NCBI RefSeq assembly: GCF_017963645.1
Contig: NZ_JAGMWN010000001.1
Coordinates: 930,001-994,000, forward strand
From: Marivibrio halodurans
Lineage (GTDB): Bacteria > Pseudomonadota > Alphaproteobacteria > UBA8366 > Aestuariispiraceae
DNA length: 64,000 nucleotides
Direction of reading: 5' to 3'
Shown: piece by piece, positions 1 through 64,000 of the stretch
How the letters are laid out: every line of letters starts with the position of its first letter
Position numbering within the stretch: position 1 is the stretch's first letter
The notes under the pieces: generated by a model
Seen by the model: only the letters and a program-made list of their open reading frames with translations
The model's database searches: none
Told to the model about the DNA's origin: nothing
Position numbers and translations under genes: made by a program

Positions 1-25
1 ATTTGGTACAGGCCGTGTGACGGCC

Positions 26-1066
26 CTACAAGACACCGAAAGCGCGCGCCGCGACGAAGAGCGCGAGGAGGAAGAGCGTCTCTCCCGCCAGCAGGAAGCA
101 GGCCGCCGGCCCGATCCGCAGCAGGCTTTTCAGGTTCGTCTTCAGTCCCAGCGCCGCCACCGCGAAGACAAGGCATCCGCCGGCCGCCGTGGCGAGCGCA
201 TCCGCCAACAGCGCCGGTATCAGGCCCGCGCTGTTCAACAGGAAGAGCGCGACGAAGGCGACAAGGAAAAGTGGCGGCCGCGCGACGCCGTGCGTGTCCC
301 GCCGATCCGCCGCCCCGGCACCATCCTCGTCCGCGCGCCCACGGGCCCAGAGCGCGATCAGCAGCACCGTCGGCAGCAACAGCAGGACCCGCACCAGTTT
401 CACGAAGATCGCGAGTTCGCCCGCCTCCTCGGAGATGGTGAAGCCCGCGCCGGCCACCTGCGCCACATCATGAATGGTCGCGCCGATCAGCACCGCCGCC
501 TCGACATCGTCATAGCCAAGCGCGCGGGCAAGCGCCGGATAGGCGACCATCGCGATGGTGCTGAGCGTCGTGACCCCCAGAACCGCGAAGGCCGTATCGC
601 GGTCCCGGTCCCGATGGTTCGGTAGAACGGCCGAAATCGCCATCGCCGCCGACGCGCCGCATATCGCCGTCGCGCCTCCCGTCAGCACGCCGATCTCGGG
701 CCGCAGCTTGAGAAATCGCGCGACGAGGGCGCCCAGCAGGATCGTCACCGGCACCGCGATCGCCACCGCGACGATCGGTGCATAGCCGATGGCCGAAAGC
801 TGTTCGATCGACAACCGCGCGCCCAGCAGCGCGACACCGAAGCGCAGCACCCGGCGCGCGGCGAAATCGATACCGGCCCGGCATTCCTCGTTCTTCGACA
901 GGAAATGAACCGACGCGCCGAGCAATAGCGCCATCAGCATCACCGGCACGACATATTGCCGGGCCAGGAAGGTCGCCGAAAGCGCGACCAGCGTGACGGT
1001 CAAAAGCCCGGGCACCAGCCGGTACCCGGCGCCGAACGATCGTGAGAGGGTGGAACCAACCATCAT
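26..1066 (-). CDS. YeiH-family putative sulfate exporter / UPF0324 membrane protein
   Basis: Integral inner-membrane protein of the Cons_hypoth698 (YeiH) family, about 345 aa, the usual family length. It is almost wholly hydrophobic, with some ten membrane segments. The central stretch LTGGATAICGASAAMA and the later GATIHDVAQVAGAG are the family's conserved signatures. I start it at the ATG pair at 1063-1066, because longer readings run into the end of the biotin carboxylase gene, whose stop lies 10 bases upstream. The two genes may be co-transcribed. Members are called sulfate exporters, but transport substrates are rarely proven, so the family call is firm and the substrate is not. Confidence 0.85.
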   Translation of the reverse strand: MMVGSTLSRSFGAGYRLVPGLLTVTLVALSATFLARQYVVPVMLMALLLGASVHFLSKNEECRAGIDFAARRVLRFGVALLGARLSIEQLSAIGYAPIVAVAIAVPVTILLGALVARFLKLRPEIGVLTGGATAICGASAAMAISAVLPNHRDRDRDTAFAVLGVTTLSTIAMVAYPALARALGYDDVEAAVLIGATIHDVAQVAGAGFTISEEAGELAIFVKLVRVLLLLPTVLLIALWARGRADEDGAGAADRRDTHGVARPPLFLVAFVALFLLNSAGLIPALLADALATAAGGCLVFAVAALGLKTNLKSLLRIGPAACFLLAGETLFLLALFVAARAFGVL

Positions 1067-1076
1067 GCCGGACGCA

Positions 1077-2441
1077 TCACCCTGCCCGGCCGAGAAGCTT
1101 GGGCAGGAATTCCCGTTCCATCCAGCGCGTATCGACCGCGCCGGCGCGGAACCCTTCGTCCCGCAGCATCGCGCGGTAGAGTGGGAGGGTGGTCGAGACG
1201 CCCTCGACCTCGAAGGCCTCGATCGCATCCGCCGCGCGGGCCAGCGCATCCGCCCGGTCGGACCCGTGAACGATCAGCTTCGCCATCATGGAATCATAGA
1301 AAGGGCTGATCTGGCCGTCCTGATAGACCGCGCTGTCGCAACGCAACCCCTCCCCCTTCGGCGGGCGCCAGGCCGTCAGGCGGCCGGGGGTGGGGCGGAA
1401 ATCAGCGCGCGGATCCTCCGCATTGACGCGGAATTCGACCGCCGCGCCCTGAATCGGCGGTGGCCCGTCGGCGAAGGACAGCGCCTGCCCGTCCGCCACC
1501 CGCAACTGCTCCTGGATCAAGTCCAGGCCGGTGATCATCTCGCTCACCGGATGCTCCACCTGGATGCGGGTATTCATCTCGATGAAGAAGAACTTGTCGG
1601 TGTCCGGCTCGTAAAGGAACTCCACCGTCCCGGCATTGACGTAGCCGACCCCCTTGGTCAGCCGCACCGCCGCCTCGCAGAGCGCCTCGCGCGTCTCGGC
1701 CGAAAGGGCGGGCGACGGCCCCTCCTCCACCAGCTTCTGATGGCGGCGCTGAACGGAACAATCACGCTCCCACGCATGGGCGGCGGCGCCATGGCTGTCG
1801 CCGAACACCTGAACCTCCACATGACGCACGCGGGAGAAGTAACGCTCCATATAGATCGCACCGTCGCCGAAGGCGCTTTCCGCCTCCGCATGCGCTTGCC
1901 GGAAGAGACCGGGCAATTTTTCCGCCGTCTCCGCGACGCGCATACCGCGCCCGCCACCGCCCGCGCGAGCCTTCAACAGCAACGGGAAGCCGATTCCCCC
2001 GGCCTCCGCCTCCGCCGAGGCGGCATCGTGGAACACCCCTTCCGACCCCGGCACTACCGGCACGCCAAGCTCGACCGCCGCCTCGCGCGCGCGGGCCTTG
2101 TCGCCCATGCGATCGATCACCTCCGGCGACGGCCCGATGAAGGTCAGCCCCCGGTCGGCCACCTTGCGCGCGAAGCCCGCATTCTCCGATAGGAACCCAT
2201 AGCCCGGATGAACCGCGTCGGCGCCCGTGCGCTCCGCGACATCCAGCAGGATGGCCTGGTTCAAATAACTTTGGCCCGGCGAAGGCGGACCAATCTCCAC
2301 CGCCTCGTCGGCCGCGAAAACATGGGGCGAGGCCGCGTCGGCGGAGGAATGCACCGCCACCGTCTCCAAACCCGCGCGCCGGCAAGCCCGAATGATCCGC
2401 AGCGCGATTTCGCCTCTGTTAGCGATTAACACACGTTTCAT
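1077..2441 (-). CDS. Biotin carboxylase (AccC-like) subunit
   Basis: ATP-dependent biotin carboxylase, 454 aa, which carboxylates biotin on a carrier protein. It opens MKRVLIANRGEIALRII and shows HPGYGFLSEN, the glycine-rich ATP loop KARAGGGGRGMR, and FIEMNTRIQVEHPVSE near residue 280, all hallmarks of the family. I start at the ATG at 2441, preceded by a GGAAGGGGATGG Shine-Dalgarno region; an upstream in-frame ATG would add 14 unrelated residues. A carrier gene lies divergently at 2998, so the two may pair. No carboxyltransferase subunit is in view, so the acyl substrate is unknown. It is one of two biotin carboxylases here; the other is within Pyc. Confidence 0.92.
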   Translation of the reverse strand: MKRVLIANRGEIALRIIRACRRAGLETVAVHSSADAASPHVFAADEAVEIGPPSPGQSYLNQAILLDVAERTGADAVHPGYGFLSENAGFARKVADRGLTFIGPSPEVIDRMGDKARAREAAVELGVPVVPGSEGVFHDAASAEAEAGGIGFPLLLKARAGGGGRGMRVAETAEKLPGLFRQAHAEAESAFGDGAIYMERYFSRVRHVEVQVFGDSHGAAAHAWERDCSVQRRHQKLVEEGPSPALSAETREALCEAAVRLTKGVGYVNAGTVEFLYEPDTDKFFFIEMNTRIQVEHPVSEMITGLDLIQEQLRVADGQALSFADGPPPIQGAAVEFRVNAEDPRADFRPTPGRLTAWRPPKGEGLRCDSAVYQDGQISPFYDSMMAKLIVHGSDRADALARAADAIEAFEVEGVSTTLPLYRAMLRDEGFRAGAVDTRWMEREFLPKLLGRAG

Positions 2442-2566
2442 TTTCCATCCCCTTCCAAACCGCGCCGTGGATCGATTGTGCATCCCGTTCTTCTACGTCA
2501 TACTCAATTCCAGCCAAGTTTGAAAGGGCACGATGAATCACGGTAACCTCTTGTTAGGAGGGATTT

Positions 2567-2905
2567 TTGAGAGACGAAGAGAAAAAGGCGCTACGCGCGG
2601 CCATGGGAGGGTCGGCTAATTCCCAAATCATTGTGAGCGTCGACGGAGGCGAATGTTACCGTTACCAAAACGATCCATTCGCCTTCCGCGGACGCGCCGT
2701 TCGCGCCCCGGACGCGGGACGGATTCGTTGGCATGCATCCCCCGGCCCGATTTCCAGTGGCGCGCATCTGGCCGACGTGATCGTCGGCGGGGAAGCGCGC
2801 GCCGTGACGGCACCGGCGGACGGTCATCTCGGCCGGCCGCTGACGCCCGGGGATATGTGGGTTGACCATGGAGCCGCCCTGGCGGTGCTCTACGACGCCG
2901 ATTGA
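2567..2905 (+). CDS. Biotinyl/lipoyl-domain-like protein lacking the modified lysine
   Basis: Small protein of 112 aa with a TTG start, supported by the strong TAGGAGGG ribosome site five bases before it. From about residue 43 it resembles a biotinyl domain: VRAPDAGRIRW, then a strand ending LADVIVGGEARAVTAPADGH, then LTPGDMWVDHGAALAVLY. These match the order of the carrier gene just downstream (MGAPMTGTFYR, IEVMKLFTTIEAPYAGR, AENAETVQADQPLFEIV). Where the carrier has the biotinylated EVMK turn, this protein has DVIVGG and no lysine. It could be a non-biotinylated structural or assembly partner of the carboxylase. The fold call is by eye and the function is not established. Confidence 0.7.
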   Translation: MRDEEKKALRAAMGGSANSQIIVSVDGGECYRYQNDPFAFRGRAVRAPDAGRIRWHASPGPISSGAHLADVIVGGEARAVTAPADGHLGRPLTPGDMWVDHGAALAVLYDAD

Positions 2906-2908
2906 ATG

Positions 2909-2938
2909 GAGCCGGATAGAGTCGAGCCGGATAGAGTC
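2909..2938. repeat. Two perfect 15-base tandem repeats
   Basis: The unit GAGCCGGATAGAGTC occurs twice in direct succession just after the stop of the lysine-less biotinyl-like gene and before the carrier gene. It is non-coding. No role is evident; it may simply be replication slippage. Confidence 0.9.
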
Positions 2939-2997
2939 GAGAAGGAAGCCGCCCGGCCGTGACCGGCGCGGCCCGTTACGAGGAGGAACACCGAAAG

Positions 2998-3477
2998 ATG
3001 TCGCTCACCTACGAGGATGTGGATGAGATCCTGCGCCTGCTGGACGGCGCGAAGGCGGACCTGACGTTGGAGTCGGGAGATTTCCTATTGGAGGTTCGTC
3101 GCGGCGGCGCCCCGACCGCCCACCCGGCCACCCCACCGCGTGCCGGCGAGGCGAGCCCTCCGACGCGATCACCCGCCACGTCCGAGACCGCCGAGGTGAG
3201 CGCCCCCTCCGAGGCGGCACCCGCGGATGCCTCGGACGCCAATGTGATGGGAGCGCCGATGACCGGGACGTTCTACCGCTCGCCTTCCCCGCAAGACCCG
3301 CCATTCGTGGAGGAAGGCCAGGAGGTAGAGGCCGGGGCCTCCCTCGGCTTGATCGAGGTGATGAAGCTCTTCACCACGATCGAGGCGCCCTATGCCGGCC
3401 GTGTCGTTCGCGTGCTCGCCGAGAATGCGGAAACGGTCCAGGCGGACCAGCCGCTCTTCGAGATCGTCCCGCTCTGA
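2998..3477 (+). CDS. Biotin carboxyl carrier protein (AccB-like)
   Basis: Biotin carrier of 159 aa. It has an N-terminal helical region (TYEDVDEILRLLDGAKADLTLES), an Ala/Pro/Thr/Ser-rich linker at about residues 38-75, and a C-terminal biotinyl domain with the IEVMKL motif; the lysine to be biotinylated is about residue 123. This is the classic AccB layout and size. The start at 2998 has AGGAGG twelve bases upstream; an earlier in-frame ATG has no such site. It follows the lysine-less biotinyl-like gene by 92 bases and faces away from the biotin carboxylase gene. It likely serves that carboxylase rather than Pyc, which carries its own biotinyl domain. Confidence 0.92.
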   Translation: MSLTYEDVDEILRLLDGAKADLTLESGDFLLEVRRGGAPTAHPATPPRAGEASPPTRSPATSETAEVSAPSEAAPADASDANVMGAPMTGTFYRSPSPQDPPFVEEGQEVEAGASLGLIEVMKLFTTIEAPYAGRVVRVLAENAETVQADQPLFEIVPL

Positions 3478-3483
3478 ACGACG

Positions 3484-3515
3484 GAGGGGAACCCCGGATA
3501 ACGGGGCTCCCCCTC
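3484..3515. terminator. Hairpin between convergent genes
   Basis: GAGGGG-AA-CCCCG, loop GATAA, then CGGGG-CT-CCCCCTC forms a stem with one internal mismatch, placed between the stop of the carrier gene and the stop of the convergent aldolase gene. It is likely a two-way terminator, although no clear T-run follows. Confidence 0.5.
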
Positions 3516-3530
3516 GCCGTTCGGCAGGCG

Positions 3531-4343
3531 TCAGGCCAGCATGTCCGGCTGGCTCTGAAGCAGGTGGTCCAGGATCGGCTGGAAATGCAGCCAGCCGATA
3601 TATTCGCTGCCGACATGCTCCCGGCTATAGCGGGCCTTGTCGTCCGGCACGCGGATCGACTGGGAGCCGCTGGCATCGATGGCCAACTGCTGCTGGCAGC
3701 ACCGCTCCAGCGCGATGAACCAGAAGGCGGCGGCGTCGATGCTGTGACGGCTGGCGGTGAAGAGACCGTGATTCTGGTGGATCGCGGCCTTCACGCCCTT
3801 GAAGGCGGCGGCGACGTCGGTGCCGGCGGCGTTCTCGACCGCGACCTTCCCGGCCTCCTTCCCGATGACCACATGGTCCTCGAAGAAGGCGCAGGCATCC
3901 TGCGTGACGGGCTCCAGCGCGCGGCCGGTCGCCGCGAATGCGGTGCCGTAGACCGTATGGGCATGGCACATCGCCAGGATGTCCGGGTGCGCGTCATGCA
4001 CCGCCGCGTGCAGCACGAAGCCCGCGCGGTTCACCGCGTGGCGCCCCTCGACGACCGTGCCTTCGTGATCGACGAGGATCAGGTTCGACATCCGAACCTG
4101 GGCGAAATGGACGGCCATGGGATTGGTCCAGTAGAGATCCGGCCGCTCGGGGTCGCGGATCGTCAGGTGACCGGCGAAGCCGTAGTCCAACCCATGCTGG
4201 GCGAAGGCCCGGCAGGCGGCGACCAGCCGGCGCTTGCGGTCCTCCCGCTCCTCGGCCGGGGTGGCGTAGTTCGGCTCCTCCGGGAAGATCAGATCCTGCT
4301 GTTCGGGCTGATAGATCGATTTGCGCTGGCCGAGATCAAGCAT
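3531..4343 (-). CDS. Class II aldolase/adducin-family protein
   Basis: Protein of 270 aa with a class II aldolase/adducin domain. The central CHAHTVYGTAFAATGR and the later HQNHGLF give the histidines that bind the metal in this family. The family includes sugar-phosphate aldolases and decarboxylases; this one cannot be assigned a substrate. I start at the ATG at 4343, because CCGGAGGACCCCA places an ideal GGAGG site before it, whereas the earlier in-frame ATG at 4403 has none. It lies 146 bases downstream of dnaB on the same strand but has its own likely promoter and operator in the gap, so it is probably regulated separately. Confidence 0.85.
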   Translation of the reverse strand: MLDLGQRKSIYQPEQQDLIFPEEPNYATPAEEREDRKRRLVAACRAFAQHGLDYGFAGHLTIRDPERPDLYWTNPMAVHFAQVRMSNLILVDHEGTVVEGRHAVNRAGFVLHAAVHDAHPDILAMCHAHTVYGTAFAATGRALEPVTQDACAFFEDHVVIGKEAGKVAVENAAGTDVAAAFKGVKAAIHQNHGLFTASRHSIDAAAFWFIALERCCQQQLAIDASGSQSIRVPDDKARYSREHVGSEYIGWLHFQPILDHLLQSQPDMLA

Positions 4344-4425
4344 TGGGGTCCTCCGGTCGGCGCGCTTCGGCGCCTTTGTCACATTGATTCGTTTCGTCGA
4401 CATTTTCGCCGATCATTTCTGAATA

Positions 4426-4455
4426 CTGTATACAAAGATAAAGCGCGAAACGCAA
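4426..4455 (-). promoter_or_regulatory. Candidate promoter with operator over the -10 element
   Basis: Read on the minus strand, TTGCGT (4450-4455) is 17 bases from TATACA (4427-4432). The -10 lies within TGTATACA (4427-4434), a perfect palindrome of the kind bound by GntR-family repressors. The site is about 85 bases before the aldolase start. It is a by-eye prediction. Confidence 0.45.
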
Positions 4456-4489
4456 CCGACCCCGCGTCACGGCCGACGCCACCGTCCGC

Positions 4490-6070
4490 TCAGTACATCC
4501 CCTCGTCGTGATGGCGGTCGAGGTCGGAGAAGACGGTGAACTCGCCGGTGAACTGCAATTCGACGGTGCCGACGGGCCCGTGGCGCTGCTTGGCGATGAT
4601 GACTTCCGCGATATTGCGGGCCTCGGCCAAGCGCTGGTTATGGCGCTCCACGCGCTCCTGATATTTCTCCGGCGTCTCGTTGCCGCGCTGCTCGGGATGT
4701 TCCTTTTCCAGGTAATATTCCGGGCGATAGATGAAGGTGACGACGTCCGCGTCCTGCTCGATCGAGCCGGATTCACGCAGATCGGCCAGTTGCGGGCGCT
4801 TGTCCTCGCGGTTCTCCACCTGACGGGAGAGCTGGGAGAGCGCCAGGACCGGCACCTCCAGCTCCTTCGCCAAGGTCTTCAGCCCGCGCGTGATCTCGGA
4901 CACCTCGTTCACGCGGCCCTCGACCCGCTTGTCCACCGGCGGCTGGAGGAGCTGGAGATAGTCGACCACGATCATATGCAGCCCGTGCTGGCGCTTCACG
5001 CGCCGCGCGCGCTGGCGCAGCCCGGTGATCGACAGGGCGGGCGTGTCGTCGATATAGAGCGGCAGCTTGGAGAGTTCCTCCGCCGCCTGGGCGACGCGGT
5101 CGAACTCCTGCGGGTCGATCTCGCCCCGGCGCATCTTGTCGGAGCTGACCCGCGCGCGCTCCGCCATGATACGGGCGGCGAGCTGCTCTGCCGACATTTC
5201 GAGCGAGAAGAAGAGGACATGCCCCCCCTCCTCGATCACCTGCCCGTCGTCATTCTCGATCCGGCGATAGGCCTTGGCCGCGTTGAACGCCATATTGGTG
5301 GCCAGCGCCGTCTTACCCATCGCCGGACGCCCCGCCAGGATCAACAGATCGGAGGGGTGAAGGCCGCCCAGCATGTTGTCGATATCGCGAAAGCCCGAGG
5401 TGACGCCGACGACGTGCCCCTCGCGCTGCATCGCCTTCTCGACCGACGCGACGGCGAGGCTGGACGCCTTGCCGATGGCGATGACGCTGCGATCGGCCTC
5501 GCCCGTGACGGCGAGGTCGTAGAGGCGCTGCTCCGCCTTCTCGATCTGCCGCTCGGCGGTGAAATCCAGGTCGCTGTTGTCGTAGGCGTCGTTGACCACA
5601 TCCTCGCCGAGGCCGATCAACTCCCGCTTCATGAAGAGATCGCGGACCGTCTCGGCATATTGGCGGGCATTGATGATCGTCACCAGACCGGCATCGAGCC
5701 GATAGAGATAGTCGCGCCCGCCGATCCCCTTCAGCAGTTCGTCCTCGTCCACGATATGACCGAGGGACGTCGCGTTGGCGACCTGCGCGCGGTCGATGAT
5801 GGACCGGATGAGCTGGAACAGCCGCTGATGTTCCGGCGCGTAGAAATGGCGCGGCTCCAACAGGTCGCCGGCGGCCTCGTAGGCCCGGTTGTTGCGCAGA
5901 ATCGCGCCGAGCAGCGCCTGCTCCACCTCGATATTATGCGGCGGGTGGCGCAAGGCGGGCGCGTTCGCATCCTCCTCGCGCAGATGGGTGACATTGTCGA
6001 GGGGCGCGTCGGTCGTGGGGGTGGCTGGTGTGTTCATGATCCCAGTCATAGCAGAGTCGCCCGGGAACAT
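4490..6070 (-). CDS. dnaB: Replicative DNA helicase DnaB
   Basis: Hexameric helicase that unwinds DNA at the replication fork and recruits primase. The 526 aa protein has the N-terminal DnaB domain (PHNIEVEQALLGAILRNN to about residue 150), a linker, and a RecA-like ATPase domain with Walker A GRPAMGKTALA and Walker B MIVVDYLQLLQ. The length matches alphaproteobacterial DnaB and there is no intein. The start is uncertain: in-frame ATGs at 6070, 6049 and 6037 all lack a well-spaced ribosome site, and only the first ten or so residues are affected. Its neighbours are unrelated catabolic genes. Confidence 0.97.
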   Translation of the reverse strand: MFPGDSAMTGIMNTPATPTTDAPLDNVTHLREEDANAPALRHPPHNIEVEQALLGAILRNNRAYEAAGDLLEPRHFYAPEHQRLFQLIRSIIDRAQVANATSLGHIVDEDELLKGIGGRDYLYRLDAGLVTIINARQYAETVRDLFMKRELIGLGEDVVNDAYDNSDLDFTAERQIEKAEQRLYDLAVTGEADRSVIAIGKASSLAVASVEKAMQREGHVVGVTSGFRDIDNMLGGLHPSDLLILAGRPAMGKTALATNMAFNAAKAYRRIENDDGQVIEEGGHVLFFSLEMSAEQLAARIMAERARVSSDKMRRGEIDPQEFDRVAQAAEELSKLPLYIDDTPALSITGLRQRARRVKRQHGLHMIVVDYLQLLQPPVDKRVEGRVNEVSEITRGLKTLAKELEVPVLALSQLSRQVENREDKRPQLADLRESGSIEQDADVVTFIYRPEYYLEKEHPEQRGNETPEKYQERVERHNQRLAEARNIAEVIIAKQRHGPVGTVELQFTGEFTVFSDLDRHHDEGMY

Positions 6071-6152
6071 CTCCCGAACGCGTCCTGTGGATAGCGAGGA
6101 TATCGGGTGCGGGAAGATACGGAAAGAGAAGCGCCCGATGCTGGGGGGGCGC

Positions 6153-7781
6153 TCACGCCGCCGCCCGCGCCTTCCGGTCGGCGCGGATCATTGCCGCGCC
6201 CTTCTCCGCGATCATCAGGGTCGGACTGTTGGTGTTGCCGCTGGTGATCGTCGGCATTATGGAGGCATCGACGACGCGCAGCGCCTCGATCCCGTGGAGG
6301 CGCAGGCGTTCGTCCACGACCGCGGCCTCGTCGGCGGCCGGCCCCATCTTGCAGGTGCCCACGGGGTGGAAGATCGTGCTGGCGATATCGCCAGCGGCGC
6401 GGGCCAGCGCCTCCTCCCCCTGGATATCCGCGCCCGGCTTGAACTCCCGCGCGTTATAGGCCTGGAGCGCTGGCTGCTCCGCGATGCGGCGGGTCAGCAT
6501 CAGGGCCCGCGCCGCCACCTGCCGGTCGGCCGGATCGGAGAGATAATTCGGCCGGATCACCGGCTTCGCCATCGGATCGGGGGACCGCAGGCGCACATGC
6601 CCCCGGCTCTGCGGGCGCAGATTGCACACGCTGGCGGTGAAGGCATCGAAGCGGTGCAGCGGATCGCCCAGCCGGTCGGTGGACAGCGGCTGCACGTGAT
6701 ATTGCAGGTTCGGCGTCTCCCGCGAGGGATCGGACTTCGCGAAACAGCCGAGTTGGCTCGGCGCCATGGAAAGCGGACCGCTGCGCTTCAAGGCATATTC
6801 CAGCGCCATGCCCGCCTTGCCCACCAGACTGTTGGCCAGCCGGTTGAGGGTGCGCACCCCGTCCACCTTGAAGGCCGCGCGTACCTGAAGGTGGTCCTGC
6901 AGGTTCTCCCCCACCCCGGGCAGGTCGTGGCGCGTTTCCACGCCATGTTCCGACAACACCGCGCCCGGGCCGATGCCGGATTGTTGCAGCAGAACGGGCG
7001 AGGCGACGGCGCCGGCCGCCAGGATAAGCTCCCCGCCGACCTCCACGCGGGACGGCACGCCGTCGCGCAGGAAGTCGAGCCCCGTGACCCGCCGCCCGTC
7101 GAGGCGGATGGCGGTCGCTTGCGCCTTGGTCATGACGGTCAGGTTGGGGCGTCCCATCGCCGGTTTAAGATAGGCCTTGGCGGTCGACCAGCGCACGCCG
7201 CCGCGTTGGTTCACCTCGAAATAGCCGACGCCCTCATTGTCGCCGCCGTTGAAATCGTCGGTTGCCGGAATTCCGGCCTGAACGGCGGCGTCGCGCCAGG
7301 CCTCCAGGATCTCCCACCGCAGGCGCTGCTGTTCGACCCGCCATTCACCGCCGGCGCCGTGCAGGTCGCTGCCGCCCTTATAGTGATCCTCGGACCGCCG
7401 GAAATAGGGCAGAACCTTGTCCCAGTTCCATCCCTTGGCGCCGGTCTGGGCCCAATGATCGTAATCGCGCGCCTGACCGCGCATATAGATCATGCCGTTG
7501 ATCGAGGAACAGCCGCCCAGCACCTTGCCGCGCGGATAATCGAGCGAGCGGCCGTTCAACCCCGGCTCCGCCTCCGTGCGGAAGCACCAGTCGGTACGCG
7601 GGTTGTTCATGGTATAGAGATAGCCGACCGGAATATGAATCCAGAGATAATCGTCGCGCCCGCCCGCCTCCAGCAGCAGGACGCTGACCTCCGAATCCTC
7701 GCTCAACCGATTGGCCAGAAGACACCCGGCGGTGCCCGCACCGACGATCACATAATCGAATCGTCCGATCGAATCCGTCAC
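6153..7781 (-). CDS. GMC-family FAD oxidoreductase (choline/alcohol dehydrogenase-like)
   Basis: FAD enzyme of 542 aa that oxidises an alcohol to an aldehyde or ketone. DYVIVGAGTAGCLLANRLSE is the FAD-binding motif, PRGKVLGGCSSINGMIYMRG is the GMC signature, and HPVGTCKMG with SGNTNSPTLMIAEKGA supplies the C-terminal catalytic His/Asn region. I start at a GTG at 7781, which has GGGAGG six bases before it; an upstream ATG would add 46 residues without homology. It is closest in style to AlkJ/BetA-like dehydrogenases, and the substrate cannot be read from the sequence. It is divergent from pyc. Confidence 0.9.
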   Translation of the reverse strand: MTDSIGRFDYVIVGAGTAGCLLANRLSEDSEVSVLLLEAGGRDDYLWIHIPVGYLYTMNNPRTDWCFRTEAEPGLNGRSLDYPRGKVLGGCSSINGMIYMRGQARDYDHWAQTGAKGWNWDKVLPYFRRSEDHYKGGSDLHGAGGEWRVEQQRLRWEILEAWRDAAVQAGIPATDDFNGGDNEGVGYFEVNQRGGVRWSTAKAYLKPAMGRPNLTVMTKAQATAIRLDGRRVTGLDFLRDGVPSRVEVGGELILAAGAVASPVLLQQSGIGPGAVLSEHGVETRHDLPGVGENLQDHLQVRAAFKVDGVRTLNRLANSLVGKAGMALEYALKRSGPLSMAPSQLGCFAKSDPSRETPNLQYHVQPLSTDRLGDPLHRFDAFTASVCNLRPQSRGHVRLRSPDPMAKPVIRPNYLSDPADRQVAARALMLTRRIAEQPALQAYNAREFKPGADIQGEEALARAAGDIASTIFHPVGTCKMGPAADEAAVVDERLRLHGIEALRVVDASIMPTITSGNTNSPTLMIAEKGAAMIRADRKARAAA

Positions 7782-7955
7782 CCGTAACCTCCCGATCGGG
7801 GCACCCGCGATGGGGCCACCCTTCCTTTTGCCGGGCAGGATAGCGCGCGCGACCGGCCACGGACAACATGGGGGGCGGCGCGCCCACGCCGATCCGTGTC
7901 GCGCGGCCGCCAGCGTCATTCATTCGACGCGCTACCTTCCGCGAACGCGGTGCCA

Positions 7956-7971
7956 TTTCGCACCTGCGAAA
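7956..7971. promoter_or_regulatory. Inverted repeat upstream of pyc
   Basis: TTTCGCA-CC-TGCGAAA has seven-base arms and lies about 50 bases before the pyc start, in the space between pyc and the divergent GMC gene. It is a possible operator; I cannot name the protein that would bind it. Confidence 0.35.
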
Positions 7972-8022
7972 AGATGCGATAAGCTTCACCCGACAAGTCT
8001 CATAACCGGAACAGGGACATCA

Positions 8023-11000
8023 ATGGACGGCACCCCCATCAAGAAGCTGCTGATCGCCAACCGCAGCGAGATCGCCATCCGCATCATGCGCGCGGCGACG
8101 GAACTCGGCATCGCCACCGTCGCCGTCTTCACGGAGGAGGACAAATACGCCCTCCACCGCTTCAAGGCGGACGAAAGTTACCTGATCGGCCGGGGGCTGG
8201 GGCCGGTAAAGGCCTATCTGGCGATCGAGGAGATGCTGCGCGTCGCGCGGGAGGCGGGCTGCGACGCGGTGCATCCGGGCTATGGCTTCCTGTCGGAGAA
8301 TCCGGATTTCGCGGAAGCCGCGATCGCCGACGGCCTCACCTGGGTCGGCCCGCCGCCCGACGTCATGCGCGCCGTCGGCAACAAGGTCGCCGCGCGCAAG
8401 GTCGCGGAGGCGGCGGAGGTGCCGGTGATGCCCGCGACCGGTCCCCTGCCGGACGATCTGGACGAAGCGAAGACGCTCGCCGACAAGATCGGCTATCCCG
8501 TCATGCTGAAGGCGAGTTGGGGCGGCGGTGGCCGCGGCATGCGCGTGATCGAAAGCGCGGAGACATTGAAGGAACAGGTCGAGGCCGGCCGGCGCGAGGC
8601 CGAGGCCGCCTTCGGCAATGGCGAGGTCTATCTGGAGAAGCTGGTCGTCAAGGCGCGGCATGTGGAGGTCCAACTCCTCGGCGACATGCACGGCACCATC
8701 GTCCATCTGTGGGAGCGCGACTGCACCGTGCAGCGCCGCAACCAGAAGGTCGTGGAACGCGCGCCCGCCCCATACCTCACCCAGGAGAGGCGGGAGGACC
8801 TCTGCCGGTCCGGCGTACGCCTCGCCCGGCAGGCCGGCTATGTGAATGCCGGGACGGCCGAATTCCTGATGGATGCGGAAACCGGGCGTTTCTATTTCAT
8901 CGAGGTCAATCCGCGCATCCAGGTCGAGCATACGGTCTCCGAGGAGGTGACCGGCATCGACATCGTGAAGGCGCAGTTGATGATCGCCCAGGGTGCGCGG
9001 ATCGGCGACCGGGACGATTCCGGCGTGCCCGCGCAGGCGGATATCCAACTCGACGGGCATGCCCTGCAATGCCGAATCACGACGGAGGACCCGGAAGCCA
9101 ATTTCGTCCCCGATTACGGCCGCATCACGGCCTATCGCGGGGCGACGGGTTTCGGCATACGGCTCGACGGCGGCACGGCCTATTCGGGCGCGGTGATCAC
9201 GCGCTATTACGATTCACTGCTGGAGAAGGTCACCGCCTGGGGCTGGAGCCCGGAGGTCGCGGTGCGCCGCATGGACCGCGCGTTGCGCGAATTCCGCATC
9301 CGGGGCGTGGCCACCAACCTCGTCTTCGTCGAGAACCTGATCAATCACCCGAAGTTCCTGGCCGGCGACTACACCACGCGTTTCATTGACCAGACGCCGG
9401 AACTGTTCGATTTCCCGCGCCGCCAGGATCGGGCGACCAAACTGCTCCAATTCATCGGCGACGTCACCGTCAACGGCAATCCGGAGGTGAAGGACCGCCC
9501 CCGCCCGTCCGACCACGCCTTGGCGCCCGTGGTCCCGACCAATTTCGACATGCTGGGCACCCCGCCGGAGGGAACGCGCACTCTGCTCGACCGGCTGGGG
9601 CCGGAGGGATTCGCCCAATGGATGCTGGACGAGCAGCGCGTGCTGATCACCGACACGACGATGCGCGACGCGCATCAGTCCTTGCTGGCCACGCGCATGC
9701 GCAGTTACGACATGGTGAAGGTGGCCGACGCCTATGCGCGCGGATTGCCGGAGCTTTTCTCGCTCGAATGCTGGGGCGGGGCGACCTTCGACGTCGCCAT
9801 GCGCTTCCTCGACGAGTGTCCCTGGGACCGGTTGCGCGCGATCCGGGAGCGGGTGCCGAATATCCTGTTGCAGATGCTGCTGCGCGCCTCCAACGCCGTC
9901 GGCTACACCAATTATCCGGACAATGCGGTCCGGTATTTCGTCCAACAGGCCGCCGATAACGGCATGGACCTGTTCCGCGTGTTCGATTCCCTGAATTGGG
10001 CGGAGAACATGAAGGTCGCGATCGAGGCCGTTCTGGAGACCGGCAAGCTCTGCGAGGCGGCGATCTGCTATACCGGCGATCTGTTCGACGAGGGACGGCC
10101 GAAATACGACCTCGACTACTATGTCGCGCTTGCCCGCGAATTGAAGGGTCAGGGCGCGCATATCCTGGGCATCAAGGACATGGCGGGTCTGTGCCGGCCA
10201 CGCGCGATCGACACCCTGGTCCGCGCGCTGAAGGATGAGACCGGCCTGCCGATCCATTTCCATACCCACGACACCAGCGGCGCGGCCGCGGCCAGCGTGA
10301 TCGCGGCCGCCGAGGCCGGGGCGGATGCGGTGGACGCGGCGATGGACAGCCTCTCCGGTCTCACCTCCCAGCCCAATCTGGGCTCGATCGCCATGGCGCT
10401 GGCCGACACGCCGCGCGCCCCGGGCCTAGACCCGGCCACGGTGCGCGCCTTCTCCGACTATTGGGAGGCGGTGCGCCAGCAATATCGCGCCTTCGAGAGC
10501 GATTTGCGCGCCGGCGCCTCGGAGGTCTATCTGCACGAGATGCCGGGCGGCCAGTTCACCAACCTGAAGGAACAGGCCCGCGCCATGGGGCTGGCGGAGC
10601 GCTGGCACGAGGTGGCGCGCACCTATGCCGAGGTCAACTGGATGTTCGGCGACATCGTGAAGGTGACGCCGAGCTCCAAGGTAGTGGGCGACATGGCACT
10701 CTCCATGGTCTCCAGCGGCCTGACGGTGGCGCAAGTGGAGGACCCGGCGCACGACACCAGCTTCCCCGACTCCGTCGTCGCCATGCTGCGCGGGGAGCTG
10801 GGCCAGCCCCCGGGCGGCTGGCCGGAAGCGCTGCGGAAGAAGGCGCTGAAGGGCGAGAAACCCTTCACCGACCGGCCGGGCAAGCACCTGAAGCCCGTCG
10901 ATCTGGAGGCCGAACGCACAGCGGCCGCCAAGGCGGCCGGAGAGGAGATCGACGCCGCCGACCTCGCGTCCTACCTGATGTATCCGAAGGTCTTCACCGA

Positions 11001-11481
11001 CTTCGCCAAACGCCGGCAGGAAACGGGGCGCCTCGACGTCGTGCCGACGCCCGTCTTCTTCTACGGCATGGAGCCGGGCGACGAGGTCACGGTCGAGATC
11101 GAGAAGGGCAAGATCCTCGTCATTCGCTTGCTGACCGTGGCGGAGCCTGACGAGGCGGGCCAACGCGAGGTCTTCTTCGAATTGAACGGCCAACCGCGCA
11201 TGGTGCGCATCGCCGACGCCAAGCTGGCCGAGAAGAGCATCGCGCGGGAGAAGGCCGATCCCGACCAGCCGGGCCACGTCCCCGCCCCCATGCCCGGCAT
11301 GGTCGCCAGCCTCGCGGTATCGGAAGGGCAGAAGGTGAAGGCCGGCGATATCCTCATGACGCTGGAGGCGATGAAGATGGAAACCGCCATCACCGCCCCC
11401 GTCGCCGGCACGGTGAAGCGCCTGACCGTCAAGGCGGGCGGGCAGGTCGACGCGAAGGACCTTGTGGCGGTGATCGGATAG
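8023..11481 (+). CDS. pyc: Pyruvate carboxylase
   Basis: Single-chain biotin enzyme of 1152 aa that makes oxaloacetate from pyruvate, bicarbonate and ATP to refill the TCA cycle. Biotin carboxylase fills about residues 5-460 (LLIANRSEIAIRIM, KASWGGGGRGMR, FIEVNPRIQVEHTVSE). The carboxyltransferase starts near 540 with ITDTTMRDAHQSLLATR, followed by the PYC/OADA domain and a C-terminal biotinyl domain with LEAMKMET, lysine about residue 1118. The length and domain order are those of the alpha4-type enzyme. I start at the ATG at 8023, which opens MDGTPIKKLLIANR; the ribosome site is weak. The gene is intact and converges on a LysR gene. Confidence 0.97.
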   Translation: MDGTPIKKLLIANRSEIAIRIMRAATELGIATVAVFTEEDKYALHRFKADESYLIGRGLGPVKAYLAIEEMLRVAREAGCDAVHPGYGFLSENPDFAEAAIADGLTWVGPPPDVMRAVGNKVAARKVAEAAEVPVMPATGPLPDDLDEAKTLADKIGYPVMLKASWGGGGRGMRVIESAETLKEQVEAGRREAEAAFGNGEVYLEKLVVKARHVEVQLLGDMHGTIVHLWERDCTVQRRNQKVVERAPAPYLTQERREDLCRSGVRLARQAGYVNAGTAEFLMDAETGRFYFIEVNPRIQVEHTVSEEVTGIDIVKAQLMIAQGARIGDRDDSGVPAQADIQLDGHALQCRITTEDPEANFVPDYGRITAYRGATGFGIRLDGGTAYSGAVITRYYDSLLEKVTAWGWSPEVAVRRMDRALREFRIRGVATNLVFVENLINHPKFLAGDYTTRFIDQTPELFDFPRRQDRATKLLQFIGDVTVNGNPEVKDRPRPSDHALAPVVPTNFDMLGTPPEGTRTLLDRLGPEGFAQWMLDEQRVLITDTTMRDAHQSLLATRMRSYDMVKVADAYARGLPELFSLECWGGATFDVAMRFLDECPWDRLRAIRERVPNILLQMLLRASNAVGYTNYPDNAVRYFVQQAADNGMDLFRVFDSLNWAENMKVAIEAVLETGKLCEAAICYTGDLFDEGRPKYDLDYYVALARELKGQGAHILGIKDMAGLCRPRAIDTLVRALKDETGLPIHFHTHDTSGAAAASVIAAAEAGADAVDAAMDSLSGLTSQPNLGSIAMALADTPRAPGLDPATVRAFSDYWEAVRQQYRAFESDLRAGASEVYLHEMPGGQFTNLKEQARAMGLAERWHEVARTYAEVNWMFGDIVKVTPSSKVVGDMALSMVSSGLTVAQVEDPAHDTSFPDSVVAMLRGELGQPPGGWPEALRKKALKGEKPFTDRPGKHLKPVDLEAERTAAAKAAGEEIDAADLASYLMYPKVFTDFAKRRQETGRLDVVPTPVFFYGMEPGDEVTVEIEKGKILVIRLLTVAEPDEAGQREVFFELNGQPRMVRIADAKLAEKSIAREKADPDQPGHVPAPMPGMVASLAVSEGQKVKAGDILMTLEAMKMETAITAPVAGTVKRLTVKAGGQVDAKDLVAVIG

Positions 11482-11493
11482 CGAACCGCGCCC

Positions 11494-12399
11494 CTATCCC
11501 CGCTCCGCCGCCTCGGCCTCCGCCTCCTCGATCAACCATTGGCGGAAGGTTTCGGCGGCCGCGCGCAGGGGCACGCGGGCGCGGCGCACGATATGATAGG
11601 CGGACTGGCGCTTTTCAGGCGGGGGCTGGAAGGGGATGACGAGACGCCCCGCCGCGATATCGTCATGCACCAGGCTGGCAAGGCCCAGGATGACCCCCTG
11701 CCCATCAACCGCCGCCTGATAGCCGAGCGTGGTCAAGGCGAAGATCAACCCGCGCCGGACATCGACCTCCGGCGCGCCCGCGCCGGCCAGCCATTGCTCC
11801 CATTCCGCATATTCGCTGTCATGCAGCAGATAATGATTGGCGAGATCCTGCGGCGTCTCCAGCTTCGGGCTGCGCTTCAGGTAGTCGGGACTGCATAGCG
11901 GGACGAGCCGCCCGCCGACCAGCGCCTCCGCCTCCAGACCCGGCCATTTTCCCGCGCCGTGACGGATGCCGAGATCGACATCCTCGCGCTCGTAATCGAT
12001 CAATTCGCGCGTTGGGTTGAGACGCAATTGGATCGTCGGCGCGCGCTGTTGAAAACGCGGCAAGCGCGGCACCAGCCAACGCGAGGCGAAGGCCGATGTC
12101 GTGGCGACATGAAGCGGCCGGTTCTCATCCGCCCGGCGCAGGCGCACCGTCTCGTCCTCCACCAAATCGAAGGCCTCGCGCACGGCGGCGTAATAGCGTT
12201 GTCCCGCCTCCGTCAGCAGGATCGAGCGGCCGGCGCGACGCAGCACCGCGAAGCCCAGCCAATCCTCCAACGCGCGAAGCTGCTGACTGACGGCGGCATG
12301 GGTGACGTTCAGATCCGCCGCCGCCTTGCTGACGGAAAGGTTGCGGGCCGTCGCCTCGAAGGCGCGAAGCTGGGTCAGGTTGGGCATATCGCGTCGCAT
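11494..12399 (-). CDS. LysR-family transcriptional regulator (GcvA-like)
   Basis: DNA-binding regulator of about 301 aa. The N-terminal winged helix-turn-helix reads LTQLRAFEATARNLSVSKAAADLNVTHAAVSQQLRALE, followed by the LysR substrate domain. SVSKAAADLNVTHAAVSQQ and the later YLLHDSEYAEWEQWLAGAG resemble the GcvA group. The start may be 12399 or the ATG at 12387, and neither has a strong ribosome site. It converges with pyc (12 bases between stops) and is divergent from a small gene at 12536, which is its most likely target together with itself. A TGTAA-N7-TTACA site lies just upstream. Confidence 0.9.
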   Translation of the reverse strand: MRRDMPNLTQLRAFEATARNLSVSKAAADLNVTHAAVSQQLRALEDWLGFAVLRRAGRSILLTEAGQRYYAAVREAFDLVEDETVRLRRADENRPLHVATTSAFASRWLVPRLPRFQQRAPTIQLRLNPTRELIDYEREDVDLGIRHGAGKWPGLEAEALVGGRLVPLCSPDYLKRSPKLETPQDLANHYLLHDSEYAEWEQWLAGAGAPEVDVRRGLIFALTTLGYQAAVDGQGVILGLASLVHDDIAAGRLVIPFQPPPEKRQSAYHIVRRARVPLRAAAETFRQWLIEEAEAEAAERG

Positions 12400-12407
12400 T
12401 CTGATAT

Positions 12408-12424
12408 TGTAATTTAATCTTACA
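12408..12424. promoter_or_regulatory. Candidate LysR box
   Basis: TGTAA, seven bases, TTACA: an inverted repeat with the T-N11-A spacing typical of LysR-type sites. It sits in an AT-rich stretch nine bases before the LysR start and about 110 before the divergent small gene, a usual place for autoregulation and target control. Confidence 0.5.
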
Positions 12425-12535
12425 TATTAGCAAGAATTGCTGCCTCGCCTCACGGCCGGGTTTCACCTACATAAACACTCAGAAGGCGACGGGAAACGGC
12501 CCGTACCGAGCGAATAGATCGTTAGGAGAATTGCC

Positions 12536-12814
12536 ATGAACCCGATGCAGGACACCACACTGACCATCGCCCAGATCGCCGATGGCCGGATCGACCACCG
12601 CCGTGATCAGCTTTCCGCCCAGACCTTGAGGGAGCGGGTCGAACTCTCCCGCGCGGTGGAGCGTGAACGTGCCCGTCAGCGCCGCACCGTGATCTACGCG
12701 GGTCTGGGCCGGATGCTGCGAACCCTCCTGGCGCGCTTCCCCCGGGGACTGCGTCCCGCCCCGCGCCCCGTTTCCGGGCCGGCCACCACGCCGTCCGGCG
12801 GTTGCGCCGCCTGA
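12536..12814 (+). CDS. Small basic protein of unknown function
   Basis: A 92 aa protein that I do not recognise. The start has a good ribosome site (TTAGGAGAATTGCC before the ATG), and the gene is followed by a strong terminator, so it is likely real. The first 50 residues are charged and probably helical (LRERVELSRAVERERARQRR). A short, more hydrophobic amphipathic stretch follows (TVIYAGLGRMLRTLLARF), then a Pro/Arg-rich tail. It is divergent from the LysR regulator and may be its target. A membrane-surface or regulatory role is possible but not shown. Confidence 0.6.
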   Translation: MNPMQDTTLTIAQIADGRIDHRRDQLSAQTLRERVELSRAVERERARQRRTVIYAGLGRMLRTLLARFPRGLRPAPRPVSGPATTPSGGCAA

Positions 12815-12841
12815 GCCTGCCCGCTCAGGACGGCCCCTTGC

Positions 12842-12930
12842 GAGCCGCGGGGACGTTCCGCCCCCCAAAGCCCCACCCGCGAAGCCCCCTTCGCGGGTCT
12901 CGGGCGGAACGGCCCCGCGCTCGCTTTTTT
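12842..12930 (+). terminator. Branched, two-stem rho-independent terminator
   Basis: An outer stem pairs GAGCCGCGGGGACGTTCCGC and the next two bases (12842-12863) with GGGCGGAACGGCCCCGCGCT and the next base (12902-12922), with small bulges. Inside it is a perfect ten-base hairpin ACCCGCGAAG/CTTCGCGGGT (12875-12898). Six T residues follow at 12925-12930. It ends the small gene at 12814 and faces the convergent methyltransferase gene. Confidence 0.8.
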
Positions 12931-12940
12931 GTCGGTGTCG

Positions 12941-13714
12941 TCAGGCCCCGCCTAGCCTGTCATCAGGGAGCAAAGATGCGCCATCCCGCAACACGGCCCG
13001 GGCCTCCATCGTGTAACGCTCCTCCCCCGTTCCATGCAGAAAAAGGCCCGGCAACAGGCAATCCATGCCCCGCACGCCCTTGCGTGCATGGACGATGACC
13101 CGTTTCGCCGGCACGCCTGCCCGCGGCCAGAGCGGCAGGATGCGGATGTCGCCCGCGCGGCCGTGCAGCAGCGCCAGGATCTCGCTCAACCGATCCGCGC
13201 GGTGGATCAGGGTGAGCCCCCCCTTGGGCGCCAGCGCGGCCAGCAGGCAATCGATCCAATCCGACAACCGCGCCTCCCCCTCCCGGTTCGCGGTATCCCG
13301 TCCGGCGTGAGGCGAGGCGTCCGTGCCGATCAAATGATAGGGTGGGTTCGCCATCGCCTGCGCGAAGGTGCCGCACGGCAGTTCCGTCGGCGGTGACAGG
13401 AGATCGCCGGTCAGCACCCGGCAGCGCCCGTCCATGCCATTCGCCGCCGCGTTGCGCGACGCGATCGCGGCCATGGCCGGGTCGCGCTCCAACCCGACAA
13501 GATCGGCATGCGCCACCCGCGCGCCATAGCAGAACATCGCCGTACCGACACCGCAGCCGAGGTCGAGAACCGGGCCGCCCGCCGCCCGACCGCGATCCTT
13601 CACGACCGGCACGGCGGCGGCCAACAGGACCGGGTCCATCGCGGCGCGGTAACCGTCCGCCGGCTGCTCGATCACGATCCGGCCCCCCAGGAAGGCATCA
13701 CGCGTGGTGGTCAC
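12941..13714 (-). CDS. TrmN6-like tRNA/adenine N6-methyltransferase
   Basis: SAM-dependent methyltransferase of 257 aa in the COG4123 group, whose E. coli member modifies adenine 37 of tRNA1(Val). The SAM-binding motif is VLDLGCGVGTAMFCYGAR near residue 50. The base-flipping catalytic motif is ANPPYH near residue 125; NPPY marks N6-adenine and related methylases. I favour the GTG at 13714, with GGGGGAGG four bases before it, over the TTG one codon earlier. Its start overlaps the stop of the DUF2007 gene by three bases, so the two are translationally coupled, a pairing that recurs in alphaproteobacteria beside the polyprenyl synthase. Confidence 0.85.
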   Translation of the reverse strand: MTTTRDAFLGGRIVIEQPADGYRAAMDPVLLAAAVPVVKDRGRAAGGPVLDLGCGVGTAMFCYGARVAHADLVGLERDPAMAAIASRNAAANGMDGRCRVLTGDLLSPPTELPCGTFAQAMANPPYHLIGTDASPHAGRDTANREGEARLSDWIDCLLAALAPKGGLTLIHRADRLSEILALLHGRAGDIRILPLWPRAGVPAKRVIVHARKGVRGMDCLLPGLFLHGTGEERYTMEARAVLRDGASLLPDDRLGGA

Positions 13715-13920
13715 CAATCCTCCCCCGCCTCTTCCAGAAGCGCGCGCGCCCGTTCGTAGTCCTCGTCCAGGACCATGAGGCGGCGTTCCAGCGCGCCGAT
13801 GGAGCCCTCCATGATACTGGCATGCAGGTCCATCATCACCGCCTCTATACCGCTCTCCGCCAGGAGGGCGGTCAGGAAACTGAGCCGGACCGGATCATTG
13901 CTGCGCACCACTTCCCGCAC
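13711..13920 (-). CDS. DUF2007 small protein
   Basis: A 69 aa protein of the DUF2007 family (putative signal-transducing protein domain). VVRSNDPVRLSFLTALLAESGIEA matches the start of the domain, and RRLMVLDEDYERARALLEE matches its end. It starts with GTG, with AAGGCAGG upstream. It is coupled to the TrmN6-like gene and divergent from the polyprenyl synthase gene. The function of the family is not known; related ferredoxin-like domains bind proteins or PII-like partners. Confidence 0.85.
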   Translation of the reverse strand: MREVVRSNDPVRLSFLTALLAESGIEAVMMDLHASIMEGSIGALERRLMVLDEDYERARALLEEAGEDW

Positions 13921-14090
13921 GGGCCTGCCTTTTCCATATGTCGTCGCGAGCGAACCGGCGAGGCAGAGACGACGCCGAAAACCGCCATGCGCCGCTTGAC
14001 CATTGCCGGTCCCGGACTATGGTTCGCCCCTGTGTAGCCGCGCGTCAATCGGCGCGGGTCCTATCCGGTCGGACGAGGGGAATAGCTGGC

Positions 14091-15134
14091 GTGGCCAAGA
14101 TTGTCAGCCTGAACGACGAACGCGAGGCCAAGCGCGAGGCGGAACAGGAGGCGCGTAAGCCCTCCTTCGACCGACTGGCGCGGCTTGTCGACGCGGACAT
14201 GTCCCGCGTGAACCAGCATATCCTCGATCATATGCAGAGCCCGGTGGCGCTGATACCGCAACTCGCGGGGCACCTGATCGCGGCGGGGGGGAAGCGCCTG
14301 CGCCCGATGATGGTCTGCGCCGCCGCCCAGCTCTGCGGCTATACCGGCAGCCGCCATATCGGCCTCGCCGCCTGTGTCGAGTTCATCCACACCGCAACGC
14401 TGCTGCATGACGACGTGGTGGACGAGAGCGACTTGCGCCGTGGCCAGGAAAGCGCCAATGCGCTCTGGGGCAATCAGGCCAGCGTCCTGGTCGGCGACTT
14501 CCTGTTCAGCCGTGCCTTCCAACTCATGACCGCCGACGGGCAGTTGAAGGTCCTGAAAATCCTCTCCGACGCCTCCGCCGTCATCGCGGAGGGCGAGGTG
14601 CTGCAGCTCATGACGGCGAACGCACCCGACACCTCGGAAGAGGACTATCTGCGCGTCATCCGGTCCAAGACCGCCGCCCTCTTCGCCGCTGCCACCCAGA
14701 TCGGCGCCGTCGTGGCCGAACGTCCGGCGAAGGAGGAGGAGGCGCTCTCCAGCTACGGCATGAATCTCGGCATCGCCTTCCAGCTTGTCGACGACGTGCT
14801 CGATTACTCCGCCGATCAAGCGGCGCTCGGCAAGACGGTGGGGGATGATTTCCGCGAGGGCAAGGTTACCCTGCCGGTCGTGCTCGCCTGGCGGCGCGGC
14901 GACGCGGAGGAGCGGGAATTCTGGCGCCGCACGATCGAGCGATCCGACCAGCGCGAGGGCGATCTGGACCACGCCATGCGGCTGATGGCCAAGCACGGCA
15001 CGCTGACCGACACCCTGGACCGCGCCCGGCATTACGGGGCGATCGCGCGCGACGCCCTCGGCCTCTTCCCGCAGGCGGATATCAAGGACGCGATGCTGGA
15101 AGCGATCGATTTCGTGATCGACCGCGCCTACTGA
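14091..15134 (+). CDS. ispB: Long-chain polyprenyl diphosphate synthase (octa/decaprenyl type)
   Basis: Trans-prenyltransferase of 347 aa that builds the isoprenoid side chain of ubiquinone from farnesyl or geranylgeranyl diphosphate and IPP. Both aspartate-rich motifs are present: LLHDDVVDESDLRR (first) and QLVDDVLDYSAD (second), together with GGKRLRPMM near the start of the fold. The length and the charged N-terminal stretch fit IspB-like enzymes; the chain length cannot be told from the sequence. I start at the GTG at 14091 after GAGGGG; an earlier in-frame ATG at 13938 would add unrelated residues. It is divergent from DUF2007/TrmN6. Confidence 0.9.
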   Translation: MAKIVSLNDEREAKREAEQEARKPSFDRLARLVDADMSRVNQHILDHMQSPVALIPQLAGHLIAAGGKRLRPMMVCAAAQLCGYTGSRHIGLAACVEFIHTATLLHDDVVDESDLRRGQESANALWGNQASVLVGDFLFSRAFQLMTADGQLKVLKILSDASAVIAEGEVLQLMTANAPDTSEEDYLRVIRSKTAALFAAATQIGAVVAERPAKEEEALSSYGMNLGIAFQLVDDVLDYSADQAALGKTVGDDFREGKVTLPVVLAWRRGDAEEREFWRRTIERSDQREGDLDHAMRLMAKHGTLTDTLDRARHYGAIARDALGLFPQADIKDAMLEAIDFVIDRAY

Positions 15135-15138
15135 CGCG

Positions 15139-15153
15139 GGCCGGAGAACGGCC
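15139..15153. terminator. Short hairpin between convergent genes
   Basis: GGCCG-GAGAA-CGGCC lies between the stops of the polyprenyl synthase gene and the convergent glutamine-synthetase-like gene. The stem is short and there is no T-run, so this is a weak terminator call. Confidence 0.3.
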
Positions 15154-15161
15154 GCCGCGCC

Positions 15162-16511
15162 TCACACATTCAACAGCAGGTTCTCGCGTTCCCAGGAGGA
15201 AATCACCTGCTGATAGAGGTCGTATTCGGTGTTCTTGACCTCGATATAGGCCTTGGCGAAACGCTCCCCCAACACCTCCTTCAACGGCTTGGCATAATTG
15301 AATTTATAGAGCGCGTCGCCCTGGTGACGCGGCAGCGAGAAGGCGAAGCGGTAGGCGTCGCCCTCCACCGGCTTCTGCGGCTCCAGCTTCTCCGTCAGGC
15401 CGAGATATCCGCAGGCCAGCGTCGCCGCGATCGCCAGATAGGGATTGGCGTCCGAGCCCGCGACCCGGTTCTCCACCCGCCGGGCCTCCGGCGCCGATTC
15501 CGGCACGCGCAGGCCGACCGTGCGGTTGTCGCGGCCCCAATGGACGTTGATCGGCGCATCCGAATAGCGCGCGATCCGCCGATAGCTGTTCACGTTCGGC
15601 GCCAACAGCGGCATCGAGGGCGAGAGATAACGCTGCAAGCCCCCGATATAATTCAGGAACTGCTTCGAATCCTTGCCGGCCTTGGTGGCGAAGATATTCC
15701 GGCCCGTCTTCTGGTCGATGAGGGACTGGTGGATATGCATCGAACTGCCGGGCTGGTTCTGATGCGGCTTGGCCATGAAGGTCGCGTGCACCCCGTGCTT
15801 CAACGCGGCCTGACGGACCAAGCGCTTGAACAGGAAGACCTGATCGGCGAGCTCCATCGGGTCGCCGTGGTTGAAGTTGATCTCCAACTGCGCCGCCCCG
15901 GCCTCGTGCGCCAGGGTATCGACATCGATCAGCGCCGCCTCGCAATAATCGTAGATGTCCTCGACGATCGGATCGAATTCGTTCGCGGCCTCGATGCCAT
16001 AGGCTTGGCGGCCGGATTCCTGACGGCCGGACAGGCCGATCGGCGGCTCCAGCGGATAATCGGGATCGACGTTCTTCTTGACCAGATAGAATTCCAACTC
16101 CGGCGCCACGACGGGCCGCAGCCCCAGCGCCTCGAACTGCCGGACGACGTTGCGCAACACCGCGCGTGGCGCGTAATCCACGGGCTCGTCATTCAGGTAA
16201 TAGGCATCGCAGACCACCTGCGCCACCGGCGTCGGATACCAAGGCACGACGCGCACCGTATCCGGATCGGGTTTGAGATAGACATCGAGGCTCTCGTCGC
16301 TCGCCACCTCGCTGGTTTCTACATAGTCGCCGGTGACGGTCTGGATGAAGACGCTGTCCGGCATGCGCAGTTCGCGCCCCCCAAGCCCCTTCACGAATTT
16401 CGGACAGGGCAGGATCTTGCCGCGCGCGATCCCCGCCATGTCCGGCACCAGGCATTCGACCTCGTCGATCGTCCGACCGGTGACCCATTCCGCCAATTCT
16501 TCGTTCGTCAT
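15162..16511 (-). CDS. Glutamine-synthetase-family gamma-glutamyl ligase (PuuA-like), copy 1
   Basis: ATP-dependent ligase of 449 aa. It has the N-terminal beta-grasp domain and the catalytic domain with ELEFYL, LEINFNHGDPMELADQVF, the metal/phosphate loop GSSMHIHQSL, and NVHWGRDNRTVGLRVP near the end. The protein lacks the adenylylation-loop context of GlnA and fits the gamma-glutamylpolyamine/amide synthetase group that joins glutamate to an amine. The ATG at 16511 has GGGG seven bases upstream. It is divergent from a second paralog and a PuuB-like oxidase, so a gamma-glutamylated-amine pathway is likely; putrescine itself is only one candidate. Confidence 0.85.
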   Translation of the reverse strand: MTNEELAEWVTGRTIDEVECLVPDMAGIARGKILPCPKFVKGLGGRELRMPDSVFIQTVTGDYVETSEVASDESLDVYLKPDPDTVRVVPWYPTPVAQVVCDAYYLNDEPVDYAPRAVLRNVVRQFEALGLRPVVAPELEFYLVKKNVDPDYPLEPPIGLSGRQESGRQAYGIEAANEFDPIVEDIYDYCEAALIDVDTLAHEAGAAQLEINFNHGDPMELADQVFLFKRLVRQAALKHGVHATFMAKPHQNQPGSSMHIHQSLIDQKTGRNIFATKAGKDSKQFLNYIGGLQRYLSPSMPLLAPNVNSYRRIARYSDAPINVHWGRDNRTVGLRVPESAPEARRVENRVAGSDANPYLAIAATLACGYLGLTEKLEPQKPVEGDAYRFAFSLPRHQGDALYKFNYAKPLKEVLGERFAKAYIEVKNTEYDLYQQVISSWERENLLLNV

Positions 16512-16529
16512 GATCCCCTGCCCGCGTTG

Positions 16530-16550
16530 CCCGGGTCGACCCGACCCGGG
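16530..16550. promoter_or_regulatory. Perfect inverted repeat in the leader of GS-like copy 1
   Basis: CCCGGGTCG-ACC-CGACCCGGG has nine-base arms and a three-base spacer. It begins about 19 bases before the start codon of the minus-strand GS-like gene. As RNA it would form a stable hairpin near the ribosome site; as DNA it could be an operator. Confidence 0.5.
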
Positions 16551-16568
16551 GGTCCGCGAAATTTAAAA

Positions 16569-16596
16569 TTGTGATCACATTTCTATTGCCTATACT
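16569..16596 (+). promoter_or_regulatory. Candidate promoter of GS-like copy 2 with palindromic operator
   Basis: TTGTGA (16569-16574), 16 bases, then TATACT (16591-16596). The -35 overlaps the perfect palindrome TGTGATCACA (16570-16579). The same ten-base palindrome occurs upstream of the Liv-type operon at 52075-52084. It lies about 95 bases before the start at 16692 and may also control the divergent gene. Confidence 0.5.
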
Positions 16597-16691
16597 CCGC
16601 GACGGCAACAGGCGAAGGTGATTGGGCCCGACCGGCCGCTCCATCGCAAGCGTTCACGACGCCCCCAAGAGACGGATAAGCGAGATCGACG

Positions 16692-18077
16692 ATGACAGAG
16701 CGGCTCAGCAAGATGGAGGTCGAGGCCTTCCTGGCGGCCTATCCCGACCTAAAGGGCGTCGATATGCTGCTGCCCGACATGTGCGGCATCCTGCGGGGCA
16801 AGCGCATCGGGGCGGAGGCGCTCGACAAGCTCTATGAAAAGGGCGTGCAGATGCCGGGCTCGACCTATCTGCTCGACGCCACGGGGCAGAATTGCGACAC
16901 GCTGGTCTATGGCACGCGTGACGGGGACCCGGACTATCCCTGCTTCGGGGTGGCGGAAACCTTGAAGCCCGTGCCCTGGGCCTCCTCCCCCACCGGCCAG
17001 GTGATCGCCACCATGCTGGACGCGGAGGGCGAGCCCTTCTTCGCCGACCCGCGTCAAGTTCTTCGCCGCGCGGCACAACCATTGACGGACATGGGATTGA
17101 CGCCGGTCGTGGCGATCGAGCTCGAATTCTATCTGCTGGACGGGGAGTTCGACCCGCTCGGCCGGCCACAGCCGGCGCGCCCACCGGCCCCCGCCCAGCG
17201 GCAAACCACCACCCAGGTCTACGGCATAGAGGAACTCTATGATTTCGAGGCCTTCCTGGTCGATGTCGAGAATGCCTGCCAGGCCCAGAACGTGCCCGCC
17301 GACACCGCCACCAGCGAATACGCCCCCGGCCAGTACGAGATAAACCTGCACCACGTCGCGGACCCGGTGGATGCCTGCGACGACGCGCTCATGCTGAAGC
17401 GTCTTATCAAGGGCGTGGCACGCCGGCACGGCATGACGGCATGCTTCATGGCCAAGCCGTTCGAGGATCTGGCGGGATGCGGGCTGCATGTGCATGTCAG
17501 CCTCGTCGACCGCGACGGCCGCAATGTCTTCGCCGGCGACATGGACGAGGAAACGGGCCTGCCCGTCGCACCGATGCTGAAGCACGCAATCGCCGGGTTG
17601 AAGGAGACCATGGCCGACGGCATGGCGATCTTCGCGCCGAACGCCAATTCCTATCGCCGCTTCCAGGCCAACAGCTACGCCCCGATCAATACCGCCTGGG
17701 GCGTGGACAACCGCACGGTTTCCCTGCGCATTCCACGTGCCGAGGCCGATGCCATGCGGGTCGAGCACCGCGTCGCCGGGGCCGACGCCAACCCCTATCT
17801 GACCGTGGCCGCCGTATTGGCCGGCATGCATCACGGCATCGCGAACGAACTCGACGCCGGTGGAATCGAACGCGGCAACGCCTATGACAATCCACCGACG
17901 GGCCTGCCGCTGCGCTGGTGGCAGGCGCTGCTGCGCATGGGGGACAGCGAGGTGCTGCCGCGCTATCTCGGCCAGCACTATTGCGACTGCTATGTCGCCG
18001 CCCGCAGCTTCGAGAACGACAATTTCAACGCCCATATTCCGGCGCTGGATTATTCCTGGTACCTGCGCACGGTGTGA
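16692..18077 (+). CDS. Glutamine-synthetase-family gamma-glutamyl ligase (PuuA-like), copy 2
   Basis: Second member of the family, 461 aa, with VVAIELEFYLLDG, YEINLHHVADPVDACDDALM, the CGLHVHVSL loop and NTAWGVDNRTVSLRIP. It differs clearly from copy 1, so this is not a recent duplication. It is followed after 42 bases by the PuuB-like oxidase on the same strand; together they fit ligation of glutamate to an amine followed by oxidation of the gamma-glutamyl amine. A paralog lies divergently at 16511, which suggests two amine ligases of different specificity, or a hetero-oligomer. Confidence 0.85.
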   Translation: MTERLSKMEVEAFLAAYPDLKGVDMLLPDMCGILRGKRIGAEALDKLYEKGVQMPGSTYLLDATGQNCDTLVYGTRDGDPDYPCFGVAETLKPVPWASSPTGQVIATMLDAEGEPFFADPRQVLRRAAQPLTDMGLTPVVAIELEFYLLDGEFDPLGRPQPARPPAPAQRQTTTQVYGIEELYDFEAFLVDVENACQAQNVPADTATSEYAPGQYEINLHHVADPVDACDDALMLKRLIKGVARRHGMTACFMAKPFEDLAGCGLHVHVSLVDRDGRNVFAGDMDEETGLPVAPMLKHAIAGLKETMADGMAIFAPNANSYRRFQANSYAPINTAWGVDNRTVSLRIPRAEADAMRVEHRVAGADANPYLTVAAVLAGMHHGIANELDAGGIERGNAYDNPPTGLPLRWWQALLRMGDSEVLPRYLGQHYCDCYVAARSFENDNFNAHIPALDYSWYLRTV

Positions 18078-18119
18078 CGCGCGAACTCTCGATTTCACCG
18101 CCTTCGTCGAGGACAGATC

Positions 18120-19409
18120 ATGGCCGTCGATCAGACCCGCCCCTCCTATTATCAAGCCACCTGCAACGACACGACCCGCCATCCCCGGCTCGAAGGCTCC
18201 CAGAAGGCCGATGTCGTGGTGGTCGGTGCCGGCTATACCGGCCTCTCGGCCGCGCTGGAACTGGCGGAGGCGGGCTATGACGTCGCGGTGGTCGAGGCGG
18301 AGACGGTGGGCTATGGCGCCTCCGGCCGTAACGGCGGCCATGTATGCCCCGACTACAACAAGTCGATGGCGCATCTGACCAAGGCGCTTGGCCAGGACGG
18401 GGCCCGGATCGCCTGGGAACTCGGCAACGAAACGACACGCCTCGTCGGCGAAAGGGTTCGGAAATACGGCATCGATTGCGACCTCAAATGGGGGTATCTG
18501 CACGCCGCCGAGCGGCGCGGCCATGTCCCGGAACTGCATGAAATGGCAGAGGAGGCCGCGCATTGGGGCTATGACGGCATGCGCGTGATCGAGGGGGAGG
18601 AGCTTCGCAGCCGCCTCGGGACCACGCGCTATCATGCCGCGTTGGAGGACCCGCGCGGCGGTCATCTGCACCCGCTCAACTACTGCAAGGGATTGGCCCG
18701 CGCCGCCGTGGCGGCCGGCGCGCGGATTTACGAGGAAAGCCGCGTCCTCGCCCTGGATACGGGCGAGAAAAGCGGCGGCAATGTCTCCGTTACCACGGCG
18801 GACGGCTCCGTCGAGGCCGATTTCATGGTGCTGGCCGGAAACGCCTATCTTCAGGAGACGGTACCCTTCCTCTATCGGCGGCTGATGCCGGTCGGCTCCT
18901 ATATCGTCGCGACGGAGCCACTGGGCGATAACATGGCGCGCGAACTGATCCGCGAGGACGAGGCCGTCGGCAACATGAACTTCATTGTCGATTATTACCG
19001 TCTCTCGGCCGACCGGAGGATGCTTTATGGCGGACGCGCCACCTATTCGGGAATAGAGCCGCGCGACCTCGCCTCATTCGTGCTGCCCCGCATGACGGGG
19101 GTCTTCCCGCAATTGAAGGATAGCCGCATCGACTATGCCTGGGGTGGCAATATCGGCATCACCGTGGACCGCATGCCCCATGTCGGGCGGATCGGCACGC
19201 GCTGCTATTTCAGCCAGGGCTATTCCGGCCACGGGCTCGCGCTCTCCAACCTCTGCGGCAAGCTGATCTCCGAGGCGATCCGCGGCCAGAACGAGCGTTT
19301 CGACACGCTCGCCGCCGTGCGTCACCCGATCTTCCCGGGCGGCAGGTTCCGCACGCCGCTGCTCTCTCTGGGCATGCTCTGGTACCGGCTGAAGGACGCG
19401 CTGGCGTAA
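18120..19409 (+). CDS. FAD-dependent amine oxidoreductase (PuuB-like)
   Basis: DAO-fold flavoprotein of 429 aa. The Rossmann motif is VVVVGAGYTGLSAALELAEAG near residue 30, followed by VGYGASGRNGGHVCPDYNKS, a stretch typical of gamma-glutamylputrescine oxidase relatives, and HVGRIGTRCYFSQGYSGHGLALS near the C-terminus. It likely oxidises the gamma-glutamyl amine made by the ligase just upstream. GAGGACAGATC precedes the ATG. The exact amine is unknown. No aldehyde dehydrogenase or gamma-glutamyl hydrolase, the usual next steps, is in this stretch. Confidence 0.85.
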   Translation: MAVDQTRPSYYQATCNDTTRHPRLEGSQKADVVVVGAGYTGLSAALELAEAGYDVAVVEAETVGYGASGRNGGHVCPDYNKSMAHLTKALGQDGARIAWELGNETTRLVGERVRKYGIDCDLKWGYLHAAERRGHVPELHEMAEEAAHWGYDGMRVIEGEELRSRLGTTRYHAALEDPRGGHLHPLNYCKGLARAAVAAGARIYEESRVLALDTGEKSGGNVSVTTADGSVEADFMVLAGNAYLQETVPFLYRRLMPVGSYIVATEPLGDNMARELIREDEAVGNMNFIVDYYRLSADRRMLYGGRATYSGIEPRDLASFVLPRMTGVFPQLKDSRIDYAWGGNIGITVDRMPHVGRIGTRCYFSQGYSGHGLALSNLCGKLISEAIRGQNERFDTLAAVRHPIFPGGRFRTPLLSLGMLWYRLKDALA

Positions 19410-19807
19410 TACCGGTCACCATGGGCGGCCCCCTGCGCGGGGTTTGGCGAATGGGTTTGGAAACCCGCCGCGCGGCGCTCAAACGCGCCTGACACAGGCG
19501 CTCGCCCGCCCCCGCCGGCCCGCGTTCCGCCCGAGGTGAACAGCGGGCAGGAATACCCTTCGCGCAAACGAATCGGCCAGAAGAGCAATATCGCCCTCAT
19601 TGCGGGAACTATAATAATGTTCAATCAGCGATAAATTCTCTTATGATTGTTTTGGCGCAATCAATAATAGAAAATACACGAAAATTTCGTTTTTTGACGC
19701 TAATCCCACCCCAATTAATTGATGGAAATAGGCATCGCAACCGTTCGTATGGCACTTCTATCGAGGTAGCAATACACTCCAATACAATCTTAACGGGAGA
19801 GGTAGCG
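19410..19807. other. Non-coding gap with an AT-rich promoter region
   Basis: 398 bases without a convincing gene. The left part is GC-rich, with small hairpins (CCCC-TGCGC-GGGG then TTT near 19430; GGGTTTGGAAACCC near 19451) that could end the oxidase transcript. From about 19600 the DNA is strikingly AT-rich for this window. A possible promoter is TTGACG at 19694, 16 bases, TAATTG at 19716. It probably drives the gene at 19808. Confidence 0.4.
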
Positions 19808-20527
19808 ATGTATGACCCATTGGACCTTGCCGAGTTCATCGGACGCCGGCGAAATGATCTGGCGGAACTCGGCCTCACCTTGCAAACCCGCGACGATTTC
19901 GATGCGCTGTATGCCCTGGACCTTCCGGGAAAAACGGTCTCGCCGATGTTCTCCCCCGCGCACCACGACCTGCTGGACCAGCGGGCACGCTGGATCTGCG
20001 GGACGATCGAGGGCCAGATCGTCCATGTCCAGGCGTACCGCGTGATCGATACCGGTGCCTCCACCATGGAGCGCGCGCTCGTCTCGGAATTCGCGCGCAT
20101 CTTCGGCAAACCGTCGGCGGTGCCGATCGGCACGATCGCGGACGCGCTGGCCGAGATGCGGGGCCGTGTCGTCTATCATGGCGACCTCTGGTGCCATGAG
20201 TCGTTGCGTGGCACAGGCGCCGGCGAGAAGCTGGGGGCGATCGGCGTCGGATCGGCCATGTTGGGTTTCGACCCGGATTATGTGATCGGCTTCATGGAGC
20301 AACCCCTGGCCGGGCGCGGCTTCTTCTTCCGGGAAGGCTATTTCCATATCGAGCCGCTCGGCTCCGGCTGGCGGCGCGGCGCGCCCTTCCTGCTGGAGAA
20401 TGATTGGCTGGTCTATTGCAGCCGGTCGAGCCTGCGGAAGCTCGTGATGCGGGACGCTCAGCAGAACCGGGTCAAACAGCCGGTCACCCTGTTTGAACCC
20501 AGGGTGATGGGGAACACCAGCCGGTAA
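19808..20527 (+). CDS. Hypothetical protein, possibly acetyltransferase-like
   Basis: A 239 aa soluble protein that I do not recognise. GGGAGAGGTAGCG before the ATG at 19808 is a strong ribosome site and sets the start. The middle part LWCHESLRGTGAGEKLGAIG is reminiscent of the acetyl-CoA loop (R-x-x-G-x-G/A) of GNAT enzymes, and FMEQPLAGRGFFFREGYFH of the following strand, but the match is weak. The gene sits behind an AT-rich promoter, and its end overlaps the end of a convergent gene by 70 bases. It may form a unit with the two small genes on the other strand. Confidence 0.6.
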   Translation: MYDPLDLAEFIGRRRNDLAELGLTLQTRDDFDALYALDLPGKTVSPMFSPAHHDLLDQRARWICGTIEGQIVHVQAYRVIDTGASTMERALVSEFARIFGKPSAVPIGTIADALAEMRGRVVYHGDLWCHESLRGTGAGEKLGAIGVGSAMLGFDPDYVIGFMEQPLAGRGFFFREGYFHIEPLGSGWRRGAPFLLENDWLVYCSRSSLRKLVMRDAQQNRVKQPVTLFEPRVMGNTSR

Positions 20528-20910
20528 TAGGAAACAAGCCTGGACCGGCCGTGCACGTCGAGGATCGCCGATACGCGTTGGCCGACGGGCCGGCCGGTCA
20601 GATGAACCGATTGATAGGCGGTCCGGACTGCGCGCTCGAACGCCTCGTGCGCCAGCCCGGGCTGACCGACCAGACCGTTCACGAAATCCCGGCCATAGAG
20701 TTCGCCGGTCGTCGATTCCCGTCCGCAATGAAGATAGGGCGCACCGTCACGGCTGGGCGCGAAGATCTGCAGACGGTCCAGCAACCCTTCGAACTGCCCT
20801 TGCTGGAGGCCGGCATCGCCACCTCCGTCGAGGAATCGGATGGCATCGCCGAACGCGGGGTTCCTGCCGACCAAGGTCTCCAGACTGAGATCCTGCATCC
20901 TGACCGTCAT
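20458..20910 (-). CDS. PAS-like small protein, function unknown
   Basis: A 150 aa protein without a DNA-binding or kinase domain. The middle and end (PYLHCGRESTTGELYGRDFV, a helix, then VSAILDVHGRSRLVSYYRLV and FPITLGSNRVTGCLTRF) look like the helices and last three strands of a PAS fold. The ATG at 20910 follows directly on the TAG stop of the gene before it, so the two are translated together. Its last 70 bases overlap the convergent gene at 19808-20527. A sensory or ligand-binding role is a guess. Confidence 0.5.
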   Translation of the reverse strand: MTVRMQDLSLETLVGRNPAFGDAIRFLDGGGDAGLQQGQFEGLLDRLQIFAPSRDGAPYLHCGRESTTGELYGRDFVNGLVGQPGLAHEAFERAVRTAYQSVHLTGRPVGQRVSAILDVHGRSRLVSYYRLVFPITLGSNRVTGCLTRFC

Positions 20911-21195
20911 CTAGGCGGTATTCCCCTCGGCGTCCGATGCATTATCCGCCAGCATGCGCGCCACCGCGTTCATGTATCGCATCGCGCGATCGAGGGCCAA
21001 ACCCTCGATATCCTCGATATCCGTCGTCTCATAATTCGCGCGCAACCAATATTTAAGCAGAAGTTCCGCATTGGTCGCCGCGGCGGTCTCGCGGATCGCC
21101 GTGCGCTTGGCCGCATCGGTCACGGGTTGCGCTTCACGGAGAAGCTTCCGCAACTCGTCGCGCAGGAAATCGGTTCGCGATGGCATGGCCGGCAA
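20911..21195 (-). CDS. Small hypothetical protein
   Basis: A 94 aa, mostly helical protein of no recognised family; the last 20 residues are acidic and polar. The best start is a TTG at 21195, with GAGGAG five bases upstream; an ATG at 21186 lacks a site. Its TAG stop touches the ATG of the PAS-like gene. The two are probably one operon read toward the gene at 19808. Confidence 0.5.
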   Translation of the reverse strand: MPAMPSRTDFLRDELRKLLREAQPVTDAAKRTAIRETAAATNAELLLKYWLRANYETTDIEDIEGLALDRAMRYMNAVARMLADNASDAEGNTA

Positions 21196-21308
21196 TGCTC
21201 CTCGATGACACCCGGCCGATCATGGCCCAGACGCTGAACGGATATCAAGCCAGAGTAGCAAAGGCGCGCGGATTCCACAAAACCCCGCCCTCTTGGCCGC
21301 GATGGCGA

Positions 21309-21332
21309 AACGGGCGGCCAAGAGGCCGCCCG
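21309..21332 (-). terminator. Terminator after the first DMGDH-like gene
   Basis: CGGGCGGCC-AAGA-GGCCGCCCG, nine-base arms (21311-21332). Read on the minus strand it is followed by TTTC. It lies about 50 bases past the stop of the FAD/GcvT gene. Confidence 0.65.
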
Positions 21333-21384
21333 TCGCGTCATCATCACCAAGGCGTGGCAGGTTGCCAAGGCACCTCGATCGGCC

Positions 21385-23910
21385 CTACCCGTCGGCGCGA
21401 AGGCACGCATTCTCCGGATCATAGGGGCTTTCCGGAATGACCACGCATTTGTGCATGACCTTCAGGATATCGATCTCCAATTCCGTGCCGGGCTCGCTCA
21501 AGGCCGGCGGCACCATGGCGAGCACGAGCGACTTGCCGACCCGGAATCCGTAATTGCCCGATGTCGCGCGCCCGACCAGCGTGCCGTCCTTATAGATCGG
21601 GTTGGAGCCGAGGGCGTCGGCCGGGCTTTCCCCGTCGCCATGGCCTGCCGCGTCGCGGCGGACAAGCCCCTCGCCGTCCGGGCCGATCGGCGCCACGCCC
21701 GGCACCTCCAGCGTCACGAAACGGTAGGCGAAGCCCTTTTCCTGCCATTTCGACAGCGCATCCCGGCCGAGGAAATCGCCCTTGTTCAGATGCACGAACC
21801 GGTCGAGCCCGCTTTCCAGCGCGGCGTACTCGATCGACAACTCCTTGCCCGGCAGGCGATAGCTCTTCTCGACGCGCAGGCTGTCCATCGCCCGAATGCC
21901 GAAGGGCTTGAGGCCCAGATCCTTGCCCGCCTCCATCAGCACATCGAAGATATGGATCTGATATTCGATCGGGTGGTGCAGTTCCCAGCCGAGTTCGCCC
22001 ACGAAGTTGACGCGCGCCGCGCGGCACGGCGCCATGCCGACATCGATCTGCTGGCTGGAGAGCCAGGGAAAAGCCTTGTTCGAGAAGTCGGTACCGGGCG
22101 AGACTCGCTTCATCAGGTCGCGCGCCTTCGGTCCCGCGACCACCAGCACTCCCATGGAGTTCGTCAGGCTCTCGAACCGGACGGAACCGTCCTCCGGCAT
22201 GTGGCGGAGCAACCAGTCATGGTCGAGCCGCTGGAACGCGCCGGCGGAGACCAGATAGAAGCTGGGATGGCCCCAACGGTCCGTGCCCTCGCGCAGGATC
22301 GTGAATTCGGAATGGACGCCCCCGCTCGGCGAGAGCGAATGGGCGAGGCCGAGGCGCCCGACCTTCTTCGGCAGCTTATTGGCCACCAGATGGTCGAGGA
22401 ACGCTTCCGCGCCCGGCCCGGAAACCCGCGCCTTGGCGAAGCCGGTCATATCCAGGATGCCGACATTCTCCATGACGTTGAGGCATTCCTTGCGCACGCT
22501 TTCCATGTAGCGGGAGCGGCGGAAGGAATAATCGTCCACCTGCGCCTCGCCATCGGTGGCGTAGAAATTCGCCCGCTCCCAGCCGAAGGACTGGCCGAAG
22601 ACGGCGCCCAGATCCTTCAGCCGGTCATAGATCGGCGAACGGCGCAGCGGCCGCGCGTCCGGGCGTTCCTCGTCCGGGAAGTGGGTCACGAAGACGTGCG
22701 CATAAGCTTCCTCGTTCTTGGTCTTGAGGTAGCTCTTGGTGCAGTAGTCGCCGAAGCGCCGCGGATCGACGCCTAGCATGTCGATGCCGGGCTCGCCCTC
22801 GACCATCCATTCGGCGAGCTGCCAGCCGGCCCCGCCGGCGGCCGTGATGCCGAAGCTGTGCCCTTCCGACAGCCAGAAGTTCGGCACGTCCCAGGCCGGC
22901 CCGACGATCGGGTTGCCGTCGGGCGTATAGGCGATGGCGCCGTTATAGACCTGCTTCACGCCGACCTCGCCGAAGGCGGGGACGCGGTGGATCGCATGCT
23001 CGATATGCGGCTCCAGACGCTCCAGGTCCTCCTGGAACAGCTCGTACTCGCAATCCTCCGCCGGGCCGTCGACATAGCAGGCCGGCGCGCCGTGCTCATA
23101 GGGACCGAGGATCAGGCCGCCGCGCTCCTCGCGCATGTACCACTGACCGTCGGAGCCGCGCAGCACGCCCATCTCCGGCAGCCCCTGCTCCTTGCGCTTC
23201 AGGATCTCCGGATGGGCATCGGTCACGATATACTGGTGCTCGACCGGGATGACGGGAATGTCGAGGCCGACCATCCGGCCGGTCTGGCGCGCGAAGGACC
23301 CGGTGGCGCTCACCACATGCTCGCAGGTGATGTCGCCCTTGTCGGTCTTGACCAGCCATTCGCCGGAGGCCGTGCGCTCGATCCCGGTGACGGTGGTATT
23401 GCGGTTGATCTCCGCGCCCAGCGCCCGCGCGCCCTTGGCCAGCGCCTGGGTCAGGTCCGCCGGCTGGATATAGCCGTCCTCGGGATGGCGAATGGCGCCG
23501 ATCAATCCCTCGGTCGACATCAGCGGCCAGATTTCCTGGACCTCCTCCGGCGTCATGAAATCCACCTGCACGCCGATCGTCTCCGCCACGCCGGCATATT
23601 GGCGATATTCGTCCATCCGGTCCTGATTCTCGGCCAAACGGATGTTCGACACCTTGGAGAGACCCACCTTCTGCCCGGTTTCCTGCTCCAGCTCCTGGTA
23701 GAACTTGACCGAGTATTTATGGATCTGCCCCACCGAGTAGCTCATGTTGAACAGCGGCAGCAGACCAGCCGCGTGCCAGGTGGAGCCGCTGGTGAGTTCC
23801 TTGCGCTCGACCAGCGCGACGTCCGTCCATCCCTTCTTAGCCAGGTGATAGAGCGTCGACACGCCCACGACGCCACCGCCGATCACCACCACGCGCGCAT
23901 GTGTTCTCAT
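21385..23910 (-). CDS. Dimethylglycine dehydrogenase-like FAD/GcvT protein, copy 1
   Basis: Protein of 841 aa with the two-part layout of dimethylglycine and sarcosine dehydrogenases. An N-terminal FAD DAO domain runs to about residue 365 (VVVIGGGVVGVSTLYHLAKKG), then an FAO_M linker, then a GcvT aminomethyltransferase domain and GcvT_C to the end. ELTSGSTWHAAGL contains His46, aligned with the histidine that holds FAD covalently in mammalian DMGDH. Such enzymes demethylate N-methyl amines and pass the one-carbon unit to tetrahydrofolate. A paralog lies at 29827 and an MttB-family gene is divergent at 24309, so betaine-type compounds are likely. The exact substrate is open. Confidence 0.85.
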   Translation of the reverse strand: MRTHARVVVIGGGVVGVSTLYHLAKKGWTDVALVERKELTSGSTWHAAGLLPLFNMSYSVGQIHKYSVKFYQELEQETGQKVGLSKVSNIRLAENQDRMDEYRQYAGVAETIGVQVDFMTPEEVQEIWPLMSTEGLIGAIRHPEDGYIQPADLTQALAKGARALGAEINRNTTVTGIERTASGEWLVKTDKGDITCEHVVSATGSFARQTGRMVGLDIPVIPVEHQYIVTDAHPEILKRKEQGLPEMGVLRGSDGQWYMREERGGLILGPYEHGAPACYVDGPAEDCEYELFQEDLERLEPHIEHAIHRVPAFGEVGVKQVYNGAIAYTPDGNPIVGPAWDVPNFWLSEGHSFGITAAGGAGWQLAEWMVEGEPGIDMLGVDPRRFGDYCTKSYLKTKNEEAYAHVFVTHFPDEERPDARPLRRSPIYDRLKDLGAVFGQSFGWERANFYATDGEAQVDDYSFRRSRYMESVRKECLNVMENVGILDMTGFAKARVSGPGAEAFLDHLVANKLPKKVGRLGLAHSLSPSGGVHSEFTILREGTDRWGHPSFYLVSAGAFQRLDHDWLLRHMPEDGSVRFESLTNSMGVLVVAGPKARDLMKRVSPGTDFSNKAFPWLSSQQIDVGMAPCRAARVNFVGELGWELHHPIEYQIHIFDVLMEAGKDLGLKPFGIRAMDSLRVEKSYRLPGKELSIEYAALESGLDRFVHLNKGDFLGRDALSKWQEKGFAYRFVTLEVPGVAPIGPDGEGLVRRDAAGHGDGESPADALGSNPIYKDGTLVGRATSGNYGFRVGKSLVLAMVPPALSEPGTELEIDILKVMHKCVVIPESPYDPENACLRADG

Positions 23911-24308
23911 CGAATTCGGCTCCCAGCTTCACGCGACACTTTTTCCATGCCGGCCGACGCGCCGCCGACCAGTTCGCCGGAACAATGGGACGCGTCGCGC
24001 GGCCCCGCTTGCCGATGTGCGACGGGCGATTGGTGAAAAAGCGCCGCGCCTTTCGGAAGCCGCGCGCCCGACACGCGGAACCGATGGCGCTCACAGTCGA
24101 GTCGGATGTCGCTCACGTGTTGTTCCACCGCCGCGTTCCGGCGGATTATCGCATCAAGGTGTCGGGGCGACGCGAGACGACAGCCGGTTTCATGCAAGCA
24201 TGAACCGGCCTTTCCGGCGTTCCCGACCCGATTTGAGATTCAGCACACCAACAATGACGATCCCGGCCCCGCGCCGGGACCCCTCCCCGGGATACGGAGC
24301 GAAGAGCG
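23911..24308. other. Divergent intergenic region with a stem-loop
   Basis: 398 bases between the divergent DMGDH-like and MttB-like genes, without a convincing gene. It holds one clear inverted repeat at 24183-24209, GCCGGTTTCATG-CAAG-CATGAACCGGC (one bulged T), about 100 bases before the MttB start. This could be an operator or leader hairpin. Promoters for both genes should lie here, but I cannot place them. Confidence 0.45.
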
Positions 24309-25928
24309 ATGAGCGACGGCGACACGGCGGCACTCGACGAGATGATGGATCAGCCCCCCGCGGGCGGCGGGCGCGCGGGCCGCGAAGGCCGCCGGGGACG
24401 CGAGGGGGGCGGCGGACGCGCCGCGCGCCAGGCCAAGCGCGCCGGCGCCGGCGGCAAGGCACCGGCCTATATCACCCGAAAGGTCGGCTATTTCGAGGTT
24501 TTCGGGGAGGAAGGGCTCGACATGATCGAGCGCAATGCCGACACCGTCCTGAAGGAAATCGGCATCGACTTCCGCGGGGACCCGGAGGTGCTGGACCTCT
24601 GGCGCCAGGCGGGCGCCGACGTGCAAGGCGAGCGCGTCCGCTTCGAGCCCGGCATGCTGAAGAAGATCGTGCAGGACAGCGCGCCCAGCCTGATCACCCA
24701 ACATGCCCGCAATCCGGAGCGCACGGTGAAGATCGGCGAAGGGCACACGGTCCTGGTTCCGGCCTATGGCCCACCCTTCATCCGCTCGCTCGACGACGGG
24801 CGGCGCTACGCGACGATCGAGGATTTCCGCAATTTCGTGAAGCTCGCCTACATGTCGCCGGGCCTGCACCATTCCGGCGGCACGCTGTGCGAGCCGGTGG
24901 ACCTGCCGGTCAACAAGCGCCACCTCGACATGGTCTATAGCCATATCCGCTATTCGGATAAGCCCTTCATGGGCTCCGTCACCGCGCCGGAACGTGCGCA
25001 GGACACGGTCGACATGGCGAAGATCGTCTTCGGCGACGATTTCGTCGACCAGAACTGCGTCGTCATCAACCTGATCAACGCCAACTCGCCGATGGTCTGG
25101 GACGACACCATGCTGGGCGCGCTCAAGGTCTATGCCCGCAACAATCAGGCCTGCGTCATCAGCCCCTTCATCCTGGCCGGCGCGATGAGCCCGGTGACGG
25201 TCGTGGGCACGCTGACGCAGCTATACGCCGAGGCGCTCTCCGGCATGGCGCTGACGCAACTCGTCCGGCCGGGCGCGCCGGTCGTCTTCGGAACCTTCGC
25301 CAGTTCGATCTCGATGCAGTCGGGCGCGCCTACCTTCGGCACCCCGGAGCCCTCGCTCGTGCTCTACGGCGCCGCCCAACTCGCCCGGCGGCTGGGCGTC
25401 CCCTTCCGCTCCGGCGGCGGGCTCAACGCCTCGAAGATCGCGGATGCGCAGGCGGCCTATGAGTCCGCCAACACGCTGCAGACGGCGGCGCTGGGCGGGG
25501 TCAACTTCATGCTGCATACCGCCGGCTGGCTCGAAGGCGGTCTCGCCATGGGCTATGAGAAGTTCGTGATGGATGCCGACCAGGCCGCGATGATCGGCCG
25601 CCTGCTCGCCGGCCCGGATCTGGGCGAGAACGGACAGGCGATGGACGCCATTCGCGAGGTCGGGCCGGGCAGCCACTATCTCGGTTGCGCGCATACCCAG
25701 GCCAATTTCGAGGAGGCTTTCTATCGCTCGCCCCTCGCCGACAACAACTCGTTCGAGCAATGGGACAGCGAGGGCGGCCAGGACATGAACCAGCGCGCCA
25801 ACGCCTATTGGAAGAAGCAGCTGCGCGACTACGAGGACAAGGCTCCCGCGATCGATCCGGCGATGCTGGAATCCCTCGATGCCTTCGTCGCCAAGCGCAA
25901 GGAATCGATGCCCGATTCGAACGTCTGA
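24309..25928 (+). CDS. MttB-family (trimethylamine methyltransferase-like) protein without pyrrolysine
   Basis: A 539 aa protein of COG5598. The N-terminal 45 residues are Gly/Arg-rich and low in complexity, followed by the TIM-barrel methyltransferase domain (VGYFEVFGEEGLDMIERNADTVLKEIG onward). True MttB uses an in-frame amber codon for pyrrolysine; this reading frame is open through the equivalent region (SISMQSGAPTFGTPEPSLVL), so it belongs to the non-Pyl group that includes glycine betaine, carnitine and proline betaine demethylases. Those enzymes pass methyl groups to a corrinoid protein, and no such gene is adjacent. The DMGDH-like genes and TRAP transporter nearby support a methylated-amine substrate. 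Confidence 0.85.
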   Translation: MSDGDTAALDEMMDQPPAGGGRAGREGRRGREGGGGRAARQAKRAGAGGKAPAYITRKVGYFEVFGEEGLDMIERNADTVLKEIGIDFRGDPEVLDLWRQAGADVQGERVRFEPGMLKKIVQDSAPSLITQHARNPERTVKIGEGHTVLVPAYGPPFIRSLDDGRRYATIEDFRNFVKLAYMSPGLHHSGGTLCEPVDLPVNKRHLDMVYSHIRYSDKPFMGSVTAPERAQDTVDMAKIVFGDDFVDQNCVVINLINANSPMVWDDTMLGALKVYARNNQACVISPFILAGAMSPVTVVGTLTQLYAEALSGMALTQLVRPGAPVVFGTFASSISMQSGAPTFGTPEPSLVLYGAAQLARRLGVPFRSGGGLNASKIADAQAAYESANTLQTAALGGVNFMLHTAGWLEGGLAMGYEKFVMDADQAAMIGRLLAGPDLGENGQAMDAIREVGPGSHYLGCAHTQANFEEAFYRSPLADNNSFEQWDSEGGQDMNQRANAYWKKQLRDYEDKAPAIDPAMLESLDAFVAKRKESMPDSNV

Positions 25929-25941
25929 TCCTGGGGCACTG

Positions 25942-25986
25942 GCCCTGGGGGACGTTGCCCTGGGGGACGTTGCCTTGGGGGGGCTT
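25942..25986. repeat. Three 15-base tandem repeats in a 313-base gap
   Basis: The unit GCCCTGGGGGACGTT occurs twice perfectly and once with four changes, starting 14 bases after the MttB-like stop. The whole gap 25929-26241 before the TRAP genes has no convincing gene. Its last 100 bases are less GC-rich and should contain the TRAP promoter. Confidence 0.8.
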
Positions 25987-26241
25987 GGAGCGCGCCGGCG
26001 ATGCGAACCGTCGCCCGGCGCGCCCGAAAGCGCCCGGGCTCCGCCCCCCGGCCCGCCGGCGAAGCCCTGTTCAGGCGCGATGGGCCACGCCCCATCCCTT
26101 GCCGTGAGTATTGAAATTCGGTTGCGCGCTTCTTTGAGTGTTTACCGTAGGATCGGGCCTGTGCGATAGTTCCCGCAACCATAAGAATAGAGACGCGATG
26201 CGGCCGTTCGCGCGCGCGACTCGTGGGAGGAGCACAGAGGT

Positions 26242-26751
26242 TTGATTCGCCTCATCGATGGTATCAACGAGGCGGTGGGCCGGGTGATTTCCTGGGTCGC
26301 CGTCGTCTTCGCGGCCATGATCATCTATGATGTCGTCATGCGCTATGTCTTCAGCGCGCCGACATTGTGGGCCTTCGACCTGACGCGGCAGCTTTATGGC
26401 TTCTATTTCATAATGCTCGGCGGATATGCCCTGCGTCACGGGTCGCACGTCAAGGTCGATATCCTCTCGGAACGCCTCGCGCCGCTCGGCCAGCGCATTC
26501 TGGCCGTGCTTGGCTATCTCATCTTCTTCTTTCCCTTCGCCTGGGTCTTCACGACCCGCAGCTACGACTTCGCGATGCGCTCCTGGCAGCAGGGCGAGAC
26601 GACCTACGGGGCGGCGCAATTGCCCGTCTATCCGGTCAAGATGGCGATGGCGGTCGCCGCGGCCCTCCTGATCATCCAGGGTATTTCGGAAGTCATGAAA
26701 CTTGTGCTCGCGCGCGGGCAGTCCGAGGGGGAAGCTGGGCATGTCGGGTGA
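26242..26751 (+). CDS. TRAP transporter small permease (DctQ family)
   Basis: Four-helix membrane subunit of 169 aa of a tripartite ATP-independent periplasmic transporter, driven by the sodium or proton gradient. DVVMRYVFSAPTLWAFDLTR and GGYALRHGSHVKVDIL are typical DctQ stretches. The TTG start follows GGGAGG and AGAGG; a later ATG would remove the first membrane segment. It overlaps the large permease gene by 11 bases. With MttB and DMGDH-like neighbours, a methylated amine or organic acid is a plausible substrate, but it cannot be read from this subunit. Confidence 0.88.
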   Translation: MIRLIDGINEAVGRVISWVAVVFAAMIIYDVVMRYVFSAPTLWAFDLTRQLYGFYFIMLGGYALRHGSHVKVDILSERLAPLGQRILAVLGYLIFFFPFAWVFTTRSYDFAMRSWQQGETTYGAAQLPVYPVKMAMAVAAALLIIQGISEVMKLVLARGQSEGEAGHVG

Positions 26752-28060
26752 ATCCATCGCCCTGATCATGGGTGGGCTCCTGATTCTCGGCCTGTTCATG
26801 GGCCATCCGCTGGCCTTCGTCCTGGGGGGAACCGCAGTCCTCGGCGCGCTGATCGCCGGCAAGCCCATGGTGCTCGGCATCGTCATCAACCGCATTTTCG
26901 GCGATGTGCTGGACAATTACGTGCTCATCGCCATTCCGCTTTTCGTGCTGATGGCGCGCTTCCTGTCGGATTCGGGCGTCACGGATCGCATGTTTGAAAC
27001 CTTGCGCCTTCTCCTGGCGCGGGTAAGCGGCGGGCTCGGCCTCGCCGTGGTCTTCATCTCGATCCTGCTGGCCGCCACCACCGGCATCATCGGCGCTTCC
27101 ATCACCGTGATGGGGGTCATGGCGCTCAAGCCGATGCTCAATTACGGCTATTCGAAGCGGTTCACGACCGGGGTGATCGCGTCATCGGGGTGCCTTGGCA
27201 TTCTGATTCCGCCGTCGATCATGCTGATCCTGATGTCATCGAACTCCGACCTGTCGGTGGGTGAACTCTTCGCCGGCGCGCTCGTTCCGGGCACCCTGCT
27301 CGGGCTCATGTACGCGGCCTATGTCGCCATTCTCGCCTTCTTCCGTCCCGATATCGCGCCGGCCGTCAAGACCGAGGAACGGGTCGAGCGCGCCACGCTC
27401 GTCCGCATGCTGCTGGTGGAGGCGCTGCCGCCGCTTGTCCTGATCCTGGGCATTCTCGGCAGCATGCTGGCGGGTATCGCCACCGCGACGGAGGCATCGG
27501 CGATCGGCGCGGCGCTGGCGCTCGGCATCGTCGTCATGCGTGGGCGCTTCCAACGGGATACCTTCATCGGTGCATTGCGGGAAACCGGCCGGACGTCGGC
27601 CATGATCCTCTTCATCGTCGTGGGCGCATCGGCCTTCACCGGGGTGTTCAACATCACCGGTGGCCTGAGGGCGACGCAGGAACTGATCCGGGCCCTGGAG
27701 ATGGAACCCTGGATGCTCATCACCATGATGATGATGATCGTCTTCGTCCTCGGCATGTTCCTCGACTGGACCGGTATCGTGCTGCTGTCCTTCCCGATCT
27801 TCCTGCCGATCGTCAGCGAAATGGGGGTCGGGCTGCTGTGGTTCGTCGTTCTGATGGCGGTTGTCCTGCAGACGTCGTTCCTCTCGCCGCCCTTCGGATA
27901 TGCGCTCTTCTACATGCGCGCGCTCGCGCCACCGGAAGTGCGTATCGGCGACATCATCATCGGAGTCCTGCCCTTTATCGGGCTGATCATCGTGATGGCG
28001 CTCGCCATCAGCTTCTTCCCGGGATTGGCCACATGGCTGCCGGAAGCGCTGTACCAATAA
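26741..28060 (+). CDS. TRAP transporter large permease (DctM family)
   Basis: Large membrane subunit of 439 aa with about 12 membrane segments, forming the transport path. VFISILLAATTGIIGASITVMG and ASSGCLGILIPPSIMLILMS are the conserved re-entrant loop regions of DctM, and ILGMFLDWTGIVLLSFPIFLP-like sequence occurs in the second half. The ATG at 26741 follows GAGGGGGAAGC and overlaps the end of dctQ, a usual coupling. The DctP gene follows after 31 bases. Confidence 0.92.
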   Translation: MSGESIALIMGGLLILGLFMGHPLAFVLGGTAVLGALIAGKPMVLGIVINRIFGDVLDNYVLIAIPLFVLMARFLSDSGVTDRMFETLRLLLARVSGGLGLAVVFISILLAATTGIIGASITVMGVMALKPMLNYGYSKRFTTGVIASSGCLGILIPPSIMLILMSSNSDLSVGELFAGALVPGTLLGLMYAAYVAILAFFRPDIAPAVKTEERVERATLVRMLLVEALPPLVLILGILGSMLAGIATATEASAIGAALALGIVVMRGRFQRDTFIGALRETGRTSAMILFIVVGASAFTGVFNITGGLRATQELIRALEMEPWMLITMMMMIVFVLGMFLDWTGIVLLSFPIFLPIVSEMGVGLLWFVVLMAVVLQTSFLSPPFGYALFYMRALAPPEVRIGDIIIGVLPFIGLIIVMALAISFFPGLATWLPEALYQ

Positions 28061-28091
28061 AACAGGCACTCACGCTCAAGGAGGAAACGCG

Positions 28092-29186
28092 ATGAAACTG
28101 ATACGAGGTGTCCTCGCCGCCGCCGTGCTTTCGGGCATGGCCTCGGCCCCCGCCATGGCCCAGGAGAACTGGACCATGACCACCGTCTGGCCCGCCTCGC
28201 TCGAACTCATCGAGATGGACCGGAAGTTCGTCGAACTCGCCAACAAGCTCGCCGGCGACGACCTCACCATCGAGTTCTTCGAGGGCGGCACGCTCGTCCC
28301 GTCGGGCGAGGTCTTCGGCGCGGTGGAATCGGGCACCATCCAGGCCGGTGGCGACTGGCCGGGCTACTGGGCCGGCCGCGACGCGGCGTTCTCCCCGCTC
28401 GCGACCCATGCCAGCCTGTTCAACGCCGTCGACTATGTGAACTGGATCCAGCAATGGGGCGGCCGCGAAATCTACAATGAGATTTACGGTCAGTTCGGCA
28501 TGGTCTACCTGCCCTATGCCGTGACCAACAACGAATCGGGCTTCCGCACCAACGAGCCGATCCGCACGACGGAGGATCTTCAGGGCAAGCGGCTGCGTCT
28601 GTCCGGTCTCGAACAGGGCCGGCTGCTCGAAAAGCTCGGCGGCAGTCAGGTTTCCATGGCCGGTGGTGAAATCTACCAGGCGCTGGAGCGCGGCGTCATC
28701 GACGGGGCGGAGTTCTCCACCCCGAACGTCGATTTCTCCGGCGGCTTCCAGCAGGTCACGGACTACTGGGCGACGCCCGGCTGGCACCAGTCGTCCTCGG
28801 TCTTCGGCGTGATGATCAACAAGGACGCCTGGGACGCGCTCAGCGCGGAGACGCAGGAAAAGCTGCTGATCGCGGCGGACGCGACCATGCTGTGGTCCCT
28901 CGCCTTCACGGAGCGCCGCGCGAACGACGCCTATGGCAAGTTCCAGGACGCCGGTGTCGAGATCACCCGCTATGACGACGAGACGCTGGCGCGCATTCAG
29001 GAAATGGCCAACGCCACGATGGAGGAAGTCGCCTGCGAGAACCCCTCCTCCGCCAAGGTCTATCTCAGCCAGCTCGAATATCTCCAGGATTACGCGTCCT
29101 GGCGCGACGCGTCGGCCCCCTTCAATCTTGGGCGGACCCCGAACGGGCCGGATATCGAGAAGATCCGCGGCTGCGCCTCCGAATAA
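28092..29186 (+). CDS. TRAP transporter solute-binding protein (DctP family)
   Basis: Periplasmic binding protein of 364 aa that delivers substrate to the DctQM permease. The signal peptide ends at AMA-QENWT, about residue 23. IRTTEDLQGKRLRLSGLEQG and GGEIYQALERGVIDGAEFS are the conserved DctP ligand-binding stretches; the Arg in RLRLSG is the usual carboxylate-binding residue. GGAGGAAACGCG precedes the ATG. The protein resembles the 2-oxo/monocarboxylate group (TakP-like), which suggests a carboxylate ligand, for example a betaine or keto acid. A strong hairpin follows and ends the operon. Confidence 0.9.
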   Translation: MKLIRGVLAAAVLSGMASAPAMAQENWTMTTVWPASLELIEMDRKFVELANKLAGDDLTIEFFEGGTLVPSGEVFGAVESGTIQAGGDWPGYWAGRDAAFSPLATHASLFNAVDYVNWIQQWGGREIYNEIYGQFGMVYLPYAVTNNESGFRTNEPIRTTEDLQGKRLRLSGLEQGRLLEKLGGSQVSMAGGEIYQALERGVIDGAEFSTPNVDFSGGFQQVTDYWATPGWHQSSSVFGVMINKDAWDALSAETQEKLLIAADATMLWSLAFTERRANDAYGKFQDAGVEITRYDDETLARIQEMANATMEEVACENPSSAKVYLSQLEYLQDYASWRDASAPFNLGRTPNGPDIEKIRGCASE

Positions 29187-29204
29187 ACGCCGCAACCGTC
29201 CGAG

Positions 29205-29233
29205 CGAAGGGCCGGCTTCAAGCCGGCCCTTCG
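29205..29233 (+). terminator. Terminator after the TRAP operon
   Basis: CGAAGGGCCGGC-TTCAA-GCCGGCCCTTCG, a perfect 12-base stem, 19 bases after the dctP-like stop. Only a weak T-run follows. Confidence 0.7.
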
Positions 29234-29273
29234 TGCTTATCGCCCATGCTATTGGCGCGTTCCGCGCCGGCGG

Positions 29274-29741
29274 TCAGGCCAGATAACGCCCGCCGCCCGA
29301 GATCGCGATCACCGCGAGGCCGAGCGTCAGGTTGATCGTCACGATCGTCCTGATCTGGCCGAGATTACGGCCGGCCGCCGCCCAGTCCTGCCCATCGACC
29401 GCCCGGCGCATGCGCTTCCACGGCGCGAAGAACAGATGCGCGAACAGCAGGATCATGACGAAGGCGAGTCCGTTCATCAGATGGATGTGCATGCCCGCCC
29501 CGGCGAACCCGCCATAGACGGCGAAAAGCATCAGATAGCCGCTGCCCACCAGCGTCGCGATAACCGCCCATACCCAGGGAAAGAACTTGCCCAGCGTGCC
29601 CCGCATCAGGGTGAGCCGCGCCGGCGGCTCCAGCGCCCCCAGATTGGGCCGCAGGCACATATGCAGCAGGAACATCCCCCCGACCCACAGGGTCGCGGCG
29701 ATCAGATGCAGCGCGAGCGCGAGCGCGATCAGATAGATCAT
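29274..29741 (-). CDS. CopD-like integral membrane protein
   Basis: Membrane protein of 155 aa with four hydrophobic segments. LHLIAATLWVGGMFLLHMCLRP near the start and the conserved histidines (LHLIAATLWVGG, GMHIHLMNG, LFAHLFFAPW) resemble the small CopD/COG5615 membrane group, in which His residues may bind heme or copper. The ATG at 29741 has GAGGGAGG ten bases upstream; a longer reading from 29774 lacks one. It stands alone between the TRAP operon and the second DMGDH-like gene. Function uncertain. Confidence 0.75.
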   Translation of the reverse strand: MIYLIALALALHLIAATLWVGGMFLLHMCLRPNLGALEPPARLTLMRGTLGKFFPWVWAVIATLVGSGYLMLFAVYGGFAGAGMHIHLMNGLAFVMILLFAHLFFAPWKRMRRAVDGQDWAAAGRNLGQIRTIVTINLTLGLAVIAISGGGRYLA

Positions 29742-29826
29742 CGGTGAAACCTCCCTCGTCATATCAGGCGTCATGTCGGGCCAGGATGCCCGAATGCGAG
29801 GTCACCGCAAGACCGTGAGTCGCGTC

Positions 29827-32253
29827 CTATCCCCGCATGCGCGCCGCCGCCGGATCGAACAACGGCTCCGCCAGGATCGTGGCCCCCAGACGCGCGCCCA
29901 GCAGTTCGATCTCGTACCGGGCGCCGGGTTCCGCCGCCTCCGCCCGGACATAGCCCATGGCGACCGAGCGGTCCGCGTGATGGGCATAGCCGCCGGAGGT
30001 AACCCACCCCACGATATCCCCGCCCCGCCAGATCGGCTCGTCGCCGAAGACATCGCCGTCCACGGCCTCGACCGCCAGGGTGACCAATCGGCGCGCCGGC
30101 CCCTCCGCCTGTTCGCGCGCGGCGGCCTCGCGGCCGATGAAGTCATTCTTGGAAAGATCGACGAAGCGATCCATCCCGGCCTCGAAGGGGCCATAGACCG
30201 GGCGATATTCGCTCGCCCAGGAACCGAACCCCTTCTCCAGGCTGAGGGAACGCAGCGCGCGTCCACCGAAGAGACGGATATCGTCCTCCGCGCCCGCCGC
30301 CATCAAGGCGTCGAAGAGTTGAGCCTGATAGTCCGGCTTCACCCAGATCTCGTAGCCCAGATCGCCGGTGAAGCTGACCCGGCCGACCAGGGCCGGAATC
30401 AGGCCCAACTCCATCTCCTTGATATCCATGAAGCGGAAGGCGGCGTTGGAGACATCCGCCTCCGTCACCCGGGCCAGCACATCACGCGCCTTCGGCCCCG
30501 CGATCGAGAGGCCGACGAGGCCGAGCCCCAGCGCGCGGATCGAAACGCCGCTTTCCGGCAGATGCCGCTCGAACCAGCGCATGTGATACTGCTCCGCCAC
30601 GCCGGTGCCGAAGATATGGAAACGCTCCGCCTCCAGCTTCGCGACGGTGAAGTCGCCGATCAGCTTTCCCGCCTCGTTCAGCATCGGGGCGAGCGTCATG
30701 CGCCCCGCCTTCGGCAGGCTGTTGGCCAGCATGCGGGACAGCCACGCCTCCGCCTCCGGCCCCGTCACCTCGTACTTCGCGAAGCTCGAAATCTCGCACA
30801 GGCCGACGCCGCCGCGCACCGCCGCGCACTCCCCCTTGACCACCGGGAAGGCGTTGGAGCGCTTGAAGGTCACATCCTCCCGCGCCTCCATCCCCTCCGG
30901 CGCGAACCAAAGCGGCACCTCGAGCCCGAAGGACGCGCCGAAGACCGCGCCATGCGCCTTCATCCGGTCATAGACCGGCGTCTTGCGCAGGTCCCGGGCG
31001 GCGGGCAGTTCCTCGTTCGGATAGCGGATACGGAAACGGCGGGAGTAATTCTCGCGCACCTTGGCTTCGGTATAGGCCATGCCCGCCCAATCGCCATAGC
31101 GCGCGACATCCATGCCCCAGACATCCAGGCCCGGGTCGCCCTCCGTCATCCAGTTGGCGAGCGCCAGGCCGACGCCGCCGCCCTGGCTGAAGCCCGCCAT
31201 CACAGCGCAGGCGGTCCAGTAGTTCCTGAGGCCCCGCACCGGCCCGACAAGCGGGTTTCCGTCGGGCGCGAAGGTGAAGGGACCGTTGATGATCTGCTTG
31301 ATGCCGGCTTCCTGGAAGGCGGGGAAATGCTCGAACCCGACCTCCAGCGACGGCGCGATGCGATCCAGGTCCGGGGCCAGCAGTTCGTGGCCGAAATCCC
31401 AGGGCGTCTCCTTGCGCGACCAAGGCTTGCCGGCGCGTTCATAGGTCCCCATCAACATGCCACCGCGTTCCTGGCGCATATAGATCTCGCCCTCGAAATC
31501 GACGGCGTGCAGGACCTCCTTGCCGGTGCGCTCGTTGATCTCCTTCACCTGGGGCATGTCCTCGGTCAGGATATACATATGCTCCATGGCCAGCAGCGGC
31601 AGGTCGAGGCCGACCATCCGCCCGCATTCCCGTGCCCAGAGGCCGCCGGCATTGACCACATGCTCCGCATGGATCGTGCCTTGCTCCGTCACCACGTCCC
31701 AGCTTCCGTCCGGGCGCTGTTGCAGGTCCATCACGCGGTTGCGCAGATAGATTTCCGCCCCCTGCACCCGCGCCGCCTTGGCATAGGCATGCGTCGTGCC
31801 GGAGGGGTCGAGATGCCCTTCCAGCGGGCTGTAGAGCGCGCCCTTGAAGCAGGATGGGTCCATCAGCGGGAAATGCTCCGCCGCCTCCTCCGGCGAGATC
31901 AACTCGCAATCGATGCCGAGAAGCTTTTCCTTCGCCCGCATCATCCGGAGGAAGTCGAGGCGGTCCTCCGTGCCGGCCAGCAGCACGCCGCCCGTCAGAT
32001 GGAAGCCGCAGGACTGGCCGGAAATCTCCTCGATCTCCTTATAGAGGCCGATCGTATATTGCTGCAGCTTCGCGACATTGGGGTCACCGTTGATGGTGTG
32101 GAAACCGCCAGCCGCGTGCCAGGTGGAGCCGCTGGTAAGCTCCGAGCGCTCGATCAGCACCACGTCCTTCCAGCCCGCCTTGGTCAGGTGATAGAGGACG
32201 CTGCATCCGACGACACCGCCACCGATCACCGCAACCTGAACATCGCTCTTCAT
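29827..32253 (-). CDS. Dimethylglycine dehydrogenase-like FAD/GcvT protein, copy 2
   Basis: An 808 aa paralog of the protein at 21385 with the same order: FAD DAO domain (VAVIGGGVVGCSVLYHLTKAG), FAO_M, GcvT, GcvT_C. ELTSGSTWHAAGG has His46, the likely covalent FAD site. It is closer than copy 1 to mammalian DMGDH in stretches such as GHLDPSGTTHAYAKAARVQGA and VNAGGLWARECGRMVGLDLP, so dimethylglycine or sarcosine is the better guess here. The start at 32253 opens directly on the flavin fold. It lies 113 bases beyond the ATPase of the first ABC cassette, with a hairpin between, so it may be transcribed separately. Confidence 0.87.
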   Translation of the reverse strand: MKSDVQVAVIGGGVVGCSVLYHLTKAGWKDVVLIERSELTSGSTWHAAGGFHTINGDPNVAKLQQYTIGLYKEIEEISGQSCGFHLTGGVLLAGTEDRLDFLRMMRAKEKLLGIDCELISPEEAAEHFPLMDPSCFKGALYSPLEGHLDPSGTTHAYAKAARVQGAEIYLRNRVMDLQQRPDGSWDVVTEQGTIHAEHVVNAGGLWARECGRMVGLDLPLLAMEHMYILTEDMPQVKEINERTGKEVLHAVDFEGEIYMRQERGGMLMGTYERAGKPWSRKETPWDFGHELLAPDLDRIAPSLEVGFEHFPAFQEAGIKQIINGPFTFAPDGNPLVGPVRGLRNYWTACAVMAGFSQGGGVGLALANWMTEGDPGLDVWGMDVARYGDWAGMAYTEAKVRENYSRRFRIRYPNEELPAARDLRKTPVYDRMKAHGAVFGASFGLEVPLWFAPEGMEAREDVTFKRSNAFPVVKGECAAVRGGVGLCEISSFAKYEVTGPEAEAWLSRMLANSLPKAGRMTLAPMLNEAGKLIGDFTVAKLEAERFHIFGTGVAEQYHMRWFERHLPESGVSIRALGLGLVGLSIAGPKARDVLARVTEADVSNAAFRFMDIKEMELGLIPALVGRVSFTGDLGYEIWVKPDYQAQLFDALMAAGAEDDIRLFGGRALRSLSLEKGFGSWASEYRPVYGPFEAGMDRFVDLSKNDFIGREAAAREQAEGPARRLVTLAVEAVDGDVFGDEPIWRGGDIVGWVTSGGYAHHADRSVAMGYVRAEAAEPGARYEIELLGARLGATILAEPLFDPAAARMRG

Positions 32254-32344
32254 CGCCGGAAACCCCGCTCGCTCTAAACCGTGGAAATGAGCGGCAAGGT
32301 CGCACCATGCGGACACGCCTAAGCTTCCGTCCGCGACGCCAATT

Positions 32345-32362
32345 GGCCGGATTCAACCGGCC
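32345..32362 (-). terminator. Hairpin after the first cassette's ATPase gene
   Basis: GGCCGG-ATTCAA-CCGGCC, five bases past the ATPase stop on the minus strand. It has no T-run, so it may only weaken read-through into the DMGDH-like gene. Confidence 0.4.
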
Positions 32363-32366
32363 CTTC

Positions 32367-33859
<1,493 letters not shown>

Positions 33860-33863
<4 letters not shown>

Positions 33864-34903
33864 GGCCCTACCTTCTCCGGCCCCAGATTAAGAAGCTCCG
33901 CGCTGCCCGTGCTGACGGCGATCAGATCGCCGTTCCACGGTATCGCGTCCGTCACCGCGTGACGGTACCCGTTCGCGCGCGAATGGGCCGAGGCGACCGG
34001 CATCATCGCCGCGTCCAATTCGATCACGAGACCGTAGGAGAAGGACGGCGCCCAGGGCTTCACCTCCCCGAACAGCCGCGTCGCGCCGAGCTCGATCGGG
34101 AAATCGTGACTGAATTCCGGGTTGGCCCGGGGCGATATCCAGTAATGGGGATCGATCGTCGCCTTCATCTCGGCGATGAAGGCCGTCTCGGTCTTCAGGA
34201 ACTCGATCAAAGGATCGCGCCGCGCGAGGCAGGCCAGCAGATAGCCCGTCCCCATCGGCCGGACCCGCCCGAGATAGCCGGGAAAGCCCGCGCGGCGCAC
34301 GACGCCGTCGAGACCGAGCAGACGCGCGCGTTCGAGCTCGCTGACGACAAGCCCCCCCTCGGCATCGCGGCACAACCCCATCGGACAATGCAGGTCCGCG
34401 CGCAGCGTCGTCGCGCCGCCGTCGCGCGTCAGCGCCACGACGCGGCCGCGCGCCGCCTCCTCCCACGGGGCGCGGGAGAGCACGTCCTGACCGGCGCCAT
34501 AGCCGCAATCGACCAGCGCGATCTCCTCCTCCGAGAGGAACAGGCAATCGACGATGGAGACGAGGTCGACCGGCGGCGCCCAGCCAAGAAGGCTTCGCCC
34601 CGCCGCGTCGCGCACGGAAAGCCCCCCACCCGCGAGCCCGATGGCGACCCGCCCGCCCGGCGAGACGGCGAGCGCCGTCACCGGCGCCGGAAGCTCCGCC
34701 CAGGGCGCGGGCGTTTCGCCCCACCGCGCGAGCGTCAGGACCCGACACCCGCTGGAGACCAGCAACCGCCCGTCTTCCGCGCACGCCAGCGCTCCCGGTG
34801 CGTCCACGGCGATGGCGTCCGCCCGGTCGAGCCGGCCGTTCGGGCCAAGCACCCCTTCCAGCGTCATCGCGGGCGGCGGCTTGCGATTGAGCCGTGCGAA
34901 CAT
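33860..34903 (-). CDS. Free SMP-30/strictosidine-synthase-like beta-propeller, cassette 1 (active site degenerate)
   Basis: A 347 aa soluble-looking propeller without a signal peptide. Its blade repeats and the stretch AGFPGYLGRVRPMGTGYLLA align with the fused propeller upstream (SGLPGYPDNINRASDGGYWI). The calcium-site residues are gone: FPNGV has become CPMGL, and PDN has become LGR. It begins five bases after the fusion gene and ends overlapping the ATPase start. The same gene, with the same losses, is in cassette 2. It may be a regulatory or structural pseudoenzyme that pairs with the fused domain, or an ATPase partner. No catalysis should be assumed. Confidence 0.75.
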
Positions 34904-34907
34904 CGGA

Positions 34908-37040
34908 CTACCCCTCCCTGCCCCAATAGCTGTCGGTGCCGGTCCAGCCCGGATCGGCGCCGGTCAGCGCGTAGCGCCCGATCTTGTCGTTGGTGACGCC
35001 GCCCAGATAGAGCGCGCCGCGATGCTCGCGCATCGAGGTGATCATGTAGAGCGGCCCATCCGGCGCGTCCCACAGCGCATCCACGATCCGGCCCGCGGCG
35101 TCGATCTTGAGCACGCCGCCGATATTGAGATTACCGAAAAGCCAGTTCGTCGGCGGCACCCGCCGCGCCATCCGGCGGCGCAGGCCCGGATGGCGCATGG
35201 CCCGGTCCATGACCGGATTGCGCATCCCGGCGAGCGCGATCCAGTAGCCGCCGTCGGAGGCGCGGTTGATATTGTCCGGATAGCCCGGCAGTCCGCTGAC
35301 GAGGACACGTGGCGGCGCCGACATATCCGCCAGATCGAAGATGAGGATGGAACAGGCCCAGGTGCTCGCCACCAGAAGATACTTCCCGTCATGGGTCACG
35401 CAGACGCCGTTCGGGAAGACCAGGTGGTCGCGTACGGTGCGCGTCCGGCCGGTACGCGAATCGAAGCCGAGCAACCGGCCGTTCGGCCGCCCCTCCAGCA
35501 GGTCGAGACCCCAATTCTCCATGTCGTAGCGCTTGGTCGCGTCGGTGAAGTAGATCGTACCGTCCGGCGCGATATCCAGATCGTCCGCCATGCGGATGGT
35601 ACTGTCGTCCTGGACGCTTAGAAGGCCGCGATCGGTCTGGTCCGCCAGCAACTCGACCGCGCCGTCCGGCCCGACCCGCAGCAGCCCCATGCCGGCGACG
35701 CAGGTGACGAGCCGGCCCTCGCGGTCGAAGGCGAGGCCGAGCGGCCGCCCACCGATCCTGGCATGCACCGCGACCTCCGAATAATCGGGCGGGTCGAAGC
35801 GCAGAATGCGGCCGTCGCGGGTCCCGCAATAGAGCCGGTCTTCCGCGTCCAGGATGACGTCCTCCGGACCGTCGATCTTGCCGGCGGCCAGGATTTCCGC
35901 CGATCGCAGCTTCGCCTCGATCTCGTCCGGCATGAAGCCCTCCACGCCCCGAACGGGGTCGAGGGAGAAGCGCGCCGGATCGAGATAAGTCGAGGCCAGC
36001 AGACGATGCCGATGCTTGCGGAACTTCACGTCGATCGCCAGGATCAGGATGATGATCGCGCCCATGGCGAGTTGGACGAAATCCCCCCTGAAACCGGCAT
36101 TGATCATCGCATTGTTCAGGATATAGATCGTCGCGAAGCCGATCAGCACCGGCACGACCGCGCCCCGCCCCGGCACGAACCCGCCGAGCCCGACGACGAG
36201 CGCCGTCAGCACGAAGAACTCCATCCCGATGCCGGTATCCGCGCCGATGCTGTTCTGGCGCGCGGCGAACATGAACCCGGCCAGGCCCACGATCGTCCCA
36301 CCCAGGATATAAGCGAGAAGGATCGTCAGCTTGACCTGGATGCCGCCATGGCGCGCCGCCTTGCGATTGCCGCCGACCGCCAGCACATGCCAGCCGAAGC
36401 GCGACTGACGGAACATGAAGAAGACGCAGATCGCGACCGTCAGCAGCACCCAGAACCCGACCGGCATGGTCAGGAACCGTTCGAAGCCGATCCAGTCCCA
36501 GACCGCGTCGATGCGGGCACTGGTGGATATCTCGACCAGCTTCGCCTGCGACGCGAGGGTGAAGAGCCCCCGGGTCGCGATCATCGTCGCCAATGTCGTG
36601 AGCAACGCCCCGCAGCCGATCAGGCCGGCGAGCGTCCCGTTTACCACGCCGACCGCCGCGCCGGCGAGCAGGCTGGCCGCCAGCACCATCGGCACCGGCA
36701 AGCCCAATATATGAAAGCAATAAAGCGCCACGAAGGCCGACATCGCGAAGTTCGATCCGACCGAAAGATCGATACCGCCGACCGCGACGACGATCAGCAA
36801 CGCCAGCACGACCAACCCGCCATCGCCCGAATATTGGGCCAGATTGCGCAGATTGGCCGCGTCGAAATAGCCCTGCGTCGTCGCCAGCACGCCGATGATG
36901 ACGCACAGCAGGGCGAGGAAGGGAATCGCGCTCTCGACCCAGCCGCGCGACAGGACATCGGCCAGGATGCGACGGGGCGAGAGCACGAAGCGCGGTATCC
37001 GCTGCTTCGGCAGGCTGTCGAAATCGAACCGGACGGACAT
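34908..37040 (-). CDS. Fusion: Rbs-type ABC permease plus strictosidine-synthase/paraoxonase-like beta-propeller, cassette 1
   Basis: A 710 aa protein in one open frame. Residues 1-345 are an RbsC-like permease with about ten membrane segments (VAVGGIDLSVGSNFAMSAFV is the family signature). Residues 385-710 are a six-bladed propeller of the strictosidine-synthase-like/paraoxonase superfamily. Expected calcium and catalytic residues are present: E393-D394 (GPED), D487 in ADDLDIAPDG, N544 (FPNGV), D589-N590 (PDN). E. coli RbsC has both ends in the cytoplasm, so the propeller probably sits inside the cell at the exit of the channel. A lactonase or esterase acting on the imported ligand fits, but the substrate is unknown. 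An equal fusion lies at 45424. Confidence 0.9.
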   Translation of the reverse strand: MSVRFDFDSLPKQRIPRFVLSPRRILADVLSRGWVESAIPFLALLCVIIGVLATTQGYFDAANLRNLAQYSGDGGLVVLALLIVVAVGGIDLSVGSNFAMSAFVALYCFHILGLPVPMVLAASLLAGAAVGVVNGTLAGLIGCGALLTTLATMIATRGLFTLASQAKLVEISTSARIDAVWDWIGFERFLTMPVGFWVLLTVAICVFFMFRQSRFGWHVLAVGGNRKAARHGGIQVKLTILLAYILGGTIVGLAGFMFAARQNSIGADTGIGMEFFVLTALVVGLGGFVPGRGAVVPVLIGFATIYILNNAMINAGFRGDFVQLAMGAIIILILAIDVKFRKHRHRLLASTYLDPARFSLDPVRGVEGFMPDEIEAKLRSAEILAAGKIDGPEDVILDAEDRLYCGTRDGRILRFDPPDYSEVAVHARIGGRPLGLAFDREGRLVTCVAGMGLLRVGPDGAVELLADQTDRGLLSVQDDSTIRMADDLDIAPDGTIYFTDATKRYDMENWGLDLLEGRPNGRLLGFDSRTGRTRTVRDHLVFPNGVCVTHDGKYLLVASTWACSILIFDLADMSAPPRVLVSGLPGYPDNINRASDGGYWIALAGMRNPVMDRAMRHPGLRRRMARRVPPTNWLFGNLNIGGVLKIDAAGRIVDALWDAPDGPLYMITSMREHRGALYLGGVTNDKIGRYALTGADPGWTGTDSYWGREG

Positions 37041-37085
37041 GGGACGCCTTCCAACTCTTCCAAGAACGCGATCGCGGGCGAGTGA

Positions 37086-37127
37086 GGGCGGCGCGCGGGG
37101 CCTTGTCGGAAGCTCCGCGCGCCGCCC
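37086..37127 (-). promoter_or_regulatory. Hairpin after the cassette 1 binding-protein gene
   Basis: GGGCGGCGCGCGG pairs perfectly with CCGCGCGCCGCCC over 13 bases, with a 16-base loop. It lies just past the binding-protein stop and before the fusion gene. This place is common in ABC operons, where such a hairpin protects or ends part of the transcript so that binding protein is made in excess. Confidence 0.65.
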
Positions 37128-37143
37128 CGATCGCGCTACCGGA

Positions 37144-38133
37144 TCACATGCTCCAGCATTGACGGCGGTCGAAGCCGTCCCCGGCCTTGATGATCTTCAT
37201 CGGCGACTCGATCTCCAGCATCGAGCCGTCGGCCGCCGCGCCGCCTTGCAGCAGGATGTCGATCATCGTGCCGGCGTCACGGCCCTGGCCGTCGGCGTCA
37301 TAGCTCCACACGCGGTCGAGGACCGCGTTCTCGATCGCCTCGCAGGCGACGCTCTCGCCGCCGCCGGTGGCATAGACCAACACGTCATCCTGCTTCCCGG
37401 CGTCCTTGACCGCGTTGCCGGCCCCCATGGTGTGGACATCCCAATGGCCGAAGATGGCGCACAGGTCCGGGTGCTGCTGCAACACGGTGGCGGTGATCTG
37501 GCGCGCCTTCTCCGGCTCCCAGTCGGAGGCCTGGTTGGAGACGACCTCGATCTCCGGATGCGCGTCGAAGACGGCGAAGGAGGCCTCGTTCATGATCACG
37601 CTGTCGGCCGCGGTAAGCTGCCCCGGAATGATCGCGACCTTGCCCGACTTGCCGCTGCCCTCGCCGCATTCCTTCACGATATCCTCGGCCACCTCGCGGC
37701 CGATGCGCTTCCAATTGGCGCCGACGAAGGCGCTGGAGGGGCGGTTGGATTGCAGGTTGATCTGCAGGACCTTGATGCCCTCCGATTCCGCCTGTTGGAT
37801 CTGGCGGGCCAGAAGTTGGACGGTCGGGTTGTGGACGACCAGGACATCGGGCTTCTCGCTGATCGCCTTGGCCAGCAGTTCCGACATGGCGCCCGTGTTG
37901 AAGGCGGCATCGCGGATATCGAGGCTGTAGCCGTAGATCTCCGCGTGCTGGCGCATGCGCCGCACCCAGCCCTCGGTCAGCGATATGCCCATCGAGATCG
38001 GCACGAAGATCACCTTCTTGCCCGCGATATCGCTGTCCGCACGGGCGGGAGCGCCCACGGCCAGCGCCACGCACCCGCCCAACGCGGCCGCCATCACGGC
38101 CGCGCGAATGGTTCTTCCGAGTGAACGCAACAT
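37144..38133 (-). CDS. Periplasmic sugar-type binding protein, cassette 1
   Basis: Binding protein of 329 aa, Periplasmic_binding_4 (RbsB/LsrB-like) type. A signal peptide covers about the first 32 residues and ends ARA-DSD. The mature protein starts IAGKKVIFVPISMGISLTEGW and carries ISEKPDVLVVHNPTVQLLAR and LQQHPDLCAIFGHWDVHTMGAG. AGAGGAGGAAACC before the ATG is an ideal ribosome site and sets the start. It is clearly homologous to the cassette 2 protein at 47625, but they differ enough to have different ligands. The C-terminal Cys (RRQCWSM) is shared with cassette 2 (GSCWTL), and Cys also occurs at HPDLC, so a disulfide is possible. Confidence 0.9.
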   Translation of the reverse strand: MLRSLGRTIRAAVMAAALGGCVALAVGAPARADSDIAGKKVIFVPISMGISLTEGWVRRMRQHAEIYGYSLDIRDAAFNTGAMSELLAKAISEKPDVLVVHNPTVQLLARQIQQAESEGIKVLQINLQSNRPSSAFVGANWKRIGREVAEDIVKECGEGSGKSGKVAIIPGQLTAADSVIMNEASFAVFDAHPEIEVVSNQASDWEPEKARQITATVLQQHPDLCAIFGHWDVHTMGAGNAVKDAGKQDDVLVYATGGGESVACEAIENAVLDRVWSYDADGQGRDAGTMIDILLQGGAAADGSMLEIESPMKIIKAGDGFDRRQCWSM

Positions 38134-38161
38134 GGTTTCCTCCTCTGTTTCGTTGCACGGG

Positions 38162-39169
38162 TTAGAGATCACCGGCGGTGTCCGTCTCCGTGTCCCTGGG
38201 GTTGAGGTAGTTATCGAGGACGATCGCGATGATCAGGACGAAGCCCTTGATCACGTCCTGCATCTGCGTGGTGACGTTCATCAACGTCATGCCGTTGCGC
38301 AGCACCGCGATCAGCGCCACGCCCACGATGATGTTGCGCACCCCGCCGCGTCCGCCGCGCAAGGGGATGCCGCCCAGCACGACGACCAGGATCACCTCGA
38401 ACAGCAGGCTGCCGTTGGTGACGGTGCGGAAATCCACCGTGCCGCTGGCCGCCGCGGTGACGAGCCCCGCGAAGAGCGCCATCAGCGCCGCGAAGACATA
38501 GACGACGATGGTCGTCGTGCGCACCGGCAGCCCCCCGAGGCGGGCCGCCTGGAAATTATCGCCCATGGCGTAGATCGTCCGGCCGGCCGCGGAATAGCGC
38601 AGCAGGAAACCGGTCGCGACCAGCGCCGCGACCATCAACGCCACGGGCGCGGGGACGCCCGGCAGGATATCACCCGACAGCAGCACCACCGCCGGATTCG
38701 ACTTGGGCAGGAGCAGCAGGAACTCCCCCCCGAGCACCGCGTAGCGAACGAGCCCCGTCACGAACATGGCGGACGCCAGCGTCGCCAGCATCGCCGGAAT
38801 CTCGACATAGGCGATCAGCCAGGCGTTCGCGCATCCGACCAACGCCATCGCGCCGACGGCGAGCAACAACGCCTCCGGCCCACCGACACCGGCATTGATC
38901 AGGATGCTGAAGGTGGTGGCGCCCGCTACCATCTCCGCGATCAAGGCCAATTCCAGCCCGCGCGAGACGATGACGACCGCCATCCCGCAACTCAGGATCA
39001 CCAGCGAGGCGGAATTGGAGAGAACCACGCCCAGATTGCCGGGCGTCGCGAACCCCTCGATCCCGATCGCGAACAGCACGAACAGGGCGGCCGTCACCGC
39101 CATGACGACAAGCTCCAGCAGGTTCCTGCGCCGCCCACCCCTGTCCTTGGTCGCGAAACCGATCGCCAT
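38162..39169 (-). CDS. Rbs-type ABC permease (no propeller), cassette 1
   Basis: Membrane permease of 335 aa, eight to ten segments. GMAVVIVSRGLELALIAEMVAG and VVLGGIPLRGGRGGVRNIIVG are family stretches. It has no C-terminal extra domain, so the transporter is probably a heterodimer of this protein and the propeller-bearing permease. Its Shine-Dalgarno GAGGTAGGG overlaps the TGA stop of the dehydrogenase gene upstream, which ties this cassette to the acyl-CoA genes. The binding-protein gene follows after 28 bases. Confidence 0.9.
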   Translation of the reverse strand: MAIGFATKDRGGRRRNLLELVVMAVTAALFVLFAIGIEGFATPGNLGVVLSNSASLVILSCGMAVVIVSRGLELALIAEMVAGATTFSILINAGVGGPEALLLAVGAMALVGCANAWLIAYVEIPAMLATLASAMFVTGLVRYAVLGGEFLLLLPKSNPAVVLLSGDILPGVPAPVALMVAALVATGFLLRYSAAGRTIYAMGDNFQAARLGGLPVRTTTIVVYVFAALMALFAGLVTAAASGTVDFRTVTNGSLLFEVILVVVLGGIPLRGGRGGVRNIIVGVALIAVLRNGMTLMNVTTQMQDVIKGFVLIIAIVLDNYLNPRDTETDTAGDL

Positions 39170-39178
39170 GGCCCTACC

Positions 39179-40060
39179 TCACGCGGCGCCGGCACGCACG
39201 GCGCGCGCGGCGAGTTTCCCGGCCTGATCGAAGGCGTTCTCCACGGCCCGCGCGCCGGCGGGGTCGCATATCGCATCGAAGCGCGCCGCCACGGCCTCCG
39301 GTGTCAGTTCATCGTCCGGCAGATGGATACCCTCGCCCTCGGTCACATGAACCCGCGCGAAGGTTCCCGCCCCGGCGGCCATGGCGAAGCGCGACGGAGC
39401 CGCGCCGCTCACCAGGAACAACGCGCCCGCCGCCACCCGCTCCGGCGCCAGCAGCCGAGCCGCCTCCGGGTCGAGCAGACCGTCGGTCATCCGGGTCGCC
39501 GCGCTCGGCAGGATCATGTTGACGCGGATGCCGTCGCGTTCCCCTTCCAATTGCAGGCAATTCATCAGCCCCAGCATCGCCGCCTTGGCCGCGCCGTAGT
39601 TGGATTGGCCGAAATTGCCGTAGAGGCCGGACGAGGAGGAGGTCAGCAGGATGCGGCCATAGCCGCAGTCGCGCATCGGCTGCCACACCGCCTTGCAGAG
39701 ATTGACGGAGCCCATCAGATGCACCTCGACCACCCGCCGGAAGTCGTCGAGCGCCATCTTCGCGAAGGTCTTGTCGCGCAGGATGCCGGCATTGTTGAGG
39801 GCGATATCGATCCGGCCGTGCGCGTCGAGCACCCGGTCCACCATGGCCGACACCGCGTCGAAGTCGCTGACATCGACCTCATGCGCCTCGGCCGCGCCGC
39901 CGGTGGCGCGGATCTGGGCGGCGGTCGTCGCCCCCTCCCCGCCCAGATCCGCGATGACCACCCGGGCGCCGCGCGCGGCCAGCGCCTCGGCATAGGCGCG
40001 CCCCAACCCGCGCGCCCCGCCGGTGACGATCGCGACCTGATTTTCGAACGAGATGGACAT
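39179..40060 (-). CDS. SDR dehydrogenase, MFE-2/(3R)-hydroxyacyl-CoA type
   Basis: NAD(P)-dependent short-chain dehydrogenase of 293 aa. The cofactor motif is TGGARGLGRAYAEALAARGA, and the active site is TSSSSGLYGNFGQSNYGAAK with the Ser-Tyr-Lys set. LNNAGILRDKTFAKM followed by GSVNLCKAVWQPM and GLYGNFGQSNY is the pattern of peroxisomal MFE-2 and related (3R)-hydroxyacyl-CoA dehydrogenases that work on branched or steroid side chains. AGGAG precedes the ATG. It lies between an ECH-family gene (12 bases upstream) and the plain permease gene (nine bases downstream), so it belongs to the operon and likely oxidises a hydroxyacyl-CoA. Confidence 0.85.
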   Translation of the reverse strand: MSISFENQVAIVTGGARGLGRAYAEALAARGARVVIADLGGEGATTAAQIRATGGAAEAHEVDVSDFDAVSAMVDRVLDAHGRIDIALNNAGILRDKTFAKMALDDFRRVVEVHLMGSVNLCKAVWQPMRDCGYGRILLTSSSSGLYGNFGQSNYGAAKAAMLGLMNCLQLEGERDGIRVNMILPSAATRMTDGLLDPEAARLLAPERVAAGALFLVSGAAPSRFAMAAGAGTFARVHVTEGEGIHLPDDELTPEAVAARFDAICDPAGARAVENAFDQAGKLAARAVRAGAA

Positions 40061-40072
40061 CGATAAAGGCTC

Positions 40073-40855
40073 CTAGAACTGCGCGGGTTGCTTGGTGCGG
40101 AAGGCTTCGAGACCCTTGGCGAGATCCTTGCCGTCGACATGCAGCGCGAAACGGTCCAGCTCCGCGCGGACGCGTTCGGCCCGGCCGGGCGCGCCGGCGC
40201 CGCCACCGATCAGGGTCTTGATATGGCCGATCGCCTCCGGGCTGCGGCCGGCGATCTCGCGCGCGATCCCGCGCGCCTTTTCCATCAGGGTGGCCGGCGG
40301 CACCACGTCGTTGACGAGGCCCCAATCCATCAGCGTCCCGGCATCGAGCAGCCCGGCGGTATAGAAAAGCTGCGCGGCGTGGGAGGGCGAGAGCCGTTCG
40401 CGCAGGCGCACCGTGGCGCCACCGGCCGGTACGATGCCGTACTGGGCGTGACCGTCGCCGATCCGCGCCCCTTCGGCCGCGACGACGATGTCGCAGCAGA
40501 GCAGCAATTCCAGCCCGCCGGCCACCGCGAATCCGTTGATCGCGGCGATCACCGGAACGGGGATATCCTCGACCCGTTGCAGGATATCCTGATTGTCGCG
40601 GAGATATGTCAGCAGCGTGTTCTTGTCGGCGCGCAGAGCCCGCTCGAACTCGATTAGGTCGCCCCCGGCGGAGAAAGCCCGACCCGTGCCGGTGAGGATC
40701 ACCGCGCGGACATCGGAGCGGGCCTCCAACGCGTCGATCCGCCGGGCAAGCGCGGTCATCATCGGCTGGGAGAGCGCGTTCAACGCCTTCGGCCGGGCGA
40801 GCGTCACCGTCGCGATGCCGTCCGATATGTCGAGTGTCACGGGTTCGTCGGTCAT
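40073..40855 (-). CDS. Enoyl-CoA hydratase/isomerase-family protein
   Basis: Crotonase-fold protein of 260 aa. The oxyanion hole strand is TGTGRAFSAGGDLIEFE, and GGLELLLCCDIVVAAEGARI carries the first catalytic glutamate (rat Glu144 position). The second (Glu164 in the PE-x-x-LG motif) is replaced: DGHAQYGIVPAGGATVRL has His there. It may therefore be an isomerase, hydrolase or lyase rather than a hydratase. GAGGAGCGA precedes the ATG, which overlaps the ligase stop by four bases. It sits between the CoA ligase and the MFE-2-like dehydrogenase, a set that makes a short beta-oxidation-like route. Confidence 0.88.
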   Translation of the reverse strand: MTDEPVTLDISDGIATVTLARPKALNALSQPMMTALARRIDALEARSDVRAVILTGTGRAFSAGGDLIEFERALRADKNTLLTYLRDNQDILQRVEDIPVPVIAAINGFAVAGGLELLLCCDIVVAAEGARIGDGHAQYGIVPAGGATVRLRERLSPSHAAQLFYTAGLLDAGTLMDWGLVNDVVPPATLMEKARGIAREIAGRSPEAIGHIKTLIGGGAGAPGRAERVRAELDRFALHVDGKDLAKGLEAFRTKQPAQF

Positions 40856-42840
40856 TCGCTCCTCCCCGGCTGGATGTCCCCGGCCTGGACTTCCCCGGCC
40901 TCGACTTCGTAACTTTGCGGCAACGGCGCGAGGGTTTCGGCCAATAAGGCGAGCGTTTCGGCCGTCGCCCCCGTCACGCGCACCGTCACCCGCGCGCGCC
41001 CCTGCCCGTCCTGGCCGACCGCGACGCGGGCCCGCGCGCCGGGCCCGCAATGCGCGGCGACCTCCAGGCGCACCTTCTCCTCGATCGCGCGCTCGCGCAG
41101 GCTCGGCTTGAAGATCTTGCCGACCGCCGTAACGGGAAGTTCATCGATGAGAAGGATGCTTTTCGGCAGCGCCGGCCGCTCGTGGATATGCGCTTCCAGA
41201 TGGCGGCGCAGGGCATCGATCGCGAGCGTCATGCCCGGCTCGGGCACGACGAAGAGGGCCGCCACCTCGCCCGCATATTGGTCGGGCATGCCGACGGCGG
41301 CGCTGATCCGCACGCCGTCGAACTGATTCGCCACGTCCTCGATCGCGGCGGGGTCGATATTATGGCCGCCCCGCACGATCAAATCCTTCGCCCGCCCGGT
41401 CAGGACGAGGCGCTGATCCGGCGTCAGATAGCCGATATCGCCCGTATTGAGCCACCCGTCCGCCTCCAGCGCGCCGACGTCATGGGCCGGGTCCAGATAA
41501 CCCGGAAAGACCTGGGGGCCGCGCACCTGGACGAGGCCGCTCTCGTTCGACGCGCACGCCGTCGGTGCCTCCGCGTCGAGACGCAGGATGCGAATCTCGG
41601 AATAGGGTGCGCGGAAACCGACACTGCCCGCGACCGGCTCCCCCCGCCCCGGGTTGAAGGCGATGGCCGCCGCCGTCTCCGTCATGCCGTAGGTCTCGAA
41701 GATGCGGATACCGGTCGTCCGTTCGAATCGGGCGCCCACCGCCTTGGGCAACAGGGCGCCGCCCGTCACCGCCATGCGCACGCCCGCCGCCGTCCCCGCC
41801 TTCTCCTCCCTGGACCACATCTCCCTGGGCCATGTCTCGGCGAAGGCGGCGATGGAGGTCGGCACGCCGCTCACCACCGTCGCCCGATGGTGGCGCACGA
41901 TGTCCCAATAGCGCGCCACCACCGCCGGTCGGCGCAACGCATAGGGCGAGGGCACGACCACATGCCCCCCGGCCGCCAGCACCGACAAGCCGACCGTCAT
42001 GGTCCCGCCGACATGGAAGAAGGGGAAGCCGTTGATCACGACATCGCCCTCGTCATAGCCGAAGACCTGGGCGAAGCCGAAGGCCGCGTGAATCTGATTT
42101 CCGTGCGTGAGGCGCACCAGTTTCGGCCGACCGGTCGTCCCACCGGTATGGAACAACGCGCAGACGGTGTCGCGATCGGCCCGGGGGGCAAAGGTGAGCA
42201 CCCCGCCGTCATGGCCGCGCAGCGCCTCGGCCAATGTCGTGACGCCGGGAGACGCCGGCGCATCGCCGATCACGACCACCCGGCGCAGGCTCGGCACGCG
42301 CTCCAGCGCGCCACGCGCCTTCTCCCAGCATTCGGCGTCGAGATCGGCGGCGGGGATGACCAGCACGGTCGCGGCTTGCGCGTCGAGCAGATCGAACAGC
42401 GCCTCCCGGTTCAGCAGATAATTGAGCGTGCTGGCCACGCCCGCGATCTGCGCGCCGAGGAGAAGCGCCGGCATCTCGGGCAGCGTCGGCGTCAGGAAGG
42501 CGGTTACCCGCTCCCCCGGCGGCACGCCCGACGCGCGCTGCAGGGCGTCGAACATATTGGCGGCGCGGGTCGCCTGCCAAAGCAACTGACGGTGCGTCAG
42601 GGCCGCGCCGATATCCGACAGGTCCTCCGAGCGCATGACGGTGAGCGCCATGGCATCGCCGCACCGCGCGGCCGTCGCGCGCAGCAGGTCATGAAGCGTC
42701 CGCGCCGGCACCATGTCGTCATAGGGCGCGGCCTCTATCGCCTCGATATCCGCGATCGCGCGCACCGGGCGTACCGGGCGCGTGGTCCTGGGTGGGGCAT
42801 CGGACGAAGTCCCGGACGTGGTTTTGGTGTCGCCCGCCAT
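40852..42840 (-). CDS. AMP-forming acyl-CoA ligase
   Basis: Adenylate-forming ligase of 662 aa that makes an acyl-CoA from an acid, ATP and CoA. FHTGGTTGRPKLVRLTHGN is the phosphate loop, ETYGMTETAAAI the aromatic/Thr motif, and GWLNTGDIGYLTPDQRLVLTGRAKDLI the hinge with Asp. VTAVGKIFKPSLR has the catalytic lysine near the end. The tail after that lysine is about 80 residues longer than usual and acidic at the very end. The ATG shares one base with the ATPase stop (TGATG), so it is coupled to cassette 2. It probably activates the acid freed or imported by the transporter. Confidence 0.9.
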   Translation of the reverse strand: MAGDTKTTSGTSSDAPPRTTRPVRPVRAIADIEAIEAAPYDDMVPARTLHDLLRATAARCGDAMALTVMRSEDLSDIGAALTHRQLLWQATRAANMFDALQRASGVPPGERVTAFLTPTLPEMPALLLGAQIAGVASTLNYLLNREALFDLLDAQAATVLVIPAADLDAECWEKARGALERVPSLRRVVVIGDAPASPGVTTLAEALRGHDGGVLTFAPRADRDTVCALFHTGGTTGRPKLVRLTHGNQIHAAFGFAQVFGYDEGDVVINGFPFFHVGGTMTVGLSVLAAGGHVVVPSPYALRRPAVVARYWDIVRHHRATVVSGVPTSIAAFAETWPREMWSREEKAGTAAGVRMAVTGGALLPKAVGARFERTTGIRIFETYGMTETAAAIAFNPGRGEPVAGSVGFRAPYSEIRILRLDAEAPTACASNESGLVQVRGPQVFPGYLDPAHDVGALEADGWLNTGDIGYLTPDQRLVLTGRAKDLIVRGGHNIDPAAIEDVANQFDGVRISAAVGMPDQYAGEVAALFVVPEPGMTLAIDALRRHLEAHIHERPALPKSILLIDELPVTAVGKIFKPSLRERAIEEKVRLEVAAHCGPGARARVAVGQDGQGRARVTVRVTGATAETLALLAETLAPLPQSYEVEAGEVQAGDIQPGRSE

Positions 42841-44336
42841 CAGTGCACCGCCGCGTACATGATGGTTTCCTCGTCGGCGCTGTCGCCCGCGAATTCCTCG
42901 ACGATGCGGCCCTGGCGGCAGACCAGGATACGGTCGGAAAGTTGCAGCACCTCCGGCAGGTAGGAGGAGATCACCATCACCGCGATGCCCTCGTCGGCGA
43001 GCCGGTTGATAAGTTGGTGGATCTCCGCGATGGCGCCGACATCGACGCCCCGCGTCGGCTCGTCGAAGATGACGAGCCTGGGCTTCTGCACCAGGGCCTT
43101 GGCAACCACCACCTTCTGCTGATTGCCGCCGGACAGTTCGATCACCCGCGCGTCGCCGTTGATCGCCCGAACATTCAGGGCGCCGATCCACGTATCCGCG
43201 ATCTCCTTCATCTCGCGCAGGCTGATCACGCGTGACCGGGACCGCCCGCCCGCGACGGCGGAGAGATGGATGTTCTCCGCGATCGACATGGTCTCGAAGA
43301 AGCCTTCCAGCTTGCGGTCCTCGGTCACGTAGACGATGCCGTCGCGCACCGCCGGGCGCGGCACGCGATAGCGCACCGGCCGCCCGTCGAGTCGCACCTG
43401 ACCGCCGTGGAATGTGTCGCGCTTCATCACCCCGGCGACGACCTTGGCCGCCTCCGTTCGGCCGGAGCCGATCAAGCCGAAGACGCCCGTGATTTGGCCG
43501 GAAAAGACGGAGAAGGAGGTGTTCTTCACCGCCTTGCCCATGGAGAGGTTCTGGACGCTCAGCACCTTCTCCCGCGCTTCCCGTGGAGAACGGCGCGCGC
43601 GCGCGCCATAGAGTTCATCCGACAGCGACCGCCCGACCATCGCGCGCACGATGCTCTCGCGGTCGAAGCGCGCGGCCTCGTCGCTCACCACATGCTCCCC
43701 GTCGCGCATGACCGTGATGCGGTCGGCGATCGCGAGCGCTTCCTCCAACGCGTGGGAGATGAAGATGATCGACACGCCGCGCGCGCGCAGTCGATCGACC
43801 AGCGAGAAGAACTGGTGCTTCTCCTCCGGCGTCAGGGTCGCCGTCGGCTCATCGAAGATGATGACATTCGCGTTGTGATGAACGGCGCGCGCGATCTCCA
43901 CCATCTGCTTCTGACCGGCGCCGAGGCTAGAGACCAGGGCCATCGGATCGACATCGAAATTCAACGATTGCAGGAACTGCTGACCGGCGATGTAGATGCC
44001 GCGCAGGCGGTGGAAGAAACGTTTGTCGGCGAGATAGAGATTCTGCGCGACGGTGAGCGAGGGCACGAGGCTGGTTTCCTGATAGACCATCGCGATGCCG
44101 TGTCGCAGCGCCTCCGCCGGCGTCGACAGGACCGTCGCGCGCCCGTCCAGGAGAACTTCCCCGGCGGTCGGCGTCACGACGCCCGCCAGCATCTTGGTGA
44201 GGGTCGATTTCCCGGCCCCGTTCTCGCCGACCAGCGCATGGACCTCGCCGCGATGCAGCGTGAAGGTGACGTCCTTGACCGCGGGCACGCCGCGATATTC
44301 CTTCGTGCCGTTCCTGAGTTCGAGTATCGGCGTCAT
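42840..44336 (-). CDS. Sugar-type (RbsA/MglA-like) ABC ATPase, cassette 2
   Basis: Double ATPase of 498 aa, the same length as the cassette 1 protein. The first half has GENGAGKSTL, LGAGQKQMVEIARA and VIIFDEPTATL; the second half has GLIGSGRTEA, LSGGNQQKVVVAKAL and LVIFDEPTRGVD. I start at the ATG at 44336, which overlaps the stop of the free-propeller gene by four bases; longer readings are out of place. The paralog is at 32367, and the two differ at many positions, so the cassettes are old duplicates. Confidence 0.93.
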   Translation of the reverse strand: MTPILELRNGTKEYRGVPAVKDVTFTLHRGEVHALVGENGAGKSTLTKMLAGVVTPTAGEVLLDGRATVLSTPAEALRHGIAMVYQETSLVPSLTVAQNLYLADKRFFHRLRGIYIAGQQFLQSLNFDVDPMALVSSLGAGQKQMVEIARAVHHNANVIIFDEPTATLTPEEKHQFFSLVDRLRARGVSIIFISHALEEALAIADRITVMRDGEHVVSDEAARFDRESIVRAMVGRSLSDELYGARARRSPREAREKVLSVQNLSMGKAVKNTSFSVFSGQITGVFGLIGSGRTEAAKVVAGVMKRDTFHGGQVRLDGRPVRYRVPRPAVRDGIVYVTEDRKLEGFFETMSIAENIHLSAVAGGRSRSRVISLREMKEIADTWIGALNVRAINGDARVIELSGGNQQKVVVAKALVQKPRLVIFDEPTRGVDVGAIAEIHQLINRLADEGIAVMVISSYLPEVLQLSDRILVCRQGRIVEEFAGDSADEETIMYAAVH

Positions 44337-45427
44337 CGCCCGCCTCCCCGTCGATCCGCGCCGACACGCACCACCACCCCGTCGCCGCGCGCCGCCACGA
44401 GGAGGCCGCCCGCCGCCGGCTCGGCGATGGCCGTGACGCCGTGCGTCGCGCCGTCGGCGCGGCTGTGCAGGCTGGAACGCGGTTGAAAATCGCCGTCGAG
44501 CTTCACGCACAGCCCGAAGGACATGGTCGGCGCCCAGGGCTTCAGGATGCCCAGATGCTTGACGCCGCCGCCCTGCAACGGCTCGTGAAAGCTGCGGCCG
44601 GCGCGCAGCTTGGGCACGATCCAATAGGGGCGCGGCACCTCCGCCACCATGCGCGCGCGATAGGCGGGCTCGCGCAGCACGAACTCGATGAGCTGACTGC
44701 GCGGCGCGAAGACCGAAAGCCAATGGCCGCCGCCGGCGGCCGCCACGATCCGCCCCGGATAGCCGGGCATGTCGTGATAAAGCACCGTCCGCCCGTGCGG
44801 AGCGTTGGGATCGATGGCGACGAGACGGTGGCGCCAAGCTTCCGAGAAGACGAGCCGGCCGCCGTCATGAACGAGCCCGGCCGGATAGCCGAGACCATAG
44901 GCGAGCCGGTCGCGCGCGCCGGTCGCCAGATCCACCCGCCAGATCTCGCCAGAAGACCCGTGTCCCAGCAGATCGTGCTGCCAATCGGCCCGCGCGTGCC
45001 GGGTCGACCCGACCGCGACATGAAGCGTGGCGCCCGAGGCCGCCATCGCCGTGATGCACCGCCCCCGCGCGCCGAGGGCGACGCGCCGTCCGGCGAAGGC
45101 CCCGCCCTCGACCAGGATATCGCCGCCTTCCAGGGCGAGCGCGAGGCCGCCATCCGCGAGCGCCGCGAGCGCCAGGATATCGGCGTCATGGCGGGCGCGC
45201 GGCGCCCAAGCGCCGTCCGCGCTCAACTCGTGCAGCACCCTGCCGGCCGAGGCGACCGGCGTGCCCTCCAGGACCGCCAGATCGTCGACATCGGCGAGCG
45301 GCATGCGCGCGGCCGCCTCGTCCAGGGCGCGGTTCGGGCGCAAGGCACCGTCCAGCGCCGGCACGGTGACCGCCGCCTCGCCCCGGCCCAGCAGATTGTC
45401 CCATCCGCGTATCAGGGGCCCGATCAT
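44333..45427 (-). CDS. Free SMP-30/strictosidine-synthase-like beta-propeller, cassette 2 (active site degenerate)
   Basis: A 364 aa propeller-like protein without a signal peptide, the partner of the cassette 1 protein at 33860. DMPGYPGRIVAAAGGGHWLS aligns with LPGFPDNINRASDGTYWLAL of the fused domain, with DN replaced by GR, and YPAGL replaces FPNGI, so the calcium site is lost. The shared end (SLHSRADGATHGVTA here, SAHSRANGYRHAVTD in cassette 1) shows that the free proteins form their own family. The ATG at 45427 follows GGGGGGACGC and overlaps the fusion stop. It may be a non-catalytic partner of the fused propeller. Confidence 0.75.
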   Translation of the reverse strand: MIGPLIRGWDNLLGRGEAAVTVPALDGALRPNRALDEAAARMPLADVDDLAVLEGTPVASAGRVLHELSADGAWAPRARHDADILALAALADGGLALALEGGDILVEGGAFAGRRVALGARGRCITAMAASGATLHVAVGSTRHARADWQHDLLGHGSSGEIWRVDLATGARDRLAYGLGYPAGLVHDGGRLVFSEAWRHRLVAIDPNAPHGRTVLYHDMPGYPGRIVAAAGGGHWLSVFAPRSQLIEFVLREPAYRARMVAEVPRPYWIVPKLRAGRSFHEPLQGGGVKHLGILKPWAPTMSFGLCVKLDGDFQPRSSLHSRADGATHGVTAIAEPAAGGLLVAARGDGVVVRVGADRRGGGR

Positions 45428-47538
45428 GCGTCCCCCCAATAGGACCGCGTCCCCGTCCATGTCGCGTCGGCACCGTCCAGCCGCAGACGGCCGATACGGT
45501 TGTTGAAGATACCGCCGATATAGAGATGCCCCTTATGCTCGCGCATCGAGGTGATCATCGGATGGTTCTCCCCCCCGAAGTCCCAGAGGGTCTCCAGGAT
45601 GGTCCCCGCCTCGTCGAAGCGGACGATGCAGCCGGTATTGATGTTGGGATAGAGCCACTCGTCCGGCGCGGTGCGGCGCGCCATGCGCTTTCGGAAACCG
45701 GGCATCCTGAGCGCGAGATCGAGCGAGGGCGTCCGCATCCCGACCAGCGCCAGCCAGTAGGTCCCGTCGGACGCGCGGTTGATATTGTCGGGGAAACCGG
45801 GGAGGTCGGGGATAACCGGCTCGACCGTCCCGGCCCGCGGCCCATCGAAGTAATAGCGGCTGACTCGCGCGCCCCAGGTTTCCGCGAACAGGAACGACCG
45901 CCCGTCATGGGTCATGCAGATGCCGTTCGGAAAGACCAGGTTCTTGAGCACGGTGCGCGTCGTGCCCGTATTCGGATCGAAGCAGATGATCCGGCCGTTA
46001 CCGCGCGATTCCAGGCAATCCACCGGCCAGTCGTGCATCTCATAGCGGATCGTCGCCTCGCTAAAGAAGATCCGGCCATCCGGCGCGATATCCAGATCGT
46101 CGGCGAGCCGCAGCCGTGAATCGTCGATCACCGAGAACAGGGACCGGTTGGTCTCGTCCGTCAGCTTCTCGATGCTTCGATCGGGGCGCACGGCGTAGAG
46201 CCCCATGCCGCCGACGCAGCAGATCAGCGAACCGTTCCGCGCGAAGGCGAGACCGAGTGGCCGCCCGCCGATATGGACATAGACCTCCTGCCGCGCATAG
46301 TCGGGCGCCAGGAAACGAACGATGTCGCCCGTCCGGTTGCCGGTATAGATATTGTCCGCGTCATCGAGAATCACGTCCTCCGGCCCGTCGATCCGGTCGA
46401 GGCCGATCCGCTCCACCGGCCGCAGCCGGTCGTTGAGGGCGTAGGGCAAGCCCTCCCCCATGCCGGGCGGGGGCGGCAGGGCGGCGTAGGTCGGGGAGAC
46501 ATAGACTTCCGACAGCAGCTTGTGCCGGTTCTTCAGCCAGCGCACGTCGATCGCCACGGCGAGCAGCAGGACAAAGCCCAGCAGCAACGAATTCGCGCCG
46601 CTGGTGATGCCGAGGCGGACCAGACTGTTCACCATCAGCATGACGGTGATGGAGCCGATCACCGCCTTCGCGGCCGAGCCCCGGCCACCGCCCAGGCTGT
46701 TGCCGCCCAGCACGGCCGCCGTCAGCGCCGCGATCTCCAACCCGATGCCGGTATCCGCGCCCGCCCCGCCGAGACGCGAGGCGAAGAGCAACCCGGCGAG
46801 CGCGCTGAGCGTGCCCGAGACGATATAGGTCGTGCAGATAACGCGGCGCACCGGAATGCCGACATTATAGGCCGAACGCCGCGAGCCGCCGGTCGCCATG
46901 ACATGCCATCCGACCCGGGTGCGGCTCAGCACCAGATGCAGCAATATCGCGATCACCCCGGTGACGATGACGCTGAGGGGAATCCCCAGAAAATAGCCTT
47001 CGCCGAGGAAGAACCAGGCATCCGAATCCGGAAAAACGGCCGCGATGCGCACGGAATATGTCAACAACAGCATATCGACAACGGCGCGCACGATGATCAA
47101 CGTCACCAGCGTCGTCAGGAAGGCGCGCAGCCGCAGATAGCCGACCAGCACGCCGTTCACCAGGCCGACCGCCGCCCCGCACAGGAGCGTCCCGATCACC
47201 ACCGCCGGCACCGGCAGTCCCGCGACGTTCATGAGCGCCAGCGCCACGATATTGCCGAGCGCGAAGGTCGAACCGACGCTGAGGTCGATACCGCCACCGA
47301 CCATCACGATCATCAGCGCCAGGACGAGGAGACCGAACTCCCCCCATTGCCGGGCAAGATTGCCGACGCTGGCCGCGGTGAAGAAATCGGGGATAGCGGA
47401 CCCGAAGGTCGCGATCACGACAAGCAGGATGAGGACCGGAATGGCGTTGTCGATCCACCGCTTGGCGAGCAATTCGCCCAGCACATGGTCCGGCACAATC
47501 CGGTAACGCCACCGTGTAACGGTCTCGGAGACGGACAT
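45424..47538 (-). CDS. Fusion: Rbs-type ABC permease plus strictosidine-synthase/paraoxonase-like beta-propeller, cassette 2
   Basis: A 704 aa protein. Residues 1-340 are an Rbs-type permease (MVGGGIDLSVGSTFALGNIV), and residues 380-704 are the propeller. Kept residues: E387-D388 (GPED), D481 in ADDLDIAPDG, N538 (FPNGI), D584-N585 (PDN). ITSMREHKGHLYIGGIFNNR near the end matches the last blade. The linker (about 340-380) is poorly conserved with cassette 1, while both domains are well conserved, as expected of a stable, old fusion. That the same fusion occurs twice in the window excludes a chance frameshift or misassembly. Upstream lies the binding-protein gene with a hairpin between. Confidence 0.9.
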   Translation of the reverse strand: MSVSETVTRWRYRIVPDHVLGELLAKRWIDNAIPVLILLVVIATFGSAIPDFFTAASVGNLARQWGEFGLLVLALMIVMVGGGIDLSVGSTFALGNIVALALMNVAGLPVPAVVIGTLLCGAAVGLVNGVLVGYLRLRAFLTTLVTLIIVRAVVDMLLLTYSVRIAAVFPDSDAWFFLGEGYFLGIPLSVIVTGVIAILLHLVLSRTRVGWHVMATGGSRRSAYNVGIPVRRVICTTYIVSGTLSALAGLLFASRLGGAGADTGIGLEIAALTAAVLGGNSLGGGRGSAAKAVIGSITVMLMVNSLVRLGITSGANSLLLGFVLLLAVAIDVRWLKNRHKLLSEVYVSPTYAALPPPPGMGEGLPYALNDRLRPVERIGLDRIDGPEDVILDDADNIYTGNRTGDIVRFLAPDYARQEVYVHIGGRPLGLAFARNGSLICCVGGMGLYAVRPDRSIEKLTDETNRSLFSVIDDSRLRLADDLDIAPDGRIFFSEATIRYEMHDWPVDCLESRGNGRIICFDPNTGTTRTVLKNLVFPNGICMTHDGRSFLFAETWGARVSRYYFDGPRAGTVEPVIPDLPGFPDNINRASDGTYWLALVGMRTPSLDLALRMPGFRKRMARRTAPDEWLYPNINTGCIVRFDEAGTILETLWDFGGENHPMITSMREHKGHLYIGGIFNNRIGRLRLDGADATWTGTRSYWGDA

Positions 47539-47578
47539 CGGGGAAGGCTCCGCGCTCTATAAACACGCAAGAAAGGGA

Positions 47579-47612
47579 GGCGATGCGGACCGCCGCGACG
47601 GCCCGCATCGCC
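47579..47612 (-). promoter_or_regulatory. Hairpin after the cassette 2 binding-protein gene
   Basis: GGCGATGCGG and CCGCATCGCC form a perfect ten-base stem; the loop holds a small inner CCG/CGG pairing. It takes the same place as the hairpin at 37086 in cassette 1, but the sequence is unrelated. Confidence 0.6.
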
Positions 47613-47624
47613 GAGGGGAAGCAC

Positions 47625-48638
47625 CTACCGATCCAGCGTCCAGCAGGAGCCGGGGGTCATGTTTTCCTTGGTCAGGAAGGTAAGCGGCGAGAAGAGCGTG
47701 GTCTTCGCCGCCCCCGGCTCGGGCTGGTTCTGGAACAGCCGCATGACCGTCATCGAGATATCGCGCGCCTGACCCGGCACGTCATAGCTGACGACCTCCG
47801 AATAGGTGCCTTTCTCCAAGCCGTCGCAGGCCGACTGATTGCCGCCGCCGGAGGTGATCAGATAGACGTCCTTGCCGGCCTCCTTGATCGCGGCCCCGGT
47901 GCCGATGTCCATGACATCCCAGAAGCCAACGATGCCGCAGAGATCCGGGTGCTGCTGCAACACGGTCGCGGCGATGTTCTTCGCCTTGGTCGCGTCCCAG
48001 TCGGCGGCCTGGTTCGAGACCACCCGCATGTCGGGATTCGCCTCGAGGACGTTGTTGATCCCCTTCATCTGGTAGGCGCTGGCGGCAGCCGTCAGAACCC
48101 CCTGAACAATCGCGATCTTGCCGTTGCCGCCATTGGCGGGACCGCACCGGTCGATCAGCTTTCGCGCCATCCGCTCGCCCATGCTGACATAGTCCGCGCC
48201 GACGAAGGCGTCGGTCGAGTAGCTGGAGTTCATGTTGACCTGCACCACGTAGATGCCGGCCTGCTCCGCCTTCCTCAAAAGACGGGCGTAGGACTGCACA
48301 TCGGGGTTATGCACGACGATGGCATCCGGCTTTTCCGAAAGCAGGGAAGTGATCGCTTGGGCGCCCGCGTCGGTGCTCCAATTCGGATCGCGAATCTCGA
48401 CCGTGATACCGAAAGGTTCCAGGGTCTCCCGCATGCCGGCGGCCCATCCCTCCGTCAGATCGAGGCCCATCGCGACGGGCACGAAAACGACCGTCTTGCC
48501 CTCCATCGCCTGATAGAAGGGCGCGCGCGTGGGATCGTCGATACCCTGGGCGTTACCCGGGGCGCTTGCCCCCGCGAGGCCGGTGGCGGCCCCGATCGCG
48601 AGCGTGGCGGCGACGGCCGCCGATTTCAGGATACGCAT
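47625..48638 (-). CDS. Periplasmic sugar-type binding protein, cassette 2
   Basis: Binding protein of 337 aa, paralog of the one at 37144. The signal peptide ends near residue 31 (GNAQG). The mature part has GKTVVFVPVAMGLDLTEGW, LSEKPDAIVVHNPDVQSYAR and LQQHPDLCGIVGFWDVMDIG, each matching cassette 1. The pattern VFVP-x-x-MG-x-x-LTEGW seems special to this pair. GGGAGGAATGAC precedes the ATG. The ligand is not predictable. The Trp/Asp-rich DxxWDxTKAK stretch is shared (DWDATKAK, DWEPEKAR). Confidence 0.9.
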   Translation of the reverse strand: MRILKSAAVAATLAIGAATGLAGASAPGNAQGIDDPTRAPFYQAMEGKTVVFVPVAMGLDLTEGWAAGMRETLEPFGITVEIRDPNWSTDAGAQAITSLLSEKPDAIVVHNPDVQSYARLLRKAEQAGIYVVQVNMNSSYSTDAFVGADYVSMGERMARKLIDRCGPANGGNGKIAIVQGVLTAAASAYQMKGINNVLEANPDMRVVSNQAADWDATKAKNIAATVLQQHPDLCGIVGFWDVMDIGTGAAIKEAGKDVYLITSGGGNQSACDGLEKGTYSEVVSYDVPGQARDISMTVMRLFQNQPEPGAAKTTLFSPLTFLTKENMTPGSCWTLDR

Positions 48639-48677
48639 GTCATTCCTCCCGGTTTTCTAAGATTTTTCACGGTTTGG

Positions 48678-49652
48678 TCAGATGTCCCCCTGTTGGGCGG
48701 TCTGCTCGTCGCGGGGGTTCAGGAATGTGTCGATCACAATGGCGGAGAGCAGAATCATGCCCTTGATGACGTTCTGGACCGTGTACTGGATGTTCATGAT
48801 CGTCATGCCGTTGAGCAGGATTCCGATCAGCAGGGTCCCGACGACGACGTTCCGGATTCCGCCCCGCCCGCCGGACAGGCCGATCCCGCCGAGCACCACG
48901 ACGAGGATCACGTCATAGACGTAGGTCGAGTTGGCGACGCGGGTGTTCATGCTGGCGACGGACGCGGCCGTGACGATGCCGGCGACATAGCCGATCGAGG
49001 CCGACAGCATGTATTGCAGCACGATGGTCGGGCGGGCCGGTACGCCGGCGATCCGGGCCGCCGCCAGATTGTCCCCCACCGCGCGCAGATAGCGCCCCGT
49101 CCGGGTGTAGCGCAGGAAGAGATAGCCGACGAGACAGACCGCCGCGAAGAGGAAGATCGGCACCGGCACGCCCGCGAGCGAGCCCTGGCCAAGCCACACC
49201 AGATAGCGCGCCTCGTCCGGCAGATAGACGACATCGAGGTCGAACAGGAAATAGCGACCGAAGCCGTAGATCAGCGTCCCCATGGCGAGCGTCGCGAAGA
49301 TCGCGGGAATTTCCACGAAGGCGATCAACACGCCGGTGATCATCCCGCCGATCAGGCTGAATCCGAGACCGATCGCGGCCGCTTGGACGAAATCCATCCC
49401 CGTCGCGGCGAGTTGCAGGGCCCAGGCGACCGACACCGCCATCAGGGCCACCAGCGACAGATCGATGCCGCGGCCAATGACCACCAGCCCCATCGCGACG
49501 CCGAGCATGCCAAGGATTGATACGCTTCGAACCAGGTTGAGCAGATTGTCGGCGCTCAGGAACCCGGGCAATGCGAGCGCGAACACGGCGCACAGAAGCA
49601 CTGCGAGCGCGAATACGATCTGCTCCTGGGTCAAGCGCCCCATCACGCTCAT
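48678..49652 (-). CDS. Rbs-type ABC permease (no propeller), cassette 2; first gene of the long operon
   Basis: Membrane permease of 324 aa with about nine segments. GLVVIGRGIDLSLVALMAVS and LGGIGLSGGRGGIRNVVVGTL are family stretches, matching the cassette 1 plain permease. GGGGAGGATGGC precedes the ATG. It is the first of thirteen minus-strand genes down to the cassette 1 ATPase, all with gaps of about 100 bases or less. A palindrome-like site and the divergent AraC gene lie upstream. Confidence 0.9.
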   Translation of the reverse strand: MSVMGRLTQEQIVFALAVLLCAVFALALPGFLSADNLLNLVRSVSILGMLGVAMGLVVIGRGIDLSLVALMAVSVAWALQLAATGMDFVQAAAIGLGFSLIGGMITGVLIAFVEIPAIFATLAMGTLIYGFGRYFLFDLDVVYLPDEARYLVWLGQGSLAGVPVPIFLFAAVCLVGYLFLRYTRTGRYLRAVGDNLAAARIAGVPARPTIVLQYMLSASIGYVAGIVTAASVASMNTRVANSTYVYDVILVVVLGGIGLSGGRGGIRNVVVGTLLIGILLNGMTIMNIQYTVQNVIKGMILLSAIVIDTFLNPRDEQTAQQGDI

Positions 49653-49680
49653 GCCATCCTCCCCAACGCGATATTTTTAG

Positions 49681-49698
49681 TGCGATCACAGATCACGG
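49681..49698 (-). promoter_or_regulatory. Operator-like site before the long ABC operon
   Basis: TGCGATCACAGATCACGG contains a one-mismatch copy of the TGTGATCACA palindrome and an overlapping half site (GATCAC). On the minus strand it is followed by TAAAAATAT, a possible -10, about 20 bases before the first start codon. Confidence 0.4.
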
Positions 49699-49921
49699 AT
49701 CGGTAATGTGGAGGATATGAGGAACGGCGCGTTCGAATCTTTCGCGTTGGCGCAGATTTCTTTTCTGAGAGTGCAGAGGGGCCGCTTCGGTGTTGAATAT
49801 CCGTACCCAAGCGGATTTGGTATGGTTCACGTCACGGCACGCGCGGATACGCATGAAGCGAAAGGGGCCTCGTCAAAACGCCAAAACAAGCCCCGGGCGC
49901 CGGCCGTGAAGGGAGGACGTC

Positions 49922-50893
49922 ATGGAACTGGTTTTCGATACGGGCGCGCTCGACCCGGGCGCGCGCTACATGGCTTGGCGGGAAGCGATTTGCGACGTCT
50001 ATGTCAATGTCGACGTCAAGGCGACCCGGCCCGAGGAATACAAAGGGTTCATCCGCGAGGCGCATTTCGGCAAGATCGCGCTAACGGATATTTTCCTCTC
50101 CGAACAGCGGATCAGGCGCAATCGCCGACACATCTCGCGCCTCGACAAGGACTGCTACTATCTGCAGTTCCTGCATCATGGCACCTTGCGGGTGCTGCAG
50201 CATGGCGGGGAGCATCTGTCGAACCCCGCGCGCGGGGCCATCTTCAGCGCGACCGAGCAATATGAACTACAATGCCACGGTGATGTCCGGTCCTTCTATC
50301 TGGAGATTCCCCGCGACGATTTCGCCGGACGCTTCCCCAAGGACCGAATCCCGATCGCGGAGATCATCAACACGACGAACGGGATGGGGCGCATCGCGGT
50401 CGAATTCTGCGCGATGCTCGCTTCCGAGGGGGCGCAACTCGGTGCCGACACCCGCTCCCGATTGGGCGATCAGCTCTTGGACATCCTTGCGCTGACCCTG
50501 CTCTCCGGCGAGGGCGACGTGCCGGAGTCCGAAAGCGCGACCGGCACTCTTCGCCTGCGCGCCCTACAACAATGGATCGACGCCCATCTCGGCGATGCCG
50601 ACATGACGCTGGAGCGGATCGCGCACGCCAACAACATGTCGTTGCGAACGCTGCATCTCCTGTTCGAACCGTGCGAGATGTCCGCCTCGGAATGGATATG
50701 GCATCGTCGGCTGCAACATTGCCATGACGCGATCGTGAAGGGCGACGGGCGCTCGATCACCTCGATCGCCTTCGAGCATGGCTTCAACAGCTCGGCCCAT
50801 TTCAGCACGATGTTCCGGCGCAAGTTCGGCCTCTCCCCCCGGGAAATGGCGCGAACGGCCCTCCGCCCGGCGGGTGGGCGCGGCAAGGGATGA
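49922..50893 (+). CDS. AraC-family transcriptional regulator
   Basis: A 323 aa regulator with an N-terminal AraC_binding_2-like domain (about 1-200) and a C-terminal AraC DNA-binding domain with two helix-turn-helix units (MTLERIAHANNMSLRTLHLLF; SITSIAFEHGFNSSAHFSTMFRR). GAAGGGAGGACGTC gives a strong ribosome site. It is divergent from the long ABC/acyl-CoA operon with 269 bases between, so that operon is its likely target. Regulators of this kind often sense the substrate or a CoA ester of the pathway. Confidence 0.92.
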   Translation: MELVFDTGALDPGARYMAWREAICDVYVNVDVKATRPEEYKGFIREAHFGKIALTDIFLSEQRIRRNRRHISRLDKDCYYLQFLHHGTLRVLQHGGEHLSNPARGAIFSATEQYELQCHGDVRSFYLEIPRDDFAGRFPKDRIPIAEIINTTNGMGRIAVEFCAMLASEGAQLGADTRSRLGDQLLDILALTLLSGEGDVPESESATGTLRLRALQQWIDAHLGDADMTLERIAHANNMSLRTLHLLFEPCEMSASEWIWHRRLQHCHDAIVKGDGRSITSIAFEHGFNSSAHFSTMFRRKFGLSPREMARTALRPAGGRGKG

Positions 50894-50945
50894 CCGGGGG
50901 CGCTCTGCCCCTCCCTCTCGCATCGCTGCTGCCCGGCGGCCTCGT

Positions 50946-51740
50946 TCAAGCGGTTTCAGCACCCGCCTGCCGTTCCTCTTGCGCCAACTTATAAAAGCGC
51001 CGTATCGAGAAGTGTGACGCGCGGATATCGAGCGTGATCGCCCGCCTGGCGGCTCTTTGATCCCGGCGCGAGAATGCGTCGATCACATCCCCATGAACCC
51101 GGTGGCCGATCGTGAAGAGGCGCTCGAACAAGTGCTCGTCCTTCTGCGCGGCCGCCAGAATCGGTCCCGTGCGAAGCCAAAGACTGGAGATGATATCGAG
51201 CAATTGGGGGTATCGCGCCGCCCGGTAGATGGCGAAATGGAACGCCTGATTGGCGGCGAGGGTCGCGTCGAAATCCCGTGCCCGCGAAACCTCCCTCATG
51301 GTTTCATTGTGCGCGCGCAGCGTCTCTATCAAGGCCGGGTCCTTCGCGCGGCAGGCCTTTTCCGCCGCGAACCCCTCTATCTGCATGCGGATGCGGATAT
51401 ATTCCTCGTGCTCGTCCGCGCGATAGGGCGCGACCTGAAGAACCCGGCCGGAGGATTGATCGAAGGCCCGTTCCGCCACCAGCCGCGCGATCGCGTCGCG
51501 CACCGGCATCGGGCTGGTGCCCAGCGCCTGGGCGAGTCCGCGGATCGATACCTGCTCCCCCGGCAGGAACTCCCCCTTCAACAAGGCAAGCCGAAGGCTC
51601 TGATATACACGTTCCTGTACCGTGGTCACATCCACGGGCGACAGGCCGCGCTTCGCGCCCGACCCGCCGTCGCTGTTCAAATGGCCATCCGCCACCTTGC
51701 ACAACCCTCGTACCGTCGCGCCGCGTCGCGGCGCCTCCAT
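50946..51740 (-). CDS. GntR-family (FCD) transcriptional regulator
   Basis: A 264 aa regulator. The winged helix is VQERVYQSLRLALLKGEFLPGEQVSIRGLAQALGTSPMPVRDAIARL, followed by an FCD ligand domain with the metal-binding residues expected in this group (RMQIEGFAAEKA, NQAFHFAIYRAA, GHRVHGDVIDAF). AGGGAAC precedes the ATG at 51740; the first 35 residues are unstructured, and a later start is possible. It is divergent from the Liv-type operon and likely represses it. An inverted repeat and a TGTGATCACA palindrome in the gap are candidate binding sites. Confidence 0.9.
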   Translation of the reverse strand: MEAPRRGATVRGLCKVADGHLNSDGGSGAKRGLSPVDVTTVQERVYQSLRLALLKGEFLPGEQVSIRGLAQALGTSPMPVRDAIARLVAERAFDQSSGRVLQVAPYRADEHEEYIRIRMQIEGFAAEKACRAKDPALIETLRAHNETMREVSRARDFDATLAANQAFHFAIYRAARYPQLLDIISSLWLRTGPILAAAQKDEHLFERLFTIGHRVHGDVIDAFSRRDQRAARRAITLDIRASHFSIRRFYKLAQEERQAGAETA

Positions 51741-51869
51741 GTTCCCTATACCATCCCACCGGCCGCACGAAACGGATCATGATTCGCGGCCCACGGTCTT
51801 CACCAGGCACGGCCATTGCCGGAGCCCCCGACGGACGCCCGACCCTGGCCAGGACTTTCATCGCCGGCA

Positions 51870-51893
51870 CTATAGGACCCGGCCATCCTATAG
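51870..51893. promoter_or_regulatory. Inverted repeat between the GntR gene and the Liv operon
   Basis: CTATAGGA, eight bases, TCCTATAG: perfect eight-base arms, 130 bases before the GntR start. It is a candidate operator or pair of -10-like elements on opposite strands. Confidence 0.45.
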
Positions 51894-51988
51894 GGAACCG
51901 CTCGCGCGGCCCTCGGGTCCGACGAGAAGCGGCACCGCCCAGAAGCCGCCCCACCCGCTACCCGGTCCTTACTTCGGAGGCGATGAGG

Positions 51989-52033
51989 AGCGGGAATAGC
52001 GGGAATAGCGGGAATAGCGGGAATAGCGGGAAT
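51989..52033. repeat. Five perfect 9-base tandem repeats
   Basis: AGCGGGAAT is repeated five times head to tail in the 519-base gap between the GntR gene and the Liv operon. It does not lie in a convincing gene. Such short repeats change copy number readily, and here they sit between two candidate operators. Confidence 0.9.
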
Positions 52034-52072
52034 CCAAATAGGCCAGACCGATCCAGCCTCCAACTCTCTTTT

Positions 52073-52086
52073 TGTGTGATCACACA
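52073..52086. promoter_or_regulatory. 14-base perfect palindrome upstream of the Liv operon
   Basis: TGTGTGATCACACA, containing the ten-base TGTGATCACA seen also at 16570. It lies 174 bases before the binding-protein start and 330 before the divergent GntR start. The sequence suits a FadR/FCD-type GntR dimer, although Crp-like proteins also use TGTGA half sites. Confidence 0.5.
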
Positions 52087-52259
52087 TCACATATCAAATA
52101 TCTTTACGATGGAAAGTATCGTGACTACGATCCCGCTGTTCCCGCGATGCGCGAGGAACGGCCCTGGATCGTGACGAATAAGGATCGGAGAAATCCTCGT
52201 CACCGCCGTCATTCGCGGCGCGGGCACGACAACGAACCGAACTGGTGGAGGAACACGCC

Positions 52260-53489
52260 GTGAAAAAACTCTCGCTCCTCGCGGCCCTGTCCGCGGGCCT
52301 CCTGTCCGCGACCGTGGCGCAGGCGGAACCCTTGAAGATCGGAATCATCGAAAGCCTATCCGGCGCCCAGACCTCGTCCGGCCGCCTCTACGCGACCGCG
52401 ATCCAATATGGCGTCGACAAGATCAACGCCGGGGGCGGCTTCAACGGCGAACCGATCGAGGTCCTGGAATACGACAATGCCGGCGGCGCGCCCGGCGCGG
52501 CCGACAAGTTCCGTCAGGCCGTGGCCGACGGGGTCGACATCGTGTTCCAGGGCGCCTCCTCGGCCATCGCCGGCCAGATCACGGAGGATGTCCGCAAGCA
52601 CAATATCCGCAATCCCGGCAAGGAGATCATGTTCATCAATGTCGGCGCGGAGGCGATGCAGCTAACCGGCGATCAGTGTCATTTCTACCATTTTCGCTAC
52701 ACGACGACCGCGCCGATGCGCGTCAATGCCCTGGTCCAGTCGATGCGGCAGGCGGGCGACCTCGGCACGCGCGTCTATTCGATCAACCAGAACTATTCCT
52801 GGGGCCAGGACATGCAGGCCGCGATCGAGGCGGCGGCCACGGATAACGGCTACGAGGTCGTGGACACCGTCCTGCACGACGTGAACAAGATCCAGGATTT
52901 CGCGCCCTTCGTCGCCCGGATCAAATCGGCCGAACCCGAGACGGTCATCACCGGCAACTGGTCGAACGACCTACTGCTGTTGATGAAGGCGACGGGCAAT
53001 GCCGGGCTCGACGTGCGCTTCGGCACCACCTATCTCGACCAGCCGGGCAATATCGCCAATGCGGGCGAGACGGCGCTCGGCCATTATATCGCCAACAACT
53101 ACGACAATTCCGCGGGCGAGCCCGCCTTCGCCGACGCCTATAAGGAGGCGACCGGGCATTATCCGCTCTTCGTCGAACCGCAGACCATCTTCGCGGTCGG
53201 CGCGCTCGGCGAGGCGCTCTCCGGCGTCGATTTCGGCGGCGGCGAGATCGACGTCACCACGATCGCCAAGGCGCTCGAGGACACGGCCTACGAGACCCCG
53301 GTCGGCCCCATCACGGTGCGCCCGGAAGACCATCAGACGATCCGCCCGGTGGTCGTCTCCAAGGTGGTGCGAAACGCGAAATATCCAGCCGACGACACCG
53401 ACATGGGCTTCGAGGCGGTCAATGTCGTGGCGGGAGAGGACGCCATCTATCCGGCGCAGGAAAGCTGCGCGATGGACCGCCCGGACTGA
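52260..53489 (+). CDS. Branched-chain-amino-acid-type (LivK-like) binding protein
   Basis: Periplasmic binding protein of 409 aa (Peripla_BP_6). The signal peptide runs to VAQA-EPLKIG, about residue 23. Mature features include GIIESLSGAQTSSGRLYATAIQYGVDKINAGGGFNG split over the first lobe, and LVQSMRQAGDLGTRVYSINQNYSWGQDM. I take the GTG at 52260, with GGAGG eight bases before; the GTG at 52245 overlaps that site. It is the first gene of a seven-gene run. The ligand need not be an amino acid: the SDR and BKACE at the end suggest a beta-hydroxy or keto acid. Confidence 0.9.
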   Translation: MKKLSLLAALSAGLLSATVAQAEPLKIGIIESLSGAQTSSGRLYATAIQYGVDKINAGGGFNGEPIEVLEYDNAGGAPGAADKFRQAVADGVDIVFQGASSAIAGQITEDVRKHNIRNPGKEIMFINVGAEAMQLTGDQCHFYHFRYTTTAPMRVNALVQSMRQAGDLGTRVYSINQNYSWGQDMQAAIEAAATDNGYEVVDTVLHDVNKIQDFAPFVARIKSAEPETVITGNWSNDLLLLMKATGNAGLDVRFGTTYLDQPGNIANAGETALGHYIANNYDNSAGEPAFADAYKEATGHYPLFVEPQTIFAVGALGEALSGVDFGGGEIDVTTIAKALEDTAYETPVGPITVRPEDHQTIRPVVVSKVVRNAKYPADDTDMGFEAVNVVAGEDAIYPAQESCAMDRPD

Positions 53490-53499
53490 ATCGCGACGA

Positions 53500-53542
53500 C
53501 GGTTCCCGGCCGGCGCGCCCATGCGGCTGCCGGCCGGAACCG
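53500..53542 (+). promoter_or_regulatory. Hairpin after the LivK-like gene
   Basis: CGGTTCCCGGCCGGC pairs with GCCGGCCGGAACCG (one bulged C), a 14-base stem, 11 bases after the stop. It is a third case in this window of a hairpin just behind a binding-protein gene and before the permease. Confidence 0.6.
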
Positions 53543-53584
53543 CCGACGCCGCGCACGCTTCCTTCCAGTCGGAGCCCTTACCCC

Positions 53585-54526
53585 GTGGAATTCGCGATCA
53601 TCTCCGCGCTGAACGGCGTGATCTACGGCCTGCTGCTCTTCATGGTGTCGGCCGGCCTGACGCTGATTTTCGGCATGATGGGCGTGCTGAATTTCGCCCA
53701 TGCCTCCTTCTACATGCTGGGTGCCTATATCGCCTATGCGGTCTCGTCGATTTTCGGCTTCTGGGCCGGCCTCCTGGTCGCACCCCTCATCGTCGGCGGC
53801 GTCGGCATGCTGGTCGAGCGGTACCTCCTGCCGCGCGTCCATGCCCATGGCCATGCGCACGAATTGCTGCTGACCTTCGGGCTGGCGCTGATCATCGAGG
53901 AGGCGGTCAAGCTCTTCTTCGGCGACTTCCCGGTCAATTACCAAATGCCGGAAAGCCTGCGCTTCGCGGCCTTCAGCCTGTTCGACACCAACTATCCCTT
54001 CTATCGCCTGTTCATCGGCGGGATCGCGGTGGCGATGTTCATCGCGCTATGGCTGCTGCTCTCCAGGACGCGCACCGGCATCATCGTGCGCGCCGCGGAA
54101 CGGTTGCCCGCGATGGCGGAGGCGCTGGGCCACAATATTCCGGTCGTCTTCATGTCGGTCTTCGGCACGGGCGCGGCGCTCGCCGGTCTTGCCGGCGCGG
54201 TCGCCGGCGCCTTCTATCCGACCAACCCGAACATGGGCCTGGAACTGGGCGTCATCGTCTTCGTGGTGGTCGTCGTCGGCGGGCTCGGGTCGCTCAAGGG
54301 CTCGCTCCTCGCCTCCCTGATGATCGGGCTCTTCTCCTCCTACGCCGTCGGCATCGACTGGTCGCTCGCCACCCTGTTCGATCTCGCCGGCCTCGGCGGT
54401 TGGGCGCGCGCGGTGGGCGGCCTGATCACGATGGAAGTGTCCTCCATCAGTGGAACCATCCCATTCGTCCTGATGCTGCTCGTCCTTCTGATCCGGCCCG
54501 CTGGCCTCATGGGCGAACGGAACTGA
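53585..54526 (+). CDS. Liv-type ABC permease (LivH-like)
   Basis: Membrane permease of 313 aa, about eight segments, starting GTG. VIYGLLLFMVSAGLTLIFGMMGVLNFAHASFYMLGAY is the LivH signature, and ALGHNIPVVFMSVFGTGAALAGLAG lies in the second half. It pairs with the LivM-like protein encoded one base downstream. Confidence 0.9.
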   Translation: MEFAIISALNGVIYGLLLFMVSAGLTLIFGMMGVLNFAHASFYMLGAYIAYAVSSIFGFWAGLLVAPLIVGGVGMLVERYLLPRVHAHGHAHELLLTFGLALIIEEAVKLFFGDFPVNYQMPESLRFAAFSLFDTNYPFYRLFIGGIAVAMFIALWLLLSRTRTGIIVRAAERLPAMAEALGHNIPVVFMSVFGTGAALAGLAGAVAGAFYPTNPNMGLELGVIVFVVVVVGGLGSLKGSLLASLMIGLFSSYAVGIDWSLATLFDLAGLGGWARAVGGLITMEVSSISGTIPFVLMLLVLLIRPAGLMGERN

Positions 54527-54527
54527 G

Positions 54528-55793
54528 ATGAGACCCATGCGAACGATCATACCGGCCGCGATCCTGCTGATCGCCCTGCTGGCGGTGCCGCCCTTTCTCG
54601 GTCTCGGCTGGCAGAACGCACTCGTCAATCTCCTGATCGCCAGCCTATTCGCGCTCGCCTTCAACCTGCTCTCGGGACAGGCGGGGCTGCTCTCCTTCGG
54701 CCATGCGGCCTATTTCGGCGTCGGGGCCTTCGCGACCCTGCATCTGATGATCGCGGTGGAGGACGGCCTGCCCTTCCCCACCCCGCTCCTGCCGCTCGCC
54801 GGCGCGGGCGCGGGGCTCGCCGTCGGCCTCGTCGCGGGGGTCTTCGCGACCAAGCGTTCCGGCGTCTATTTCGCGCTGGTGACGCTGGCGATCGCGGAGC
54901 TGTTCCATTCCCTGGCGCCGCATCTTCAGGGGTGGTTCGGCGGGGAATCCGGCATATCCGCTATGCGCATGCCATGGGGCGGCTTCGTCTTCGGCTCGTT
55001 GCTGGAGGTCTATTACCTGACGCTCGGCTGGGTCGTGCTGTCGATCCTGGTGCTCTGGGCCTATACCCGGACGCCCTTCGGCCGGCTGACGCTGGCGCTG
55101 CGCGACAACGAACAGCGGGTGCGGTTCCTCGGCTACGACGCGCATGCCGCCAAGGTGGTCGTCTTCACCATCTCTGCCATGTTCTCGGGCGTCGCCGGGG
55201 CGCTCCTCGCGATCTCGAACGAGACGGCGAACTACGCCCTCTTCTCCGCGCATGTCTCGGCGCAGGTCGTGCTGCACACCTTCGTCGGCGGCGCCACGAT
55301 CTTCCTCGGACCGGTGATCGGCGCGGTCGTCTTCACCCTCTTCGCCTATATCGTCTCCGACCTGACGCGATCCTGGCTGTTCTATCAGGGGCTGATCTTC
55401 GTCCTGGTCATGCTCTATGCGCCCATCGGGATCGGCGGCGTGATACGCCACCATCTGCGCCATTGGCGCTCCATCGACTGGTCACGCCTCGCCGCGCCCT
55501 ACGCGCTGGCGGGCGTGGGCGGCGCGATGATCGCCGGCGGCGTGGTCTTCCTGACCGAATGCGTCGCGATCCTGTTCGGCGAGGAATATGCCGTCGCCAT
55601 GCGCGACGCCGGGGACACCCTCCCCCCCTTCGAGATGGCGGGGATGAGTTGGGACCCGCTCGGCCCCGCGAGCTGGCTGCCGCCGATCCTGCTGCTCTCG
55701 ATTGGCGGCCTGTGCCTCCATCGCGCACGCGATCGGATCAAGCCGCTCTGGGACGCGATCGAGGGCGGCGCGGCGAAGGAGGGCACGCGATGA
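54528..55793 (+). CDS. Liv-type ABC permease (LivM-like) with a C-terminal extension
   Basis: Membrane permease of 421 aa. NLLSGQAGLLSFGHAAYFGVGAFATLHLM is the LivM signature, and RDNEQRVRFLGYDAHAAKVVVFTISAMFSGVAGAL is the ATPase-coupling region. The family core ends near residue 310; a further 110 residues carry two more hydrophobic segments (YALAGVGGAMIAGGVVFLTE, WLPPILLLSIGGLCL) and a charged tail. The extension's role is unknown. It starts one base after the LivH-like stop and overlaps the LivG-like start by four bases. Confidence 0.9.
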   Translation: MRPMRTIIPAAILLIALLAVPPFLGLGWQNALVNLLIASLFALAFNLLSGQAGLLSFGHAAYFGVGAFATLHLMIAVEDGLPFPTPLLPLAGAGAGLAVGLVAGVFATKRSGVYFALVTLAIAELFHSLAPHLQGWFGGESGISAMRMPWGGFVFGSLLEVYYLTLGWVVLSILVLWAYTRTPFGRLTLALRDNEQRVRFLGYDAHAAKVVVFTISAMFSGVAGALLAISNETANYALFSAHVSAQVVLHTFVGGATIFLGPVIGAVVFTLFAYIVSDLTRSWLFYQGLIFVLVMLYAPIGIGGVIRHHLRHWRSIDWSRLAAPYALAGVGGAMIAGGVVFLTECVAILFGEEYAVAMRDAGDTLPPFEMAGMSWDPLGPASWLPPILLLSIGGLCLHRARDRIKPLWDAIEGGAAKEGTR

Positions 55794-56563
55794 CGGACGC
55801 TCCCGGGAACAGCCCCTATTCACTGCGGTTGAGCGGCGTCACCAAGGCCTTCGGTTCCATCCCGGTGATCCAAGACGTCGATCTCGATATCCGCGCGGGC
55901 GAGCGCCATGCCGTCATCGGTCCGAACGGGGCGGGGAAATCGACACTCTTCAACCTGATCTCCGGACTGTTCCCGCTGTCCGGGGGCGACATCCGGTTGC
56001 ATGGCCGAAGCATCGCGGGCCTGTCCCCGCACCGGATCAACCGCCTCGGCCTCGCCCGGTCCTTCCAGATCAGCAATATCTTCCACCGGATGAGCGTGTT
56101 CGAGAATCTGCGCATCGGCGTGCTGGCCCGTCACGGCATTCGTTTTGGCCTGTTCCGGCCGGTCGATCGGATGCGGCGAATCAATGACGAGACCGACGCG
56201 ATCCTGGCCCGCGTGGGGCTGACGGCCCGGGCTCACGACCTGGCGGGCGACTTGACCTATTCCGAGCAGCGGGCGCTGGAAATCGGCATGACGCTGACCA
56301 CCGGGGCCGATGTCATCCTGCTAGACGAGCCGACCGCCGGCATGTCGCGCGAGGAAACAGCCCGCGCCATCGACCTCATCCGCACGGTGAGCGAAGGCAA
56401 GACCCTGCTGATGGTCGAACATGACATGAGCGTCGTCTTCAGCCTGTGCGATCGGGTATCGGTGCTCGTCTACGGCAACATCCTGGCGACCGACACGCCG
56501 GCGGCCATCAGCGCCAACCGCGCGGTTCAGGAAGCCTATCTGGGCGAGGAGGCGGATATATGA
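55790..56563 (+). CDS. Liv-type ABC ATPase (LivG-like)
   Basis: ATPase of 257 aa with intact motifs: Walker A GPNGAGKSTL, Walker B VILLDEPTAGMS and the H-loop MVEHDM. The signature is LTYSEQRALEIGM, normal for LivG relatives. The start overlaps the LivM-like stop (ATGA). It works with the LivF-like protein, whose own Walker A is altered, so this subunit probably supplies most of the ATP hydrolysis. Confidence 0.92.
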   Translation: MTDAPGNSPYSLRLSGVTKAFGSIPVIQDVDLDIRAGERHAVIGPNGAGKSTLFNLISGLFPLSGGDIRLHGRSIAGLSPHRINRLGLARSFQISNIFHRMSVFENLRIGVLARHGIRFGLFRPVDRMRRINDETDAILARVGLTARAHDLAGDLTYSEQRALEIGMTLTTGADVILLDEPTAGMSREETARAIDLIRTVSEGKTLLMVEHDMSVVFSLCDRVSVLVYGNILATDTPAAISANRAVQEAYLGEEADI

Positions 56564-57270
56564 GCCTGCTCCGGATCGAGGGGCTGCATGCCCATTACGG
56601 CAAGAGCCATATCCTCCACGGCATCGACCTCTCCCTCCCGGACGGCGCGATCGTCTCGCTCCTGGGGCGCAACGGCTCGGGCCGCTCGACGCTGCTCAAG
56701 GCGATCATGGGATTGGTCCCACCCTCGGCGGGGGCGGTACGGCTGGCCGGGCGCGATCTGGCCGGCGCGCGCCCCTTCGACATCTGCCGACAAGGCATCG
56801 GCTACGTTCCGGAGGAGCGGCTCGTCTTTCCCAACCTGACGGTGGCGGAGAATCTGGCGATGGGCGTGCAGAAGGCGCGGCCCGGCGTGCCGGAATGGTC
56901 GGTGGCGGAGATGTACGCCTATTTCCCCCGTCTGAAGGAACGCCGCGCGGTGCGCGCCGGCTATCTCTCCGGCGGCGAGCAGCAGATGCTGACCATCTGC
57001 CGCTCGCTTCTCGGTAATCCCCGGGTCCTGCTGATCGACGAACCGACGGAGGGACTCGCCCCCCGGGTCGTCGAGGTCGTCATGGAGGTCATCCTCGACA
57101 TCGGCCGGCGTGGCGTCACCGTGATGCTGGTCGAGCAGAAGTTGACGATCGCGCTCAAGGTGGCCCGCGAGGTGATGGTGATGGGACACGGGGAAATCAT
57201 GTTCCGCGGCACGCCCGCCGCTCTCGACGAGGCGCCGGACGTGCGCCGCAACTGGCTGGAGGTGGCATGA
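56560..57270 (+). CDS. Liv-type ABC ATPase (LivF-like) with Arg in Walker A
   Basis: ATPase of 236 aa. The signature LSGGEQQMLTICRSL and Walker B VLLIDEPTEGLAP are intact, followed by the LivF-typical LVEQK. The Walker A reads GRNGSGRST: the lysine that binds ATP phosphate is Arg (codon CGC). In LivF it is nearly always GKST. The subunit may bind ATP poorly and act as the degenerate half of a LivG/LivF pair. It overlaps the LivG-like stop (ATGA) and the SDR start (ATGA). Confidence 0.92.
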   Translation: MSLLRIEGLHAHYGKSHILHGIDLSLPDGAIVSLLGRNGSGRSTLLKAIMGLVPPSAGAVRLAGRDLAGARPFDICRQGIGYVPEERLVFPNLTVAENLAMGVQKARPGVPEWSVAEMYAYFPRLKERRAVRAGYLSGGEQQMLTICRSLLGNPRVLLIDEPTEGLAPRVVEVVMEVILDIGRRGVTVMLVEQKLTIALKVAREVMVMGHGEIMFRGTPAALDEAPDVRRNWLEVA

Positions 57271-58055
57271 GCCTGATCGATAGAATGCGTCCGGCGCCCG
57301 GGCTGCGCGTGGTCGTCACCGCCGGCGCCTCCGGAATCGGCGCCGCGATCGCCCGGGCCTTCCTGGAGGCGGAGGCGGAGGTGCTGGTGTGCGATATCGA
57401 CGAGGGCGCGCTCGCGGCCTTCGCCGACGCCCATCCGGGCGTGCGCGCGATGCGTGCCGACATATCGGACGAGGACGCCGTCGCCGACCTGTTCCGGGAG
57501 GCCGGAGGGCGCTTCGGCGCCCTCGACGTCCTGGTGAACAATGCCGGCATATCCGGTCCCACCGGCGCGATCGACGACCTCTCGGTCGCGGATATCCGGC
57601 GCACCCTGGATGTCGATCTGCTGGGCCAGTTCCTCGTGCTGCGCCAGGCGGCGCCACTCCTTCGGCACGGCGGCGGCGGTGCCATCGTCAACATATCCTC
57701 CGTCGCCGGCCGTCTCGGCTACGGCTTGCGCACCCCCTATGCCGCGTCGAAATGGGGGATCGTGGGGCTGACCGCCAGCCTAGCGAAGGAGATGGGGCCG
57801 GACGGTATCCGCGTGAACGCCGTCCTGCCCGGGCTGGTGCGCGGCGCGCGCATCGAGAACGTGATCCGCGCCCGGGCCGAGGCATCCGGCGTCGAGTACG
57901 CGGAGATGGAGGCGCAGTACCTGCGCAACGTCTCGCTGCGCCGCATGGTGGAGCCGGAGGATATCGCCGCCACGACCCTCTTTCTTTGCTCGCCCGGCGG
58001 CGCGAATATCTCCGGGCAGGCGATCAGCGTCTGCGGCAATGTCGAGACGATCTGA
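57267..58055 (+). CDS. SDR oxidoreductase, beta-hydroxyacid dehydrogenase-like
   Basis: NAD(P)-dependent short-chain dehydrogenase of 262 aa. VVVTAGASGIGAAIARAFLEA is the cofactor motif (one residue off the usual TGGASGIG), NNAGISG is present, and the active site is ISSVAGRLGYGLRTPYAASK with Ser, Tyr and Lys. It is translationally coupled to the ABC ATPase and followed after 57 bases by the BKACE gene, so it likely makes the beta-keto acid that BKACE cleaves. 3-Hydroxybutyrate-, carnitine- or related hydroxy-acid substrates fit. Confidence 0.88.
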   Translation: MSLIDRMRPAPGLRVVVTAGASGIGAAIARAFLEAEAEVLVCDIDEGALAAFADAHPGVRAMRADISDEDAVADLFREAGGRFGALDVLVNNAGISGPTGAIDDLSVADIRRTLDVDLLGQFLVLRQAAPLLRHGGGGAIVNISSVAGRLGYGLRTPYAASKWGIVGLTASLAKEMGPDGIRVNAVLPGLVRGARIENVIRARAEASGVEYAEMEAQYLRNVSLRRMVEPEDIAATTLFLCSPGGANISGQAISVCGNVETI

Positions 58056-58112
58056 TCCGGCCTGTTCCCGGCCCCGACGCCCCTAGCACCCCTCTCCAGA
58101 AGGATAGCGACC

Positions 58113-59048
58113 ATGGCGAAGAGCCCCCGCAAGGTCATCATCACCTGCGCCGTCACCGGCGGCATTCACACGCCGACCATGTCCCCGCATCTACCGATCA
58201 CGCCGGACCAGATCGCGGAAGCCGCGATCGGGGCGGCGGAGGCCGGGGCCGCCATCCTGCATCTCCATGCCCGCGACCCGGAGGACGGCCGCCCGACCCA
58301 GGAGCCGGAGGCCTTCGCGCGTTTCCTGCCCCGGATCAAGCAGGCGACGGGCGCGGTCCTCAACCTGACCACCGGCGGCAGCCCGGCGATGACGGTGGCG
58401 GAGCGGCTACAGCCCGCGGCACGCTTCAAGCCGGAGGTCGCCTCGCTCAACATGGGGTCGATGAATTTCGGGCTCTATCCGATGCTGAACCGCTATGACA
58501 GCTTCCAGCATGAATGGGAGCCGGCCTTCCTGGAGAAGACGAGGGATCTCGTCTTCCGGAACAGCTTCAAGGATATCGAGCACATCCTGGACACCTGCGC
58601 CGACAACGGCACCCGGTTCGAGTTCGAGTGCTATGATACCAGCCACCTCTACAATCTCGCCCATTTCCTGGATCGCGGCTTGGTGAAGCCGCCGCTTTTC
58701 GTCCAAACGGTCTTCGGCATCCTGGGCGGGATCGGCACCCATCCGGAGGACGTGGCCCATATGCGCCGCACGGCGGACCGGCTGTTCGGCGACGATTATG
58801 TCTGGTCGGTACTCGGCGCGGGACGGCATCAATTCCCGGTACTAACCATGGCGGCCGCGATGGGCGGCAATGTACGCGTGGGGCTGGAGGATTCGCTGTG
58901 GATCGCCCCCGGCGAACTGGCCCGGAGCAACGCCGACCAGGTCACCCGCGCCCGGCAGGTCGTCGAGGGCCTCGGCCTCGCCGTCGCCACCCCGGACGAA
59001 GCCCGTGCCATGCTTTCCCTCAAGGGCGCGGATCGCGTCGATTTCTAG
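58113..59048 (+). CDS. BKACE (DUF849) beta-keto acid cleavage enzyme
   Basis: TIM-barrel enzyme of 311 aa of the 3-keto-5-aminohexanoate cleavage family, which moves the acetyl group of a beta-keto acid to acetyl-CoA by a zinc-dependent retro-Claisen reaction. IITCAVTGGIHTPTMSPHLPITP and AAILHLHARDPEDGRPTQ carry the zinc His residues, with LNLTTGG and FECYDTSHLYNLAHFLDRG later. Known substrates include 3-dehydrocarnitine, which yields glycine betaine; the betaine demethylation genes elsewhere in this window make that attractive but unproven. It is the last gene of the Liv-type operon. Confidence 0.9.
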   Translation: MAKSPRKVIITCAVTGGIHTPTMSPHLPITPDQIAEAAIGAAEAGAAILHLHARDPEDGRPTQEPEAFARFLPRIKQATGAVLNLTTGGSPAMTVAERLQPAARFKPEVASLNMGSMNFGLYPMLNRYDSFQHEWEPAFLEKTRDLVFRNSFKDIEHILDTCADNGTRFEFECYDTSHLYNLAHFLDRGLVKPPLFVQTVFGILGGIGTHPEDVAHMRRTADRLFGDDYVWSVLGAGRHQFPVLTMAAAMGGNVRVGLEDSLWIAPGELARSNADQVTRARQVVEGLGLAVATPDEARAMLSLKGADRVDF

Positions 59049-59195
59049 GTCCTGGCGGCAAGGATTTGATCGACGAGCGGGGCTTTCGAGGCGACTGGAG
59101 CCGGGAGTAGCGGGTCGCCTTCGAAGCGCCCTCAACGACATGGGGGCGATTTCGCTTGCTTATCCCCCCGATAATCCAGCATCTTCCTTGCGTGG

Positions 59196-59405
59196 CCTTT
59201 GGTTCCCCTGACCGGCACATGGCTGGGGGGATTAAAAGGGAACAGCGGTAGCACCCTACCCATAAGGGGGGTGTGATCCGCGGCTGTCCCCGCAACTGTG
59301 AGCGGCGAGACGGCGGCCATTCGACATGGTCACTGACCGGGACTTTCGTTCCGATCGGGAAGACCGGCCGTCGCCGATGACCCGCGAGCCAGGAGACCTG
59401 CCTCA
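59196..59405 (+). ncRNA. Cobalamin (B12) riboswitch
   Basis: The conserved parts are in order: TTTGGTTCCCCTGACCGGCA at the 5' end, GATTAAAAGGGAA near 59230, GCTGTCCCCGCAACTGTGAGC near 59283 (the B12 box region), GTCACTGACCGGGA, and the 3' GAGCCAGGAGACCTGCC at 59386-59402. It should turn expression down when adenosylcobalamin is plentiful. It precedes btuB by about 330 bases. Confidence 0.93.
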
Positions 59406-59733
59406 GGCCGCGTCACCTTTGCTGCCGGTCGGGGATTGCCGGGGGCGCGGGCCTAGAAGTCCGTTCGCGGTGGCGCCTTGTTGGTGCGTCCGTATGACGG
59501 CGCTTCGGCCCGGCGGTTTCGAGCGATCGACCCTCCATTCAAGCCGTATGCGTTCCGTTGGGCGTGGGCCGTCGATTGGACGGGTCCGCGATTGTCGCGC
59601 ATGGCGAGGCGTCTCCGGTTGGGATCGGGGATGCCGGCGATGGGCGTTTTCCCTTTCCGCAATCGGGCCGTTTCGCAGGACAGGCGGCATGGCGTGTCCG
59701 TCCGGTCGACTTTTGATCGACTGGAGGAGCACT
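59406..59733 (+). other. Long leader between riboswitch and btuB
   Basis: 328 bases with no clear gene. Open frames here run on from the riboswitch or are on the other strand and look like chance in GC-rich DNA. It could hold an expression platform or a second control element. I did not find a convincing terminator. Confidence 0.4.
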
Positions 59734-61674
59734 ATGACGACGAGAAGAAAGGGCGCGCCCCGGCGCGTGGTGGTTACGGGAATGGCGGCGACGATCGCGC
59801 TTCTTGCGGGATTGGGGACGACGTCCGCCCAGGGGACGGGCGAAGCGGCGGGAACGGTTCTGTCCCTGTCGCCGATCGTGGTCTCGGCGAGCCGCGTTCC
59901 CCTGCCGGCGGAACGGGTCGGCAGCGCGGTGACGGTCATCACGGCGGAGGAGATCGAGCGGCGCGGGGACCGCTTCGTCGCGGACATCCTGCGCGACGTG
60001 CCGGGTCTGGCGGTGAATCGAACGGGCGCGGCCGGCGCCCTGACGGCGGTCCGCATTCGCGGCGCGGAAGCGGACCATACGCTCGTCATCGTCGACGGGG
60101 TCGAGGTGAACGACCCCAGCGCCGGGTCCGACTATGATTTCGCCCGCCTGATGGCCCAGGATATCGAGCGCATCGAAATCCTGCGGGGCCCGCAATCGGC
60201 CCTGTGGGGCAGCGACGCGATCGGTGGTGTCATCAATATCGTCACGAAGCGGGGGGACGCCGCGCCCAGCGGCTCGGTCGAGGTCGAGGGGGGCAGCTTC
60301 GGCACCCGCCGCACCTCCGCGGCCCTGCGCGGCGGGGGGGAGCGTTTCAATCTCTCCGGTTCGGTTCAGCGCTATCGCACGGACGGTATCTCGAACGCCG
60401 CGGCATCGCGCGGAAATCACGAGGCCGACGGCTATAAGAACGATACGGCCAGCCTGAAGGGCAGCGTCCGACCGATCGACGAGATCGAGGTCGAGGGCAT
60501 GGCGCGCTATACCCGTGCCTTCTTCGAGACGGACGGCTTCACCGGAGGCCCCGGCGCCTTCGACCAGATCGCCGACACGACGACGCGGCAGAAATACGGC
60601 CGGATCGGCGTGACGGTCGATCCGTTCGACGGGACCTGGACGCATCGCGCCAGCCTTGCCTATACCGGCGATCGGGACGAAAGCACGACCAACGGCACGA
60701 CCAGCAGCACCGCCTACGGCACCAAGGTCAAGCAGGACTACGAGACGACGGTTCGCTTCGACACGCCCGATGTCGGAAATGCGGAGCATGTGCTCACCTT
60801 CCTCGCCGAGCGGGAGAAAGAGCGCATGGAGGCCAGTTTCCTGGCCCAGGACGAAATTTCGACCACCAATGACGGCTTCGCCGGGGAGTATAATCTCGGC
60901 CTTTGGGATGCGCTCTACCTCTCAGGAAGCCTTCGGCGGGACGAGAGCGACCGCTTCGATGGGGAGACGACCTATCGCGGCACCGCCGCCTATGTGGTCG
61001 ATGACTGGGGCACGCGCTTCCACGGCAGTTACGGCACCGGGATCAAGAACCCGACACTGACGGAGCTGTTCGGCTACACCAATAATTTCGTCGGCAACCC
61101 GAACCTGAAGCCGGAGCGGGCCCGCGGCTGGGATATCGGCGTGGAGCAGCGTTTCTGGGACGATCGCGCGCGGATCGACGTTACCTATTTCCGCAACCGG
61201 GTGGAGGATCTGATCACCGGATCGGGTAACACGGCGATCAATCTGAACGGGACGTCACCGGCGGAGGGCGTGGAGATCACGGGCGATATCGCGGTGACCG
61301 ACGCGATCGACCTGTCCGCCGCCTATACCTATACGGACGCCGAGACCGCCACCGGCGTGGAGCAGGTTCGCCGCCCGACGCATACCGCGAGCATGTCTGT
61401 GAATTGGCGTTTCCTGGAGGACAGGGCGAACCTCAATCTCGGCGTCGATTATACCGGGGCATTCACGGATTTCGCCTTCAGCCCGACCTATGTCCGCTCA
61501 ATCGTGGAGATGGAGGCCTACACGCTGGTCAGTCTCCAGGGCTCCTATGAGGTAGCCGATGGGGTCGAGCTTTTCGCGCGCGGGGAAAACCTGCTCGACG
61601 AGGATTACGAGGAAGTCTTCACCTACGGAACGGCCGGCCGGGCCGGGTACGCCGGTCTGCGCCTGTCATTCTGA
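59734..61674 (+). CDS. btuB: TonB-dependent outer-membrane cobalamin receptor
   Basis: Outer-membrane barrel of 646 aa with a signal peptide (to about TSAQ, residue 33) and a plug domain (VVVSASR-like start, EIERRGDRFVADILRDVPGLAVN, GVNDPSAGS-like loop, RIEILRGPQSALWGSDAIGGVINIVTK). The barrel ends RAGYAGLRLSF with the terminal Phe. GGAGGAGCACT before the ATG at 59734 sets the start. With the riboswitch, btuF and btuC, it takes up vitamin B12. Confidence 0.92.
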   Translation: MTTRRKGAPRRVVVTGMAATIALLAGLGTTSAQGTGEAAGTVLSLSPIVVSASRVPLPAERVGSAVTVITAEEIERRGDRFVADILRDVPGLAVNRTGAAGALTAVRIRGAEADHTLVIVDGVEVNDPSAGSDYDFARLMAQDIERIEILRGPQSALWGSDAIGGVINIVTKRGDAAPSGSVEVEGGSFGTRRTSAALRGGGERFNLSGSVQRYRTDGISNAAASRGNHEADGYKNDTASLKGSVRPIDEIEVEGMARYTRAFFETDGFTGGPGAFDQIADTTTRQKYGRIGVTVDPFDGTWTHRASLAYTGDRDESTTNGTTSSTAYGTKVKQDYETTVRFDTPDVGNAEHVLTFLAEREKERMEASFLAQDEISTTNDGFAGEYNLGLWDALYLSGSLRRDESDRFDGETTYRGTAAYVVDDWGTRFHGSYGTGIKNPTLTELFGYTNNFVGNPNLKPERARGWDIGVEQRFWDDRARIDVTYFRNRVEDLITGSGNTAINLNGTSPAEGVEITGDIAVTDAIDLSAAYTYTDAETATGVEQVRRPTHTASMSVNWRFLEDRANLNLGVDYTGAFTDFAFSPTYVRSIVEMEAYTLVSLQGSYEVADGVELFARGENLLDEDYEEVFTYGTAGRAGYAGLRLSF

Positions 61675-61765
61675 CACGCGGGCTGAACGCGCGCGGGTCG
61701 GCGCCGTCGCTTCCAGGCGTCGCCGGCCCGTCGCCGACATACACACATCGAGTCCGGGAGGAACA

Positions 61766-62335
61766 ATGCAAGCGATCAACAAGGTGCGCGAGGGCCTGGG
61801 CGACGGCCGGGTCAGGGAGGTTTGGCATCTACCGACGGAGGAGGCGTATCTCGAAACCCTGCTGCGCGATATCTTCGAGAACCATTGGCAAGGCATCGTC
61901 TTCGGCCCGATCATCGAGGGCGGCGCGTTCGAGTTTCGCTGCCCCGGGCCACCGAAATCGGTGACGCTGTTCGACGGCTATCTGACGGTTCATTTCGGCG
62001 GCACGCACTTCCATCTATGCATCGGCGACAATATGGGGGCGCCCGCGCACCCGACGCCGGAGGATCTGCGACGGCGCCGCCGGACGGCCCGGGCCGAGAT
62101 CTTTCGCAACCTCGACCGGGAGGGCTGCGCGACGATCTGGGGGCTGCGGTTGTTCAACGGCGCCGACGAACAGTTGATCACCATCTTCTTCCCCAATCCC
62201 TACCTCACCGATGCGGACGGGTTGGCGGAAACACCCGACCGGTCGCGCCTTACCACCTGGGAGGCGATCGGACGCTCCTATCTCGGCCGCGAACTCGACG
62301 ACGCCGACCGCACCGGCAAGGGCTTCAAGGGCTGA
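61766..62335 (+). CDS. Conserved protein of unknown function in the B12 uptake operon
   Basis: A soluble 189 aa protein that I cannot assign. CGGGAGGAACA before the ATG is a strong ribosome site. Notable stretches are GGTHFHLCIGDNMGAPAHPTP (His- and Cys-bearing, possibly metal binding), RRRRRTARAEIFRNLDREG and the C-terminal YLGRELDDADRTGKGFKG. It sits between btuB and btuF on the same strand with short gaps, which ties it to cobalamin or cobalt handling. Confidence 0.75.
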   Translation: MQAINKVREGLGDGRVREVWHLPTEEAYLETLLRDIFENHWQGIVFGPIIEGGAFEFRCPGPPKSVTLFDGYLTVHFGGTHFHLCIGDNMGAPAHPTPEDLRRRRRTARAEIFRNLDREGCATIWGLRLFNGADEQLITIFFPNPYLTDADGLAETPDRSRLTTWEAIGRSYLGRELDDADRTGKGFKG

Positions 62336-62340
62336 CTGGC

Positions 62341-63168
62341 ATGCGGATGATGGGGATCGCGGCCCTGGCACTCGCGTTTATGATCAGCGCGGGCACGGCG
62401 CGCGCGGATGCGCCGCGCCGGGTCGTTTCGATGAATCTGTGCACGGACCAACTCGTCCTGATGTTGGCGGATCGAGAGCGGATCGCTTCCGTTTCCTACC
62501 TCGCCGCCCGACCGGAGGATTCCCTCATGGCCGGGGCCACCAACGGACTGGTTCTCAACCATGGTCAGATCGAGGAGGTCTTGCCGCTCAAGCCGGAATT
62601 GGCCATCGCCGGTCTCTACACGACGCGCTTCACGGCGGCGATCCTGCGCGACCTCGGCATCCCGGTCCTGGACCTTCCGCCGGCCCGGACCTTCGACGAT
62701 GTCCGCGCGAACATCCGAAAGGTCGCGGAGGCGCTGGGCGTACCGGCGCGGGGCGAGGACATGATCACGGCGATGAACGCGCGGATCGACCGGTTGCGAG
62801 GCCGCGTCGCGCGGGCTGCCCGCCCGCGGGCGCTGATCTACCGCGCCGGTGGCTACACGCTCGGCCGGCAGACCTTCGCGGGCGAGCTGCTGGCTCTGGC
62901 GGGCTACGAGAACGCCGCCGCCGATTACGGCATCACGGAATGGGGGGCGGTTCCGGTCGAGGCGGTGCTGCAACTCAAGCCCGACGCCCTGATCGTCGGC
63001 ATCTACCGGGACAACGCCCCCTCGCTGGCGCGGGACGTGACGAAGCACCCGGCCCTCGCCGTCCACGCCCCGCGCGTCATCGAGGTTCAGACACGCCACT
63101 GGTCCTGCGGCACCCCGGCCGCGCTGGATATCGTCGCGCGGCTGATCGCGGCACGGGGGCAGTCATGA
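62341..63168 (+). CDS. btuF: Periplasmic cobalamin-binding protein
   Basis: ABC binding protein of 275 aa (Peripla_BP_2). The signal peptide ends ARA-DAP, about residue 22. RRVVSMNLCTDQLVLMLADRER is the usual start of the mature BtuF-like fold, and LKPDALIVGIY lies near the end. It overlaps the btuC start by four bases (ATGA). It carries B12 from the outer-membrane receptor to the inner-membrane permease. Confidence 0.88.
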   Translation: MRMMGIAALALAFMISAGTARADAPRRVVSMNLCTDQLVLMLADRERIASVSYLAARPEDSLMAGATNGLVLNHGQIEEVLPLKPELAIAGLYTTRFTAAILRDLGIPVLDLPPARTFDDVRANIRKVAEALGVPARGEDMITAMNARIDRLRGRVARAARPRALIYRAGGYTLGRQTFAGELLALAGYENAAADYGITEWGAVPVEAVLQLKPDALIVGIYRDNAPSLARDVTKHPALAVHAPRVIEVQTRHWSCGTPAALDIVARLIAARGQS

Positions 63169-64000
63169 GGCCGTCGCGCGAAGCGCGCGCCGGCCGGCGC
63201 GAGCCGCCCTTCGGCTTGTTGCTGCTGGGACTGGCGATGGCCGCCGTGCTGGCGGGCACGCTCGGCCTGGTGTCGGAGCGGATTTCCGCGACGGCGGTCG
63301 AGGGGTTCCTCTCGCTCCTGGACAGCGACCCGGAAACCGCCTGGGCGATCCTGACGCGGGTTCGCCTGCCCCGCGTCATGCTGGGCGCGATGGTCGGGGC
63401 CTCGCTCGGCCTGTCAGGGGCGGCGCTGCAGGGGTGGCTGCGCAATCCGTTGGCCGAGCCCGGGCTGATCGGGGCCAGCGGGGCGGCCGCGCTCGGCGCC
63501 GTGCTTGCCTTTTATTTCGGGCTGGCCGACTGGGTTCAATTCGCCTTGCCCGTCGGCGGTGTCCTGGGCGCGTTGGCCGGGCTCGGCCTGCTGTTGGCGA
63601 TGGTGGGACGCGACCCCAGCGTGCTGACCGTTATCCTGGCCGGCGTGGCGGTCAGCGCCTTCTCCGGCGCGCTTACGCAACTCGCCATCAATCTCGCGCC
63701 CTCGCCCTACTCCACCCTGGAGGTAATCACCTGGCTGATGGGCTCGCTCGCCAATCGCAGTTTCGACCATGTTCTGCTGGCACTGCCGCTAACACTGGTC
63801 GGCTGGGGCTTGCTGGCCGGTACCGGCCGGGCGTTGGATGCCTTGACGGTGGGCGAGGATGCGGCGCGCAGCATGGGCGTTTCGCTGACATTACTGCGCT
63901 GGCGCATCGTCCTGGGCGTCGGGCTCAGCGTCGGTTCGGCTGTATCGGTGACGGGCGTCGTGGGGTTTGTCGGGCTCGTGATCCCGCACCTGCTACGCCC
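63165..64000 (+). CDS. btuC: Cobalamin ABC permease, partial (runs off the right edge)
   Basis: The first 278 residues of a BtuCD/FecCD-type permease, the frame open to the window end. LPRVMLGAMVGASLGLSGAA, QGWLRNPLAEPGLIGASGAA and VTGVVGFVGLVIPHLLRP are the family signatures. About 60 residues and the stop codon lie outside. The ATPase btuD is expected next. It starts inside the btuF stop, so the two are coupled. Confidence 0.92.
   Translation, partial: MRPSREARAGRREPPFGLLLLGLAMAAVLAGTLGLVSERISATAVEGFLSLLDSDPETAWAILTRVRLPRVMLGAMVGASLGLSGAALQGWLRNPLAEPGLIGASGAAALGAVLAFYFGLADWVQFALPVGGVLGALAGLGLLLAMVGRDPSVLTVILAGVAVSAFSGALTQLAINLAPSPYSTLEVITWLMGSLANRSFDHVLLALPLTLVGWGLLAGTGRALDALTVGEDAARSMGVSLTLLRWRIVLGVGLSVGSAVSVTGVVGFVGLVIPHLLR

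Follow-up and report, generated by a model that had tools for sequence, protein, structure and literature searches.

The window, i.e. the whole stretch of 64,000 nucleotides that was analysed, holds an open frame of 112 codons, p112, which lies between a biotin carboxylase gene and the gene of a biotin carboxyl carrier protein (BCCP). Its C-terminal part resembles biotinyl domains at the sequence level, and glycine takes the place of the lysine that carries biotin. Tentatively, we read p112 as a non-biotinylated relative of BCCP that may serve as a non-catalytic partner, for assembly or regulation, of an accessory carboxylase. The reading starts from four observations: the frame, the missing lysine, a biotinyl pattern beyond chance, and the gene neighbourhood.

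Features of the p112 locus

The features to which the text refers are the following.

26..1063, minus strand: PF03601 (Cons_hypoth698) gene, Pfam E 6e-66, downstream of accC on the same strand.
1077..2441, minus strand: AccC, biotin carboxylase (PF00289, PF02786, PF02785, PRK08591), divergent from p112 and BCCP.
2547..2561, plus strand: hairpin CCTCTT-GTT-AGGAGG, then GATTTTTG; reported by a terminator scan; perfect 6-bp stem that would mask the p112 Shine-Dalgarno sequence.
2556..2561, plus strand: Shine-Dalgarno-like AGGAGG, 5-nt spacer to the p112 TTG.
2567..2905, plus strand: p112, 112 aa, TTG start, stop TGA at 2903-2905; from the open reading frame, alignment A2, shuffle and real-segment tests and the coding model.
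2786..2791, plus strand: codons of G74-G75, placed on M-K of the biotinylation motif in MAFFT alignment A2.
2906..2962, plus strand: 18-codon ORF MEPDRVEPDRVEKEAARP, read by eye, directly after the p112 stop in the same frame.
2998..3477, plus strand: BCCP with intact IEVMKLF motif, PF00364 and PRK07051 above cut-off; the frame is also open from GTG 2959.

The gene directly downstream of p112, on the same strand, encodes a normal carrier. BCCP scored 62.8 bits against PF00364 (cut-off 22.1) and 88.4 against PRK07051 (cut-off 87), and with 108.1 bits it stayed just under the cut-off of TIGR00531 (115.2). Divergently from p112, accC encodes a protein scoring 625.5 bits against PRK08591 (cut-off 597), and biotin carboxylases of the PDB match residues 2-443 of its 454. 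No carboxyltransferase gene was recognised adjoining this accC/BCCP pair. A preliminary description of this DNA had claimed a biotinyl-like frame, lacking the lysine, in the neighbourhood of a normal carrier gene and a biotin carboxylase gene, and the open reading frame, alignment A2, the shuffle and segment tests given below and the family matches bear this out.

Similarity of p112 to biotinyl domains

The biotinyl-like part of p112 comprises residues about 42-110. For comparison, 42 candidate biotinyl domains were extracted from the fetched loci, and 41 were kept after one false match had been dropped. The mean semi-global score of p112 against these domains was 51, compared with 32 ± 3.9 for shuffled versions (z = 4.9, reached by 0 of 1000 shuffles). 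When real 112-aa segments of the source genome were scored in the same way, p112 obtained z = 5.0 and the best segment 3.55, so that 0 of 158 came up to it; proteins with an xMK biotinylation-type motif had been excluded beforehand from this control and from the larger one (n = 341) mentioned below. By sequence comparison, the C-terminal part of p112 thus matches biotinyl domains beyond chance.

Other methods gave weaker signals. With hhalign, p112 obtained a probability of 2.5% and a local score of 16.6, which none of 200 shuffles reached; in a larger test 6 of 800 shuffles did so, as did 3 of 341 real segments. Against the neighbouring BCCP alone, shuffles were as good in 108 of 2000 cases for the whole protein and in 133 of 2000 for the domain, and an HMMER profile of the 41 domains did not list p112 at E ≤ 1. 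Since the semi-global tests pass and these three are weak, the similarity appears to be spread over the whole domain and to lie at the edge of detection. Searches of Pfam (E ≤ 10) and NCBIfam (E ≤ 1) with p112 returned no family, hence neither PF00364 nor TIGR00531, and nothing significant was found among PDB sequences, the one match (E 0.51) being an unrelated hydrolase.

The absence of a family match and the hhalign scores reached by shuffles and real segments favour a rival explanation according to which the p112 frame is not a gene at all: it would be leader or spacer of the BCCP transcript, the 'Shine-Dalgarno' sequence would belong to a hairpin resembling a terminator or attenuator, of which it forms the 3' arm, and the resemblance to biotinyl domains would be due to chance. 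The semi-global tests, which neither a shuffle nor a real segment passed, speak against it, and we consider it unlikely.

In alignment A2, p112 residues 60-112 can be followed along the neighbouring BCCP, interrupted by a single gap close to the end. Here AVRAPDAGRIRWHASP of p112 stands against VMGAPMTGTFYRSPSP of BCCP, and the thumb stretch is absent as one block. D70-V-I-V-G-G75 falls on L-I-E-V-M-K of BCCP; thus G74-G75 lie on M-K and p112 has glycine at the position of the biotinylated lysine, just as the preliminary description had it when it saw DVIVGG in place of the EVMK turn. In alignment A1, prepared without the thumbed BCCPs, the first half was aligned differently and G74-G75 were still placed on M-K. 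p112 has lysine at residues 6 and 7 and nowhere else, and there is no xMK biotin-accepting lysine. The BADC proteins of plants, to which we return below, carry GG in the same turn. Identity in A2 was 24% to the neighbouring BCCP and 18-27% to the other ten rows.

The N-terminal 42 residues were compared with 21 AccB N-termini, from which a motif filter had dropped the window's own BCCP and that of genome G459. Because 257 of 2000 shuffles were as good, a full AccB architecture including the AccB N-terminal domain was rejected.

The absence of the thumb as one block counts in favour of the main rival to the partner reading, a decaying BCCP duplicate that is still open, has lost lysine and thumb, is under no selection and has no function. 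This is somewhat unlikely in our judgement: the fully open frame follows a strong Shine-Dalgarno site, both half-domains retain their AP..G motifs in A2 even though the lysine is gone, and, as the similarity to the neighbouring BCCP is not beyond chance, there is no sign that this gene was duplicated recently.

Predicted structure

Modelled alone by AlphaFold, p112 obtained a pLDDT of 41.6 and a pTM of 0.29. Foldseek found no match to this alignment-free model at E ≤ 0.001; ten carboxylase chains among its best 50 had TM-scores of 0.14-0.24 and were given no weight. When A2 was supplied, pLDDT rose to 81.0, 67 of the 112 residues reached at least 90, and the means of ten-residue blocks were 92-97 from residue 41 to 110. 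With this model 18 Foldseek rows had E ≤ 0.001, and carboxylases or their carriers accounted for 14. The first thirteen rows of VIA (Z 13.0 to 12.0, rmsd 1.0-2.7 over 66-74 residues) were all carboxylases or their carriers. A2 is itself made of biotinyl proteins, so the model is circular, indicating that p112 is compatible with the fold and not proving that it has it. A predicted fold unlike biotinyl domains, which the preliminary description had named as evidence against its reading, did not appear in so far as the A2-fed model matches carboxylase carriers; the sequence taken alone gave no confident model. According to the models, p112 would be compatible with a biotinyl (barrel-sandwich) fold, predicted with confidence only when biotinyl sequences are supplied.

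The remaining 4 of the 18 Foldseek rows were cyanophycin dipeptide hydrolase or desuccinylase-like proteins, and BesA and efflux adaptors also occur in the VIA list, all with the A2-fed model. Together with the PF03601 gene downstream of accC, these matches would suit a barrel-sandwich protein outside any carrier role, which might bind a small ligand or link AccC and the PF03601 protein. Such a use of the fold is very unlikely, as carboxylases and their carriers dominate the Foldseek rows, the p112 gene adjoins that of a carrier, and Pfam and NCBIfam gave no sequence link to a non-carrier family.

Start site, spacer and coding statistics

The coding part of p112 extends over 2567-2902 (+), i.e. 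112 open codons. The preliminary description had also assigned the frame its own ribosome site. AGGAGG does precede the TTG by 5 nt, but the same bases form the 6-bp hairpin in front of a T run. On both strands of the whole window there are 58 AGGAGG sites, giving 10 placements in which a start codon follows at a distance of 4-10 nt. Since AGGAGG lies within a hairpin that is followed by five T and flagged by the terminator scan, it could represent either a weak terminator or a ribosome site hidden by base pairing.

A hairpin with a T run at the very start of p112 agrees with the view that the frame is only BCCP leader. Against that view, the terminator scan of 2380-3560 found one candidate where shuffles let 0.9 be expected, and an Rfam search of 2300-3100 gave no match at gathering score, for which reason a known RNA element at the locus was rejected. 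No promoter-like site was found in 2380-3560, and the 101-nt hairpin region was not unusually stable when its folding was compared with shuffles (z +1.4). The structure at 2547-2568 could be a translational switch, a weak terminator or a chance product.

Downstream, the stop of the 18-codon ORF overlaps GTG 2959 of the BCCP frame (GTGA, 2959-2962). From the sequence, the arrangement of p112, 18-codon ORF and GTGA would fit translational coupling. By eye, the spacer 2906-2962 also contains a tandem 15-nt repeat (EPDRV repeat), for which a repeat finder gave another register, at 80%.

Coding potential was evaluated with a three-periodic model trained on 49 ORFs of the source genome, picked by length and G+C pattern and not by annotation. 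The p112 frame (+0) was the best of the six with +0.6 bits relative to a non-periodic model; the next-best, an antisense frame, had -14.4 bits and thus lay 15 bits below. The score of p112 was reached by none of 1000 random open stretches (mean -63, sd 16), and both results argue against a frame that is not a gene. However, 115 of 122 real gene fragments scored better than p112 and 7 of 122 scored as low, which is in line with a decaying duplicate.

The codon positions gave a different picture. G+C contents at positions 1/2/3 were 0.74/0.54/0.69 in p112 compared with 0.71/0.52/0.84 in BCCP, so that the peak of p112 is at position 1, and the filter that selects genes by G+C pattern preferred the antisense frame just mentioned (92 aa, 2591-2869) to p112. 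In a cruder codon test p112 outscored 13% of the pieces taken in frame, and 20% of those taken in a wrong frame came up to its score. The training set of that test had included opposite-strand shadow ORFs, and it is superseded by the 49-ORF model. The peak at position 1, the choice of the filter and the wrong-frame pieces count in favour of the non-gene explanation; altogether, the coding statistics of p112 are mixed.

Distribution of p112

The preliminary description had named a lack of conservation in relatives as evidence against its own reading, and this is what the searches gave. In the set of relatives 1 of 39 genomes matched, and in the overlapping order set 1 of 43, in both cases the source genome itself; in the one same-genus genome examined there was no match genome-wide. 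In the class sample 50 of 385 genomes, the source genome included, had matches at E ≤ 0.05. The best of them, at locus L064 (E 9.6e-5), overlaps, in a different reading frame, a 212-aa ORF of its own strand, and it was therefore taken as a chance match. The others (E 0.001-0.05, many of them fragments or stop-bearing) were judged to be chance matches by E-value and genome count. Among GTDB contigs 221 stretches showed the pattern and none was a p112 relative by tblastn, nor did plasmids yield a homologue; from both collections records of the own or a very near genome were possibly omitted. Thus, across the genomes sampled at genus, family, order and class level, the GTDB contigs and the plasmids, no homologue was seen, and p112 is a bacterial singleton in the genomes sampled. 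The lack of an orthologue in relatives, order, class sample and GTDB contigs favours the decaying duplicate.

The preliminary description had also proposed a search for the gene beside other accC/accB-like pairs. The scan for lysine-less genes covered 6664 frames from 131 loci (L002-L132, for the most part no farther than 1.5 kb from the match) and the window. It gave 115 profile hits at E ≤ 1, one of which, a weak one (E 0.13), had no xMK anywhere in its frame. None was seen at the 131 loci by this profile scan, from whose hits p112 itself is absent and which is therefore unable to find its like. phmmer with p112 over the 6664 frames returned its own copies and matches taken as chance, the best again at L064 (E 2.4e-6).

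Comparison with known non-catalytic subunits

Although the preliminary description regarded this kind of protein as new, it is not entirely so, because non-biotinylated BCCP relatives, the BADC proteins, are known from plants (passages of PMC11926652). As described there, BADC are 25-30% identical to BCCP, lack the AMKL motif and have been proposed both as inhibitors and as assembly glue contacting the BCCP thumb in plastid acetyl-CoA carboxylase; which of the two roles applies is disputed in plants. The relevant parts of PMC11926652 and PMC7835884 describe BADC as unique to plants or to the plant htACCase, with three isoforms in Arabidopsis.

Like BADC as portrayed in these passages (PMC11926652, PMC7835884), p112 has no biotinylation motif and is encoded together with BC and BCCP genes; it would also be a BCCP relative at about 25% identity. 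Its identity (24%; 18-27%) is close to the range for BADC and BCCP, with the similarity to the neighbouring BCCP alone being within chance. Unlike BADC with its three plant isoforms, p112 is a bacterial singleton, and it is likened to BADC by published description. As p112 comes from a prokaryote assembly and BADC is described as unique to plants, we call it 'BADC-like' and not BADC. No molecule named BADC was among the best 60 of 138 matches of a PDB profile search, and no bacterial BADC-like protein was found among the open-licence PMC papers listed by the literature searches.

With BCCP/AccB (TIGR00531, PF00364) p112 shares the biotinyl-domain pattern and a gene position next to accB and accC, whereas it differs by the lack of lysine, thumb and any TIGR00531 or PF00364 match and by an N-terminus not similar beyond chance. 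A third system is the epsilon subunit AccE of actinobacterial acyl-CoA carboxylases, which p112 resembles as a putative small non-catalytic subunit; AccE promotes assembly (PMC7835884). According to this paper, the partner of AccE in Thermobifida is the carboxyltransferase (B) subunit and not the biotin-bearing A subunit; the paper also draws a parallel between BADC and the small non-catalytic AccE of a bacterial acyl-CoA carboxylase. Unlike AccE, p112 has no recognised carboxyltransferase gene beside it and no AccE family match in Pfam or NCBIfam. Pfam holds a model of the AccE family.

The BADC precedent implies that a lysine-less BCCP relative can be a working subunit. On the partner reading, p112 would be a real small protein in which a biotinyl (barrel-sandwich) domain without thumb and lysine comes after a helix and a beta-hairpin. 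It would be expressed jointly with the downstream BCCP gene, and the biotin carboxylase would come from the divergent accC. Through its biotinyl-like face p112 might then dock on BCCP or on AccC, either replacing a real carrier or sitting next to one, and the docked protein might steady the BC-BCCP subcomplex or limit its occupancy, as proposed for plant BADC. That p112 is translated, folds in this way, is co-expressed and binds, and in which direction it acts, is what we infer here. For a carrier mimic speak the kept fold pattern, the lost lysine, a GG turn compatible with a tight hairpin and the adjoining presumed partners, while the absent conservation, the mixed coding statistics and the dependence of the fold model on its input speak against it. 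A role as putative decoy or structural carrier subunit, as first suggested, is plausible. More doubtful is the specific version in which p112 would be the bacterial counterpart of BADC: a dedicated carrier mimic that is not biotinylated, shares an operon with its own accessory BCCP, has a regulatory or scaffolding function towards a biotin carboxylase and evolved separately from the plant proteins.

If the partner reading is true, a one-gene bacterial counterpart of BADC beside its own carrier and carboxylase would offer a simple system for the question of glue or inhibitor, and it would demonstrate that bacteria, too, can give rise to carrier mimics. A bacterial BADC-like protein would be new, non-biotinylated BCCP relatives being already known in plants. 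Should p112 be a decaying duplicate, it would illustrate no more than the death of a spare BCCP gene.

Relatives of the accC/BCCP pair and variability of the locus

BCCP matched 12 loci in GTDB contigs at 31-46% identity, none of them close. AccC had an identity of at most 57% among the matches listed, and the best in the same-genus genome was 53%. At strict thresholds (E 1e-158 and 1e-160) AccC was found in 2 of 384 other class-sample genomes and 2 of 397 other phylum-sample genomes. In the tree the window AccC joins that of G459 with support 100/99; both are long branches and the join may be false. The window BCCP shares 40% identity with the C15 copy of the source genome and 38% with the BCCP of G459. 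Going by these sequence comparisons, the accC/BCCP pair of the window is itself isolated.

By these searches the source genome has three other accB-accC sets, C17, C15 and C21. AccC of C17 groups with the AccC of relatives in the tree, C15 has an OadA/PycB-type carboxyltransferase recognised by motif, and C21 adjoins a gene whose first residues look like LamB/YcsF. In G459 the accC/BCCP pair is followed by a PYC_OADA/HMGL-type carboxyltransferase, which by analogy hints at the type of partner that the window pair might have.

In the same-genus genome dnaB and the aldolase gene are adjacent as in the window, followed by alanine racemase, and in this 3.8-kb dnaB-aldolase locus accC, BCCP, p112 and the PF03601 gene were not seen. 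Such variability of the accC-accB region suits the decaying duplicate. The racemase gene alr lies beside the aldolase gene in G001 and about 350 kb away in the window genome; the neighbourhood is thus rearranged, and a simple insertion next to the aldolase gene was rejected on the same ground. A tRNA-borne island was likewise rejected, as no tRNA was present within window positions 1-8000.

The PF03601 gene has two further paralogues in the source genome and no match in the same-genus genome. Loci L083 (C15 of genome G000) and L101 (G459) contain a three-gene set of accC, BCCP (EVMKLF or DVMKLY) and a separate OadA/PycB-type carboxyltransferase. Within the window, 4.3 kb from the accessory BCCP gene, a 1223-aa frame at 7810-11481 (+) matches AccC in its N-terminal and BCCP in its C-terminal part; we take it to be probably a single-chain pyruvate carboxylase.
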